From a virus, in the IMG/VR virus record IMGVR_UViG_3300027743_000013, positions 1-46,109 of that record: a stretch of DNA of 46,109 nt; one strand, given 5' to 3'. Below the pieces are notes generated by a model, which made no database searches, was not told where the DNA came from, and saw only the letters and a program-made list of their open reading frames with translations. Positions 1-46,109 of the stretch are shown here, piece after piece. Both the position numbers and the translations under genes were made by a program. Position 1 is the first letter of the stretch. Every line of letters starts with the position of its first letter.

Positions 1-69
1 CTTGCTCATGCACTTTGCGGCCGCAACTTGCGGCAGCAGCACGAGCATCGCGGCGAGGAGCAGGCGCAT
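1..69 (-). CDS. 5' part of wrapped secreted/membrane protein gene (duplicate of 45993-46061)
   Basis: This is the first 23 codons of the gene described in full at 45594-46061, repeated here because the contig ends overlap. It encodes the hydrophobic signal sequence and runs off the left edge. It is not a separate gene: on the closed circle it is the same locus. Confidence 0.9.
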   Translation of the reverse strand, partial: MRLLLAAMLVLLPQVAAAKCMSK

Positions 70-117
70 CACTCATCGACCTTCTCGACCAGCGGCGCGG
101 TCGGCGGCACGAACGCC
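1..117. repeat. Terminal direct repeat, left copy (assembly overlap)
   Basis: These 117 bases are identical to 45993-46109. The repeat lies inside coding sequence (the end of one leftward gene and the start of the next), as expected when a circular or circularly permuted genome is assembled and the two contig ends overlap. A genuine direct terminal repeat of a T7-like genome would more often sit in non-coding DNA. Confidence 0.95.
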
Positions 118-419
118 TGCAGCGTTGCCAACTGCATCTTGAACAGCGCCTCGTAAGCGGCGCGGTGGGCGATCGCCTCGTCGCGGATCGCCGTCATCTT
201 CTCCACGCGGCTTTCCATCTCGTTGACCAGCGACTGCAGCGCTTGCTCGCGCACATCTTTTTCGGTGATCAACAGATTGAGCCGGTTCACCTCCTTGATC
301 GCTTGGTCACGATCGTTGGCGGTTTCCTGGGCGATGCGGTTGGCCTGCTGCAGGATCGCCAGCCGTCCCTCGGGTAGTTCAACGATGCCGCCAGGGTCGC
401 CGTTGCCGTTTGCTGTCAT
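69..419 (-). CDS. Small coiled-coil phage protein, unknown function
   Basis: The product is 116 aa. After a Gly/Pro-rich N-terminus (about 1-20) residues 25-95 are heptad-like and charged, so a long coiled coil is likely; the C-terminus is acidic. I recognise no family. The start ATG overlaps the stop of the upstream gene (ATGA at 416-419) and its own stop overlaps the GTG/ATG start of the secreted protein that follows across the circle junction, so it belongs to the leftward recombination operon and is probably translated by coupling. The role may be structural or regulatory, but nothing in the sequence decides it. Confidence 0.7.
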   Translation of the reverse strand: MTANGNGDPGGIVELPEGRLAILQQANRIAQETANDRDQAIKEVNRLNLLITEKDVREQALQSLVNEMESRVEKMTAIRDEAIAHRAAYEALFKMQLATLQAFVPPTAPLVEKVDE

Positions 420-820
420 GTCAGTAGCTCCTCTATCTCCTTGGTGTCGTCGTCATCGAGGCTTGGCAGGATGTCCCGCTTGATGGTGGCCTTGGCCTCC
501 TCCCAGAATTCCTTCAATTGCTCGTGCGACATCGACATCGCGTTCATCGACTTGAACGCATGCACGCGGTGGCCATCCGGCAGCCGGATCATTTTGGCGC
601 GGCCCGTGTCGATCATCAGCGCCGCGCGCATCTCATCGTTGTCGAGGTTGGCAACCTTGGCGATCTTGGTCAGCGCCATGAAGACGAAGGCGCGAAACTT
701 ATGCTCACTCTCGGTCAGCGCGAAGATCGTCAGCCGCTCGCCGATCGTCTGTGCCTTGAGGAAATCAACCGCCGCGCTGTCATCCGGCATCAGCGCGTTT
801 TTGCCGACGCTGAACTTCAT
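416..820 (-). CDS. DUF1367-like phage protein
   Basis: The product is 134 aa. Two features resemble DUF1367 proteins found beside phage recombination genes: an N-terminal part in which a small helical domain follows a 'kinase-like' nucleotide-free stretch, and a C-terminal motif around residues 90-120 where a conserved K-S-M-N/S-x-x-x-M segment is followed by a helix ending in R-D-I-L-P. I place it there from memory of the family, not from a search. The molecular function of the family is unknown to me. It starts by an ATGA overlap with the annealing-protein gene upstream and ends by an ATGA overlap with the coiled-coil gene downstream, so it is co-translated with the recombination pair. Confidence 0.5.
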   Translation of the reverse strand: MKFSVGKNALMPDDSAAVDFLKAQTIGERLTIFALTESEHKFRAFVFMALTKIAKVANLDNDEMRAALMIDTGRAKMIRLPDGHRVHAFKSMNAMSMSHEQLKEFWEEAKATIKRDILPSLDDDDTKEIEELLT

Positions 821-1803
821 TGCGGCTCATCCTTCGGCGCAGTCTTCTTCAGGATGACAACCTTGTGCGCCTCGATGCTGCGATCGAGCCGCTCGGCCAT
901 GCCGGGGAAGGTGGCCTTCATCGCCTCGATCCGCTCGGCGTTGTCGGCGACCAGTTCATCGACGCCGTCGAGCGTTCTTTGCGCGCGCACCGCTGCGATG
1001 AAGCGCGCGCCCCACTGCTGCCACGTCTCGCCCTCAAGCAGCGGCATGTTGGTCAGGATGCCGTCAGCATCGGCCTTCTCGCTTACCTCGCCGGTTTGCG
1101 GATCGTGATCCGGTGTGATCGGTGGCGAAGGCTGCATCGGCACGGGCTTCGGCGGCTCGTGCTGCACGAGGTTCGCCTCCTCGACGGTCAAGCCGTGCAT
1201 CTCCTCATCTGTCGGGCTCGAGCCCGCCTCCTCGGGGAACGCCGCGCGCAGCGCCGCAGCCTTGGCGACCTTCTGCAATTGTCCGTAGGGGCGCTTGGCC
1301 CACATCGCATTCGGCACCAAGCTGCCGCCCTGGCGGCCATAGGCCTCGGTCCAGTAGACGCGCTCGGTGAAAGCGTGGCGCTGGTCGCCGACCAAGCGAT
1401 AGACGGTGATCTCGCACCATTGCGGATAGGTGACGTCGGCCTTGGTATCCTCCCAACCAGACTGTCCTTTGCGCCGACCGGCGAACGACTGCGTGATGTC
1501 AGGGCCATAGTGCGGCGGATCGAGCCCGGCCCACTCCTTCGATCGCGCTGCGGTGATCTGCGCTTCGCCGATTGAGGGCCAGATGGTTTCGATCTCACGC
1601 CGCTCGACCGATGACCACACCGGCACGATGTTGACCGGCTTCTTCATGATGTCGAGGCCGCGCGCCTTGCAGTACGTGAGCGCCAACTGGATCGAGGCTG
1701 CGCTCCTCGCGCTTGGGAAGATCACCTCGGTCAGCACGCGCCACATCGATTGCTCGATGCCGCTCGGCACCGGCAGCCGCGTATTTGTTTCCGTCATGCT
1801 CAC
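817..1803 (-). CDS. bet: Phage recombination protein Bet/RecT-type single-strand annealing protein
   Basis: The product is 328 aa. Residues about 20-200 match the Bet/RecT annealing core: a helix with Cys-Lys-Ala-Arg-Gly-Leu-Asp, then the K-x-P-V-x-I-V-P-V-W strand, W-P-S/G-I, T-A-A-R and W-A-G-x-D segments, a W-C-x-I-T-V-Y-R strand, and the V-A-K-A-A-x-L-R-A-A-F-P-E helix typical of the family. The C-terminal third is Pro/acid-rich, then helical, as usual for the protein-interaction tail. It should bind single-stranded DNA produced by the neighbouring exonuclease and anneal complementary strands. The GTG start at 1803 overlaps the previous stop (GTGA) and follows an AGGAGAGG Shine-Dalgarno; an ATG two codons in is the alternative. 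Confidence 0.9.
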   Translation of the reverse strand: MSMTETNTRLPVPSGIEQSMWRVLTEVIFPSARSAASIQLALTYCKARGLDIMKKPVNIVPVWSSVERREIETIWPSIGEAQITAARSKEWAGLDPPHYGPDITQSFAGRRKGQSGWEDTKADVTYPQWCEITVYRLVGDQRHAFTERVYWTEAYGRQGGSLVPNAMWAKRPYGQLQKVAKAAALRAAFPEEAGSSPTDEEMHGLTVEEANLVQHEPPKPVPMQPSPPITPDHDPQTGEVSEKADADGILTNMPLLEGETWQQWGARFIAAVRAQRTLDGVDELVADNAERIEAMKATFPGMAERLDRSIEAHKVVILKKTAPKDEPQ

Positions 1804-1982
1804 AGCAGCCTCTCCTTCTGCGCCAGGGCGCGGTAGTCATCGGCGATTGCTTCAAAGACTGCGATCTGCGCAGACGCAAACCCGTCCGTTATTTTGCCTT
1901 CCTCGACCCAGCGCGGATAAACACGCCGCCGGACCTTTAGCTCGCGTTCGACCGCGTTGAGCTTCGTCTCGGCGTCGATCAC
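1800..1982 (-). CDS. Small phage protein between exonuclease and annealing genes
   Basis: The product is 60 aa, helical and charged, with the pattern E-L-x-x-R-R-x-V-Y-P-R-W-V-x-x-G and a second helix around residues 38-52. Small proteins with this R-R-x-V-Y-P-x-W motif are common in recombination and replication operons of alphaproteobacterial phages and prophages, but I know no function. The GTG start forms a GTGA overlap with the exonuclease stop, and its TGA overlaps the GTG of the annealing gene. That strict coupling on both sides suggests it works with, or is made in step with, the exonuclease/annealing pair. Confidence 0.75.
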   Translation of the reverse strand: MIDAETKLNAVERELKVRRRVYPRWVEEGKITDGFASAQIAVFEAIADDYRALAQKERLL

Positions 1983-2782
1983 CGCGTTCTCCTGATGGTC
2001 AGCGCGCTGGCGCGATTGCGCAGCACCTCGACGCCGGGGGCTTTCAGGCGACCGACGTCATCTGGCAGGAGCTTCTTCACCGCGCTGCTTGCAGCGGTGA
2101 AGGCATCGGCGCTGTCCTTGTGGTCGGCCCAGTTCTGCAGATGCTCAAGCATGTCCTCGCCCCAGTTAGGCCAGCGATCACGCTCGCTGACGTCGAGGCT
2201 GATGCTGCGCCAGCGTTCCTGTGGCACCACCTCCGGCAGCGGCACCGGGCGCGTCATCAGTTCGACATGCTCCTGAAACTGCGCGATCCGCTTCCACAAT
2301 TCGGTTTCGTATTCGGCGTTGACCTCAACCGGGTATTCGCGCGGCTCGGCGGTGCCGTGCATGATCAGCAGCGCCCCCTTGGCCGCACCCCGGCAGCTTT
2401 TCTGCACCACGATCTGCGGCGCATAGAAATTGATGATCTTCTCGATCGTCATCCACGAGCCGCTGCACTTGGCGTCCAGCACGCAGTCATCGACGGCGCG
2501 ATAGCCATCGAGCGTGGCCGAAACATCGGGGATGGTTGGATGTGCGACGAAGGTGCCGCGCTCAGTGATGGCGCGTCCGGTCTTCTCCTGATGATGGTCG
2601 AGGATCAGCGGCTCGCAGTGCGAGCCGAGCTTCATCGGCCATGTGGTTTCGGGTTCTCCTATTTCGCCGATCGCCCGCTGCCATAACTCCAGTAGATATT
2701 CGGGTTTGTCCGACATCAGCGCCGGAGCCATCGAGGCGGTGAACTTGAACTTGCGTAGCTGCTTGATCTCTTCGGACAGCAT
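1979..2782 (-). CDS. exo: YqaJ/lambda-exonuclease-type viral recombinase
   Basis: The product is 267 aa from the ATG at 2782, which has a GAGGGAG Shine-Dalgarno six bases upstream; the open frame extends to 3001 but the earlier ATGs have no ribosome-binding site. The order of conserved residues fits the YqaJ/lambda-exo PD-(D/E)xK fold: Glu57 in G-S-H-C-E-P, Asp92 in T-L-D-G, then Asp103-Ala-Lys105 eleven residues later. The usual Glu of the E-x-K motif is Asp here. A downstream A-P-Q-I-V-V-Q helix matches the family Gln motif. It should resect 5' ends to load the Bet/RecT protein encoded two genes downstream. It is the first gene of the leftward operon. Confidence 0.85.
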   Translation of the reverse strand: MLSEEIKQLRKFKFTASMAPALMSDKPEYLLELWQRAIGEIGEPETTWPMKLGSHCEPLILDHHQEKTGRAITERGTFVAHPTIPDVSATLDGYRAVDDCVLDAKCSGSWMTIEKIINFYAPQIVVQKSCRGAAKGALLIMHGTAEPREYPVEVNAEYETELWKRIAQFQEHVELMTRPVPLPEVVPQERWRSISLDVSERDRWPNWGEDMLEHLQNWADHKDSADAFTAASSAVKKLLPDDVGRLKAPGVEVLRNRASALTIRRTR

Positions 2783-3098
2783 CGAGCGCTCCCTCGCGAG
2801 CGCGTGGCCCGCAAAGTTTTGCATTGATGATGTCCGCTGTGGGAGCAGCGAACGGTGATTTGATTTCCAGTGCGATCTGTTCAGCGCAGTACCGGATACC
2901 AAACGCTCATCGCACGCCGACCGCAAGCGCGGATGCTCAAAATATAATTGTTGCCAGCGAAAAATATTTTGCGGGTGGAAGAGGTGGAAAACTACCGTCA
3001 AATATTCAGCGCTGCTCAGTAGTGTTCAGCAGTGTCTCGCATTGTCGCGGTGATTTGCAAATTTGCATTTCAAATAAATTTGCGCTTAGCGTTTATTT
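2783..3098. promoter_or_regulatory. Divergent early control region
   Basis: This 316-bp gap separates the leftward exonuclease operon from the rightward Cro-like operon, so it should hold both early promoters. It is visibly richer in A+T than the flanking genes. It contains a run of 10-bp repeats at 3005-3044, an isolated related site TTCAGCGCAG at 2880-2889, and three ATTTGC sites at 3053-3058, 3061-3066 and 3078-3083, the first two forming the palindrome GCAAATTTGC (3057-3066). I cannot place exact -35/-10 boxes with confidence. No repressor gene sits beside it on the left as in lambda. Confidence 0.65.
3005..3044 (+). repeat. Four tandem 10-bp repeats (YTCAGNNNTG), operator-like
   Basis: The units are TTCAGCGCTG (3005-3014), CTCAGTAGTG (3015-3024), TTCAGCAGTG (3025-3034) and a degenerate TCTCGCATTG (3035-3044), with an exact 10-bp period. 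The first unit recurs exactly at 42542-42551 upstream of the integrase. One repeat per helical turn suggests binding sites on one face of the DNA. Confidence 0.6.
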
Positions 3099-3326
3099 AT
3101 GCCGAAACGTAAGAAGCAACTCCAAACATTTGAAGACGTGGTGCGTGAGCTTGGTGGCAGCACCAAGGTTGCACGCATGTGCAAGTTATCACTCGCTGCT
3201 GTCAGTGCGTGGCGTAAGTACGATGCGCTGTTTCCGCCAAAGTATTACTTCGCCATGCAAGACGCGCTCGCCGAGCGCGGCTATGAAGCACCGCGCGAAC
3301 TCTGGCGCTTCACCGATGCAAGGTGA
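3099..3326 (+). CDS. Cro-like helix-turn-helix regulator
   Basis: The product is 75 aa with a basic N-terminus and a helix-turn-helix around residues 20-40 (L-G-G-S-T-K-V-A-R-M-C-K-L-S-L-A-A-V-S-A-W-R-K), as in small Cro/YdaS-type phage regulators of alphaproteobacteria. No dimerisation or cleavage domain is present, so it is Cro-like and not CI-like. It is the first rightward early gene and probably binds the palindromic or 10-bp sites just upstream to repress its own and the leftward promoter. There is no Shine-Dalgarno before the ATG (the preceding bases are GCGTTTATTT), so the message may be leaderless. Confidence 0.8.
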   Translation: MPKRKKQLQTFEDVVRELGGSTKVARMCKLSLAAVSAWRKYDALFPPKYYFAMQDALAERGYEAPRELWRFTDAR

Positions 3327-3329
3327 ACC

Positions 3330-3740
3330 GTGCGCCAGCTATCGCTGTTCAAAGGCAAGAGACAGCGAGGTGTGCGACCGCCGCCCGCATTAGAGCTTCG
3401 CACGCAGATCGCGCTCGCCGACACGCTGCGCGTCAGTCTCTGCCCTGGCTGGAACTGGACCCACATCGGTCACGGCGGCAAGCGCTCGATCCAGACAGCG
3501 ACGATGATGAAGCGCTCCGGCCAGCAACCCGGCTGGTCCGATTTCATCCTGCTGTCGCCGCACGCGCTCGCGCATTTCCTTGAGCTTAAGCGCAAGGGCG
3601 GCGTGATCAGCGATGCGCAGCAGGCGTTCGCCAATTACTGCAACACCTACGGCTACCCGCATGCCGTGGTCTTCGGCTTCGATGATGCGATCGCCGTGCT
3701 GAAGCATTGGCGCGTGGTGCGGATCAGCGTGACCGCATGA
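3330..3740 (+). CDS. VRR-NUC domain nuclease
   Basis: The product is 136 aa and starts at GTG 3330 behind an AAGG site that overlaps the end of the Cro-like gene. It shows the virus-type replication-repair nuclease layout: W-x-H-I-G-x-G-G-K-R (about 43-52), an M-K-R-S-G-x-x-P-G-W-x-D segment with Asp71, and the catalytic E-x-K (Glu85, Lys87) in F-L-E-L-K-R-K-G-G, followed by the Q-x-x-F helix and a final strand. Such stand-alone VRR-NUC proteins cut DNA structures, possibly branched intermediates, during phage replication. The next gene begins inside its stop codon (ATGA). Confidence 0.85.
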   Translation: MRQLSLFKGKRQRGVRPPPALELRTQIALADTLRVSLCPGWNWTHIGHGGKRSIQTATMMKRSGQQPGWSDFILLSPHALAHFLELKRKGGVISDAQQAFANYCNTYGYPHAVVFGFDDAIAVLKHWRVVRISVTA

Positions 3741-4015
3741 ACGATCAATACGATCTGTTCACCCACCGCGAGAACCTCAATCGCGTCTACAGCAGGATCG
3801 CGCTGCACATCCTCGCCTTCTACAACGAGCGGCGCGGACAAGCCTTCCACGCTGAAGACCTCCGGCAATACGTGCTGGAGCGCGAGCCATCGATTGCACC
3901 CGGCAGCCCCGATCGCATCCTGCGCGAGATGCGGCTCAAGGGCGTGCTGAGCTACGTGGTGATCAATCGCCGCGCCTCGCTCTATCAATTCAAGACTGCA
4001 GGGGAGGGAGCATGA
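3737..4015 (+). CDS. Small winged-helix-like phage protein
   Basis: The product is 92 aa from the ATG at 3737, which overlaps the nuclease stop (ATGA); a longer in-frame start at 3707 would lie inside the nuclease and has no ribosome site. Residues about 30-85 have the helix-helix-helix-hairpin pattern of a winged helix (F-H-A-E-D-L-R-Q-Y-V ... R-I-L-R-E-M-R-L-K-G-V-L-S-Y-V-V-I-N-R-R-A-S-L-Y). DNA binding is therefore plausible but unproven. It is tied by a four-base overlap to the next, unknown gene. Its place between nuclease and primase suggests a role in replication. Confidence 0.7.
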   Translation: MNDQYDLFTHRENLNRVYSRIALHILAFYNERRGQAFHAEDLRQYVLEREPSIAPGSPDRILREMRLKGVLSYVVINRRASLYQFKTAGEGA

Positions 4016-5199
4016 TCGCGCAACTCAAGCGGCTCTATCTGTTGCTGTTGTCGTTCATCATAAAGCCAGCGGCTCCTGCTGCGCTGACGATCCCGCCGCA
4101 GCCGAAGCCGCCGAAACCAAAGCGCGACGAGTACGAATGGACTAAGGACACTTACGGCGAATTTTATTTCCGCGAGGCTATCCTCGATCAGCTCGATTTC
4201 TACATGGCCTGCTTGAGCCGCATGCGCCGCGTCGACCACAGCGCGTATCAACTCTACCGGCAGACCGGCGCAAACGTATTCCCAGACAAAACGCTGATCC
4301 CGTTTGCGCATCGAGCCCCTGATCCGCTTGAGCCATGGTTCAGGCAAACACTGCCAGCATTTGGCGCGGTGTTCTGGGGCCACCTCTTGACCAAGCAGGA
4401 GCGGGAGAAAAGAAGCGATGCCATCTATCCACGCTTTGTCTATTTCCAAAAGTACGACCGCAAGAAAGCACCACCGCACATCCAGCGCGTGCCGTCTGGG
4501 ACCGTGTACGAGATGACCGCCTACTGGGACAATCCTGATGACGAAGCCAAGGTTGGCTTTGGCTTTCGTTTTCCTATCTTGGTGCGCGAGGATGGCACGC
4601 TTGCGCTACTGCGCACGCGCAACTGTGAGCGCATCAGGATCAAGCACCGCAGAGGATCGCAGCGATATTCAACCATTGCCCGCCAGGAGTGGCAGCTTGG
4701 CGACCGCTTCTCGCGAGATTGGGCGGCGGAACACAAGGACGTCCGCGACGTCGAAGAGTTCATGACCGAGCTATTTGCCATCGTCGCAAACAACTTTGAG
4801 CGCGCCAACACCTCGATGATCCGCGTCAGCGCCGAGCGCGGCAGCATCGCCGCAACCTTCGGCGTCAACATCAAGCGCACACCATACTTTTTCAAGGACC
4901 GTGAGGTGCTGGTCAACGACAAGGGCAACCGAAAACGGATCTTCCACATCGTGCGCCCGCACATCCGCAAATCTGGTGCTGCGGTTCACATGCACTTTCG
5001 CGGCATGCGTGAGTTCAAATGGAATGACTACAACATCCTGATCACGGTGCCGGGCCTGCACCACGCATCGATCCCAGAATTCAATTATGCGTCGGAGCAT
5101 CATGAGGCAGGCGAGCCGATCGGCAGCGACCTGATGACCTCGTCAAAGTTTGCCCGCAAGGTGCGCAACTACATTCATACCGGCAAGATGGAGCTATGA
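4012..5199 (+). CDS. Conserved-type phage protein of the replication operon, unknown function
   Basis: The product is 395 aa. The first 35 residues contain a hydrophobic stretch and a Pro/Lys-rich linker (P-P-Q-P-K-P-P-K-P-K-R). The rest looks like a folded, basic, mixed alpha/beta protein with several aromatic-rich strands and a His-rich C-terminal third (A-V-H-M-H-F-R-G-M-R-E-F). I recognise no catalytic motif. It is coupled by ATGA to the gene before and by ATGA to the primase after, so a replication role is likely by position only. The N-terminal hydrophobic segment could be a membrane anchor, but the start codon is fixed by the overlap and the segment is short. Confidence 0.75.
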   Translation: MIAQLKRLYLLLLSFIIKPAAPAALTIPPQPKPPKPKRDEYEWTKDTYGEFYFREAILDQLDFYMACLSRMRRVDHSAYQLYRQTGANVFPDKTLIPFAHRAPDPLEPWFRQTLPAFGAVFWGHLLTKQEREKRSDAIYPRFVYFQKYDRKKAPPHIQRVPSGTVYEMTAYWDNPDDEAKVGFGFRFPILVREDGTLALLRTRNCERIRIKHRRGSQRYSTIARQEWQLGDRFSRDWAAEHKDVRDVEEFMTELFAIVANNFERANTSMIRVSAERGSIAATFGVNIKRTPYFFKDREVLVNDKGNRKRIFHIVRPHIRKSGAAVHMHFRGMREFKWNDYNILITVPGLHHASIPEFNYASEHHEAGEPIGSDLMTSSKFARKVRNYIHTGKMEL

Positions 5200-6065
5200 A
5201 CGCCGCCGATCTCGCACATGCGCTCGGTGGTAAGCGTGCTGGCCGTCAGTGGGTAGCGCGATGCCCGGCGCATGATGACAAGACACCATCGCTGATCATC
5301 TTCGACGGCAAGGAGCAAGTTCAGGTGCGCTGCCTCGCTGGCTGCACGCCGACCGAGATCATCAAGGTGCTGGCTGCCACCGGGCGATGGGTGTGTGAAA
5401 CTCAGGGGAATAACACACACCCCCAGGACGACGCCGAGGCCAAGCGCAACAGCGAGCTTGCGCTGGCGATCTGGAATGAGGGCGTTGATCCGCATGGCAC
5501 CATGGCCGAGGTCTATTTGTGGGGCCGCGATCTATCGCTGCCAAACGATTGTGGGGCTTTGCGTTTCCATGCGCGGTGCCCGCGTGGTGCCGAGCGTGGG
5601 CCTGCGTTGATCGCTGCGATGTGTCCATTGCAGAGCCACGAGCCGGTGGCGATCCAGCGTGTGTTTTTTACTGCCGATCGAGCCACCAAGATCAGCGCCA
5701 TGATGCTCGGACCTACTAGTGGCTGTGCGATGAAGCTCACCGGACACTATGAGACGCATAGCGAGCCGCTGATGTTTTGCCCGAGGCTATTTGTCTGCGA
5801 AGGATTGGAGACGGGGATTGCACTGATCGAGCGCGGTTATTCACCGCTATGGGCGCTCGGCAGCGCGGGCGCGATCGAGCGCTTGCCAATCCTGTTTGGT
5901 GTGGGGCAACTGATCATCTGCGCCGATCATGATCCAGTTGGACTGCGCGCCGCCAAGGTCGCCGCCGATCGCTGGAACGCGACCACGCATCAGGAAGCCA
6001 TCATCATAACCCCGGAAGCCGAAGGACGCGATTACGCCGACCCACTGGAGGCTCCGCATGCCTGA
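5196..6065 (+). CDS. DNA primase with zinc finger and Toprim domain
   Basis: The product is 289 aa. The N-terminus has a CHC2-like zinc finger: Cys23-x2-His26 (C-P-A-H-D-D-K-T-P-S-L) and Cys46-x3-Cys50. After a helical middle part the Toprim fold starts near residue 196: V-C-E-G-L-E-T-G with catalytic Glu202, then I-C-A-D-H-D-P-V-G with Asp244 and Asp246 for metal binding. Proteins of this kind (Toprim_3 primases of phages and plasmids) make RNA primers, and they work with a RepA-type helicase, here encoded by the next gene, which it overlaps by 8 bp. There is no helicase domain in the protein itself. Confidence 0.9.
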   Translation: MNAADLAHALGGKRAGRQWVARCPAHDDKTPSLIIFDGKEQVQVRCLAGCTPTEIIKVLAATGRWVCETQGNNTHPQDDAEAKRNSELALAIWNEGVDPHGTMAEVYLWGRDLSLPNDCGALRFHARCPRGAERGPALIAAMCPLQSHEPVAIQRVFFTADRATKISAMMLGPTSGCAMKLTGHYETHSEPLMFCPRLFVCEGLETGIALIERGYSPLWALGSAGAIERLPILFGVGQLIICADHDPVGLRAAKVAADRWNATTHQEAIIITPEAEGRDYADPLEAPHA

Positions 6066-7323
6066 TGTCCTGCCGCCATTTGTGCCGCCGCCCGGCAGCA
6101 AGATTGTCGATCCAGCCAGCATCGTGGTGCCGTTCAAGGCGAAGGCGCAGGGCAACGGCCAGGGCGGCCCGGCATCGAACCAGCATTTCACAACGCAGTA
6201 CGAGGGAGGAGCCGACGTCATGCCAGACTTTGATTGCTTGATTAAAGACATGTTGCCCGAGCGTGGCCTCGCATTCCTCGGTGGTCAGCACAGCATGGGC
6301 AAGACCTACGTTGCGCTTGAGCTAGCGCAGGCTGTGATCACCGGAGCCGAATTCGCCGGTCATCAGATCGAGCGCCCTGGTGGTGTGCTGTTCCTGGCTG
6401 CTGAAGGTGTCGACGTGATCCGCAAGCGCTGGACCGCAATCAAGAAGGCCAAGGTCGCGCCGATGCTTGAGCAGCTAGGCGAAACGATCGGCCCGATGCC
6501 GCTGTGGTGGACGCTCACAATGCCGAAGCTCACCGATCAGGATGCCAAGCAGCAATTCGGCATGATGATCGCCAACATCAAGCAGGAGCTTATTGATCGT
6601 GGCCATGACTGTCCGCTGTCGCTGATCGTGGTCGACACGTTGATGTCGGCATCGAGCTTCAAGGATGCCAAGGACAGCGCGCAGATGCAGCATGTGATGG
6701 ACATGCTGCGCTGGATGTCGGTCGAGAGCGGAGCGCTTGTGGTGGTGGTCGACCATCTCGGCAAGGATGCCGATCGAGGCCTGCGTGATAGCTCGGTGAA
6801 GGAGCAGGCAGCGGACGCGATCATGTCGATCCTAGGTGAGCGCAGTGCGACCGGCGTGGTGACCAATACGCGGCTGGCGTTGGCCAAGCTGCGTGGCGGG
6901 CGTGCTGGGTTTGAGGTGCCGTTCAACCTGATTGAGTGCAAGCTCGGCGAGGATCGCGATGGCGATCCGATCACTGAGTTGATCGTAAAATGGGAGGGCG
7001 ACCGGCACACCAAGCCAGATGGCCCCAGGAAGGCCGCCAAGCCGATGCTTGAGGCCATGACCGAGGCGCTGCTTGCTCATGGCGAGACGGTCACGCCACG
7101 CCCCGGCATGAGCCCACTGCGGGCCGTCAATGCCAAGCATGTGCGGGACGCCTTCGATCACGCCTATCCCGTGCAATTCGATACCGATGAGAAGAAGCGC
7201 AAAGCCGCCTCCCGTCAGGCCTGGAAGCGCGCCATCGATGCCTGCAAGGGACTGGTCGGCAGCCATCGCTATTCGACCGAGCGTGAACTGATGTGGCTCA
7301 TTCGGGATGAGCCTCGGCCATGA
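6058..7323 (+). CDS. RepA-like hexameric replicative helicase (AAA_25/RecA-fold ATPase)
   Basis: The product is 421 aa. Walker A is G75-G-Q-H-S-M-G-K-T83, a Glu116 follows in L-A-A-E-G, and Walker B is L-S-L-I-V-V-D193-T. The segment V-V-V-D-H-L-G-K-D-A-D-R-G-L-R-D-S-S (about 230-250) matches the conserved His/Lys sensor and arginine region of RSF1010 RepA-type helicases. The N-terminal 55 residues are low-complexity linker and the C-terminal 90 residues are helical and basic. It should unwind DNA as a ring at the replication origin, with the primase encoded just upstream. Its stop overlaps the next start (ATGA). Confidence 0.9.
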   Translation: MPDVLPPFVPPPGSKIVDPASIVVPFKAKAQGNGQGGPASNQHFTTQYEGGADVMPDFDCLIKDMLPERGLAFLGGQHSMGKTYVALELAQAVITGAEFAGHQIERPGGVLFLAAEGVDVIRKRWTAIKKAKVAPMLEQLGETIGPMPLWWTLTMPKLTDQDAKQQFGMMIANIKQELIDRGHDCPLSLIVVDTLMSASSFKDAKDSAQMQHVMDMLRWMSVESGALVVVVDHLGKDADRGLRDSSVKEQAADAIMSILGERSATGVVTNTRLALAKLRGGRAGFEVPFNLIECKLGEDRDGDPITELIVKWEGDRHTKPDGPRKAAKPMLEAMTEALLAHGETVTPRPGMSPLRAVNAKHVRDAFDHAYPVQFDTDEKKRKAASRQAWKRAIDACKGLVGSHRYSTERELMWLIRDEPRP

Positions 7324-7559
7324 GCGCTAACTCGCCAAAGGTCGGACGGAGGGCTCGGGTCAGTAAGCCTGACATGTGGTACTATGATAGGCTGCCGCCC
7401 AGCGCCCGAGCCGCGCTCGCTGATGCGAATTTTAACTGGAGCGCGGGGGCCGTCCTCAATAAGTGGAAGCGCGGCATCAGCGGATACAAGACCGGCAAAG
7501 ACATCGCCGCCAGCATCCGCCAAGCCGATCGGATGGTGAAGCCGCCCTGGCGGAATTAA
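7320..7559 (+). CDS. DUF6525-like small basic protein
   Basis: The product is 79 aa, basic, with the pattern M-W-x-Y-D-x-L-P-x-x-x-R-A-A-L-A-D-A-x-x-x-W-S, then a lysine-rich helix and a final A-x-x-I-R-Q-A-D segment. This matches my memory of DUF6525 proteins, which occur beside replication genes in alphaproteobacterial phages and have no known function. It overlaps the helicase stop by four bases and is the last gene before the octamer array. Its stop codon lies within the first AATTAACGATATCG repeat. A replication-accessory or origin-binding role is a guess from position. Confidence 0.7.
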   Translation: MSANSPKVGRRARVSKPDMWYYDRLPPSARAALADANFNWSAGAVLNKWKRGISGYKTGKDIAASIRQADRMVKPPWRN

Positions 7560-7589
7560 CGATATCGGATTGCAAAATTAACGATATCG
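7554..7589 (+). repeat. Two AATTAACGATATCG direct repeats, 22 bp apart
   Basis: Exact 14-bp copies at 7554-7567 and 7576-7589, each containing the palindrome CGATATCG. A 22-bp period equals two helical turns. They sit at the start of the presumed origin region, the first overlapping the end of the DUF6525-like gene. Confidence 0.75.
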
Positions 7590-7616
7590 CTTAGGGAAAA
7601 ATGCTGCACTGCCGTT

Positions 7617-7853
7617 TGTCACGCTTTCTGTCACGCTGTTTTAGGAAACAAATCGGATGCGTGACAGCGTGACAATTTGGGTTTTGTCACACGGTTGGGT
7701 GCAAGCGTTTGATTTTGCTGATGACGGTGTGAGCGTGACAAGCGTGACAAAACGGAACTTGCTGAAACTGTCACGCCCGCACAGGCAGCGTGACAGTTTT
7801 CTCTCTCTCTAAGAGAGAGAAACATGTCACGCCCTGTGTCACGCTCCGTCACA
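7617..7853. repeat. Array of GCGTGACA/TGTCACGC octamers, candidate replication origin
   Basis: Exact TGTCACGC copies lie at 7617, 7629, 7769, 7825 and 7837, and exact GCGTGACA copies at 7659, 7667, 7733, 7742 and 7788 (start positions, each 8 bp). A TGTCACAC variant is at 7685 and a partial GTCACA at 7848-7853. The copies come in pairs spaced 8-12 bp and face both ways. The 320-bp gap 7560-7879 has no gene. Iteron-like arrays beside a primase/RepA helicase pair are typical of replication origins. Confidence 0.7.
7798..7822. other. Perfect 11-bp hairpin of alternating CT/AG
   Basis: Arms TTTCTCTCTCT (7798-7808) and AGAGAGAGAAA (7812-7822) are exact reverse complements around a 3-base loop (CTA). 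No T-run follows on either strand, so it is not a standard intrinsic terminator. It lies among the octamers, between the copies at 7788 and 7825. Confidence 0.7.
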
Positions 7854-7879
7854 GCACTCTTCATCAACGGAGAAAACTG

Positions 7880-8218
7880 ATGAGCGCAGGATCAGGAAAC
7901 GCTGCCTGGAAAGCATCCCGAGCAATGACCAAGGCCCTGCCAGGGAACTTGAACAAGCGGCGCTGCAAGACCTGTAATCGGATGGCCATCACCGGAGCCT
8001 CGGTGTGCTGGTTTCACGGTGGTGCTATGATCATCAGGCTTCGCAGGAAAGCTCGAAAGCTCAAGCATGGACGATGGACCGCAAATATCACCGACCGTAA
8101 GCGCCACGAGGAAACGCTCGCCCAACGCCAAGCCGATGAGTGGGGCATCCCAGCCGCAGAGCATACCCCTGCGGCAGGAGATACGGGACGCCCTCCTTCG
8201 CGTAATAAGGGCCGCTGA
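7880..8218 (+). CDS. HGG-motif Cys-containing phage protein
   Basis: The product is 112 aa from ATG 7880, which has a CGGAG site seven bases upstream; an open frame from 7790 runs through the octamer array and has no ribosome site. Residues about 29-48 read R-R-C-x-x-C-x-R-M-A-I-T-G-A-S-V-C-W-F-H-G-G, the Cys/Cys/Cys-His-G-G pattern of a widespread family of small phage proteins, probably a zinc-binding unit. These often lie just before packaging genes or near replication genes. The C-terminal half is basic and Gln/Glu-rich and overlaps the next gene by 152 bp. Confidence 0.65.
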   Translation: MSAGSGNAAWKASRAMTKALPGNLNKRRCKTCNRMAITGASVCWFHGGAMIIRLRRKARKLKHGRWTANITDRKRHEETLAQRQADEWGIPAAEHTPAAGDTGRPPSRNKGR

Positions 8219-8381
8219 TGCGCCTCCGAGCGCTGTAGCGTCCGCGAGCCGCACCCTGATGGAATTCTGCGTCAGTGACGACGAGCGGGCCAATGCGAGC
8301 CCACCCCTGGCAGGCCTAAATCTAGAACAAATCGACGCCGAGATCGCGCGGTATGGCCAAAAGCAGCGTGAAAGCCAGTGA
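8067..8381 (+). CDS. Small helical phage protein (start uncertain)
   Basis: The product is up to 104 aa. The folded part is the last 68 residues: a helix L-R-Q-E-I-R-D-A-L-L-R-V-I-R-A-A-D-A-P, then A-V-A-S-A-S-R-T-L-M-E-F, then an acidic linker and a final L-E-Q-I-D-A-E-I-A helix. The P-x-x-V-x-x-A-S-R-T-L-x-E pattern is seen in small terminase-like or other DNA-binding adaptor proteins of phages, but I cannot assign it. The first 36 residues lie in frame overlap with the HGG protein and may not be translated; the ATGs at 8067 and 8136 both lack a convincing Shine-Dalgarno. Confidence 0.55.
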   Translation: MDDGPQISPTVSATRKRSPNAKPMSGASQPQSIPLRQEIRDALLRVIRAADAPPSAVASASRTLMEFCVSDDERANASPPLAGLNLEQIDAEIARYGQKQRESQ

Positions 8382-8524
8382 TTGAGGGCTTATTCCTCGA
8401 TCGCCGGGCAGGCCGCGATCCTCGTACCACACTCAAGTCCCCCTTGAGCCCATTGCGAGGCCTGCTCGGCACAGCGCCCCTTACTCTGCATAAGACAGCC
8501 ACCTGTTCTAGAGACAGATGGTAG
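8378..8524 (+). CDS. Possible 48-aa small ORF
   Basis: A GTG at 8378 overlaps the stop of the preceding gene (GTGA), the same junction style used throughout this genome, and opens a frame of 48 codons ending in TAG at 8522-8524. The predicted peptide is basic, with an N-terminal hydrophobic-acidic start and an R-R-A-G-R-D-P segment. I know no relative. The only support is the overlap, so this could equally be chance in non-coding DNA. Confidence 0.25.
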   Translation: MIEGLFLDRRAGRDPRTTLKSPLSPLRGLLGTAPLTLHKTATCSRDRW

Positions 8525-8586
8525 GCTCGGCCACGATCGTTGATATCATTAGGCTTTCGCCCCATTTCCGTTATCGAAAACCCTCG

Positions 8587-8684
8587 CTGGGATGCATCTG
8601 GGATGCTCCAGGCTAGTGCCCGGCTAGGGCGGAACCGCGCCAGGGCGCAGGGCAGGGGAGATATAGGGGAGATGCAGGGGAGAT
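8587..8684 (+). repeat. Three sets of 11-bp-phased direct repeats
   Basis: CTGGGATGC occurs at 8587 and 8598. GGCTAG(T/G)G occurs at 8611 and 8622. AGGGGAGAT occurs at 8654, 8665 and 8676. Every set has the same 11-bp step although the sequences differ, so the phasing, and not the sequence, is the shared property. GGCTAGTG and GGCTAGGG are reverse complements of the CTAGCC-type sites near 42434 and 42662. Confidence 0.65.
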
Positions 8685-8786
8685 GCGATGCGGAACCCAG
8701 TGGCGCGATCGAGGGGTGGCGTTCGCCTCGATCCCGACCCTCCCCCTGGCAGGCCCCCCAACGCTGAGTGAAAAGAGCCGTAATAC

Positions 8787-8839
8787 CTCCCCCACACTTT
8801 TTCCCTTTTCCCAGTTTGGGAAGGGGGAATAGTGGGGAG
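8787..8839. terminator. Long imperfect hairpin between convergent operons, possible bidirectional terminator
   Basis: Outer arms CTCCCCCAC (8787-8795) and GTGGGGAG (8832-8839) flank an inner stem of 8801-8813 with 8817-8829 (13 pairs, two of them G-T) and a loop of three bases. A run of five T precedes the inner left arm, but no clean T-tail follows. Its place between two transcription units that face each other suggests termination in both directions. Confidence 0.5.
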
Positions 8840-8903
8840 CGGTGTTGGGACGGGCGCTTACAGTCGCCCCTACAGTTTGAAGCACGTCGGTTCGTGCTGT
8901 CCC

Positions 8904-9263
8904 CTACAGTGGCCTTGGTTTTCTCTTCTCGGCATCACCGAGGACGCCTTCGATGAATGCGATGCAGGCCTCGTATGTGCCGGTGTATGTGCGATCGCCA
9001 TCGAAGCGCATGATTTCGACGCGCCACTGACCGCCGCTGCGATTGACGATTGATCCGACCACGACATTGCCGCCGATTTCGCCGCGTGGGTGGAAGCTTT
9101 CGATGATGAGTTCGCCTTCGGCGTGCCACATGATTGCCTCCGGTATTTTCAGACACTCGACCTCGTGTGCGGTCAGCGCATCGTTCTTTGCTGTGATCTG
9201 GCATCCACAGACGGTGCATTTTCGCAGGACGTTTCCGATTGGCAGCATGCGGCGGATATTCAT
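8904..9263 (-). CDS. Cys-containing small protein, last gene of leftward accessory cluster
   Basis: The product is 119 aa. Residues about 16-37 carry C-x2-C-x-C and a later H-x3-C (C-T-V-C-G-C ... H-E-V-E-C), a possible zinc site. The rest looks like beta strands (E-L-I-I-E-S-F, N-V-V-V-G-S-I-V, R-V-E-I-M-R-F) ending in a helix E-A-C-I-A-F-I-E-G-V-L. I recognise no family. Its ATG overlaps the stop of a 29-codon membrane-peptide gene (ATGA). It is the promoter-distal gene of the cluster that starts at 13705. Confidence 0.7.
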   Translation of the reverse strand: MNIRRMLPIGNVLRKCTVCGCQITAKNDALTAHEVECLKIPEAIMWHAEGELIIESFHPRGEIGGNVVVGSIVNRSGGQWRVEIMRFDGDRTYTGTYEACIAFIEGVLGDAEKRKPRPL

Positions 9264-9349
9264 CGCATCAGCATGATGAGCGTGACCCAGATGATACCAG
9301 CTAGATTTGCTGCGCCAGCGATCATGGCGAGTGTCATGAGCCAGTTCAT
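9260..9349 (-). CDS. 29-aa single-span membrane micropeptide
   Basis: An ATG at 9349 overlaps the stop of the upstream gene (ATGA at 9346-9349) and the frame ends in TGA at 9262-9260, which overlaps the ATG of the downstream gene (ATGA again). The 29 residues (M-N-W-L-M-T-L-A-M-I-A-G-A-A-N-L-A-G-I-I-W-V-T-L-I-M-L-M-R) are almost entirely hydrophobic and end in Arg, so one membrane helix is expected. Two perfect four-base couplings make it likely to be real. Function is unknown; superinfection exclusion or a lysis accessory role are guesses. Confidence 0.7.
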   Translation of the reverse strand: MNWLMTLAMIAGAANLAGIIWVTLIMLMR

Positions 9350-9702
9350 CGCGTCTTCCACCATTTGCTGGGGCGTCGATCGATCTTCACATCACCGGGT
9401 GGGATGATGCCTGCTTCATCGCGGCCAGCCATTGCATCGAGATGCTGCTTGACCATGGTGCGGGCTCGTTCGTTGACGACGCCGAGGCGGTCGCCGATCG
9501 ATCGATAATTGAGGCCTTCCTGGCGCAGTCTCCAGGCGTGTTCGATGCGGGCGGGTGTTTGTGGGCGTGGCTTGCGGGTTGTTTTGTTCAGTGCCTTGCA
9601 GATCATCTCGATCTCATCACCGGACAGCATCTCGTATTTGCCATCCACGACATCTGCGAACTTTAGTCCGCGCGCTTTGATCTCACTGGCGAGCTTGCTC
9701 AT
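9346..9702 (-). CDS. Helical HTH-like small protein
   Basis: The product is 118 aa. Residues about 48-88 read A-R-I-E-H-A-W-R-L-R-Q-E-G-L-N-Y-R-S-I-G-D-R-L-G-V-V-N-E-R-A-R-T-M-V-K, the pattern of a sigma-70 region 4/Trp-repressor-like helix-turn-helix ('R-x-E-G-x-x-Y-x-x-I-x-x-x-L-G'). The N-terminal 35 residues are helical and the C-terminus is basic. DNA binding is therefore probable. It overlaps the 52-aa gene upstream by 20 bp and the micropeptide gene downstream by four. Confidence 0.7.
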   Translation of the reverse strand: MSKLASEIKARGLKFADVVDGKYEMLSGDEIEMICKALNKTTRKPRPQTPARIEHAWRLRQEGLNYRSIGDRLGVVNERARTMVKQHLDAMAGRDEAGIIPPGDVKIDRRPSKWWKTR

Positions 9703-9841
9703 GTGCTTTCAAGTTTCGCACGCGCCGCGCATAGCGTCGGGCATAGCGGTCGATGATTTTCTCCAGCTTTGGATTGCTGTGGTTACGGCTCAAGTCTTTC
9801 AGCAGCTTCCAATCCACTGTCACGAGGGTTTTATCGGTCAT
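9683..9841 (-). CDS. 52-aa basic helical protein
   Basis: The ATG at 9841 lies 11 bp inside the end of the upstream gene and the frame runs for 52 codons to TGA at 9685-9683, overlapping the next gene by 20 bp. The peptide is helical with a strongly basic middle (K-L-E-K-I-I-D-R-Y-A-R-R-Y-A-R-R-V-R-N-L-K). It fills what would otherwise be the only sizeable gap in a fully overlapping cluster, which supports it. No family is recognised; nucleic-acid binding would fit the charge. Confidence 0.65.
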   Translation of the reverse strand: MTDKTLVTVDWKLLKDLSRNHSNPKLEKIIDRYARRYARRVRNLKAHEQARQ

Positions 9842-10247
9842 ACCCGACCTCGTCATCGCCGTCGTATCCGACCTTGCGATTGATCGACTGATCGATGATC
9901 TGATCGAGGCGTTTGGTCATTGCCTCTTCCAGATTTGCTGACGGGCCGCGCTTCATCATGTGGTCAGACGGACGCGGCGTGGGCTTCGGCTTGACCTTCG
10001 GAAACTCAATCAGCGGCAGCTTCTCGGCGGTGGCCTGCTCGATGCCGTCGTTCCACATTTCGGAGACGGCCTCGACCGGCGTGGTCGCCTTTTTCTTCTT
10101 CACCGGCTTGCAACCTAGCGCCTCGGCGATGATGCCGATGCAATGTGCCCGCTCGATCTCCAGGGTCTTACTCTCGGACAATCCAACCGACACCAAATGG
10201 TGTTCCAGTCGTCCCCAGATGGTGGCGGCCATTGTCAACTGATCCAT
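9831..10247 (-). CDS. Small basic/acidic phage protein, unknown function
   Basis: The product is 138 aa from ATG 10247, chosen for the GAGG site six bases upstream; an ATG at 10259 that overlaps the upstream stop (ATGA) would add four residues. Residues 1-45 are helical, 46-55 contain a K-K-K-K patch, 75-95 are Lys/Pro-rich (P-K-V-K-P-K-P-T-P-R-P), and the C-terminus is helical with an acidic tail. I recognise no domain. It sits between two unknown genes of the leftward cluster. Confidence 0.6.
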   Translation of the reverse strand: MDQLTMAATIWGRLEHHLVSVGLSESKTLEIERAHCIGIIAEALGCKPVKKKKATTPVEAVSEMWNDGIEQATAEKLPLIEFPKVKPKPTPRPSDHMMKRGPSANLEEAMTKRLDQIIDQSINRKVGYDGDDEVGYDR

Positions 10248-10255
10248 GGTGGTCC

Positions 10256-10672
10256 TCATGCGTCGTCATCGAGATAGTATGCGCTTGGCGTGTAGATAGC
10301 GCTCATCCAGCGTGGCTGCAGGGTTCTGCGATTAGGGAAGCGGTCCTCGATTTCGGCTTGCGACCAGGGCTTCTCGGTCAGGTGAGCCCGCTGCAGGCGC
10401 AGCGCCTCAAATCGCGACCGGGCCTTGCCGATCGGTTTGTCTTTAGCGAATGCGCCTTCCAGGCCGGTGGCGAACACGGACTGGGCCTTGGGCGCGCGCA
10501 GCTTGTATTCGGCATAGTTGTCCAGCATGTCGAGGTCGATTTCATCGCAGATGAACAATGCTTCGTCGGCGATTTGCTGTGCGTCGAACATGTCCTGCTC
10601 GTGCAACTCGGCGATCCGCGTCAGCGCGGTTTTCATCAACCCAATGATGGCCGCCGTGCGCGGGTCGGTCAT
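10256..10672 (-). CDS. Helical acidic phage protein, unknown function
   Basis: The product is 138 aa. The first 60 residues form an acidic helical region (D-M-F-D-A-Q-Q-I-A-D-E-A-L-F-I-C-D-E-I-D-L-D-M-L-D), the middle is basic, and the C-terminus contains P-W-S-Q-A-E-I-E-D-R-F-P-N-R-R followed by an acidic end. No known family. It is coupled by four-base overlaps on both sides, directly downstream of the alpha-CTD-like gene, so the two are probably expressed in equal amounts and may act together. Confidence 0.65.
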   Translation of the reverse strand: MTDPRTAAIIGLMKTALTRIAELHEQDMFDAQQIADEALFICDEIDLDMLDNYAEYKLRAPKAQSVFATGLEGAFAKDKPIGKARSRFEALRLQRAHLTEKPWSQAEIEDRFPNRRTLQPRWMSAIYTPSAYYLDDDA

Positions 10673-11094
10673 GGGTCTTCTCCAGGGAGGCGCAGCCGGT
10701 AGCCGTGGTCGGCTAGTTGCTCCTCGATCTCATTGAGCGATTTTCGCCCAAAGTTTGGAAAGCAGAGCAGTTCGTTCTTGGTGAATTTGATCACATTCCC
10801 GATCGTTCTGCAGTCCTCGTTGATCAGGCAATTGCGGGTGCGGGGCGATAGTGCGAGGACGTCGATCGAGGTTTCCTCCGGCAGCTTCCGGGCGGCCTTG
10901 CTCATATCGTGGCGGATAATTTTGGCCAGCGTCTCCAGCAAGTCTGGCATTGCCATCGTGATGAACATATTGCCATCGCACGATAAGCCGTTGCCTTTCT
11001 CGCCGCCCCAGATGACGACCAGCACACCGTCGGCTTTGGTTTTCTCGCGCACCATAGCGCACACATCATCGTATTTGCCGGGACCGAATGTCAT
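10669..11094 (-). CDS. Phage protein with RNA polymerase alpha C-terminal-domain-like fold
   Basis: The product is 141 aa. Residues 1-65 form an alpha/beta domain of a type I have seen in prophage proteins (Y-D-D-V-C-x-x-V-R-E-K-T ... G-V-L-V-V-I-W-G-G). Residues 75-136 align without gaps to the bacterial RNA polymerase alpha-CTD. Every main DNA-contact residue of E. coli alpha is kept: Arg265 is Arg85, Asn268 is Asn88, Cys269 is Cys89, Asn294 is Asn114, Gly296 is Gly116, Lys298 is Lys118, Ser299 is Ser119 and Glu302 is Glu122. The N-F-G-R-K-S-L-N-E-I stretch is the alphaproteobacterial version. It may compete with, or substitute for, host alpha-CTD at UP elements and activator contacts. Confidence 0.85.
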   Translation of the reverse strand: MTFGPGKYDDVCAMVREKTKADGVLVVIWGGEKGNGLSCDGNMFITMAMPDLLETLAKIIRHDMSKAARKLPEETSIDVLALSPRTRNCLINEDCRTIGNVIKFTKNELLCFPNFGRKSLNEIEEQLADHGYRLRLPGEDP

Positions 11095-11348
11095 TGTTTG
11101 ATCATCCTCCAGCGCTTGTTTGCCTCGCGCACGTTTTTATCCTTGGCCATCTCGCGCGCCTCGATCGGCGTTGGTTTGCGCATCTGCAGGCCTTCGGTGA
11201 ACACCGACCATTTCCCGCACTTGATGCAGATCGAGACATCGCCAGCGCTGGGCTCGACGCCCTCATCGTTGACGTCGCCCGCCAGATGCACCGGCTGTCT
11301 GCAGTGCGGGCATGTTGCCCCGGTGTAGAAGATGCCGTCGTCGGTCAT
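11091..11348 (-). CDS. Zinc-ribbon-like small protein
   Basis: The product is 85 aa from ATG 11348 (TGATG overlap with the previous stop; a GTG one codon earlier is also possible). Cys13-x2-Cys16 (C-P-H-C-R-Q-P) and Cys41-x2-Cys44 (C-I-K-C-G-K) form two knuckles about 25 residues apart, the layout of a zinc ribbon. The C-terminal 35 residues are a basic helix with E-A-R-E-M-A-K-D-K-N-V-R-E-A-N-K-R-W-R. It lies directly upstream of the alpha-CTD-like gene and overlaps it by four bases. Nucleic-acid or RNA-polymerase binding would fit, but is not shown. Confidence 0.7.
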   Translation of the reverse strand: MTDDGIFYTGATCPHCRQPVHLAGDVNDEGVEPSAGDVSICIKCGKWSVFTEGLQMRKPTPIEAREMAKDKNVREANKRWRMIKQ

Positions 11349-11650
11349 CACCGCCTCTTGCTGTGGCTGCGGCGCATGCTGGAGCAGATGATCTTCAACG
11401 CCGCGTCACGCGAAAGCCCGATATGCTCGTTCAGGCTGTTGGCCCATCGATCGGCCTCGACGTGGCCGGAGAACACCTTGCCGTCGATCGGCGAATAGCC
11501 GGGCTCGTCCAGCACCGCGACACCGAGCTTCCAGACCTCCAGCTTCTGGTCGATCACCGCGAGGAAGGCGTATTGCTTGCCGGAAAATTCGCCTGCGGCT
11601 TTCTGGTCGATGATCGCGGCTTCCAGGCTCATGTTGGTGATGTCGGTCAT
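11348..11650 (-). CDS. Small phage protein, unknown function
   Basis: The product is 100 aa: strands in the first half (K-Q-Y-A-F-L-A-V-I-D, L-E-V-W-K-L-G-V-A-V), a V-E-A-D-R-W-A-N-S-L-N helix and a basic S-R-D-A-A-L-K-I-I end. The mix resembles a small alpha/beta domain that binds a ligand or partner, but no family comes to mind. Its start overlaps the DUF7694-like gene (ATGA) and its stop overlaps the zinc-ribbon gene (TGATG). Confidence 0.65.
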   Translation of the reverse strand: MTDITNMSLEAAIIDQKAAGEFSGKQYAFLAVIDQKLEVWKLGVAVLDEPGYSPIDGKVFSGHVEADRWANSLNEHIGLSRDAALKIICSSMRRSHSKRR

Positions 11651-12039
11651 GTCAGCGTTCCGAGCTTGGCATCACCGACTGCTTCCGCTGGCGGGCGCGG
11701 TATCTCGGCTTTCAGGGGCCGCCACAGGTGCAGGCAGAAGCGGTGATTGTTGACGTATTCGGATTTCGGCGGATGCAATTGCATCACGCACTCATCCTCG
11801 TTCCAAAACTGATCCTTGACCCAGCACATCTCGTCCCAGTTGGGGTTACGGTTTTTGACTGAGACTGAGACGTGTTCAAACTGCACGATGAAATCGCCAG
11901 CGCTCGCCATGATGGTGAGCATCGCACCGCATGGCCCCGTCACCTGAAACAGGCCATAGGGGCCATACGAGCTATCGGAGCCGAGGTGGCTACCTCGCAC
12001 GCGCCCGCGCTCGATTTTGTCGCTGAGCTTGCTACGCAT
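11647..12039 (-). CDS. DUF7694-like phage protein
   Basis: The product is 130 aa from ATG 12039, which overlaps the upstream stop (TGATG). Residues about 55-110 show H-V-S-V-S-x-x-x-R-x-P-x-W-D-E-M-x-W-V-K-D-x-F-W-x-x-D-E and then H-P-P-x-S-x-Y-V-N-x-H-x-x-C-L-H-L-W-R-P. This set of W, H and P positions is what I remember of DUF7694, a family found in phages of many hosts and of unknown function. The conserved His/Trp residues hint at a ligand pocket. Part of the leftward cluster. Confidence 0.65.
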   Translation of the reverse strand: MRSKLSDKIERGRVRGSHLGSDSSYGPYGLFQVTGPCGAMLTIMASAGDFIVQFEHVSVSVKNRNPNWDEMCWVKDQFWNEDECVMQLHPPKSEYVNNHRFCLHLWRPLKAEIPRPPAEAVGDAKLGTLT

Positions 12040-12239
12040 CAATCATCCTTCTTCATCGTCACGATCGTGTAGGCAGCGTTGTGCATTTTCTCGATCAGCA
12101 TCGGCACATGCGCAATGTTGACCGTCATCACCGCGAACGCCTCGCCGTCCGCGCGCTCCAGTTGGAAATGCAGCGCCGTGCATTGCGGGTCGTCGCAGAC
12201 GCCGAGGGTAAAACTGTGTGCAAGCTCGACTTCGCTCAT
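12039..12239 (-). CDS. Small phage protein, unknown function
   Basis: The product is 66 aa: an acidic start, strands (H-S-F-T-L-G-V-C-D-D, T-A-L-H-F-Q-L-E, A-F-A-V-M-T-V-N-I) and a helix (P-M-L-I-E-K-M-H-N-A-A-Y-T-I-V). The layout resembles a tiny single-domain beta-beta-alpha fold. It is joined by overlaps on both sides to genes of the leftward cluster. I cannot name a family or function. Confidence 0.65.
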   Translation of the reverse strand: MSEVELAHSFTLGVCDDPQCTALHFQLERADGEAFAVMTVNIAHVPMLIEKMHNAAYTIVTMKKDD

Positions 12240-12466
12240 GCGTTGCCGACCGTTTGAAAATCATCACCGACGATGCCGTCGAGCGCTTGGCTGACGATCA
12301 GCTTGACCTCTTCCTCCAGCGTGCAGTTCGACAGGATTTCCAAATCGCCTTCGCGGGTGCGCAACAGCAGCACGAAGCCGATGCCTGCGCCGCTGGTGTT
12401 GAGCATCTGGTCGAGCCGCTTGGTCAGCACAGCCAGGGCGTGGTCGCGGGTGTCATTGCTCATCAT
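12236..12466 (-). CDS. Small alpha/beta phage protein, unknown function
   Basis: The product is 76 aa. A helix with A-L-A-V-L-T-K-R-L-D-Q-M is followed by two strands (I-G-F-V-L-L-L-R-T, D-L-E-I-L-S-N) and an acidic C-terminal helix. It overlaps the DUF3846-like gene by 14 bp and is coupled to the next gene by four bases. Similar short proteins are frequent in early operons of phages. Nothing in the sequence indicates an activity. Confidence 0.65.
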   Translation of the reverse strand: MMSNDTRDHALAVLTKRLDQMLNTSGAGIGFVLLLRTREGDLEILSNCTLEEEVKLIVSQALDGIVGDDFQTVGNA

Positions 12467-12836
12467 CGTCGTCGTCTCCGTCGCTGTAGAGCGAACGCAT
12501 GAACGCTTGGTCGCCGGTCAGGATCACCACATCACCGACTAGATAATCATTCCATCCATGGCGCAGCGGGCGACCGTCGGCCTTGAGGCTCTCGTACCAT
12601 TTCTTGGTCGCCACCGGGTTCGCTGGCAATTGCTTACGCTTGCCATCCTCGTCGCAGTAGACCACGCAGGGCGCGCGCGTGTTGTTATCCAAAACTAACT
12701 GATTGAAGCCCGGCACCGCCTCCAGATATCCACCGCCGATGCCAGCTTTCAGTGTCTCCAGATCGGGCTCGCGATCGAGCGGCGTTTTCTTCAGCGTGCC
12801 ATTGGTGCTGATGACGATCATGGTGCCTTGCATCAT
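12453..12836 (-). CDS. DUF3846-like phage protein
   Basis: The product is 127 aa. It has the DUF3846 order of elements: a short strand and linker, L-E-T-L-K-A-G-I-G-G-G-Y-L-E-A-V-P-G (about 27-44), a Y-C-D-E-D-G-K strand-turn, L-P-A-N-P-V-A-T (about 70-78) and L-V-G-D-V-V-I-L-T-G-D (about 98-108). The tail is nearly all Asp. DUF3846 proteins occur in actinobacterial and proteobacterial phages with no known function. The ATG at 12836 overlaps the upstream stop; an internal ATG at 12821 with an AAGG site is an alternative. Confidence 0.75.
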   Translation of the reverse strand: MMQGTMIVISTNGTLKKTPLDREPDLETLKAGIGGGYLEAVPGFNQLVLDNNTRAPCVVYCDEDGKRKQLPANPVATKKWYESLKADGRPLRHGWNDYLVGDVVILTGDQAFMRSLYSDGDDDDDEQ

Positions 12837-13060
12837 CTTCGCTTTCTGGGTTTGCGTTTGGCGATGTTGTGCGCAGCAAGCATCCGCAGCCCGGCGCGGG
12901 TCAGCTTCACCTCGTGATTTTTGCCGATCCGCAACAAGCCGTCACCGACTAATTCCATCACAGCTTGTGATGCATGCCCGCTCAGCCAATCAAGCGGACG
13001 CCCGCCATCAATCTGGCTCAACAAGCGCAGCGTGCGTTCTGGGGAAGCAGGCATTGCCAT
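12833..13060 (-). CDS. Small winged-helix-like protein
   Basis: The product is 76 aa from the ATG at 13060; an open frame reaches 13156 but that part overlaps the upstream gene. Residues about 5-65 show helices and a hairpin typical of a winged helix (R-T-L-R-L-L-S-Q-I ... A-S-Q-A-V-M-E-L-V-G-D-G-L-L-R-I-G-K-N-H-E-V-K-L-T-R-A-G), and the C-terminus is very basic (A-K-R-K-P-R-K-R-R). DNA binding is likely. It is separated from the upstream HTH gene by 28 bp, the largest gap inside the cluster. Confidence 0.6.
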   Translation of the reverse strand: MAMPASPERTLRLLSQIDGGRPLDWLSGHASQAVMELVGDGLLRIGKNHEVKLTRAGLRMLAAHNIAKRKPRKRR

Positions 13061-13088
13061 TCCCAAACCGGCAACTGTTGATCTCAGT

Positions 13089-13367
13089 TCACCGGGAGTT
13101 TTTATGCATCCTCTGCCAGACGCGCTGATAGCCGAGTGCGCGGCCAGCGGCTTCAAGTGTGGGGTTTTGCGGGCGCTGCGTTTTGCCGAAGAACCACGCT
13201 CGCATGCACGCCACTGACGGCCCGCCCTCCTCGGTGATTTGTTGGAGGTCTTTGTGCTTTACGCGGTGGCCAAAATGATCCTCGACCACGGTACGCAATT
13301 GATCGATCGCCGGGTCTTTGGTTTTGAAAACATACGCGCCATAGAGGCTGCCATTCCGCTTCGCCAT
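13089..13367 (-). CDS. HTH-like regulatory protein
   Basis: The product is 92 aa from ATG 13367, which follows a GTG and overlaps the upstream stop. Residues about 38-80 (K-D-L-Q-Q-I-T-E-E-G-G-P-S-V-A-C-M-R-A-W-F-F-G-K-T-Q-R-P-Q-N-P-T-L-E-A-A-G-R-A-L-G) look like a lambda-repressor-type helix-turn-helix in which the second helix contains C-M-R-A-W and the third T-L-E-A-A-G-R-A-L-G. The first 30 residues hold an aromatic strand. It is the second gene of the leftward cluster and may regulate the promoter region at 13706-13938. Confidence 0.7.
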   Translation of the reverse strand: MAKRNGSLYGAYVFKTKDPAIDQLRTVVEDHFGHRVKHKDLQQITEEGGPSVACMRAWFFGKTQRPQNPTLEAAGRALGYQRVWQRMHKNSR

Positions 13368-13705
13368 CACACCACCTTGTAGTGGGTGCTGGAGCCCTTG
13401 CCACCGGCCTTGCGGATCACACCGCGTGCGATCGCACCTTTAAGAAAATGATTGGACGATGCGGGATTGAGCCCCTGGCCTTTGGCGATCACTCTCGCCT
13501 CCTTGCCGGTGAATGCAGCGACACCCTTGAGCCCGACGATAAACCGATCGACGTGGCTGCCGCCGCTCGCCGCCTTGATGCCGTTGCTGCTGACGACGGC
13601 ATTGACCACCGGCTCAACGGTCGGTGCGCCCCTGGCGATGTTCATCAGCGCCCGCAGCGCCTCGCTCAGTTTTTTATCATCAACGAAAAATTCTACGCGG
13701 AACAT
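13367..13705 (-). CDS. First gene of leftward accessory cluster; possible HTH protein
   Basis: The product is 112 aa with a GGGAGG Shine-Dalgarno eight bases before ATG 13705. The N-terminal 30 residues form a strand-helix unit (R-V-E-F-F-V-D-D-K-K-L-S-E-A-L-R-A-L), and residues 60-110 look like a winged-helix fold (A-R-V-I-A-K-G-Q-G-L-N-P-A-S-S-N-H-F-L-K-G-A-I-A-R-G-V-I-R-K-A-G) ending in a strand. As promoter-proximal gene it would be the most strongly made product of the cluster. A DNA-binding or partner-binding role is possible; the family is not recognised. Confidence 0.7.
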   Translation of the reverse strand: MFRVEFFVDDKKLSEALRALMNIARGAPTVEPVVNAVVSSNGIKAASGGSHVDRFIVGLKGVAAFTGKEARVIAKGQGLNPASSNHFLKGAIARGVIRKAGGKGSSTHYKVV

Positions 13706-13938
13706 ACTGGTCGCCTCCCTATGATTTCGGAAAAAAATAAAACACTAAAGAAAACCTTTAGTCGACAAAAAGTTCAATTCTCATTTTGCGCATGCGGCCA
13801 TGCATCACACGCTGGCGCGATTGCACAATCGTTTGGCAGCAGCGCGCAAGACGGTTTTTGCAGCATCTGCCAGCATGGTTTGCTCATAAACGATAACGGT
13901 TATATAATCGATAACGGATTTGAAATTGGAATGGGCGC
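13706..13938. promoter_or_regulatory. Divergent control region between leftward cluster and RHH regulator
   Basis: The 233-bp gap holds a 17-bp element AACACTAAAGAAAACCT (13741-13757) that reads ACTAAAG-N5-CTTTAGT as a dyad and recurs at 24309-24325. It also holds an inverted repeat GCATG-CGGC-CATGC (13790-13803), a palindrome CGATTG-CA-CAATCG (13818-13831) and the rightward promoter at 13880-13917. Both the leftward cluster and the RHH gene must be started here. Confidence 0.65.
13880..13917 (+). promoter_or_regulatory. Promoter with two CGATAACGG operators, driving the RHH gene
   Basis: A TTGCTC (-35, 13880-13885) is followed after 17 bp by TATAAT (-10, 13903-13908). CGATAACGG occurs at 13891-13899, inside the spacer, and at 13909-13917, just downstream of the -10, an 18-bp step. 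A protein on these sites would block polymerase directly, so autoregulation by the RHH product is likely. Confidence 0.65.
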
Positions 13939-14139
13939 ATGGACATTGTGATATCGAAAAGTAATAGTAAGCGTATGGGAAGACCACCGAAACACCGCGT
14001 GCCAACAATGATCCGTCTGGATCGCTCAGCGATCGCGCGGATCGACAAAAATCTGCGCGGGCGCGAGAAGCGCGTCGACCTGATCCGCGCTGCGGTCGAC
14101 CGGGAACTCGCCCGGCGCGAAAAAAGCAAATTGCGGTAA
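13939..14139 (+). CDS. Ribbon-helix-helix (Arc/CopG-type) regulator
   Basis: The product is 66 aa. After a basic arm (K-R-M-G-R-P-P-K-H-R) comes a strand P-T-M-I-R-L-D and two helices (R-S-A-I-A-R-I-D-K-N-L and R-V-D-L-I-R-A-A-V-D-R-E-L-A-R-R), the standard ribbon-helix-helix layout; R-x-D-L-I-R-x-A-V is the usual second helix. It should bind DNA as a dimer through the strand, most likely at the paired CGATAACGG sites in its own promoter, and perhaps at the same site in 8568-8576. It stands between the early leftward cluster and the late genes, so it may control the switch between them. Confidence 0.85.
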   Translation: MDIVISKSNSKRMGRPPKHRVPTMIRLDRSAIARIDKNLRGREKRVDLIRAAVDRELARREKSKLR

Positions 14140-14154
14140 AGCCGGGTTCCGGCT
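14140..14154 (+). terminator. Weak stem-loop after the RHH gene
   Basis: AGCCGG (14140-14145) and CCGGCT (14149-14154) pair around GTT right after the stop codon, followed by ATAGCTTT. The stem is short and no full T-run follows, so termination would be weak. The remaining bases to 14239 show nothing I can assign beyond the start region of the next gene. Confidence 0.35.
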
Positions 14155-14239
14155 ATAGCTTTAGGCGCTCGTCACGCCCCCGGCAGGGCCGCGCCCGCTT
14201 CCGGCGCACAATTTTTGATCGGAAGCCATCTGGCTCCCC

Positions 14240-15649
14240 GTGACGACGGTTAAGCGGCCAAGCCGCTTATTTTCATTTACCGATCACCAGAAGAACAACC
14301 CGAACGCGCCGCCGCCGGGCGACCGCCTCGATGCGATGTTCATCGAGATCATCGACGCGCTGACGTCGACCCAGCGCGCTCTCGCCGAGGTGCGCCGCGA
14401 CGACGGTAAGCTGGTAAGCAATCTGATCACCGCGCAGACGCTCGACCCGCGCATTGTCCAGAAGCTCAGCGACGACATCACCGCCAAGGTCGAGCCGACC
14501 AAGGCACAGGTGATGTCCAACGCGGCGCTCGCCCGCATCGAGGCGATGGCGGCATCCGGCCATGCCCGCGATGCCGAGGCTGCGGCGATCGCCACCGCGC
14601 AATTCCTGTCGGCCAGCCAGACCATCTTCAACAGGCTCGCGCCCAACGTCGAGCAGGCCAACGCCAACGCGAAGCAGGCCGAGGACGAGGCGCGCGATGC
14701 CGAGAACTGGGCGACCTATTCGCAGGCGCAGTCCGACAACGCGATCAAGGCCAAGGACGAGGCGCTGGCGTGGGCTGAATTCCTCGGCGGCCCGGTGGTC
14801 GACAACACCGTGGCGCTCGATTTCATCCAGGCGTCCAAGTTTCCCAATGGGCTGTTCTACCAGCCGGTGTCGGGTATGGGCGGCATGGGTGGCCTGTGGT
14901 CGGCCAAGTGGTGGGCGATCTACTGCCAGCAACTCGTCGGCAACATCAGCTTCTACTACCTCGGGCCATCCGACGTGGCGCTGGTGCCGGGTGGCACCAA
15001 CCCCAATACCGGCGAGACAATCCCGAGCCCGCTCGCGGTCGGCTCGTTCTATTACGACACCGTGAACAACACCGTGATGGTGTGGAACGGCACCTCCTGG
15101 CAGGAGCCGGGCGTGCAAGTCGCGGTCGGCTATACGGCGAACTACCGCTACACCGCCATCGCAGGCCAAGTCGCCTTCAGCGGTCCCGATCTCAATGCCA
15201 ACACGCCCGCCATCACCAACGAAGGCAGCACCGTTTATTTGAACGGCGTGCGCTTGGTGCCAACGGTCGACTACACCGTCAACGCCACCACCGACACGCT
15301 CACCTTGATCGAAGCGCCCGGCGCTGGCGCGGTGGTGCAGTGGGACTTGCTGGTGCCGCCAGACAAGATCGCCTCGGCCAAGGTCGATGCCTACAAGATC
15401 GAGACGCTGGTGCCGGATGGCACCAAGGTGGCTTTCACGTTGACCTACATCGATCCGTCGAGCGGCCCGCCTGCGATTAACGCCAACGTCGGCACCGGGG
15501 CGCAACTGCAAGTCAGCCTCGACGGCATCATTCAGGAGAGCGGCAAGGACTACACCGCCTCCGGCTCGACGCTGACCATGACGGTCGCGCCGCGCGCCGA
15601 CAGCAAGCTCTGGGCGGTCTGGTATCGTCCATCGGGTGGCGCGCCATGA
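14240..15649 (+). CDS. Tail fibre/appendage protein with coiled-coil stalk
   Basis: The product is 469 aa from GTG 14240. The N-terminus (R-P-S-R-L-F-S-F-T-D-H-Q-K-N-N-P ... P-P-G-D-R-L-D-A-M-F) matches the attachment part of podovirus fibre proteins I know from alphaproteobacterial phages. Residues 35-185 are Ala-rich with heptads, a trimeric coiled-coil stalk. The C-terminal half has two copies of a beta module of the form V-x-L-N/D-G-x-x-L/Q-x-x-x-x-D-Y-T-x-x-x-x-T-L-T-L/M (about 330-370 and 425-460). It probably anchors receptor-binding proteins to the tail. It is the first late structural gene. Confidence 0.75.
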   Translation: MTTVKRPSRLFSFTDHQKNNPNAPPPGDRLDAMFIEIIDALTSTQRALAEVRRDDGKLVSNLITAQTLDPRIVQKLSDDITAKVEPTKAQVMSNAALARIEAMAASGHARDAEAAAIATAQFLSASQTIFNRLAPNVEQANANAKQAEDEARDAENWATYSQAQSDNAIKAKDEALAWAEFLGGPVVDNTVALDFIQASKFPNGLFYQPVSGMGGMGGLWSAKWWAIYCQQLVGNISFYYLGPSDVALVPGGTNPNTGETIPSPLAVGSFYYDTVNNTVMVWNGTSWQEPGVQVAVGYTANYRYTAIAGQVAFSGPDLNANTPAITNEGSTVYLNGVRLVPTVDYTVNATTDTLTLIEAPGAGAVVQWDLLVPPDKIASAKVDAYKIETLVPDGTKVAFTLTYIDPSSGPPAINANVGTGAQLQVSLDGIIQESGKDYTASGSTLTMTVAPRADSKLWAVWYRPSGGAP

Positions 15650-16032
15650 GCCAGAACCTTCGCGTGGCGCTGTGGGTGCCAAACGTCGATCCGGCGGCGA
15701 TCGGCAATGCCGTGCTGACCTCGGGCAACCCGACTGCCAACAAGCGCATCCCGTCGATCTTCGGCGCAGGCGGCGGCGGTGGCGGCGGCGCTACTGTCGA
15801 CTTCGCCACCGACGCCGAGGTGGCCGCAGGCCTGATCGAAAACGAGGCGATCAATCCGAAATCACTGCGCACCGAGATGTCGCGCGAATTCGCTATTCCC
15901 GCTGCGGATTTCAGCGGCGCGATCGCGATCACCGCATCGACCGGCGTGGCCAGCGCCAACCGCTTGGTCAAGACCAACGCGGGCGGCGTGCTGGACCCAA
16001 CCCTGGTGATGCTCGACGGCGGGACATTCTGA
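15646..16032 (+). CDS. Small fibre-associated structural protein
   Basis: The product is 128 aa, coupled to the fibre gene by an ATGA overlap. It has an N-terminal strand-rich part (L-R-V-A-L-W-V-P-N-V-D-P-A), a run of seven glycines (about 41-48), and a region T-D-A-E-V-A-A-G-L-I-E-N-E-A-I-N-P-K-S-L-R that recurs in fibre and appendage proteins of phages. The C-terminus (T-N-A-G-G-V-L-D-P) is also fibre-like. It probably is a small part of the tail appendage. Function beyond that is not visible. Confidence 0.6.
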   Translation: MSQNLRVALWVPNVDPAAIGNAVLTSGNPTANKRIPSIFGAGGGGGGGATVDFATDAEVAAGLIENEAINPKSLRTEMSREFAIPAADFSGAIAITASTGVASANRLVKTNAGGVLDPTLVMLDGGTF

Positions 16033-16042
16033 GGAGAACGAG

Positions 16043-16429
16043 ATGGGCATCTATCATATCAGCGAAGGTGAGATGGCAATGATCGCTGGCCCGGCCAAGG
16101 CCGATGTGGTCGGCGCAGACGAGCAGGGCGTCGTCGTTCCGCTTGAGCAGCCAACCGTCAGCGCGCTTGAGCCCGACACTGCCGTGCTTGGTAGCGCCGA
16201 CATCGATCTCGTGGTCACCGGCACCGGCTTTAACGAACTAACCAAGATCGTGTTCAACGGCTTTGATGAGCCAACCAAACTGCTGTCGCCGACCGAGGTT
16301 AGTACCGGCGTCAAGCCGTCACTGTTCAGCGTGGCGGAAGCGCTGCCGGTCGGCGTGCGAACCGGCAGCCTCGTCAGCGACACGCTTGATTTCACATTCA
16401 CCGATGCAGGCGCAGCGCGACGGCGGTGA
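16043..16429 (+). CDS. Ig-like (IPT/TIG-type) structural protein
   Basis: The product is 128 aa with a GAGGAG site (16031-16036) before ATG 16043. Residues about 45-125 read P-x-x-A-L-x-P-D-T-A-x-L-G-S-A-D-I-D-L-V-V-T-G-T-G-F ... T-K-I-V-F-N-G ... V-S-T-G-V-K-P ... V-R-T-G-S-L-V-S-D-T-L-D-F-T-F, the strand pattern of IPT/TIG domains (G-T-G-F and V-x-F-N-G are the marks). Such domains decorate phage capsids or fibres and can bind sugars or cell surfaces. Its place among fibre genes suggests a surface decoration. Confidence 0.75.
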   Translation: MGIYHISEGEMAMIAGPAKADVVGADEQGVVVPLEQPTVSALEPDTAVLGSADIDLVVTGTGFNELTKIVFNGFDEPTKLLSPTEVSTGVKPSLFSVAEALPVGVRTGSLVSDTLDFTFTDAGAARRR

Positions 16430-16911
16430 TGAAGAAACGCAAAGTGAAAAAGGCGGCCAAGAAGGTCAAGCGAGTGACCAAGAAGCGCGCCGCCAAACCA
16501 AGTTCATTTCGCGGGCTGATCCGCGAGATGAAGCAACGGCACACCAAGAGGAGAAAATTGATGGCCGGGAAACGCGACGACGAGGATGATGAGGACAAGC
16601 GAAGGCGCACCCAAGCGCAGCAGAAGCGCAAGCGCGAGGCAGGCGAGCCCGAGAGCGGCGAAGAGGGCGATCCTGCGCTCGACGTCGAGCTTGAAACGCC
16701 GCCGGTCAGCCCGATCCGTAATCCACAAAGCGCCCCTGGCGGCGACGTGATCGGTATCCCGCACGCCGAAGCCGAGGCGATGGAGCGCGAGGCGGCGGAA
16801 ACTTCCAAGCAGGAAGAAGCCGACGCGCAGGAGAAGGCGACAGCCGAAGCCGAGAAAAACCAGAGCGAGGCTCAGAGAAAAGCAGAAGCCGAAGCCAGGA
16901 GAAAAGGCTGA
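16426..16911 (+). CDS. Highly charged Lys-rich/acidic protein with a strong internal start
   Basis: The long form is 161 aa from GTG 16426 (overlaps the preceding stop). Its first 45 residues are almost all Lys/Arg; the remainder is acidic, then an Ala/Glu/Lys/Gln-rich helix. An internal ATG at 16561 (M-A-G-K-R-D-D-E-D-D) has an excellent GAGGAG site seven bases upstream, so a 116-aa form without the basic arm is likely made too, and may be the main product. No family is recognised. A DNA- or RNA-binding arm with an extended coil could act inside the head or as an assembly factor. Confidence 0.6.
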   Translation: MMKKRKVKKAAKKVKRVTKKRAAKPSSFRGLIREMKQRHTKRRKLMAGKRDDEDDEDKRRRTQAQQKRKREAGEPESGEEGDPALDVELETPPVSPIRNPQSAPGGDVIGIPHAEAEAMEREAAETSKQEEADAQEKATAEAEKNQSEAQRKAEAEARRKG

Positions 16912-16912
16912 C

Positions 16913-17128
16913 GTGCCCGATCGACCGGCCTCACCGTTGGATGTCCTGCTGCCGCTCGTCACTGATTTGTCGGCGCGGCAGCAGGAGCTTGCCCAGCATT
17001 CCAACGTGAAGCGGATGCTGCTCGGTGTTTACAACGCGACCAATCGATCGCGCGAGATCGTCGCCAAATACGAAGACCCGGTGCCAGCACCGGAGGTTCA
17101 GCTACCAACGCCACCACCAAAGCCCTGA
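16913..17128 (+). CDS. Small phage protein, unknown function
   Basis: The product is 71 aa from GTG 16913, one base after the previous stop. A helix (L-D-V-L-L-P-L-V-T-D-L-S-A-R-Q-Q-E-L) is followed by a second helix and a Pro-rich tail (P-V-P-A-P-E-V-Q-L-P-T-P-P-P-K-P). It lies among fibre genes. It could be a small attachment or chaperone protein; there is no clear evidence. Confidence 0.55.
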   Translation: MPDRPASPLDVLLPLVTDLSARQQELAQHSNVKRMLLGVYNATNRSREIVAKYEDPVPAPEVQLPTPPPKP

Positions 17129-17145
17129 ATTGAGGATGGGGAAAC

Positions 17146-18531
17146 ATGCCGAGCCAATACCGCCATAGGCGCTCGTCTAATCCAGCCAATGCATTCCCGA
17201 GCCCGCTTGAGCCGGGTGAGCTAGCCGTCAACACCGCCAACCGGCAGATCGCGCTCGGCGATGCTGCAGGCGGTAGCGTCGGCACGCCGCTGCCGTTGCT
17301 GGCAATCCGGTATTTCGACGCCCGCGCGCAGTACGTCGCCAATGACATCGTGATCCAGAACGGCATTGCTTATCGCGCCAATGGCCCAATCGCGCCGGGC
17401 GCGTTCAATGCATCGAATTGGACCGTGATGGCCGACCCGGCTGCGTTTGTGAACGTCGACGGCGACACCATGACGGGGCATCTCGTGTTGCCGACCGGCC
17501 CTGGTGCCACCAACGCCGTGCGCAAGGATTATGTCGACACCGCCGACGCCACCCTGACAACCCTGGCAGGCACCAAGGTGAACAAGGCTGGCGACACGAT
17601 GACCGGCTTCCTGACGCTGCATGCTGATCCCGACGCGCCGATGAAGGCTGCGACCAAGCAATACATTGATAACAGGCCGCCGCTCATCATCAGCGATGCG
17701 CCGCCCGCAACGCCGCTCGACAGCGCGATGTGGTGGGACAGCGACACCGGCACGCTCTACGTCAGATACAACGATGGCGCTGGCGCACCGCAATGGGTGC
17801 AGGCTGTTGCCGTGCCCGCGATCGATACGTCGGCCTTTCTGGTGAAGGCTGGCGACACGATGATTGGCGACCTGACACTGAAGGGCAACCCGACAGTCGC
17901 GTTGCATGCAACACCAAAGCAGTACGTTGACGCAAAAGCCGACACGACCGCTGACGGCAAGTTCTACGCGCGCCAAGGAACGGCATGGGTTGAGGTGCCG
18001 CGCTATCAGCGCGTGCCGCTAGCGGGGCTTGGTTCAGTCGATGTGCAAGTGCCTGCGGGCGCAGTGATGGCGCGCATTTCTGGGGCGTTGTCGATGACAG
18101 CGATAGCCCCCCTTCCGTATTTGTTGCTTCAATTAAGTGTTGCAGCGGGCGTGTTCAGGACTACACCCGGCGATTATCAACTTAATGGGTTCCACTCACA
18201 GTCTGCCGCAGGCGGCGCGATTATTACCACTAGCGCGACCGGCACTATACCCGGCATGTATATTTCGCAGGCTCATGACTTTCTTGATATTCCTATCTCG
18301 TTGGAAGGGTTAATTCCATTAAGAAGGAAAAGCACAACTGCGCACTTCAATACTCAATTCCATGCCGTTGGTTACCTTAATTCCATTGGGACGTTCAATA
18401 CCTTCTATCAAAACTTGCTGCTCGCTGCTGCGGCTGGATCAGCACTCAATATTCTTGCTCTTCGCTTAACATCATCACAGCCAACCATTCTCTTCGCCGC
18501 TGAAAGCTACCTCAACGTGGAGTGGATGTGA
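17146..18531 (+). CDS. Tail fibre with three G-D-T-M-x-G repeats
   Basis: The product is 461 aa, with GAGG and GGGGA upstream. The N-terminus is a trimmed beta domain (L-E-P-G-E-L-A-V-N-T-A-N-R-Q-I-A-L-G-D) common in fibre proteins. Three repeats of the form G-D-T-M-x-G-x-L-x-L-x-x-x-P-x-x-x-x-A-x-x-K-x-Y-(V/I)-D lie near residues 105-128, 150-174 and 237-261, separated by coiled or loop segments. The last 160 residues (18050 onward) are AT-richer and unlike the repeats, as expected for an exchangeable receptor-binding tip. The next gene continues from its stop codon (TGATG). Confidence 0.8.
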   Translation: MPSQYRHRRSSNPANAFPSPLEPGELAVNTANRQIALGDAAGGSVGTPLPLLAIRYFDARAQYVANDIVIQNGIAYRANGPIAPGAFNASNWTVMADPAAFVNVDGDTMTGHLVLPTGPGATNAVRKDYVDTADATLTTLAGTKVNKAGDTMTGFLTLHADPDAPMKAATKQYIDNRPPLIISDAPPATPLDSAMWWDSDTGTLYVRYNDGAGAPQWVQAVAVPAIDTSAFLVKAGDTMIGDLTLKGNPTVALHATPKQYVDAKADTTADGKFYARQGTAWVEVPRYQRVPLAGLGSVDVQVPAGAVMARISGALSMTAIAPLPYLLLQLSVAAGVFRTTPGDYQLNGFHSQSAAGGAIITTSATGTIPGMYISQAHDFLDIPISLEGLIPLRRKSTTAHFNTQFHAVGYLNSIGTFNTFYQNLLLAAAAGSALNILALRLTSSQPTILFAAESYLNVEWM

Positions 18532-19658
18532 TGGGCATCAACTTTCCAGCTTCACCAGCAATCAACGATCTCTATCCCACGCCTGCGGTGCCCGGCGTGC
18601 CGCAATACAAATGGGATGGCACGGCGTGGGCCGCGACGGTGCAAGACCCGCTGCAGTATGTGAAGCGATCCGGCGACACGATGGCGGGGCTGCTTAAACT
18701 ATCAGGCAACCCAGTTGCTGGGCTTGATGCTGCGCCTCGACAGTACGTTGATAGCAGCAGCTTCTCGGCGGGCATGAGCAACGGCGTGATCGTTACCTCG
18801 GCAGCAGCAGGCGCTCTCACTGTTGCAGTCAAGACAGTCGCTGGCGCTGATCCGAGCGTTGCCGATCCGGTCTATTTTTATTTTCACAACAACATCGGCG
18901 GCTTCCTGCGCCTTGCGGCGACAGCACCGTTGTCGCTTGTAATAGGAGCATCCAAGCTGGTTGGCTTCACCAGCGGCACCGCCGGGCGTCTTTGGGTTAC
19001 CGCACACAACAATGCTGGCACGGTTGCGCTTGGCGTTATCAAGTGTTCAGACCCGAATGGCTTTGTTTGTCCAAGCGAATGGTCGATGTATGCGACATTC
19101 GTTCCCGGCAACCAATCACGATCATTCTACACCACAACGGCTATCCCCGGTGCGTCGTGGCGGTTCATCGGTTTCTGTGATTGGGACAACCTAGTCACGG
19201 CGGGAACGTGGACCGTGCCTGATCGCACCTTCTTATTTCTCCCCGGCATGCCGAAGCCGGGCGATATAGTTCAGAAGCAGCAAATTGTATCAGCAACTCC
19301 AACATCAGTAGGCGGCACGACGTGGACGACAACTGCGCTTGTGCTGAGCATTGGACTGACGAGCAAATGCAATTTGTTGGAGTTGTTTGCATCAGGGACT
19401 GTTTCTATTTCTGGATTAACCTACGGCATGACGACGATCTTCAAGTACGCCACCTCATCGCCGATTGGGTCTTTGGCAGTTTCGTATGCAGCCGACGCGG
19501 GAACCGTCGGGACCAACTTTAATTACGCACTTGATTTCCCGAATTCAAATGCTGCGGCGAATTACACCGTTGCCCTCCAGAACAACAACAATGTGGCGTC
19601 GGTCATGTATCCGGCCACCGGCAATGCTGTCTTTGTCGCTCAAGAAATAATGGGGTGA
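18531..19658 (+). CDS. Second tail fibre/receptor-binding protein
   Basis: The product is 375 aa from ATG 18531, which shares a base with the upstream stop (TGATG); an in-frame GTG at 18522 would lie inside the first fibre gene. The N-terminus shows one G-D-T-M-A-G-L-L-x-L-x-x-x-P repeat with a D-A-A-P-R-Q-Y-V-D end (about 48-75), then a long beta-rich, Ser/Thr/Ala/Asn-rich tip that is AT-richer than flanking genes. The two fibres share the repeat but not the tip, which suggests duplication of a base and acquisition of different host-recognition ends. Confidence 0.75.
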   Translation: MGINFPASPAINDLYPTPAVPGVPQYKWDGTAWAATVQDPLQYVKRSGDTMAGLLKLSGNPVAGLDAAPRQYVDSSSFSAGMSNGVIVTSAAAGALTVAVKTVAGADPSVADPVYFYFHNNIGGFLRLAATAPLSLVIGASKLVGFTSGTAGRLWVTAHNNAGTVALGVIKCSDPNGFVCPSEWSMYATFVPGNQSRSFYTTTAIPGASWRFIGFCDWDNLVTAGTWTVPDRTFLFLPGMPKPGDIVQKQQIVSATPTSVGGTTWTTTALVLSIGLTSKCNLLELFASGTVSISGLTYGMTTIFKYATSSPIGSLAVSYAADAGTVGTNFNYALDFPNSNAAANYTVALQNNNNVASVMYPATGNAVFVAQEIMG

Positions 19659-19662
19659 TGAG

Positions 19663-19971
19663 ATGACACCGCATGAGGAAATGGTAGCTGCAATTGTTGG
19701 GCTTCGTCCTGGCGCTCAGTGGGCGTTGCGTGGCGACACCTACGAAGGGCTTGAGTGGTCAGACCCGGTTCAGACCAAGCCGACCGAGGCAGAGATTGAT
19801 GGCTATGTCCCGCCGCCGCCTGCGCCAGCACCTGACACCGCAGTGCTGTACGAACACGAGAACCGCATCCTCGCGCTTGAGGGACAGCCGCCGCTGTCGG
19901 TTGCTGATTTCATCGCCAAACAGACGGAGCCAGCCAAGGCGCAAGCACCGCCAGCTAAGAAGAGAAGATGA
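19663..19971 (+). CDS. Small fibre-linked protein
   Basis: The product is 102 aa. Residues 4-45 read E-E-M-V-A-A-I-V-G-L-R-P-G-A-Q-W-A-L-R-G-D-T-Y-E-G-L-E-W-S-D ... K-P-T-E-A-E-I-D, a unit found next to tail fibre genes in many podoviruses and sometimes annotated XkdW- or tail-assembly-like. A Pro-rich linker (P-P-P-P-A-P-A-P) and a basic C-terminus follow. It follows directly after the fibre gene, so a fibre chaperone or attachment protein is the likely role. Confidence 0.6.
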   Translation: MTPHEEMVAAIVGLRPGAQWALRGDTYEGLEWSDPVQTKPTEAEIDGYVPPPPAPAPDTAVLYEHENRILALEGQPPLSVADFIAKQTEPAKAQAPPAKKRR

Positions 19972-20177
19972 TCCAGTACACCGGCAAGATCGCGGGCGAG
20001 GTTGCCAAGGGATTGCAAGCCGCAGGCCCGCTCGCATTGCCGTTGGTCATCATCAATATCGTTTGCCTCGGCGTGGTGTTTTTCACGCTCTATCACATCT
20101 CGTCTGCGTCGGAGCGGCGTGATGCGCTGATCGCTGAGCTTGCCAAATCCTGTCAGCCGATCGAGAGATCGAAATGA
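19968..20177 (+). CDS. Single-span membrane protein, possible holin or lysis accessory
   Basis: The product is 69 aa, coupled to the preceding gene by ATGA. One hydrophobic segment of about 21 residues (L-P-L-V-I-I-N-I-V-C-L-G-V-V-F-F-T-L-Y-H-I, about 24-44) is preceded by an amphipathic Ala/Gly-rich stretch and followed by a charged helix. The arrangement could be a small holin or an i-spanin-like protein, though it is short for the latter. A lipoprotein gene follows two genes later, so a lysis group here is possible. Confidence 0.5.
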   Translation: MIQYTGKIAGEVAKGLQAAGPLALPLVIINIVCLGVVFFTLYHISSASERRDALIAELAKSCQPIERSK

Positions 20178-20362
20178 ACGCGCACTTCAAGGAGTTGATG
20201 GACGTCGCCCTGGAGCAGGCGGTGCAGCGGCATTTCTGTCAATTGTTTGAGGTGCTGATGGTCGATCCGTCAGAGCATGGGATGAAACGGTTTGAGAAGG
20301 GGCTGAACAAGCTCGCCGATACCGAGATCAAGGTCGGCGCGCTGATCCAAGAGGAGACGTGA
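20174..20362 (+). CDS. Small helical phage protein, unknown function
   Basis: The product is 62 aa, helical, with H-F-C-Q-L-F-E-V-L-M and K-R-F-E-K-G-L-N-K-L-A-D. It begins at an ATG that overlaps the membrane-protein stop (ATGA) and ends in a TGA that overlaps the lipoprotein start (TGATG). It thus belongs to the same translational unit as the two putative membrane-linked proteins. No family or activity is visible. Confidence 0.55.
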   Translation: MNAHFKELMDVALEQAVQRHFCQLFEVLMVDPSEHGMKRFEKGLNKLADTEIKVGALIQEET

Positions 20363-20553
20363 TGAGCGCCCGCCTTGCCGCATTGCTGTTGATCGGCGTG
20401 ATGGTTTCAGGTTGTTGGCGTTGGGTGCCGGAAGAGGTGGCGGTTGCGCGCTGCCTCGGTGGCACTGTCAATATCGAGAAGCGCATCACCGACGTGACTG
20501 TCGCTGGGCGCACGCGCAACACCACCATCCGAACGGATGCGTGTCTCGATTAA
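20362..20553 (+). CDS. Small lipoprotein, possible o-spanin
   Basis: The product is 63 aa from ATG 20362, with a GAGGAG site five bases upstream. The first 17 residues are a hydrophobic signal sequence ending in the lipobox Val15-Ser16-Gly17-Cys18, so the mature protein of 46 residues should be lipid-modified at Cys18 and sit in the outer membrane. Phage o-spanins are small lipoproteins of this kind, but this one is not Pro-rich and no clear i-spanin partner is found. The gene is followed by short basic ORFs. Confidence 0.6.
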   Translation: MSARLAALLLIGVMVSGCWRWVPEEVAVARCLGGTVNIEKRITDVTVAGRTRNTTIRTDACLD

Positions 20554-20567
20554 CCAAAGGAGAGACG

Positions 20568-20693
20568 ATGCCTGATCCTATGAAAGCGGTGCTGAAGCCG
20601 AAGCCGAAGGGCCGCAAGTATGCTGCCGGGAAAACGGCCAAGCCGTTCCCGAAGCGCGGTGGCGGTGGCAAACGTGGCACCCGCAAAAAGTGA
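20568..20693 (+). CDS. 41-aa very basic peptide
   Basis: ATG 20568 has an AAAGGAGAG site four to nine bases upstream. The 41-codon frame encodes a Lys/Arg/Gly/Pro-rich peptide (K-P-K-P-K-G-R-K, K-R-G-G-G-G-K-R-G-T-R-K-K) with no hydrophobic part. The strong ribosome site is the main support. Such peptides may bind nucleic acids or condense DNA, but there is no direct evidence. It overlaps the next gene by 20 bp. Confidence 0.55.
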   Translation: MPDPMKAVLKPKPKGRKYAAGKTAKPFPKRGGGGKRGTRKK

Positions 20694-20835
20694 GGCGCAG
20701 CGGCGCGCGATGAAATACGCCGCCGAAGGCAAAAGCACGATCGGCATATCGCCGAAGGTCGGGAGCGAATTCGCCAAGACTGATACCGGCGACAAGCTTC
20801 CGGCGAGAAGCCTCAAGCGGAGGAAACGCAAATGA
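20674..20835 (+). CDS. Small DUF3008-like protein
   Basis: The product is 53 aa from GTG 20674; the open frame extends upstream to 20620 but the family resemblance starts at A-P-A-K-S-E-A-Q-R-R-A-M. The pattern P-A-K-S-x-A-Q-x-R-x-M-x-x-A-A-x-G-K-S-T-I-G-I-S-P-K-V-G-x-E-F-x-x-x-D matches small DUF3008-type phage proteins (P-x-K-S-x-A-Q-R-x-x-M ... G-I-P-x-K-V-x-x-E-F). Their role is unknown. It overlaps the next gene by four bases. Confidence 0.6.
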   Translation: MAPAKSEAQRRAMKYAAEGKSTIGISPKVGSEFAKTDTGDKLPARSLKRRKRK

Positions 20836-21038
20836 TCGAAGGGCTCGTGGGATTGGTGATTTATCTTCTGGTGGTATCACTGATCGTTTGGCTGCTGATA
20901 TTTCTGGTCGACTATGTGCCGGTCCCCGCGCCCTTCAATCGCGTGGCCAAGATCGTGATCATGGTGGTCGCTGTGATCATTGTGATTTATCTGCTGCTTG
21001 GCCTGCTCGGTCACGCGCCGATAGCTCGATTGAGGTAA
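20832..21038 (+). CDS. Two-span membrane protein, possible class II holin
   Basis: The product is 68 aa with two long hydrophobic segments (about residues 4-27 and 40-60) joined by a short polar loop D-Y-V-P-V-P-A-P-F-N-R-V-A-K. Both ends are short. This is the size and shape of class II holins, and closely similar two-span proteins are frequent in phages of this kind. The ATG overlaps the previous stop by four bases. There is no adjoining endolysin gene, so the holin assignment is by shape only. Confidence 0.6.
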   Translation: MIEGLVGLVIYLLVVSLIVWLLIFLVDYVPVPAPFNRVAKIVIMVVAVIIVIYLLLGLLGHAPIARLR

Positions 21039-21042
21039 GTGG

Positions 21043-24000
21043 ATGGAGCGGCTCGGCGAGCTTTTCGTTCAGCCTCCTGCCGGGTTGTCACCGGAACAGT
21101 GGGCGCTGCTTAACCAGCAATGGCAAGCAAGCAGCGCCCCTACTGGTCAGCAGTGGGCAAGCACGCCGCCACCGGAAGCGCCGCCGCCGATGGAAGCGCC
21201 TGCGCCGAAGCCGAGCGGGCTTGCAGCGCTTGGTGACATCGCGCAGCGCTGGCTGATCGATCCGGCCAAGAGTGCGGTGAATGAGGTTCGCAATTCGCCG
21301 TGGCTCTATCCATCAAACGATACGCCGCCGTCGCCATTCCCCGAGGCACCGCTCGGCGATCAATTTGAGATAGCAGCGCGCCGCGTGCAGCAGGCAGCGC
21401 ATCCGGCGGGCGGGCGCATCGAGGGCACGCTATCCGATCGGCCTGACGCGGGTCTGGTGGTGCCGCGTTCGCCGCTCGACATCGGGACGCTGGCGACCAT
21501 GCTGCCGCTGCCGCTGCCTGCAAAGGCGGCTGCGCTGGGGCTCAGCGCAGCGCTTGAGCCTTCCGAGGCTTGGGCCGGAAAGCTTGACGCTCTCCGCGCA
21601 GGCGTGAGGGGCGTGAAGGCTGCGGTCCCGGCAGAGATGCGCGCGGGTGCGTCGGCGCTGCCGTCGACTGGAGCGAGGTTTGCGCCGGATGCCTCGGTTG
21701 CCGAGCGGCTCGCTGGGCCACAGTTTCCAAAACATGTTGGCGAAATAAATCCAAATTCAAAGGTGAACTTGGGAACTGTTTTTCGCGGTACGGAGGGCAC
21801 TGCCACAACGGAAGCGGCGGCAAATCGCGCTGGATTGGGCGATCTCGGCAACGGCGTTTATGTAACGCACAATCAGGATATTGCGGGCAGCTATGGCGGC
21901 GGTCCAACTGCCAAGCTGTCAGATGGCACTCGCAAGGTCCATTCGTTTGATGCGGGTTCCTTGTATCCAGAAGAGGTGGCTTATGTCTTCGGCGGTGCGA
22001 AGGTTGGCGAGCCCGTTCAAATTGTAAGTGGAAACGGAATTCCGCTGTGGTCTGGGGAATGGTCTGGAGCAAACATTGAGAATGCTCTTAAGGACAGCGG
22101 CGTAAGGGCTGTTATCGGTACGCCGAACAGTATCGGGATCAATCAGGTCGCAATTCGCGATCCTGCTCTTTTAAAGCCTGCCTCGGCGACCGGGGCGAGA
22201 TTTGCGCCGGAGGCTTCGGTCGCCGAGCAACTCTCTGATACAGCGCGCCGAAGCATTGGTGGCAACATGCCGCCGCCGGAGTTTGCGATCACCCCTGAAG
22301 ACATGGCGACCTTCAATCCGCTACCGCGCGCCAAGCCTGCAGCAAGCTCGATGGACCTACCAAATCTCCGCGAGCTATCGACCGCTGACGCGATCGCGCT
22401 TGCGCGCAATCAGCCTCACCTCATCAAGTCTGGCGAGGGTGGCGAGGGCCTGTACGTCGGCGGCCCGCGCGATGTTCAGTCCAAGGCGGCGCTGAACAAA
22501 ATCCGCAGCGACTTCGACAAATACATTGCCGCCGATCCGCGTGGTGGGGATTGGTATGACCGCTATCGCACTGGCATGAACGAGGTGACCGGCGGTGACG
22601 CCTTGGCGAACAAGTGGATGTCGGCGCAAGAGGGGCAATGGTCGGCGGGCGTTGATCCTGGCAGCGAGCTTCATTTTTCGCTGAAGGAAAACAACGCTGC
22701 GCTTGCTGGCATGCCGGTGAAGGCAGCGCGCCCGGCGCAGCACTTGGCGCATCTGAATGCGATCGCCGCGAAAGACCCTGGCCTGTATCAGCTTGGCGAG
22801 AAGACCGGCGAGTATGCCAGCAAGGTCAGCCCCGATCAGGCGAGGCCGCCGGGCGCAACCGGCGTCAACGATTTTCGGCATGCGCGCAATTTTCACTACA
22901 CCGAGCCGAGCGGCGAGCCGCAGAAGGGCGCAGTCGGCAAGGCTGGACACAAGTTCTTGGATTACGAGACAGCGCTTGCGGTCGATCGCGCCAACCAAAC
23001 GATGCTCGGCGGTCGCGATGATTGGACCGGCGAGAAGCTACAGGCTGCGCCGTGGGTCCGACAAAAAGCGCTCGACATCATGAGCCGCAACAAGGCGCTC
23101 ACCTACGAGGAAGCCTTCGACCGCGCCAACAAGACCATCGCCGATTACTTTAACCGGCACACAGCTTTCGCCACCCACGAGGCGCAGCCGGGCGCTGACG
23201 TTACCGGGCACATGCCGCAGTCGGCAGCCGCAGAGCAATCGGTGAAAGATGCCTACGCCAACGATCCGCGCAGCAGTTGGGCCACGGCTCCCGGCGGGCG
23301 CGATGCAATCTATGGCGGCATGAGCATCCCCGACACGGGCGTTGCCATGCGCGTGCGTCCGACGAAGCCGATGCAAGGTTTGTACGTCAATCCAGCGGGC
23401 AAGGTTGAGACGAACCAGGGCGAGGTTGCGCGCCCTCTCGTCACGTTCGATACAGGCGGCAAGGGTGAGCCGTTCAAGACCACGACCGCGCACGACAAGG
23501 CTCTGCTCGATGTTGGTGAAGCGCTGCGTGGTTACGTCGATGCACAGAACGCCTCGGCGTGGCACAAGCCGTGGCTCGGCGGCCCGGCGAACCAAAGCAC
23601 GTCGCTGTTTTTCCCACGCAGCGGCAAGGCCTCGACCGCCGAACTGTTGGCGCTGCGCACCAAGGCAGCCGAGCATGGGCTCAACGATATTGTCGACACC
23701 GGCCAGGGCATCACCGCCACCAACTTCTACGGCGGGCAGCCGGAGCCCAGCAAGGCGTTCGACAAGGCGCTGCGCAAAGGTGAGTTTGAACAATTCGGCA
23801 CGCCGGTTCGCTCCAAGGTTGGTCCCGGCGATAGCGGCTACATCGATTACGTCGACAAATGGAAACAGGGCGTCGGCTCGGACGCGGCAACTAAAGAGTT
23901 GCTCACATACGTCAACAGGACGCCTGAGATCAGGGCGGCGCTCAACAACAATCCGTACCTTGGCGATCGAGCCATGGCACGGATGCAGCGTGATGAGGAT

Positions 24001-24195
24001 TGGGCGGCGCAGTGGGGCGCGCCGCGCGAGGACATTCAGTATGCCCGCAAGCTTATCGGCGACGGCCCCGGCTGGGTCGATCGTCTGGAAGCCGCCATCG
24101 GGAAGGGGTTGCTGCCTGCGCTCGCTGGCGCAGCACTTCTGGGGGCAGGGGCGATGGGTCAGCGGCAGCAGGAGGGCCAGGATGCACAACTGTAA
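21043..24195 (+). CDS. Large virion-type protein with ART-like insert
   Basis: The product is 1050 aa. The first 200 residues are Pro/Ala-rich with a hydrophobic stretch near 145-170. A segment T-G-A-R-F-A-P-D-A-S-V-A-E-R-L (209-223) recurs as T-G-A-R-F-A-P-E-A-S-V-A-E-Q-L (383-397). Between them lies a domain resembling ADP-ribosyltransferases of phage ejected proteins: F-R-G-T (247-250), G-N-G-V-Y-V-T-H-N-Q-D-I-A-G-S-Y-G-G (269-286) and Q-V-A-I-R-D-P-A-L-L-K-P (368-379). Residues 450-1010 are a large unknown region, and about 1022-1038 is a Gly/Ala-rich hydrophobic tail. It may be ejected into the host. Its 3' end overlaps a leftward gene. Confidence 0.65.
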   Translation: MERLGELFVQPPAGLSPEQWALLNQQWQASSAPTGQQWASTPPPEAPPPMEAPAPKPSGLAALGDIAQRWLIDPAKSAVNEVRNSPWLYPSNDTPPSPFPEAPLGDQFEIAARRVQQAAHPAGGRIEGTLSDRPDAGLVVPRSPLDIGTLATMLPLPLPAKAAALGLSAALEPSEAWAGKLDALRAGVRGVKAAVPAEMRAGASALPSTGARFAPDASVAERLAGPQFPKHVGEINPNSKVNLGTVFRGTEGTATTEAAANRAGLGDLGNGVYVTHNQDIAGSYGGGPTAKLSDGTRKVHSFDAGSLYPEEVAYVFGGAKVGEPVQIVSGNGIPLWSGEWSGANIENALKDSGVRAVIGTPNSIGINQVAIRDPALLKPASATGARFAPEASVAEQLSDTARRSIGGNMPPPEFAITPEDMATFNPLPRAKPAASSMDLPNLRELSTADAIALARNQPHLIKSGEGGEGLYVGGPRDVQSKAALNKIRSDFDKYIAADPRGGDWYDRYRTGMNEVTGGDALANKWMSAQEGQWSAGVDPGSELHFSLKENNAALAGMPVKAARPAQHLAHLNAIAAKDPGLYQLGEKTGEYASKVSPDQARPPGATGVNDFRHARNFHYTEPSGEPQKGAVGKAGHKFLDYETALAVDRANQTMLGGRDDWTGEKLQAAPWVRQKALDIMSRNKALTYEEAFDRANKTIADYFNRHTAFATHEAQPGADVTGHMPQSAAAEQSVKDAYANDPRSSWATAPGGRDAIYGGMSIPDTGVAMRVRPTKPMQGLYVNPAGKVETNQGEVARPLVTFDTGGKGEPFKTTTAHDKALLDVGEALRGYVDAQNASAWHKPWLGGPANQSTSLFFPRSGKASTAELLALRTKAAEHGLNDIVDTGQGITATNFYGGQPEPSKAFDKALRKGEFEQFGTPVRSKVGPGDSGYIDYVDKWKQGVGSDAATKELLTYVNRTPEIRAALNNNPYLGDRAMARMQRDEDWAAQWGAPREDIQYARKLIGDGPGWVDRLEAAIGKGLLPALAGAALLGAGAMGQRQQEGQDAQL
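21666..21711 (+). repeat. 46-bp direct repeat, copy 1, flanking the ART-like insert
   Basis: Aligns to 22188-22233 without gaps with 8 mismatches (38 of 46 identical). The copies are 522 bp apart, a multiple of three, and in the same frame. The DNA between them is AT-richer than its surroundings. Confidence 0.8.
22188..22233 (+). repeat. 46-bp direct repeat, copy 2, flanking the ART-like insert
   Basis: Partner of 21666-21711. Most differences are at third codon positions, so the peptide motif is conserved while the DNA has drifted, and the duplication is not very recent. Confidence 0.8.
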
Positions 24196-24295
24196 ACGGC
24201 CCGCCAGCCATCATCCGGTAGAGGTCAAGCTCCTCTTCCTCGGTGTACGGCGGCTCATGCCACCGGCCACCTTCTTTCGCAACTCTCAAGACCAT
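24053..24295 (-). CDS. Small leftward protein overlapping the 1050-aa gene end to end
   Basis: The product is 80 aa with a TTGGGAG site seven bases before ATG 24295. Its N-terminal half (K-E-G-G-R-W-H-E-P-P-Y-T-E-E-E-E-L-D-L-Y-R-M-M-A-G-G-P) matches a type of short protein I know from alphaproteobacterial phages and prophages (W-x-P-P-Y-T-E-E-E-x-x-x-Y-R-R). The last 48 codons lie antisense to the end of the 1050-aa gene, where the peptide is Pro/Arg-rich and probably not conserved. It is preceded by the 17-bp element shared with 13741-13757. Confidence 0.6.
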   Translation of the reverse strand: MVLRVAKEGGRWHEPPYTEEEELDLYRMMAGGPFTVVHPGPPAAADPSPLPPEVLRQRAQAATPSRWRLPDDRPSRGRRR

Positions 24296-24308
24296 CGCAA
24301 ATCTCCCA

Positions 24309-24325
24309 ACACTAAAGAAAACCTA
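24309..24325. promoter_or_regulatory. 17-bp element shared with 13741-13757
   Basis: AACACTAAAGAAAACCT occurs exactly at both sites. Here the half-site CTAAAG is repeated directly (CTAAAGAAAACCTAAAG), whereas at 13741 it is inverted (CTAAAG...CTTTAG). In both places it lies just upstream of a leftward gene; here it also lies just upstream of the small gene before terminase. Confidence 0.65.
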
Positions 24326-24346
24326 AAGTAGTCACTGGAGGCTCAA

Positions 24347-24544
24347 ATGGCAAGTGAACCACCCAAATCACCGACCAAAGACGACACAACGCACCACACC
24401 TCGCCGGTCGGCAATGTGCCGCAGAAGCCGTTGACGCCGATCGCCCCGCGCAAGGTCACCGGCACGGTCAGCAAGCGCGTGGTGCCGCCGCACATCACCA
24501 AGCATCCGAACCCAGTGGGGCGGCCAAAAGCGCCGAAATACTGA
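24347..24544 (+). CDS. Small Pro/Lys/Thr-rich protein upstream of terminase
   Basis: The product is 65 aa with a GGAGG site five bases before ATG 24347. It is low-complexity, rich in Pro, Thr, Lys and His (P-P-K-S-P-T-K-D, T-P-I-A-P-R-K-V-T-G-T-V-S-K-R-V-V-P-P-H). Its stop overlaps the terminase start (TGATG). It occupies the place of a small terminase subunit but has none of its usual folded helix-turn-helix, so it could be an assembly factor, or the true small subunit may lie elsewhere. Confidence 0.6.
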   Translation: MASEPPKSPTKDDTTHHTSPVGNVPQKPLTPIAPRKVTGTVSKRVVPPHITKHPNPVGRPKAPKY

Positions 24545-26124
24545 TGGACGGTGGCGTCGTAGATAATCGGTTTTTGCTGTTGCTGAAGCGCAAGCGGGCG
24601 ATCCTGCTTGCGCGCGAGAACCTGATCGACTTTACGCGCCTGATGATGCCCGACCCCGAGAACGCCGACGACCCGGCGCTGTCGCTTTACAAGCCGCAAA
24701 AGTTTCACCGCGTCATCGGCGCGGCGCTGGAGGAGGTCGAGAAGGGAAAATTCAAGCGGCTGAAAATGTCGCTCGGCCCGCGCTTCGGCAAGACCACGCT
24801 CGCCGCCTGCATGTATCCAGCGTGGTACATCGGCAAGCATCCCGAGCGTTCGATCATCGTCGCGACCTACAACGAACACTACTCCTGGGATTTGGGCCGC
24901 AAGATACGCGACATCATTCTGACGCCGCAGTACAAGCAAGTGTTTCCCGATCTCGCGATCAAAGCAAAATCCAGCGCAGTGAACCGCGTCGAGACGACGG
25001 CGGGCGGCGTGATCTTCGCGGTTGGTCGCGGCTCAGCGATCACTGGACGCGGCGCGCATACCATCCTGCTCGATGATCCGATCAAGGATCGGAAAGAAGC
25101 CGACAGCATCCTGATCCGCGATCAGCTTTGGCAGTGGTACAACCAAGTGCTGCGCACGCGGCTGATGAACCGCAACGGCACCATCGTTGTGATCCAGACG
25201 CGCTGGACCGAAGACGACCTGATCGGGCGGCTTACCGATCCGCTCAACCCGCACTACTCGATCGAGGAAGCGCGGCTGTGGCACTCGATCGATCTGCCTG
25301 CATTGGCGCTCGATGACGATGTGCTGGGGCGCAAGCCCGGCGAGGCGTTGTGGCCGGAGCGCTTCGACGCCGAGTACCTTGAGCAGATACGCGCCTCCGA
25401 TCCGCGCGGCTTCCAGGCGCTCTACCAGGGTCAGCCATCACCGCGCGAGGGCGCGTTCTTTCGGACGTCCGACCTTGTTGGCTACAACTCGATGCGCGAT
25501 CTGCCGCCGAGCGAGAGCATGCGCTTCTACGCCGCGAGCGATCATGCCGTGTCGCTGCATCAGTCTGCAGACAAATCATGCCTGATGGTGGTCGGCGTCG
25601 ACCAAGCTGATCACGTCTGGATCATGCCCGACGTTGTGTGGATGCGGCTCGATAGCAACGGCGCGGTCGAGGGCATGGTTTCGCTGATGGAGAAATACAA
25701 GCCGCAGTTTTGGTGGGCCGAGGCCGGGAGCATCGGCAAGAGCATCGGGCCGTTCCTGCGCAAGCGCATGATGGAGAAGCGCGTGTTCTGCGCGATCGAT
25801 CCGATCGTGCCAGCCGTCGACAAGCAGCAGCGCGCGCAGTCGATCCAGGCGCGAAGCTCGATGAAGATGGTGCATTTCCCGACATGGACGCGGTGGTGGG
25901 GCGAGGCGCAGGACCAACTGCTCAAGTTTCCCAATGCGGCCAAGGATGATTTTGTCGACACGCTGTCGCTGATTGGCATGGGGCTGTCGAAGATGCGGCC
26001 ACGCCAGCGCCAGCGCGAAGAAAAGCCCGAGGTGCTAGAAGGGACGTTCCGCGCCATGTGGGCGCAGACCAAGCGCCGTGAGGGTGCCGAGCGGGTCAAG
26101 AGGAGCCTAGACGGATGGCTATAA
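24544..26124 (+). CDS. terL: Terminase large subunit
   Basis: The product is 526 aa. The ATPase domain has Walker A G78-P-R-F-G-K-T84, Walker B I-L-L-D-D (174-178) and a coupling/sensor motif Q-T-R-W-T-E-D-D (218-225). The RNase H-like nuclease domain has acidic residues at Asp333 (A-S-D-H), Glu393 (W-A-E-A-G) and Asp468/469-Asp472 (K-D-D-F-V-D-T-L). It cuts concatemeric DNA and drives it through the portal. The start overlaps the small Pro-rich gene by one base and the end overlaps the portal gene by ten. Circular permutation of the assembly fits a headful packager, but this does not prove it. Confidence 0.95.
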   Translation: MDGGVVDNRFLLLLKRKRAILLARENLIDFTRLMMPDPENADDPALSLYKPQKFHRVIGAALEEVEKGKFKRLKMSLGPRFGKTTLAACMYPAWYIGKHPERSIIVATYNEHYSWDLGRKIRDIILTPQYKQVFPDLAIKAKSSAVNRVETTAGGVIFAVGRGSAITGRGAHTILLDDPIKDRKEADSILIRDQLWQWYNQVLRTRLMNRNGTIVVIQTRWTEDDLIGRLTDPLNPHYSIEEARLWHSIDLPALALDDDVLGRKPGEALWPERFDAEYLEQIRASDPRGFQALYQGQPSPREGAFFRTSDLVGYNSMRDLPPSESMRFYAASDHAVSLHQSADKSCLMVVGVDQADHVWIMPDVVWMRLDSNGAVEGMVSLMEKYKPQFWWAEAGSIGKSIGPFLRKRMMEKRVFCAIDPIVPAVDKQQRAQSIQARSSMKMVHFPTWTRWWGEAQDQLLKFPNAAKDDFVDTLSLIGMGLSKMRPRQRQREEKPEVLEGTFRAMWAQTKRREGAERVKRSLDGWL

Positions 26125-28526
26125 TCGATGACCCCGATGCCGAGATGTCGGCGATGGAGGCCGAGGCTGGCGCGCCGACGATAGGCCCAGAGGGAGGCAT
26201 GTCGCCGATCCTGTCTCAGGTGATGGGAGCCGAGCAGGAAGCAATCCCGCGCGATGAGCCTGACCCGCCGGAGCAGCGCAGGAAATTGGTCAGCGCCTGG
26301 AGCGGGCGTGTCAAAAGCGCCAAGGGGCACTGGGAAAAAGCCTTCAAGCGCATGCGCGAGGATCAGGATTTCGCGTGGGGCCTGCAGTGGAGCAAGGAGC
26401 CGAGCGACCGGCGTTACAAGGCAAACCTGACGCTCAGATTGGTGGCGCAAAAAACCGCATTTCTCTATGCGAAAAATCCGAAGGCAGTGGCGCGCCGCCG
26501 TGAGCGGATGAACGCCACGCTGTGGAATGAAACCGAAAGCCAGTTGCAGCAGATCGTGCAGACCGGCGGCATGATGGCGCAGCAGGCTGCGACCGGCGGC
26601 GGCTTGCTTGGCTCGGTGATGGGAGGCGGCGCTGCACCTCCCGGTATGAATGGCGGTATGCCTCCCGGTATGCCTCCCGGTATGCCTCCGAACGATCCAT
26701 CGATGATGGGAGGCGGCGCGGTCGGTCCTGGCGGGATGCCGCCGGGCATGACGATGCAGGCTGGCATGATGGGGATGGCGCAGGCGGGCATGTCGATCGC
26801 CCAGGACGCGCTGCGCGTCAAGCAAGAGAACGAGATGCTCGACAAGCTCGGGCGCACGCTTGAGCTTCTGTATTCGTACAACGTCAGCGAACAGGTTCAC
26901 CCCTTCAAGAGCATGATGAAGCTCACCGTGCGCCGTGCGATCACAACCGGCGTGGGTTACGTCAAGCTCGGCTTTGAGCGCGTGATGGAGAAGCGGCCCG
27001 ACAAGGAGCGCGGCATCGCCGATGCCTCGGAGCGGCTCGCCACGCTGGAGCGATTGTCTGCTGACATGGCCGACGAGATCACCGAAACCGACAGCAAGGA
27101 AGCCGAGCAACTCAAGCTGTTGATCCAAGACCTATCGAGCCAAGTTGAATTCATGGCGCGCGAGGGTTTGACGTTTGACTATCCGCTGTCGACCAACGTG
27201 ATCCCCGACACCAAGTGCTGCGAGCTTCGGCATTTCCTCGGCGCGGAATGGGTGGCCGAGGAGTTCATGCTGTCGCCGAATGACATCAAGGAAATTTACG
27301 GCGTTGATGTTGGCGACGGCCACACGAGCTACAAGCAGTGGGATGTACGAGGGCCGGACCCGGTGGCGATGTCACGGCAGATGGCGGCTGGTGCGGAATG
27401 GACCGAAGGCAGCAAGTCGGACGATCGGCAGAACGAGTATTGCTGCGTGTGGGAAATCTACTCGCGCAAGGACGGGCTCCTGTACATCGTCTGTGATGGC
27501 TACAAGGATTTCCTGCGCGAGCCTGCATCGCCTGAGACATACAACGAGCGCTTCTATCCTTGGTATCCATTGATCTTCAACGAGTGCGATCACGAGACGG
27601 AAATATTCCCGCCAAGCGACGTGAGGTTAATGCGGGATATGCAGTTGGAGTACAATCGCTGCCGCGAAGGCTTGAAGGAGCAGCGGATCGCGGCGCGACC
27701 GTTCACTGCGGTGGTGGCGGGCAGCATGGATGAAGAGGACATGCTCAAGCTGGAGGAGCGCAAGGCCAACGACGTTGTCGAGCTTGCGGCGCTGCAGCCA
27801 AATCAGGACATCAAAAATTTGATGCAGGCTTACAGTGGGCCAGGGATAGACCCTAATCTTTATGAGGTGAACCCGGTCTACGAAGACGTGCTGCGCACCA
27901 CCGGCATCCAAGAAGCAAATTTGGGTGGCACCAGCGACACCACCGCGACACAGGCGCAGATCGCCGAGGGCTCGCGCATGACGTCGATGGGATCAAACAT
28001 CGATGACCTCAACGATCTCTTGACGCAGCTTGCGCGAAACGGCGGGCAGATGCTGCTCGCCGAGGTCAGCAAAGCTACCGTGGAAAAGATCGTCGGACAG
28101 GGCTGCATCTGGCCCGAGCTTGCGCGCCAGGACATCGCCCAGGAGGTGCTGCTTGAGATCGAGGCGGGCAGCATGGGGCGGCCCAACGCCACGCAGGAGG
28201 TGGCGACGGCCCAGCGCATCTATCCGCTGCTGATGCAATTGCCGGGGATCAATCCTGAATTCCTCGCCAAGGATTTGCTCCGGCGCATGGACGATCGGCT
28301 CGACCTGACGCAGGCCTTCAAGTCGCAATTGCCGTCGATCGTGGCGATGAACGGGGCGATGGGTACAGCGCCCGGTGCCGGGCCGGTGCCTGGAGCCGCG
28401 CAGGGGCCGCAGGGTGCCAGCAATGGTAGCGGACCACCGGCACAGCCGCCTGGAGGCCCGCCCGACATGGCCGGGCAATTGGCGGGCGTGGCACCGCCGG
28501 GGGCGTCTGGCGCAATGGCTGGCTAG
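26115..28526 (+). CDS. Portal protein
   Basis: The product is 803 aa, in the size range of podovirus portals. It follows terminase, starts inside it, and shows the usual pattern of a helical stem/wing region (R-Y-K-A-N-L-T-L-R-L-V-A-Q-K-T-A-F-L-Y-A-K-N-P), a W-D-V-R-G-P segment and a domain rich in D-M-Q-L-E-Y-N-R-C-R. Residues about 160-220 are an unusual Gly/Met/Pro-rich linker with G-M-P-P repeats, and the C-terminal 70 residues are Gly/Pro/Ala-rich. Twelve copies should form the channel for DNA entry and exit. Confidence 0.85.
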   Translation: MAIIDDPDAEMSAMEAEAGAPTIGPEGGMSPILSQVMGAEQEAIPRDEPDPPEQRRKLVSAWSGRVKSAKGHWEKAFKRMREDQDFAWGLQWSKEPSDRRYKANLTLRLVAQKTAFLYAKNPKAVARRRERMNATLWNETESQLQQIVQTGGMMAQQAATGGGLLGSVMGGGAAPPGMNGGMPPGMPPGMPPNDPSMMGGGAVGPGGMPPGMTMQAGMMGMAQAGMSIAQDALRVKQENEMLDKLGRTLELLYSYNVSEQVHPFKSMMKLTVRRAITTGVGYVKLGFERVMEKRPDKERGIADASERLATLERLSADMADEITETDSKEAEQLKLLIQDLSSQVEFMAREGLTFDYPLSTNVIPDTKCCELRHFLGAEWVAEEFMLSPNDIKEIYGVDVGDGHTSYKQWDVRGPDPVAMSRQMAAGAEWTEGSKSDDRQNEYCCVWEIYSRKDGLLYIVCDGYKDFLREPASPETYNERFYPWYPLIFNECDHETEIFPPSDVRLMRDMQLEYNRCREGLKEQRIAARPFTAVVAGSMDEEDMLKLEERKANDVVELAALQPNQDIKNLMQAYSGPGIDPNLYEVNPVYEDVLRTTGIQEANLGGTSDTTATQAQIAEGSRMTSMGSNIDDLNDLLTQLARNGGQMLLAEVSKATVEKIVGQGCIWPELARQDIAQEVLLEIEAGSMGRPNATQEVATAQRIYPLLMQLPGINPEFLAKDLLRRMDDRLDLTQAFKSQLPSIVAMNGAMGTAPGAGPVPGAAQGPQGASNGSGPPAQPPGGPPDMAGQLAGVAPPGASGAMAG
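26643..26690 (+). repeat. 12-bp tandem repeats in the portal gene (encoding G-M-P-P)
   Basis: GGTATGCCTCCC occurs at 26655, 26667 and 26679 (the last base of the third differs), preceded by a related imperfect unit at 26643. Near-identity at third codon positions points to recent slippage expansion. Confidence 0.8.
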
Positions 28527-28581
28527 CTGATATAGCTCGGAACTTCAGGGGGAGTGCTTGAGTGTTTGAGAGGTTGGCCGA

Positions 28582-29667
28582 ATGGCCGACGATCAGACAC
28601 TCTCGTCTGCAACTGATACGACTGCAGCGCCGCCGATCGCCCCCGATCCGGTAGCGGCTCCCGATACGTCAGGCGACCAATCCGCGCCGCCGCCAAGCGC
28701 AACCCCACCAGAACCACAGGGTGATACCCGCTCCGAACTTTTGTCGGCTGTGCAGCAGGCAGTCCCTGAACTGCGCACCTCACAGGACGACAAAGACGGA
28801 AAGGGTGGCGTCTCGCCCGCGCCCGCCAAAGAAGCCGATCCTTCCGCACCTCTGCCATCACCGGACCAATTGTCCGATGACCCAACGGCGGAGGAGCTTG
28901 CTCGCTATCATCCAAGCGCCAAGGCGCGCGTTGACAAACTCATTCAACAGCGCCGCGAACTTAAGGGTGAGGTCGAGCGTCTCCGAGCTTCCGAGCCGCA
29001 AGCGCAGGCAGCCGCCAGCGTCCAGAAATATCTCGCCGACAACGACATCTCGCGCGACGATTTTCTGCTGACGTTGGAGCTTGCCTCCGCAATGCGGCGC
29101 GGAGACTTCGAGGCGTTCTACACCGGAGTGAAGCCCTACGTTCAGTTGGCCGAGGAGTATCTGGGCATCAGCTTGCCTGCCGATCTGCGTACAGCAGTGC
29201 AGCAGGGACAGATGACGACCCAGGCGGCTGCGATGTACTCGCGTGAACGCATGGACCGTGGTTTGGCGCAAAGCCGAAACATGCGGACCCAGCAAATCTA
29301 CACCGAGCAGACGCAGACGACGCAGCAGCAGCAAGTCGCCGCTCACATTTACAATACCGTGAATGCTTGGGAGGCGCAGAAGCAGCGGACGGACCCGGAT
29401 TTTGCGGTGAAGCAACCGCTGCTCCGAGACGTGATTGGGTCTGTGATCCACGAAAAAGGTCGACCACAGTCGGCGGAACAGGCCGTCGAGTTAGCCAACG
29501 AAGCGTATCGCCGCGCGAGCATCCACGCTCAAACGTATGCCGCACAGAGACGCGCTCCAACATCACGAGTGCCGAGCAGCACAGGCCGAACGAACGGCGC
29601 TGCGCCCGAACCGAAATCACTGCGAGAGGCAGTTGTCCAAGCAATGGATCGAGCGCGCAGCGTCTGA
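28582..29667 (+). CDS. Scaffolding-type protein
   Basis: The product is 361 aa. The N-terminal 90 residues are Pro/Ala/Ser/Asp-rich and unstructured, residues 100-200 contain a charged coiled coil (D-K-L-I-Q-Q-R-R-E-L-K-G-E-V-E-R-L-R), and residues about 230-265 are Gln/Thr-rich. It lies between portal and coat, the standard scaffold position, and shows the acidic-N-terminus, helical and basic C-terminal pattern of head scaffolds. It should guide assembly of the coat protein and then leave or be degraded. Confidence 0.75.
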   Translation: MADDQTLSSATDTTAAPPIAPDPVAAPDTSGDQSAPPPSATPPEPQGDTRSELLSAVQQAVPELRTSQDDKDGKGGVSPAPAKEADPSAPLPSPDQLSDDPTAEELARYHPSAKARVDKLIQQRRELKGEVERLRASEPQAQAAASVQKYLADNDISRDDFLLTLELASAMRRGDFEAFYTGVKPYVQLAEEYLGISLPADLRTAVQQGQMTTQAAAMYSRERMDRGLAQSRNMRTQQIYTEQTQTTQQQQVAAHIYNTVNAWEAQKQRTDPDFAVKQPLLRDVIGSVIHEKGRPQSAEQAVELANEAYRRASIHAQTYAAQRRAPTSRVPSSTGRTNGAAPEPKSLREAVVQAMDRARSV

Positions 29668-29686
29668 AACTTAAGGGCGCACGCCA

Positions 29687-30799
29687 ATGCCTACGTTTAG
29701 CCAGCCGCTGCTGGATCACGTCGCTACTGCTGCACTCGACTACTACATGAATAAGGGCACCGCCTTTCAGCAGGCGATCGCCGAAAAACCTCTTCTTGCG
29801 ATGATGGAAAGCAAGAAGAAAACCTTCCCCGGCGGCAAGGGCGACATCGTCATCGCCGTCAAGGGTGACTACGGCAACACGCCGCTCGGCACCAACGACA
29901 AACTCGTCGGCTACCAGCTTGAGGACAGCGTCCCTTACTACACGCCAGCCAACCTCAAGCAGGCGCGCTACCCGTGGAAGGAAATGCATATCGGCATCAC
30001 GCTCACGCACAGTGAGTTGAAGGCCGATGGCATCTCCGTCGTTGATACCAACGGCGAAAGCACATCCGATCACAGTGATCGTGATGCCACCGTGCTGGTC
30101 GGCTTGCTCGATGACGCATTGCAGGATGTTGGCGAACGCTACGCGACCTCGCTCAACGCACTGCTCTGGGGCAACGGCACTGTCGACACCAAAGCGCTCT
30201 CCGGTTTATCGGGACTGATCACCGATACGCCGGGCACCGGCATCGTCGCCGGGATCAATCGGGCCACCGCGACTTGGTGGCGCAACCGCGCCTGGACGAT
30301 AACGATGGGCACGGCTGTTGGCACGACGCCTGCGCTTGGTGCGTGGGGCGGCGGGCCGATCACATCGAACGCCGCCAACGGCGGCGCGCTGATCACCAAG
30401 CTGCAATCGGAGTACCGGCAACTCACCAAGTATGGTGCCAAGCCGAACACCGGCCTGTGCGGCAGTGATTGGCTCGGGGCTATCGAAGGCGAACTGCGCG
30501 CCAACGGTAACTACTCGATGCAGGGCTTCGCGAGCGGCAAGGACATTTCAGTCGGGGCCATTTCGTACATGGGCACCGATTTTGAATATGACCCGACGCT
30601 CGACGCGCTCGGCTACAGCAAGCGCTGCTACTGGTGGGACAACCGCGACATCTACCTCGTCGCAATGCAAGACGAGTGGCGTCACCAGCACAGCCCGTCT
30701 CGGCCACCGGACAAGTACGTCCTGTACCGAGGCATCACCTCCACCGGCCAACTCTGCGCGCGCCGCCTGAACGGCGCGGTGGTGATGGAAATCGCTTAG
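29687..30799 (+). CDS. Major capsid protein
   Basis: The product is 370 aa and lies after portal and scaffold, followed by a strong terminator, as expected of the most abundant virion protein. The N-terminus has an amphipathic helix, and the rest shows alternating strands and helices of the HK97-type fold (G-N-T-P-L-G-T-N-D-K, L-L-D-D-A-L-Q-D-V-G-E-R-Y, G-D-I-V-I-A-V-K-G). I do not see a scaffolding-delta region or a protease site. Position and size carry the call more than any single motif. Confidence 0.85.
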   Translation: MPTFSQPLLDHVATAALDYYMNKGTAFQQAIAEKPLLAMMESKKKTFPGGKGDIVIAVKGDYGNTPLGTNDKLVGYQLEDSVPYYTPANLKQARYPWKEMHIGITLTHSELKADGISVVDTNGESTSDHSDRDATVLVGLLDDALQDVGERYATSLNALLWGNGTVDTKALSGLSGLITDTPGTGIVAGINRATATWWRNRAWTITMGTAVGTTPALGAWGGGPITSNAANGGALITKLQSEYRQLTKYGAKPNTGLCGSDWLGAIEGELRANGNYSMQGFASGKDISVGAISYMGTDFEYDPTLDALGYSKRCYWWDNRDIYLVAMQDEWRHQHSPSRPPDKYVLYRGITSTGQLCARRLNGAVVMEIA

Positions 30800-30809
30800 C
30801 TCCCGCACT

Positions 30810-30843
30810 GCCGAGCCTCATCGGTGGTGGGGCTCGGCTTTTT
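30810..30843 (+). terminator. Rho-independent terminator after the coat gene
   Basis: GCCGAGCC (30810-30817) pairs perfectly with GGCTCGGC (30831-30838) around a 13-base loop, followed directly by five T (30839-30843). It ends the high-level coat transcript and lets only partial readthrough into the neck and tail genes. Confidence 0.9.
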
Positions 30844-30857
30844 CACAAGGGCCACAC

Positions 30858-31289
30858 ATGAATATGCATTGGTGTACTTGCAGCGTGAACCTCGCTGGGC
30901 AGGGCTTCTACGTTTACGAATTCAACGCGGAGCGCCCTGTGTCATGGCCGGAGGTGCATGTCCTCTCCGCGCTGCACGGCGAAGACAACATCTATGAGAT
31001 CAAGCCGGTGCGCGTCAGCGAGACATCGCCGCGCGTCGAGAAGGATCGGCTGATCGCCAAGTACGGCTACAACGTCGTTGAGCGAACATTCCCTGGCCGC
31101 GTGTTCCGCATGGAAATGCAGATGCCCGGCGAGGAGGTTGATCAAGCTCGCGTCAGCAGTGAGGGCGAGCGCATCGCCATCGGCCACGACAGCGGCGACG
31201 ACGAGAAGGACGACGAGCAGGACAACAACACGCTGCCGCCGCCGGGTGCGGTGTTCAAGCCCGGCAAGCAACGGCCACCGGCAGGCTGA
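30858..31289 (+). CDS. Virion or head-associated protein, unknown function
   Basis: The product is 143 aa. The N-terminal 95 residues are a mixed alpha/beta unit (V-S-W-P-E-V-H-V-L-S-A-L-H-G-E-D-N-I-Y-E-I-K-P-V), which I know as a conserved unit downstream of podovirus coat genes, followed by an acidic, disordered C-terminal region and a basic end. It starts right after the terminator with an AAGG site before ATG 30858. It could be a head decoration or stabilising protein. Confidence 0.6.
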   Translation: MNMHWCTCSVNLAGQGFYVYEFNAERPVSWPEVHVLSALHGEDNIYEIKPVRVSETSPRVEKDRLIAKYGYNVVERTFPGRVFRMEMQMPGEEVDQARVSSEGERIAIGHDSGDDEKDDEQDNNTLPPPGAVFKPGKQRPPAG

Positions 31290-31292
31290 CCG

Positions 31293-32024
31293 ATGCCGAT
31301 CGGCGTCACCATGCTGGAGTTGCGACGGATGCTCCGCGCCGAGACGGGGCAGTCTGTCAATCCAGCACAGGGCGTGCAGGCGCAGGCTGCGCAAGACGCG
31401 CAGCTTGACCGCCAGCAGCGCGAACTATGGGACGCCTACGATTGGCCGCATCTGCGCTTCTGGTTCGACAAGTCAGTGGAGAAGGGCCAAGCCGCCTTCG
31501 CCTATCCCGCCGAGATGGGCTTCGACCAGATCAACCGCGTCTACTGGGCAGCAGAGGGCGAAACCCGCTGGAACGGATTGCAGTACGGCATCCGCGCTTA
31601 CAATCTTGAGGTGCCGCAGCCGGAGCCGTGGGAGCCAGCGCGCGGCACGCCGAAGCGCTGGGCCAACTTTGTCGACGTCAACCTCTCCGGCGTCACCGAT
31701 CCTGCGGGCTCGTTGATGCTGCTGCCCGTTCCCGACACCAACGGCATGTTGCGGTTTGAAGGGCAAGCCCCGCTCAATCCGCTCGTCAACGATGCCGACA
31801 AGTGCGTGATCGACAGCACCGCGATCGTTTTGTTTGCTGCCGCAGAAATCCTGGCCACGCAGAAGGCCGAGGTGGCGCAGATGAAACTGCAGAAGGCGCA
31901 AAACTATCTGCGCAAATTGCTGAGCAACAACGGCGCTGAGAAGCGCGGCAACTACAACTTGGGCGGCAGCATGCGGAGCGGCGGCGGATCGCGCCCCGTG
32001 GCTTACATCGACTACATACCGTGA
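31293..32024 (+). CDS. Head-to-tail adaptor/neck protein
   Basis: The product is 243 aa. It has N-terminal helices (M-L-E-L-R-R-M-L-R-A-E), aromatic-rich strands (W-D-A-Y-D-W-P-H-L-R-F-W), and a C-terminal helical pair with L-F-A-A-A-E-I-L-A-T-Q-K-A-E-V-A-Q-M-K-L-Q-K-A-Q, then a Gly/Arg-rich tail. Proteins of this size and order, placed between coat and the tail stabilisation gene, form the adaptor ring on the portal in T7/P22-like phages. The assignment rests on order and size. Confidence 0.6.
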   Translation: MPIGVTMLELRRMLRAETGQSVNPAQGVQAQAAQDAQLDRQQRELWDAYDWPHLRFWFDKSVEKGQAAFAYPAEMGFDQINRVYWAAEGETRWNGLQYGIRAYNLEVPQPEPWEPARGTPKRWANFVDVNLSGVTDPAGSLMLLPVPDTNGMLRFEGQAPLNPLVNDADKCVIDSTAIVLFAAAEILATQKAEVAQMKLQKAQNYLRKLLSNNGAEKRGNYNLGGSMRSGGGSRPVAYIDYIP

Positions 32025-32031
32025 GGGATCG

Positions 32032-33435
32032 GTGCCGTATTTCGCGATCGAGAACTTCGCGGCAGGGCTCGATCTCCGGCGATCGTCGCTCACGGCACCG
32101 GCTGGCACGCTGCGCGTATTGAAGAACGCGCACATCACTCCCGGCGGCGAGATCGAGAAGCGCTACGAGTTCACCAACATCGCCACGCTGCCAGCAAACA
32201 CCAGGGGGCTCGGCGAGCTTAACGATCAGGTCTACACATTCTCGCCGAATGGGCCGGGCACCTCGCCGCCCACTGGTGAGTTTGGGGTCGGTATACATGC
32301 GCTGCAAACCACCGACCTCTACAACATTCTCGACTACGACAAATTCGACAAGATGTTCTACGTGGTCGCCTCTTGCCTTAACGGGGCGAACGGTGCCGCG
32401 CATTTTTACAACGGCGCGCTTGTCAGTATTCCCGACACCAATCCGCGCGGTTATTACGTCCGCACCTACAAGAGCAAGATGTTCAGCACGCTCGGCACGG
32501 TGCTGTTCTTCTCCGCCGTAGGCGTCCCCAACGATTGGGCGGGGACCGGCGCAGGCTCGATCGATATGTCGCTGGAAGACAGCGACATGAGCAGCACGCT
32601 GGCGCTGGAGGCGTACTACGACAAGCTCGCGGTGTTCAGCGACACGGCGGTGCAGCTTTGGAACATCGATCCTGATCCGCTGCTGACCCAGTTTAATCAG
32701 ACACTGCGGCAGGCTGGCACCATCGCGCCGCAGTCGGTGCTGCAGTATGGCTCCGGCGACATCCTCTATCTGGCACCTGACGGCGTGCGCTCGCTGCGCG
32801 CCCGCAACTCGAGCCTCGCGGCGTCGGTGTCTGACGTGGGCTCGCCGCTCGATCCGGTGTTTCAAAACTTATTCCGCACCCAGGGTAAGGCTTGGATGAG
32901 CGCCGCGATCGCGATCCTGCAGCCGGTGTCTGGCCGGTTCTGGATCATCCTGCAGGACCGCATCTATGTTCTATCGGCATTTCCCGGCCCGAAGGTCACC
33001 GCCTGGAGCGAATACCGGCTGCCGACCGAGCGTCCGATCGTTGCGGCGACGGTCGCCAAGCAGCGCGTGTTCGTCCGCGACGATCAGCACAACGTCTACG
33101 TCTATGGCGGCACCGATCCCACAGGCCCCGTGTTCGACAGCAGCCCTGTCGAGGTGGTGCTGCCCTTTCATGGCGGCGATCGACCCGAGACATACAAAAA
33201 GTTTCACGGCATCGATGCAGTCGCGACCGGCGAGTGGGACGTCTACGCCTCGCTCGATCCGTCGACCGAGGCCGAGGACTACCTCGGCAAGATCACCGGC
33301 CCGACGCAGCTTATCGGACGCTTCCCGATGCTCGGCTATTCCACGCATCTGTCGCTCCGGCTTCGCTCGGCGAAGCCTGGACCGCACACCATCAGCAACA
33401 TCACGGTGCATTATGATCTGGCGCAGGCAAGCTAA
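32032..33435 (+). CDS. Tail stabilisation protein (P22 gp10-like / tail tubular B-like)
   Basis: The product is 467 aa, close to P22 gp10 in length. It is almost wholly beta with repeated aromatic and Gly-Asp turns (V-Y-T-F-S-P-N-G, F-Y-N-G-A-L-V-S-I-P-D-T, Y-G-S-G-D-I-L-Y-L-A-P-D-G), consistent with a beta-propeller nozzle that closes the portal channel after packaging. The GTG at 32032 follows a GAGG site; an alternative start is not obvious. The next gene overlaps its stop (TAATG). Confidence 0.65.
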   Translation: MPYFAIENFAAGLDLRRSSLTAPAGTLRVLKNAHITPGGEIEKRYEFTNIATLPANTRGLGELNDQVYTFSPNGPGTSPPTGEFGVGIHALQTTDLYNILDYDKFDKMFYVVASCLNGANGAAHFYNGALVSIPDTNPRGYYVRTYKSKMFSTLGTVLFFSAVGVPNDWAGTGAGSIDMSLEDSDMSSTLALEAYYDKLAVFSDTAVQLWNIDPDPLLTQFNQTLRQAGTIAPQSVLQYGSGDILYLAPDGVRSLRARNSSLAASVSDVGSPLDPVFQNLFRTQGKAWMSAAIAILQPVSGRFWIILQDRIYVLSAFPGPKVTAWSEYRLPTERPIVAATVAKQRVFVRDDQHNVYVYGGTDPTGPVFDSSPVEVVLPFHGGDRPETYKKFHGIDAVATGEWDVYASLDPSTEAEDYLGKITGPTQLIGRFPMLGYSTHLSLRLRSAKPGPHTISNITVHYDLAQAS

Positions 33436-33956
33436 TGGTCCGCATCCACGCTGCGGACTATCGATCGCTGCACTACGTTCTCAGCAATCTGTGCGATGCC
33501 GATCGCGCCGAGCTTCTGGCGACGTGCTGGAATGCGGAGCATCTCGCCGAGGAGCTTGCCACCCGCATCATGAGCCGCAATGGCATGGCGCTGGTCGCTG
33601 CAGAAGCCAGACCGATCACCGCCTTCGGTCTGGTGCCGATGTGTCCCGGCGTGGCGGTAGCGTTTGCATTCTCAACGCCGGAGTACCCGCGCGCCGTCAT
33701 TCCGGTGACGCGCTGGATACGTACTATCGGCACGACGTTCGCCATCCGCGCGGGCTATCATCGGATCGAAGCTCGCGCTCTGCAGCGCCCCTATTTCGAC
33801 CGCTGGATGCGGCTGGTCGGAGCCAAGGCCGAGGCCAAGCTGGAATGCTTCGGCAAGCATGGCGAGGATTTCATTCTGTACAGGTGGCTCGCTCGTGAAC
33901 ATGCACAGCAACCCAGAGAAGCCCGTCGTCCAACTGCGGTTGGCAACGGTCGATGA
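33435..33956 (+). CDS. GNAT-fold internal virion-type protein (DUF2833/T7 gp13-like)
   Basis: The product is 173 aa. It has the order expected for a GNAT fold (M-A-L-V-A-A-E-A-R-P-I-T-A-F-G-L-V-P, R-T-I-G-T-T-F-A-I-R-A-G-Y-H-R-I-E-A-R-A-L, G-E-D-F-I-L-Y-R-W), and similar proteins replace T7 gp13 as a small internal virion protein. The acetyl-CoA loop of active GNATs is not obvious, so it may be structural. The next gene, also GNAT-like, starts inside its last 62 bp. Confidence 0.6.
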   Translation: MVRIHAADYRSLHYVLSNLCDADRAELLATCWNAEHLAEELATRIMSRNGMALVAAEARPITAFGLVPMCPGVAVAFAFSTPEYPRAVIPVTRWIRTIGTTFAIRAGYHRIEARALQRPYFDRWMRLVGAKAEAKLECFGKHGEDFILYRWLAREHAQQPREARRPTAVGNGR

Positions 33957-34389
33957 CGTCGACGCGCTGCTCGACCTGTTTGAGACGTTCTTCGCCGAGA
34001 GCGGATACCATGACGGTGGCATCGAGTTTGATCGCGAGCGCGCCAAGCACTACCTCACCCAAGCGATCAGCACGGGGCACGAGCCGCATATCATTGCGCC
34101 GCTGCCAGATGGCAGCATCGCTGGCTCGATCTCCTACGAGATCGATCATCAGTTCTCCAAGAAGCCGTTCGCCACGCTGGGCGAGGTCTACGCGCGACCG
34201 GAGTATCGGCGCAGCGGCATCGGGCGCGCGCTCATCGGCAGCGCTATGGACATGGCCAAGCACGTCGACCATGCAACGTGCCTGCACATCCCAATCACCA
34301 GCGGCCACGAGACGGTGCCGACACTGGTCAATGCGTTTCGTAGATTTGGAGCCGAACAGATCGGCATCATCATGAGAGCGAGGTTGTGA
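33895..34389 (+). CDS. GNAT family N-acetyltransferase
   Basis: The product is 164 aa from GTG 33895 (AGGTGG seven bases upstream); the frame is open to 33859, and ATG 33901 is also possible. Motif A for acetyl-CoA binding is present as A-R-P-E-Y-R-R-S-G-I-G-R-A-L-I-G, and the strand before it is G-E-V-Y-A. The substrate side (about 10-60) is acidic and aromatic. It could acetylate a host or virion protein, or serve as an internal virion part like its neighbour. It ends by TGATG overlap with the next gene. Confidence 0.75.
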   Translation: MNMHSNPEKPVVQLRLATVDDVDALLDLFETFFAESGYHDGGIEFDRERAKHYLTQAISTGHEPHIIAPLPDGSIAGSISYEIDHQFSKKPFATLGEVYARPEYRRSGIGRALIGSAMDMAKHVDHATCLHIPITSGHETVPTLVNAFRRFGAEQIGIIMRARL

Positions 34390-35027
34390 TGGGTGGCAAG
34401 TCAAAAAAAGACGACAGCATGATGCGTTTTCAAATGCAGCAAGCTGAAGAGGCGCGGCAGAAGGAAGCGCAACGCAAGGAGCGCCTGGAGCAAGGCACCA
34501 ACACCGTCAACCAGTTGTTCGCTGGCTTCCAGCCAGAGTTCTACGACAAGTACAAGAACGCCTCGCTGGACTATCAACTGCCGCAACTCAATCAGCAGTA
34601 CAGCAAGGCGAAGGACAAGCTCACCTACGACCTTGCACGCGCTGGCACGCTGCGCTCAACCGCAGCCGCTGATGCAGCCGGAGCGCTCGGCACCGAGCGC
34701 GACATCAACGAGGCAGGCATCCGCGCGCAGGCCGATCAGGGTGCGGGCTCGCTGCGCGAGAACATCCTGGCGCAGCAAAACCAGGCTATCGCGCAACTGT
34801 ACGCAACCGAAGACCCCAACGTCGCGGCGAACACCGCGACGTCGATGGTGAACCAAGCTAATCTGGCAACGCCGAACCTGACGCCGCTCGGCGCGCTGTT
34901 CACGCCGATCGCGATCGGCGGCATCGGTGCGCTGGCTGGCGCGCAGGACGCCGCCAACTATAAATCCGGCATGAACGCCAAGAGCCCGCTCGGTCAAGGC
35001 TCCGGCAAAGAATACGGGACAGGCTAA
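34389..35027 (+). CDS. Internal/ejection-type virion protein 1
   Basis: The product is 212 aa from ATG 34389, which overlaps the GNAT stop. The N-terminal 60 residues are a charged coiled coil (E-E-A-R-Q-K-E-A-Q-R-K-E-R-L-E-Q-G-T-N-T-V), the middle is Gln/Ala/Asn-rich, and residues about 170-185 are hydrophobic (T-P-I-A-I-G-G-I-G-A-L-A-G-A). That amphipathic plus membrane-active pattern and the gene order fit a protein ejected with the DNA to form a channel across the host envelope. Confidence 0.6.
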   Translation: MGGKSKKDDSMMRFQMQQAEEARQKEAQRKERLEQGTNTVNQLFAGFQPEFYDKYKNASLDYQLPQLNQQYSKAKDKLTYDLARAGTLRSTAAADAAGALGTERDINEAGIRAQADQGAGSLRENILAQQNQAIAQLYATEDPNVAANTATSMVNQANLATPNLTPLGALFTPIAIGGIGALAGAQDAANYKSGMNAKSPLGQGSGKEYGTG

Positions 35028-35030
35028 GCC

Positions 35031-35693
35031 ATGTGCGATCCGATGATGGGATTGTCTTTGCTGGGCTCGGTCGCGAGCGCTGCGATCAATTACTCGCAGC
35101 AGCAAGCCGCCGAGAGCATGCAGAACCAAGCCAACCAAGAATGGATTAGCTACCAGCGGCAGAAATCCCAGCAAGAATGGGATCGCCAGGAGCAGATGCG
35201 GCAGATGGCCGAGAACGCCCGGCAGGCATCCGTCAACGACATGTCGCCGGAGAAGCAGCAGGAGGCACAGCAGGGCGAGGAGAAGCGCGTCGAGAAGGAG
35301 ATCACGCCCGAGCGCATGAACCAGGGCGACGAAGCAATCATCGGCGACATGATGCTGAGCGGCCAGCAAGGCACCTCGTCGCAGATCATGGGCGACGTTC
35401 ACGATCGCATCACCAGTGCATCACGCGATGCGCGCGCCCGCATCGCCGCGCTGTCGACCATGCAGAGCTATGGCGGCAGCCAGTTTGGTTTGCAGCCGCG
35501 CACCAAGTCAGTCTTCGCTAAGTCTGGTCAGGTGATTGGATTGTCGGGCAACGAGCGGCAGGGATCGCTCGGTGCATACCAAGCTGAGAAGGCGGTGCCG
35601 GTCGCCAAGGTGTCGTCGTCGCCGTCACCGTGGGCGGGCATCGCTAGCTCGCTTGCCGGGATCGCCGGTAAGGGCATCGGCGGCCAGATTTAG
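35031..35693 (+). CDS. Internal/ejection-type virion protein 2
   Basis: The product is 220 aa. The N-terminus is a hydrophobic Ala/Gly/Ser helix (M-M-G-L-S-L-L-G-S-V-A-S-A-A-I-N-Y-S) followed by a long Gln/Glu/Arg coiled coil (Q-E-W-I-S-Y-Q-R-Q-K-S-Q-Q-E-W-D-R-Q-E-Q-M), a pattern seen in T7 gp14-like ejection proteins. The C-terminus is Gly/Ser/Ala-rich and hydrophobic. It lies in the set of four genes between the GNAT proteins and the lysozyme. Confidence 0.65.
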   Translation: MCDPMMGLSLLGSVASAAINYSQQQAAESMQNQANQEWISYQRQKSQQEWDRQEQMRQMAENARQASVNDMSPEKQQEAQQGEEKRVEKEITPERMNQGDEAIIGDMMLSGQQGTSSQIMGDVHDRITSASRDARARIAALSTMQSYGGSQFGLQPRTKSVFAKSGQVIGLSGNERQGSLGAYQAEKAVPVAKVSSSPSPWAGIASSLAGIAGKGIGGQI

Positions 35694-35702
35694 GAGAACA
35701 CG

Positions 35703-37340
35703 ATGGCTGCGCTTTGGACGGAAGACAACACGATCGGCAACGCGCTGTCGCAAGCCTTCGGCAACAGTGGTGCCCGTGGCCCAGCGATGTACAAGATGGG
35801 CGTTGAGACGCGGACGCTGCTCGATCAGCAGCAGGCCGAGGAGGATTACATCCGCGCGCAGGCAGCACGCATCAAGGCGCAGGAGCCGCCGCCCTACATG
35901 CCGCCGAGCGCCACCGGCATCCCGTGGGAGGGGCCGCCGACGCCGGAGATGCAGAAGGAGCGCAGCACGTTTGACCTCAACCGCGAGGCGGCGATCGCGA
36001 CGATGAAGCTCGGCGCGCGCAACCCCGCGAACATGCCCGCCATCTACAAGGGCTCGGCAGCGGGCCAAGCGCTCAGCGACATCTCGCTCTATGGAGTGCC
36101 GTCCGATCCGCGCGAGGTGCTGAAGCAGGACGTGCAATTGCGCGGGAGCTATCCTGACGTTGCGCTGACGCCAAAGGATCAATTCACCGAGAGCAAGATC
36201 AAGGAACGCTGGGCGAACCTACAGGCCACGGCGGCGCAGCGTGAGCTAACCACCGTCGAGCAGCGCGATGCGCAAATCCTCTCCGGCCTGATCAACAAGA
36301 GCAAGACCAACGTCGGCGCGCACGGCGTCGTCACCCAGGACGAATACAATTGGTCCGCGCCGGAGCAGAACCTACTCCGCAAGGCTGGCGTGCTGCCGCC
36401 GATCGGACAGCAGGCATTGCCGGGAGCCGCACCGCAGCAGCAGCCGGGGGGCGTGGCCACACCTCAGACGCAGCCGCTGCCATCGCCGCTGCAGGCAGCG
36501 CCTGTTACCGGAGCCCCCGGCGCTATGACGGTCACGCCAGACGCGCCGCGCCCACCACCGCAGCCGGGAGAGATCATCGATGGATATCAATTCGTCAGCG
36601 GCGACTGGAGAGATCAAAACAATTGGCGTCCCGCACCACCCCAAGGAGCCGCTGCTCCCGCCGTGGCAGCGCCTGCAGCGGCAGCGGCGGCTGGCGCTGC
36701 ACAGGTCGTCAGGGGGCCGAGCGGTCAAGCAATCTCGATCCAGCCGCTGCCCGGCGATCCCAAAGGCAGCACCGAGGCGCAAGCCAAGAACGCCCGAGCC
36801 GTCGATCGCGCGGAGGGAATACGTCAGGCGCTTGAAACGACGGTTGGCTTGCAGCGCGATGCGAAGGGAATACCGATCGGCTTCACCAACAAGTACATCC
36901 CCGGTCGCATGGCGGCGACGGTGTCGCGCACCATGGGCGACACCGAGATAGGCCGGGACGTCGCGAACTATCTCGATGAGCAAGGGAGGCCTCCCGGCAC
37001 ATCGAAGATGCAGGAGTATGCCATCCTCACCGATCAATGGATCGAAGAGGTGGTGCGCTTGGTGTCGGGCGCGACCGTGCTGCCCGCCGAGCGATCGTCG
37101 TACCGCGCGATGTACATGCCGAACGCCAGCGACACCGACAAAAGCGCCATGATGAAATTTGAACTCATGCGCAATTGGGCGCTGTCAACCTCGACAGCAG
37201 CGACCCCGGCGGATGCTATCGCGCAGATGCGCGCAGCAGTCAGCGGCAACCCGACGCTGAAGGCGCAGATCGATGCGATGGAAGCGAAGGCCAAGGCAGC
37301 GGGCACGCTCAATAAACGATACGACCAGATAGGACAGTGA
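35703..37340 (+). CDS. Internal/ejection-type virion protein 3
   Basis: The product is 545 aa with a TAGGAG site before ATG 35703. It is rich in Ala, Gln and Pro, with helical N- and C-terminal parts and a Pro/Ala/Gln-rich linker at about 240-340. No enzyme motif is visible. Its position between two other ejection-type genes and its amphipathic composition suggest it leaves the head with the DNA. It ends with a TGATG overlap with the next gene. Confidence 0.6.
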   Translation: MAALWTEDNTIGNALSQAFGNSGARGPAMYKMGVETRTLLDQQQAEEDYIRAQAARIKAQEPPPYMPPSATGIPWEGPPTPEMQKERSTFDLNREAAIATMKLGARNPANMPAIYKGSAAGQALSDISLYGVPSDPREVLKQDVQLRGSYPDVALTPKDQFTESKIKERWANLQATAAQRELTTVEQRDAQILSGLINKSKTNVGAHGVVTQDEYNWSAPEQNLLRKAGVLPPIGQQALPGAAPQQQPGGVATPQTQPLPSPLQAAPVTGAPGAMTVTPDAPRPPPQPGEIIDGYQFVSGDWRDQNNWRPAPPQGAAAPAVAAPAAAAAAGAAQVVRGPSGQAISIQPLPGDPKGSTEAQAKNARAVDRAEGIRQALETTVGLQRDAKGIPIGFTNKYIPGRMAATVSRTMGDTEIGRDVANYLDEQGRPPGTSKMQEYAILTDQWIEEVVRLVSGATVLPAERSSYRAMYMPNASDTDKSAMMKFELMRNWALSTSTAATPADAIAQMRAAVSGNPTLKAQIDAMEAKAKAAGTLNKRYDQIGQ

Positions 37341-39220
37341 TGGCGAACCCCTGGGAGCGAACCTACGCTGAGCCGAGCGCCGCGCCTGGACCGTGGGCGA
37401 GAAGCTATGCCGAGCCCGCCGCTGCGCCGGTCGACCCCGCCGAGGAAGAACGCCAGCGCGTCCTGGCTCAGCAGAAAAAAGAATATGAGAGCGACACTTG
37501 GGGCAACCTCGCCAAGCGTGCGGCGACCGGCATCGTCACCGGCCCGCTCGACATGGTTGGGGGCCTGATCAATCGCGGCATCACGCCTGTCGGACAGGTG
37601 GTGAGCGCAGTGAACAAGGGCGCTGAGTGGTTGGGCTACGGCAAGGACAAGGTTCAGATGCCAGCGGTGGGGCCTGCGGTAAACGAGGCGCTCGGCATCC
37701 CCGAGATACCTTCCTATGCAGGGCTCCCGCGACAGATTGCCGAAGGCGCTATCCCGGCTGTGGTGAGCGGTGGCCTTGGTGCAGGCGCGCAAGCGTACCG
37801 CGTCGGCGCTCCGATCGTCGGCGCTGTTGCCCGCTCGATCATGCCTTCGCTCACCGCAGTCGGCGGCTCGACGGCGGGCGGCAAGATTGGCGAAGCCATC
37901 GCACCATCCATCGGAGTTAAGCCAGAGGATGCCGCGTTCTATGGTTCACTGATTGGCGGCGTTGTGCCATCTGCCGTGCGTGCCGTGAACCCAATGGTGT
38001 CGCCGACGATCGACCGCACGATGGCCAAGCCGAACGCAGCGCAGATCGCCGCCGATGCGCGCAGCCTCGGCATCGAGCCGACGCCGACCATGCTCGGCAC
38101 TCCCTTTGTCGCGGCGCAGGAGCGGCAGCTATCGGGCCTGCCGGGCTCGGCTCAGCGTGTCCAGACGATGCGCGATAACCTATCGGCGCAAGTTCGCGCT
38201 GCCGGTGACGACATCGTCACGCAGCGACAAGCCTTCCCGCCGACCACGCCCGGCAACGCGCCGGTCATCCAGCTTGCCGAGCAGACCCGAGCCGCAGGCG
38301 GTGATGTCAGGGGCACGCTGCAGCAGGATTTGATGACCCGCACCGGGCCGCGCGCGCCGATGGATGCCGGAGGCATCATCACCGAGATGGTGCGCCAAGC
38401 GCAGCGCAGCGATCCGACCACGGCAGCGCCATTGATCGCGCGGGCGCGTGCGTTGAACCAGATGATCCGCGAGAACCCCGCCAACTATGATGCACAGGGC
38501 AACCTTGTCGGGACCAACATTCCGTATGAGCGCGGCAAATCCTGGCGCAGCAACCTCAGTGCAAGCGACACCAACATAAGCTCGGTGCCGTTTCATCTGC
38601 GGACCCCGGTGCGTGATGCCGCCACCGAAGCGATGCGGCAGACGGCAACGCGGAGCGGCGTGCCGCGCGAGCAGTTCGATACCGCGCAGCGGATAAGCGC
38701 TAACCAATACGGCGCTGAGCAGATCGGCCAGAGGCTTCAGCGCACGGTCGGAGAGCAGGGCGCGACGTCGTACAGGCAACTCGCACAGTGGTGGGAGCGG
38801 CTGTCTCCGCAGGAGCGCGCCCGCCTCGGCGGCGCGCAGGAGCCACAGCTTGCAGCGCTGGCACGAGTGTCACGAGAAGCAAATATCCCGACCTCGCAGA
38901 CAGGCCTTACACAATCGATGGGCGGTCAGATGCAGCAGGGCGTGGGGCGCGGGATCAAGGCGGCGATCGGCAGCGGGCTCGGCGCAGCCATCGGCTCGGT
39001 GATCGGCAGCCCACTCATCGGCGGCCCGATCGGCTTCGCAATCGGAGGCGCACTCGCTGACCAAGCCTATCCGATGCTGAATGCGGCACGGTTTAGACGT
39101 CACCGCAACTCCGTCCGTCAACTGGAGCAGGGACCGCTTCCTCCAGGCACCCGATCACCGGCAGACGTTGCACGACTGCTCGCGATCCTTGAGGCCGCAG
39201 GCGTAGGAGCCCGACGATGA
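37340..39220 (+). CDS. Internal/ejection-type virion protein 4 with glycine-zipper membrane region
   Basis: The product is 626 aa. The N-terminal 60 residues hold two W-x-x-x-Y-A-E-P repeats. A first hydrophobic Gly/Ala stretch lies at about 130-190, and near 545-580 there is a G-S-G-L-G-A-A-I-G-S-V-I-G-S-P-L-I-G-G-P-I-G-F-A-I-G-G glycine zipper. Both are typical of membrane-inserting ejection proteins. It starts in a TGATG overlap and its stop overlaps the lysozyme start (ATGA), so it is co-translated with that gene. Confidence 0.65.
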   Translation: MANPWERTYAEPSAAPGPWARSYAEPAAAPVDPAEEERQRVLAQQKKEYESDTWGNLAKRAATGIVTGPLDMVGGLINRGITPVGQVVSAVNKGAEWLGYGKDKVQMPAVGPAVNEALGIPEIPSYAGLPRQIAEGAIPAVVSGGLGAGAQAYRVGAPIVGAVARSIMPSLTAVGGSTAGGKIGEAIAPSIGVKPEDAAFYGSLIGGVVPSAVRAVNPMVSPTIDRTMAKPNAAQIAADARSLGIEPTPTMLGTPFVAAQERQLSGLPGSAQRVQTMRDNLSAQVRAAGDDIVTQRQAFPPTTPGNAPVIQLAEQTRAAGGDVRGTLQQDLMTRTGPRAPMDAGGIITEMVRQAQRSDPTTAAPLIARARALNQMIRENPANYDAQGNLVGTNIPYERGKSWRSNLSASDTNISSVPFHLRTPVRDAATEAMRQTATRSGVPREQFDTAQRISANQYGAEQIGQRLQRTVGEQGATSYRQLAQWWERLSPQERARLGGAQEPQLAALARVSREANIPTSQTGLTQSMGGQMQQGVGRGIKAAIGSGLGAAIGSVIGSPLIGGPIGFAIGGALADQAYPMLNAARFRRHRNSVRQLEQGPLPPGTRSPADVARLLAILEAAGVGARR

Positions 39221-42006
39221 GCTTGCCTGATTGGTTTATCAACCGCATCAAACACCGCGAGGGCTTTCGCGACAAACCATACTGGGACCACGGTCACTAC
39301 GCGATCGGCTACGGCAGCCGCGTCCAGGCGGGCGAGACATCGATCACCGAAGCCGAAGCGAACCGGCGATTGCTGACCGACCTCGCGAAGGCTCGCAACA
39401 TTGTCGACGGCGTGGTGCCGCAGGATGCGCCGGAGGGCGCGCGGCTCGCGCTGACATCGCTGACGCAGAACGCTGGCGACAAGTGGGTCAACAGCGGGCT
39501 CGGCGAGCATGTGCGGAAGGGTGACTGGGCTGCCGCGAATGCGCGCCTGCAGATGTACAACAAGGCGAGCGGAGAAACGAAGCAAGGATTGATCGAACGC
39601 CGCGCTGAAGAAGGATCGTGGATGCAGGGCACCATCCCGCAGAACACGCAGCCGCAGACTGCAGCAGCGCCGCCGCGCCCACCCGCCGACATCGCGGGGA
39701 TGGAAGTGCCCGGCCTGTCGATCAATCGCACCTACCAGCCTGGACAGGTCTTCGGGCGCAGCGCCACCGCGCGCGCCGAGCCGTTCACCGCGATCGTCGC
39801 GCACCACACCGGCACCAAGGATTTGAAGAGCGCGCTCAACGTCCTGAACAGTGGCGACACCGGGCGCGGTGGCCACAGCTTCGGCTATCATTTTTATATC
39901 GACAAGGACGGCACGGTGACCCAAGGCGCACCGCTTGATGCCCGCACCAATCACGTTGATAGCCCGCTCGGCAATTACCGCTCGGCGCGGCCAGACATCC
40001 GCAACAACAATGCGATGGGCATTGCCTTCGTCGGCCAGGGCGAAGACCCGACGCCAGCGCAACTCGCCGCCGCGCACCGCCTCACGGTGGCCGCGCAGCA
40101 GCGCTTCAACATCCCGACCAAGAACATCGTCGGCCACGGCGAGGTGCAGACCAATCGCGAGAGCAACGAGGGCATGCACCTCGTCCGCAAGATGCGAAGC
40201 GGCGAGCAGCCGACCCAAGTGGCGGCAGCGCCTGCGGCAGCAGCACCGGCAGCAACGCCAGCGGCATCCCTCGCACCGACCGACACGTCGGCGCAGTCGC
40301 GTGTGCCGTTCGATCCGAAGGGCTCCGGCTATGACATGGAGAGCGCCGTCGCCGCAGGCCTCAAGCCAGACGCAACAGGACATTGGCCGTCGCGTGTCCC
40401 TGACACGGGGCTGATCCTGAAGGGTGAGCGGCACCCGACCTACAATCTCACCCAGGAGGGCGAGAAGGCTGCCGGGTTAGACATCACGCCCGGCCCCGGT
40501 GGCCGCAACTATTCGGTCTTCCCCTCTCCGCAGTCGCTGCCAACGACGGTCCCGACAGGGCCACAGCCAGAGCCCGGCGACATCCAGGGTCGCATCGATC
40601 AGATGGTCACCGGCACCTACGGTCCAGACGGCGGCTCGCAGTCATCGGCAGCCGACATGCTCGCCACCGCATCGATGCCCGGCCTCGGCATCGGCGGGGC
40701 GTCATCGGCACAGCCATTCCCAGCCGCGCCAGGAGCGCCAGCCGTGGCGGCAACGCCGGTCCCGGTGGCCTCGCCCCGCTCGGCGCAAGCCAGCGCACCA
40801 GCGCGCACGCAGCGGGCAGCAGCACCGGCACGAGCAGCAGCGCCAGCGCGATCTGCCGAGCCGCTGATCCGCATGCATGGCCTGGATGGCTCGGACCAGA
40901 TGGGCACGATAGGACCGGCGGCTGGAGGCCTTCCGCTGTCGCCGTTCCGAGGGGCACCGGCTTCGCGGCGGTCAACCGAGGCATCCTCGGCACGGCGTCA
41001 GGAGCCGGTGTCACCCGCAGCAGCAGCGCCCGCAGCAGCAGTGGCACCACAGCAAAGCGGAGCCGCGTCGTTTGATGAGGCGGGCTTCGCGCCCGACAAC
41101 ACGCTGCGCGATGCCGCGACCCTCGCGATGATGGAGCGCGGGCTCCTGCAGCCCGGCTCGGATGTCTATCGCGGCGACGTGATAGGTGGCGTCCAAGGCT
41201 ATGGCGGTTTCAATCGGGTCGGCGGCGGCGAGCCCGAGGGCCAGAACCAAAACCTGTTCATGGATGGCAAGGTGCCGCCAGCCAATTGGCCGACACCGAG
41301 GATGCCGGATCGAGTGCCGGGCGAAGGCGGTCTGGTGTTCAACGCAGGCAGCGAGGCATCGCGCATGCCGCTGTCGCCGTTCGCACCACCGACTGCAGCG
41401 GACACGCAGGCTGCGGTGTTTGGACCGCCTGATGCGGAGACGTTGTCACGCATCCCGCGCGCGCCGGAGACGGTGTCGCTGCCGATGCCACGCTCTCGCG
41501 TGTCACAAGCGGGACGTTATGCCGTCGACACGCTCGGCATGCCGCTGCCTCGTCCGCGCCCTGCCGATCTCACCGGGCCGGTGCCACCGGCACCTGAGAT
41601 CGCCGGGATACTTGCGCCGCAGTCAGCGCCAGCAACACCAACATCGCCTGCATCGCCTGACCTATCGTGGGCAACACAGAAGACCGGGCCAGACGCGGTC
41701 TATGCCGGAGCGTTGGAGACACCAGCGACACCGGCATGGCCCGACGCGCCGCAGCCACAGCGACCGTTTGCCGTTGGCTCGCCGTGGGGCTTCGCCAGCG
41801 CTGCCAATGCAACGTCAGGCCCGGCGAACTTTCCGTCGACGCCGAGCGCCATCCCGTTCGCACAGCCACAGCAACTTGAGTGGTGGCAGATGCCCGGCAT
41901 GATGGGTGGCCTGTCACCGTTTGGGAGTTTCGGTGGGGGCTACTCCGGCGGGTTCAGCAGCGGCGGCTTTGGTGGCGGCGGCTACGGCGGCGGCGGCGGG
42001 TGGTAG
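39217..42006 (+). CDS. Large lysozyme (GH24)-amidase fusion, virion-associated murein hydrolase
   Basis: The product is 929 aa. Residues 1-136 are a GH24 (T4-type) lysozyme domain: Glu15 in R-E-G-F-R, Asp24 nine residues later and H-Y-A-I-G-Y-G-S; the third catalytic position, Thr26 in T4, is Ala29. Residues 165-325 are an N-acetylmuramoyl-L-alanine amidase/PGRP domain with candidate zinc ligands His196/His197 (A-H-H-T), His246 (T-N-H-V) and the G-H-G-E segment (His307). The remaining 600 residues are Pro/Ala/Ser-rich, with a final Gly-rich Y/F-G-G tail. It probably digests peptidoglycan during DNA entry. Its 3' end overlaps a leftward gene. Confidence 0.85.
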   Translation: MSLPDWFINRIKHREGFRDKPYWDHGHYAIGYGSRVQAGETSITEAEANRRLLTDLAKARNIVDGVVPQDAPEGARLALTSLTQNAGDKWVNSGLGEHVRKGDWAAANARLQMYNKASGETKQGLIERRAEEGSWMQGTIPQNTQPQTAAAPPRPPADIAGMEVPGLSINRTYQPGQVFGRSATARAEPFTAIVAHHTGTKDLKSALNVLNSGDTGRGGHSFGYHFYIDKDGTVTQGAPLDARTNHVDSPLGNYRSARPDIRNNNAMGIAFVGQGEDPTPAQLAAAHRLTVAAQQRFNIPTKNIVGHGEVQTNRESNEGMHLVRKMRSGEQPTQVAAAPAAAAPAATPAASLAPTDTSAQSRVPFDPKGSGYDMESAVAAGLKPDATGHWPSRVPDTGLILKGERHPTYNLTQEGEKAAGLDITPGPGGRNYSVFPSPQSLPTTVPTGPQPEPGDIQGRIDQMVTGTYGPDGGSQSSAADMLATASMPGLGIGGASSAQPFPAAPGAPAVAATPVPVASPRSAQASAPARTQRAAAPARAAAPARSAEPLIRMHGLDGSDQMGTIGPAAGGLPLSPFRGAPASRRSTEASSARRQEPVSPAAAAPAAAVAPQQSGAASFDEAGFAPDNTLRDAATLAMMERGLLQPGSDVYRGDVIGGVQGYGGFNRVGGGEPEGQNQNLFMDGKVPPANWPTPRMPDRVPGEGGLVFNAGSEASRMPLSPFAPPTAADTQAAVFGPPDAETLSRIPRAPETVSLPMPRSRVSQAGRYAVDTLGMPLPRPRPADLTGPVPPAPEIAGILAPQSAPATPTSPASPDLSWATQKTGPDAVYAGALETPATPAWPDAPQPQRPFAVGSPWGFASAANATSGPANFPSTPSAIPFAQPQQLEWWQMPGMMGGLSPFGSFGGGYSGGFSSGGFGGGGYGGGGGW

Positions 42007-42351
42007 GATCGCGACAGCGTCGGCTACCGCATCCCAGCAGTACAGTCGCGGAGGGTTGGGGGCTAATTTATTGACCCGCTCATAGTCGAGAATATTGTCG
42101 ACCAATCTTTGCAGCGCCGCCCGCAGCCGTTCGATCTCGTCCTCCGCTTCAATGATGCCACGGGTCTTGGCATCGCACAGCCCGCATTTGAACGGACCAT
42201 TATCAGGGACATCGCCCGGCACCGCGTAACCAAGTGCGCCTTTCAGTTGCCAATTCTCCAGCGTCAGCCGCTCGACCTTTCGTTCAAGCGCAGCCGTTGT
42301 CCAGTCTTGCATAGCGGCATTCTCGCCCAGCCGTTCAACGATGTCCGACAT
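41914..42351 (-). CDS. Leftward coiled-coil protein with CxxC motif
   Basis: The product is 145 aa from ATG 42351; a TTG ten codons upstream would also be in frame. GGGAAA precedes the ATG by eight bases. Residues 8-40 are an amphipathic coil (I-V-E-R-L-G-E-N-A-A, A-L-E-R-K-V-E-R-L-T-L-E-N), then C-G-L-C (about 67-70) and a second heptad coil (E-D-E-I-E-R-L-R-A-A-L-Q-R-L-V). The last 30 residues are Ala-rich and antisense to the lysozyme-amidase Gly-rich tail. Such E-R-L-R-A-A proteins are frequent in phage lysogeny or early regions. Function is unknown. Confidence 0.65.
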   Translation of the reverse strand: MSDIVERLGENAAMQDWTTAALERKVERLTLENWQLKGALGYAVPGDVPDNGPFKCGLCDAKTRGIIEAEDEIERLRAALQRLVDNILDYERVNKLAPNPPRLYCWDAVADAVAILPPAAAAVAAATKAAAAEPAGVAPTETPKR

Positions 42352-42388
42352 GGTATTTTTCCCATTAAAAACGGACCCCAAAAATACC
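42352..42388 (-). promoter_or_regulatory. 9-bp inverted repeat overlapping the ribosome site of the leftward gene
   Basis: GGTATTTTT (42352-42360) and AAAAATACC (42380-42388) are perfect reverse complements 19 bp apart. Read leftward, the mRNA leader would fold so that the arm next to the ATG at 42351 is paired, which could limit translation. As DNA it could also be an operator. Confidence 0.55.
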
Positions 42389-42433
42389 CTGTCTGGGACC
42401 GCCGCAAAATTTTTCCATTTTTCCCAGTCTGGT

Positions 42434-42452
42434 ACTAGCCCGGTACTAGCCC
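42434..42452 (+). repeat. Pair of ACTAGCCC sites, 11 bp apart
   Basis: Copies at 42434-42441 and 42445-42452, each preceded by GGT. The 11-bp step is close to one helical turn. The same arrangement occurs at 42662/42673, and CTAGCC-type sites occur at 8611/8622 on the opposite strand. Confidence 0.65.
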
Positions 42453-42661
42453 CTTAAGGCCCGATCGCAAAAAGGCCCATTTTGCTGGGTTTTTGAGGCA
42501 TGTTGTATTATCGAGAATAATAGAATATATGTTCGACACTGTTCAGCGCTGTTCAACAGAGTTAAAGGGGAAAGCCAGAAAAGCCCCGTCGTGGTTGAGC
42601 TTTCAGCGTGTTAGTGTTGAACTTGCCTGAAGATGCCTGCAGATGCCTACACCATCGTTTT

Positions 42662-42695
42662 ACTAGCCCAGCACTAGCCCAGGAGCCGGGCTAGT
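42662..42695. repeat. Second ACTAGCCC pair plus inverted copy
   Basis: ACTAGCCC at 42662-42669 and 42673-42680 (11-bp step) and GGGCTAGT at 42688-42695 in the opposite orientation, just upstream of the small gene that precedes the integrase. Confidence 0.65.
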
Positions 42696-42720
42696 AACCG
42701 AGAAAGAAGGAGAACCCCCA

Positions 42721-42939
42721 ATGTCTGTGTTTTCTGGCAAGCGCGTTTCCGCCAATGCCTTCGCGCTCTTTTCCACGGCTGAGTTGCAGCGCGATTTGCA
42801 GTCAGCCTCTTTGGATGCGGTGGCGCGGGCGAAGATTGAGGCCGAGATCGAGCGGCGTGCAAAGGCGGCCAAGGCGAAGGCGGTCAAGGCCTACATCGCC
42901 AAGCTCAAGCGCCAGGATGCCCGCGACGGCATCGAGTAA
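42721..42939 (+). CDS. Small basic helical protein preceding the integrase
   Basis: The product is 72 aa with a GAAGGAG site nine bases before ATG 42721. It is a single long charged helical region (E-L-Q-R-D-L-Q-S-A-S-L-D-A-V-A-R-A-K-I-E-A-E-I-E-R-R-A-K-A-A-K-A-K) with a C-terminal basic-acidic end. It lies 26 bp upstream of the integrase gene and probably shares its promoter. Function is unknown; an integrase accessory or DNA-bending role is possible from position. Confidence 0.6.
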   Translation: MSVFSGKRVSANAFALFSTAELQRDLQSASLDAVARAKIEAEIERRAKAAKAKAVKAYIAKLKRQDARDGIE

Positions 42940-42965
42940 CCCCATCAAAAAAGAGGATCACGACC

Positions 42966-44198
42966 ATGACCACCAAGATCGAACTGAAGCCAAACATCAT
43001 CACCGCGCTGCCTGCAGCGCCGCACGGCAAACGTGCCTACGCCTGGGACGCTCTCGTCCCAGGTTTTTGCGTTCGCGTCACCGACAAGGGCGCGAAGAGC
43101 TTCTGCCTCTCGGCCAAGCTGCCGGGCAAGACCAACACCGAAATCCTGACCATCGGCGCGGTCGGCAAGTTCACGCTCGCCGACGCCCGCGACGTTGCCC
43201 GCGACTGGCTGATCCAGATCAGCAAGGGCACCGATCCCCGGCAGGCCAAGATCGCCGCCGCGAAGAAGGTGGATGACGCTGGCAAGAATTGCTTTCGCGC
43301 CCGAGCCACCCAGTGGCAGGCGATAGGGCTCTCGCATGTGGGCGAGCGCAGCCTCGTCTTCATCGCGCACTCGATGACCAAGCGGTTCATTCCGGTGTGG
43401 GGCGATCGCCCGGTCGATAGCCTGACCACGCGCGAGATCGCCGACCTGATCAAGGACATCGCCAAGGATCACGGCACGGGCGCGGCCCGCATCGCGCTCA
43501 GCCACATCAAGCAGTTCTATAATTGGTTGGCGAACGACGGCACCGTGGCCTACTCGCCAGCCGAGGCGATCTCCGGCAAGCGGCTGCTCGGCGAGGCTCC
43601 CGCGCGCGATCGCGTCCTGACCGACGCCGAGCTTGCCGCTGTGTGGCACGGCGCGTGGAAGCTCGACCTCTGGCTGCCGCAAATCTATCGCCTGCTGATC
43701 CTCACCGGCTGCCGCCGCGACGAGGTATCACGGGCGCGTTGGGAGGAGATCGATCTCAAGGCCAAGGTCTGGGTGATCCCGGCGAAGCGGATGAAGGGCA
43801 AGCAGACCCATGTCATCCCGCTCACCCCGATGATGATCGAGATCATCATGACCATCCCTCGGAGCAACAGCCCGCTGCTGTTCCCGAGCCGCAACGGCAC
43901 CGCCGCGAAGCTCGACAACCGCGCCAGGGCCAAGATCACCAAGGCGTGCGGCTTCAAGGATTGGGTGAACCACGATCTGCGCCGCACGATGCGGACGGGT
44001 CTGTCGCCGAAGGCGATGGGCATCCCGAAGGACATCGCCGAGCGGATGATCGCGCACTCTCAGGGCAAGCTTGACGGCATCTACAACAAGTTTGCCTACA
44101 TCGATGAGAAGCGCGCGGGCTTTGAGGCGTGGTGCAATTACGTTGCCGGTGTCGCCCGGCGGCACGACGCTAATCCGGTGAAGCGGCGCGCCGCCTGA
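42966..44198 (+). CDS. int: Tyrosine integrase (phage site-specific recombinase)
   Basis: The product is 410 aa. The N-terminal part (about 20-100) matches the arm-binding DUF4102-type domain of P4-like integrases (W-D-x-L-V-P-G-F-C-V-R-V-T-D-K-G-A-K-S-F). Catalytic residues are Arg250 (T-G-C-R-R-D-E), a Lys in M-K-G-K-Q-T-H (277-279), His336-x2-Arg339 (N-H-D-L-R-R-T), His364 (I-A-H-S-Q-G) and Tyr373 (G-I-Y-N-K). It should insert and excise the phage genome at a host site. The gene converges on an AlpA-like gene and overlaps its end by 29 bp. Confidence 0.95.
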   Translation: MTTKIELKPNIITALPAAPHGKRAYAWDALVPGFCVRVTDKGAKSFCLSAKLPGKTNTEILTIGAVGKFTLADARDVARDWLIQISKGTDPRQAKIAAAKKVDDAGKNCFRARATQWQAIGLSHVGERSLVFIAHSMTKRFIPVWGDRPVDSLTTREIADLIKDIAKDHGTGAARIALSHIKQFYNWLANDGTVAYSPAEAISGKRLLGEAPARDRVLTDAELAAVWHGAWKLDLWLPQIYRLLILTGCRRDEVSRARWEEIDLKAKVWVIPAKRMKGKQTHVIPLTPMMIEIIMTIPRSNSPLLFPSRNGTAAKLDNRARAKITKACGFKDWVNHDLRRTMRTGLSPKAMGIPKDIAERMIAHSQGKLDGIYNKFAYIDEKRAGFEAWCNYVAGVARRHDANPVKRRAA

Positions 44199-44415
44199 CG
44201 CGGCGGCGGGTAACCTTCGGGGGCGGCGCATCTCGCGCCGCCCTTTTTGTATTCAGGAAGGCGTCGATCTCGGCCTCGTCCCACAGCACGGCATTGGTGG
44301 TGATGTTAATGCGCTTCGGAAATTTGCCGTCCTTCTCCAGCCGCGACAGGTGCTGCCGGGTGTGCGGAATGCCTTTTAGCTCTTTCAGTTCCTCGTAGCG
44401 CAGCAGCTTGCCCAT
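44170..44415 (-). CDS. AlpA-type HTH protein, likely excisionase/directionality factor
   Basis: The product is 81 aa with an AAGGAGAAG site before ATG 44415. It has the MerR/AlpA-like unit L-L-R-Y-E-E-L-K-E-L-K-G-I-P-H-T-R-Q-H-L-S-R-L-E-K-D-G-K-F-P-K-R, with W-D-E-A-E-I-D-A-F-L closing the fold (about 45-54), then a basic, disordered C-terminus. AlpA proteins act as excisionases or regulators of P4-type integrases. It is the last gene of the leftward operon that begins at the exonuclease. Confidence 0.8.
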   Translation of the reverse strand: MGKLLRYEELKELKGIPHTRQHLSRLEKDGKFPKRINITTNAVLWDEAEIDAFLNTKRAARDAPPPKVTRRRVRRRAASPD

Positions 44416-44502
44416 CGGGCTTCTCCTTGAAATGTGAGCGCGGCGGCAGTGGAGCTACCGCCGCGCCCCTGGCTGGAGACATGCTCTCCCAAGCGATGTC
44501 CC

Positions 44503-44829
44503 TCAGACCGCGTTCGCCTGAAACATGGGGAGCTCCGGCTCCCCGATTATTTTCCTGGCGCGCTTCAGCGCCACGGCTCGTCCCTTCAGCATCACCCGAT
44601 CGATCGAAACCACCGGATAGGTGATGCCCTTAAGCTGCATGTATGCGTCGATATCTTCAAACCTTGTACCGACACCCCGCGCCGTGTTTGCCATCGCCTG
44701 CTTGAGGCCGACGCCGTGGTTGGCACCGCCGCAGATGCAAGTGCATTCCGGCGACTTGGCCTCGTGGCAATTGGCATCACACCGACCAACGCAACCGGAA
44801 AACTTGTACACCGCGACGACGGTGGTCAT
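44503..44829 (-). CDS. Cys-rich small protein
   Basis: The product is 108 aa. The N-terminal half has a dense Cys/His set: C-V-G-R-C-D-A-N-C-H ... C-T-C-I-C-G-G-A-N-H-G-V-G (about 13-40), probably a metal-binding unit. The C-terminal half is helical and basic (V-M-L-K-G-R-A-V-A-L-K-R-A-R-K-I). I know similar Cys-rich proteins from alphaproteobacterial phages and prophages, with no assigned role. It starts by a four-base overlap with the 59-aa gene. Confidence 0.7.
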   Translation of the reverse strand: MTTVVAVYKFSGCVGRCDANCHEAKSPECTCICGGANHGVGLKQAMANTARGVGTRFEDIDAYMQLKGITYPVVSIDRVMLKGRAVALKRARKIIGEPELPMFQANAV

Positions 44830-45005
44830 ATCTTCTCCTTCTCATGATGCCCCGGTAGCTGACCGGATTTCGCGATCCGCGCGATCTCGTCATCGATCCA
44901 GTTCATCGCCTTGTCTTGATTGTCGGCGAGCGCGACCACCCGCTTGTCGCGGGAGATCGTCCAGCCATGTGGGTCACGCTCCAGCTTGTAGCCTCGATAG
45001 ATCAT
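44826..45005 (-). CDS. 59-aa small phage protein
   Basis: The product is 59 aa from ATG 45005, which has an excellent GGAGGAGGAG site upstream; the frame is open further but those codons are Arg-rich and antisense or overlapping to the previous gene. It reads as a beta-hairpin and helix unit (Y-R-G-Y-K-L-E-R-D-P-H-G-W-T-I-S-R-D, A-L-A-D-N-Q-D-K-A-M-N-W-I-D-D-E-I-A-R-I). It overlaps the upstream gene by 32 bp. No function is known to me. Confidence 0.7.
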   Translation of the reverse strand: MIYRGYKLERDPHGWTISRDKRVVALADNQDKAMNWIDDEIARIAKSGQLPGHHEKEKI

Positions 45006-45600
45006 GCGTCTCCTCCTCCGGTAGAAACCTGATCGCACGCATGTACTTCCAGCGCAGTTGCCTGACCTCGCGCCAGCCTTCCTCCCTCGCCGCCTGCAGC
45101 AGCAGCGCGTAGTGGCTGGCCATTGATGTGTGCGCCTCCTCGTGCGTGGCCTTGCGCCCTTCGTGCCACCAATCAGCGCGGTCGGCATCGCCGATCAACC
45201 GGAACAGAATGCCGCGACCGGAATGAAACGGCAGGAAGCGCGACGACTGCCACAGGCAGATCACGCCGTCAGGCGCGAGATAGGTCTGCGCGGCATATTC
45301 GGCGCAATCGTTGTGGCTCGGCGGCTCAGCGCCGACGCGACCGATGACGTTGGCTCCGGTGAGGAAGAACACGCCCTGGCGGCTGCGCCTTTCACCGCAC
45401 AGCCAGCAACGCGGCACCGCAAAGCATCGCGTGTATTTCACGCCGTCGACCGCATCCAGATCGGGGATGCCTTCGCCGGGCTTTGCATGCCCACCAAGCT
45501 CATCGAGCCATTGCACGTACCAAGGGATCGGCACGCCCTCATAGTGCGGCAGCTTGGCCATGCGTGGCGGCACCTTCGCCGTTGGTATGTTCATCACCAT
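44974..45600 (-). CDS. CWxCG/PPSHxxC-type phage protein with probable zinc site
   Basis: The product is 208 aa from ATG 45600, with GAGGAGG eight bases upstream; the frame extends to 46068 but that part is antisense-like and overlaps the secreted-protein gene. Cys65-x2-Cys68 (C-W-L-C-G) and P-P-S-H96-x2-C99-A-E-Y-A-A fit the pattern of a phage protein family in which a C-W-x-C-G knuckle and an E-P-P-S-H-x-D-C-A segment form one metal site, with an H-P-like middle. I know it as conserved in phages, without function. It overlaps the wrapped gene upstream by 7 bp. Confidence 0.7.
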   Translation of the reverse strand: MVMNIPTAKVPPRMAKLPHYEGVPIPWYVQWLDELGGHAKPGEGIPDLDAVDGVKYTRCFAVPRCWLCGERRSRQGVFFLTGANVIGRVGAEPPSHNDCAEYAAQTYLAPDGVICLWQSSRFLPFHSGRGILFRLIGDADRADWWHEGRKATHEEAHTSMASHYALLLQAAREEGWREVRQLRWKYMRAIRFLPEEETHDLSRLQAGA

Positions 45601-46061
45601 GGGTACAGCCTCCTCAGAAACCGGCGAGCGAGCAGCAGCCAAAGCGCGGTCGAGACGAGCGTCGACGCCAGCACGAGGAAGAAGGCGCTGCCGTTGTCCC
45701 TCGGCGTTGGCGGCTGCGGCACCGGCATGATGTTGAGCGGCTTGATCTCGCGATCGGCAGCACGCGCCTCGGTGATCCACGACCATTGCGGATCGTCCAA
45801 CGTCTCCTGCTGCGGCGGCAGTGCAACCGGCACCACCACCGGCAACATTGGCCGCGCCTGTACCTTCGCCGGCGGCTTGGGCTGCGGTGTCTTCGCCGCT
45901 GCTCGCGCCTCGCTCATCGAGCGAGCCCAGCATTGCCCGTTGATGCCGACGCTCCAGTACAGGTGCGATGCGTACATCGCGCGCGCCTCGGCCTTGCTCA
46001 TGCACTTTGCGGCCGCAACTTGCGGCAGCAGCACGAGCATCGCGGCGAGGAGCAGGCGCAT
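45594..46061 (-). CDS. Secreted or membrane protein with signal peptide (spans circle junction)
   Basis: The product is 155 aa from ATG 46061 (a GTG one codon earlier overlaps the upstream stop; on the circle that stop is at 69-71). The first 19 residues form a hydrophobic signal sequence (L-L-A-A-M-L-V-L-L) ending in A-A-A, then K-C; there is no lipobox. A domain with K-C-M-S-K-A-E-A-R ... L-Y-W-S-V-G ... C-W resembles small periplasmic proteins of Bradyrhizobium-type genomes. Pro-rich linkers and a membrane helix near 126-146 follow. It may act in envelope contact or lysis. Confidence 0.7.
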   Translation of the reverse strand: MRLLLAAMLVLLPQVAAAKCMSKAEARAMYASHLYWSVGINGQCWARSMSEARAAAKTPQPKPPAKVQARPMLPVVVPVALPPQQETLDDPQWSWITEARAADREIKPLNIMPVPQPPTPRDNGSAFFLVLASTLVSTALWLLLARRFLRRLYPW

Positions 46062-46109
46062 CACTCATCGACCTTCTCGACCAGCGGCGCGGTCGGCGGC
46101 ACGAACGCC
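45993..46109. repeat. Terminal direct repeat, right copy (assembly overlap)
   Basis: Exact duplicate of 1-117. It contains the start of the secreted-protein gene and the last codons of the 116-aa coiled-coil gene. Confidence 0.95.

Follow-up and report, generated by a model that had tools for sequence, protein, structure and literature searches.

Phages modify, cleave or bind the alpha subunit of the host RNA polymerase. The Alt and ModA proteins of phage T4, for example, modify residue R265 of alpha (PMC2988021). This residue, together with N268, binds the DNA backbone and the minor groove in E. coli (PMC11434276). The alpha-CTD module that carries these residues is also encoded by phages. 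It occurs outside a full RpoA, with R265 kept, in gp23 of Ruegeria phage V16 and in Microbacterium phages (gp24 of phage Atraxi), where its partners differ from that of the protein described here. According to the printed annotation alone, ORF 40 of Erythrobacter phage vB_EliS-L02 has an alpha-CTD as well (PMC9127768).

The window, that is the whole stretch of 46,109 nucleotides of viral DNA analysed here, encodes an alpha-CTD joined to a small phage domain. The fusion gene (positions 10669 to 11094, minus strand, for which the first-pass annotation had given no strand) has an ATG start and specifies 141 amino acids. A GGAGG sequence 11 nt upstream of the start codon (11106 to 11110, minus strand) is its likely ribosome-binding site. 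The gene overlaps each of its neighbours by exactly 4 nt, as is the case at most junctions in its operon. All three segments of the protein are encoded on the minus strand. The N-domain, of the small GPGKYDD phage family, comprises residues 1-66 (10897 to 11094). The linker, residues 67-73 (10876 to 10896), is the segment between the matches of the two domains, and the alpha-CTD is formed by residues 74-136 (10687 to 10875). An internal start at M64, which would yield a free alpha-CTD, was considered and rejected, the preceding sequence having no convincing ribosome site. An identical copy of the gene is found on a second IMG/VR contig. The two contigs share 16 kb of DNA with 100% identity, so that the copy probably comes from the same virus and is not independent evidence. 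The N-domain and the alpha-CTD were modelled separately, and MAFFT misaligned mixed fragments of the two domains. The N-domain part of the full-length model, for which no relatives were available, is not reliable.

The alpha-CTD half can be identified with little ambiguity. Residues 74-128 match Pfam family PF03118 (RNA_pol_A_CTD) with 61.4 bits and an E-value of 6.7e-17, above the curated cutoff of 23.8 bits. Residues 76-135 align to solved alpha-CTDs without a gap, the best match being Caulobacter 9zum (E 6.3e-12). The AlphaFold2 model of this part has a pLDDT of about 97. Upon superimposing it with Foldseek over about 60 columns, the rmsd was found to be 0.5 Å for 8y5t, 0.7 Å for 9dvt, 0.8 Å for 1z3e and 0.9 Å for 1lb2. 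The first-pass annotation had described a gap-free alpha-CTD match from the letters of the sequence. Both the profile search and the structural comparison that it had suggested bear this out, and the model shows no departure from the alpha-CTD fold. The eight DNA-contact residues it had named are also all present: R85, N88, C89, N114, G116, K118, S119 and E122 correspond to R265, N268, C269, N294, G296, K298, S299 and E302 of E. coli alpha, respectively. As judged from sequence and model, residues 74-136 are a true alpha-CTD with an intact predicted DNA-contact surface.

Two further features had been absent from that list. I91 takes the place of K271 of E. coli alpha, and V79 and A81 stand where alpha has acidic residues, at positions 259 and 261. 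Both of the latter positions are acidic in all 26 RpoA sequences compared. We take these two acidic residues to be the patch that contacts region 4 of sigma. With this patch lost, the domain would grip DNA without giving the usual help to sigma. Besides missing the acidic residues found in RpoA at 259 and 261, the fusion protein has no alpha N-terminal domain, only the GPGKYDD phage domain being situated upstream of the alpha-CTD. RpoA models match it in their C-terminal part alone, with scores far below the cutoff. Without the alpha N-terminal domain, the fusion protein cannot assemble as the alpha subunit of RNA polymerase.

The region contacting CRP (E. coli positions 285 and 288) retains T105 and E108, while position 287 is N. 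A free alpha-CTD might serve as a decoy, binding host activators or the enzymes that attack the alpha-CTD and drawing them off the real polymerase. Activators converge on this domain (PMC11434276) and phage enzymes act on it (PMC2988021), and the preservation of T105 and E108 would agree with such a role. However, the N at position 287 argues against it, and the joining of the module to the N-domain would be left without a reason. A decoy is thus considered improbable.

The N-domain is predicted to be a helix-strand-strand-helix structure (pLDDT 85, pTM 0.62). This is in keeping with the first-pass annotation, in which the alpha-CTD was fused to a phage alpha/beta domain; the domain is found as a stand-alone protein in many phages, the terminase relatives of this phage among them. 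No entry for the family was found in Pfam or PHROGs, and a fold search of the PDB and of a viral library gave no match at an E-value of 0.001 or better. The N-domain is present on at least 154 viral contigs (search with an alignment of three sequences), a retrieval that used the GPGKYDD motif and missed members without it. It is about 50% identical to the stand-alone proteins; over its whole length the identity to most of the 58 other aligned members is 45-55%, and the motifs GPGKYDD and GxxGxG are common to the family. The members are stand-alone proteins, typically of 60-80 amino acids, unlike the fusion protein with its 141 amino acids and its alpha-CTD. When 80 N-domain loci were read, 77 were found to encode 59-105 amino acids and two ran off the contig end; an alpha-CTD was present only at the 141-amino-acid locus of the identical contig. 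No independent second fusion of the N-domain with an alpha-CTD was found among the viral loci read. In two terminase relatives of this phage the N-domain is a separate short protein, and the alpha-CTD is absent from all 22 terminase-relative records, several of which are fragments. The N-domain is thus a widespread phage protein without a name, and within the data covered only this phage has it fused to an alpha-CTD.

A small protein with a GFVLL..SN motif, encoded in the same operon (12236 to 12466, minus strand), resembles the protein encoded beside the N-domain in two terminase relatives (L158:1698-1982; L159:222-506). Its pattern of a hairpin plus a helix looks, by eye, like that of the N-domain itself.

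At two N-domain positions that are 98% conserved elsewhere in the family, neither of them within the search motif, the fused protein differs (F37 to L37 and Q40 to D40). The fused N-domain also has the lowest nearest-relative identity among the 59 aligned sequences. Taken together, these sequence differences fit either a changed role or a relaxed constraint. Relaxed constraint would be expected if the fusion were a neutral accident, in which the stop between adjacent genes was lost or the two parts were joined by chance, no new function being gained. The occurrence of the fusion in one phage only is also consistent with an accident. However, the full set of alpha-CTD contacts has been kept at only about 50% identity to RpoA, and the reading frame and the operon junctions are intact, as unconstrained sequence would not remain. 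An accident therefore appears very improbable.

A search with an alpha-CTD alignment found the module on 53 viral contigs, about 50 of them besides this phage. It is situated at either end of the protein. Its partners include coiled tails, HTH-like domains, a sigma-region-4 domain and others, and the GPGKYDD N-domain is in none of the other phage alpha-CTD proteins. R265, which lies outside the main search motif PNFGRK, is kept in all 40 of the phage alpha-CTDs that could be aligned; the conservation of N294, G296 and K298 among the phage copies partly reflects the pattern used for the search. Three unannotated records of human fecal origin in the phage collection also matched but were set aside, since they are RpoA of the usual bacterial kind, complete in two records and truncated by the record end in the third.

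Two of the phage proteins may be described individually. In gp23 of Ruegeria phage V16 (L003 / L017), which is annotated as a pyrophosphatase, the alpha-CTD is located towards the N-terminus. The protein encoded at L049:913-1374, and the similar one at L050:4776-5240, has a sigma-70 region 4 domain (29.6 bits, above the cutoff) and, after it, an end that resembles an alpha-CTD (18.8 bits, below the cutoff of 23.8). It would unite in one chain both of the polymerase parts that touch neighbouring promoter elements.

The first-pass annotation had taken the alpha-CTD to be a copy of that of the host. A search of 299 bacterial genomes, all from one phylum, gave RpoA as the top matches, with an identity of about 50% and 52% at best. 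The nearest phage alpha-CTD (L010) is 53% identical, or 47% identical over more columns. A tree of 72 columns places all RpoA sequences and five non-RpoA rows on one branch with a support of 93/86. The alpha-CTD of the fusion protein lies outside this branch, joined to Ruegeria V16 (93/78) and to L010, in a tree that is weak because it has few columns and long branches. An origin as a fresh copy of host RpoA is not supported by this weak tree, which puts the domain with the phage copies. Since RpoA and L010 are about equally distant and the tree, though weak, joins the phage copies, acquisition from another phage is no less likely, and the claim of a host copy does not stand as worded. The simplest reading of the sequences is that the module was taken from a phage pool and is ultimately derived from RpoA. 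More than one alpha-CTD match was observed in nine of the 299 bacterial genomes (G098, G102, G118, G120, G134, G174, G182, G194 and G235), G118 having five such matches. In G098 the top match is an open frame of 248 amino acids, shorter than RpoA.

The fusion gene belongs to an operon of 12 small genes (9831 to 13705, minus strand), in which nine of the 11 junctions have a 4-nt overlap. Its upstream neighbour (11091 to 11351, minus strand) encodes an 86-amino-acid, zinc-ribbon-like protein with two CxxC pairs, whose Pfam matches are all sub-threshold. This protein had been suggested as a partner recruited by the alpha-CTD, a suggestion that finds no support in the data. A zinc-ribbon protein that by eye is much alike also occurs repeatedly close to N-domain genes of phages that lack the alpha-CTD fusion.

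Just upstream of the operon is an AT-rich stretch (13720 to 13762) with the inverted repeat ACTAAAG-AAAAC-CTTTAGT (13744-13762), a candidate control site. The genome has a GC content of 61.6% and only five stretches with at least 18 AT per 22 bp, two of which are at the head of the fusion operon, the intergenic stretch with the inverted repeat being one of them. The 17-mer AACACTAAAGAAAACCT has exactly two copies in the genome (13741-13757 and 24308-24324), both in the + orientation and each before an operon. The copy at 24308 lies 22 bp ahead of the gene in front of the terminase, and the sister contig (phage L063) has a partly conserved copy of it in the same place before its terminase genes. 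Candidate binders of the AT-rich element are the fusion protein itself, the product of the small gene at 13939-14139 and a host factor. A promoter-like sequence, TTGCTC and TATAAT separated by 17 nt (13880-13908), points rightward opposite the operon head, within the ACGATAACGG/TCGATAACGG repeats.

The 17-mer resembles promoters of the T3 type. A T7-type phage polymerase, which this likeness had raised as a candidate, has no gene among the larger proteins scanned; a dedicated search gave no signal in its control genomes and carries no weight. As there is no T7-type polymerase among the genes scanned, the phage probably uses the polymerase of its host. The genome is probably complete, having a direct terminal repeat of 117 bp (1-117 and 45993-46109). 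It carries genes for RecT, a YqaJ nuclease, a primase, a DnaB-like ATPase, the large terminase, the major head protein, an endolysin and a tyrosine integrase. With this gene content, including the integrase, the phage is probably temperate.

The presence of RecT, YqaJ, primase and helicase genes in the same genome is also consistent with a role outside transcription, in which the alpha-CTD would be a mere helix-hairpin-helix DNA module tethering the N-domain for replication, recombination or packaging. The loss of the sigma-contact residues, with the DNA contacts retained, would suit a tether, as would the very different partners of the module in other phages, an annotated pyrophosphatase among them. 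Nevertheless, RpoA uses this same surface at the AT tracts of promoters, and some of the other phage copies adjoin HTH-like or sigma-like domains. A simple tether is accordingly regarded as unlikely.

The preferred reading, held with moderate confidence on the basis of sequence and models, is that the fusion protein is a phage-made, stand-alone DNA-binding modulator of transcription. The alpha-CTD would place the protein on the minor groove of AT-rich DNA, either at host UP elements or at AT-rich control regions of the phage. At UP-dependent promoters it would then act as a competitor of the host alpha-CTD. Alternatively, the N-domain and its binding partner would be delivered to promoters. 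Judging only by its small two-strand fold, the N-domain may form a homodimer or associate with a partner. Redirection or blocking of promoters, which the first-pass annotation had proposed, is possible. The HTH-like and sigma-region-4-like domains of other phage alpha-CTD proteins argue for a modulator, as do the repeated AT-rich elements before the fusion operon and the terminase genes. Further points in favour are the close superposition on solved alpha-CTDs, the eight retained DNA-contact residues, the constancy of R265 among the phage copies, the lost acidic patch, the probable use of the host polymerase and the attack of T4 Alt and ModA on R265. The replacement of K271 by I91 on the DNA face argues against it, as do the lack of a solved-structure match for the N-domain and the occurrence of the fusion in a single phage, and both AT-rich elements may belong to a different regulator.

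A broader proposal, put forward only tentatively, is that phages repeatedly make use of a detachable alpha-CTD. Paired with different small domains, it would give rise to promoter-occupying proteins that out-compete or replace the alpha-CTD of the polymerase at AT-rich DNA. In the present protein the contact with sigma would have been dropped and the grip on DNA kept. The fusion also gives a way into a small protein family that is very common in phages, its N-domain having here been given a partner of the DNA-binding type.

The fusion protein has the same fold as the bacterial alpha-CTDs (Caulobacter 9zum, E. coli 1lb2 and 3n97), lying within 0.5-0.9 Å of several solved domains, and keeps their DNA-contact residues. 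It differs from bacterial alpha in the missing N-terminal domain, in the changes at 259/261 and K271, and in the unrelated phage domain attached to it. T4 Alt and ModA and phiKMV Rac modify or cleave alpha (PMC2988021, PMC7552054), whereas the fusion protein would imitate a part of alpha. Common to these enzymes and to the role proposed here is the control of host transcription by the phage via alpha. A free alpha-CTD module borne by a phage, with its DNA contacts kept and its sigma contact lost, would, if this reading is true, be another route to the control of host promoters.
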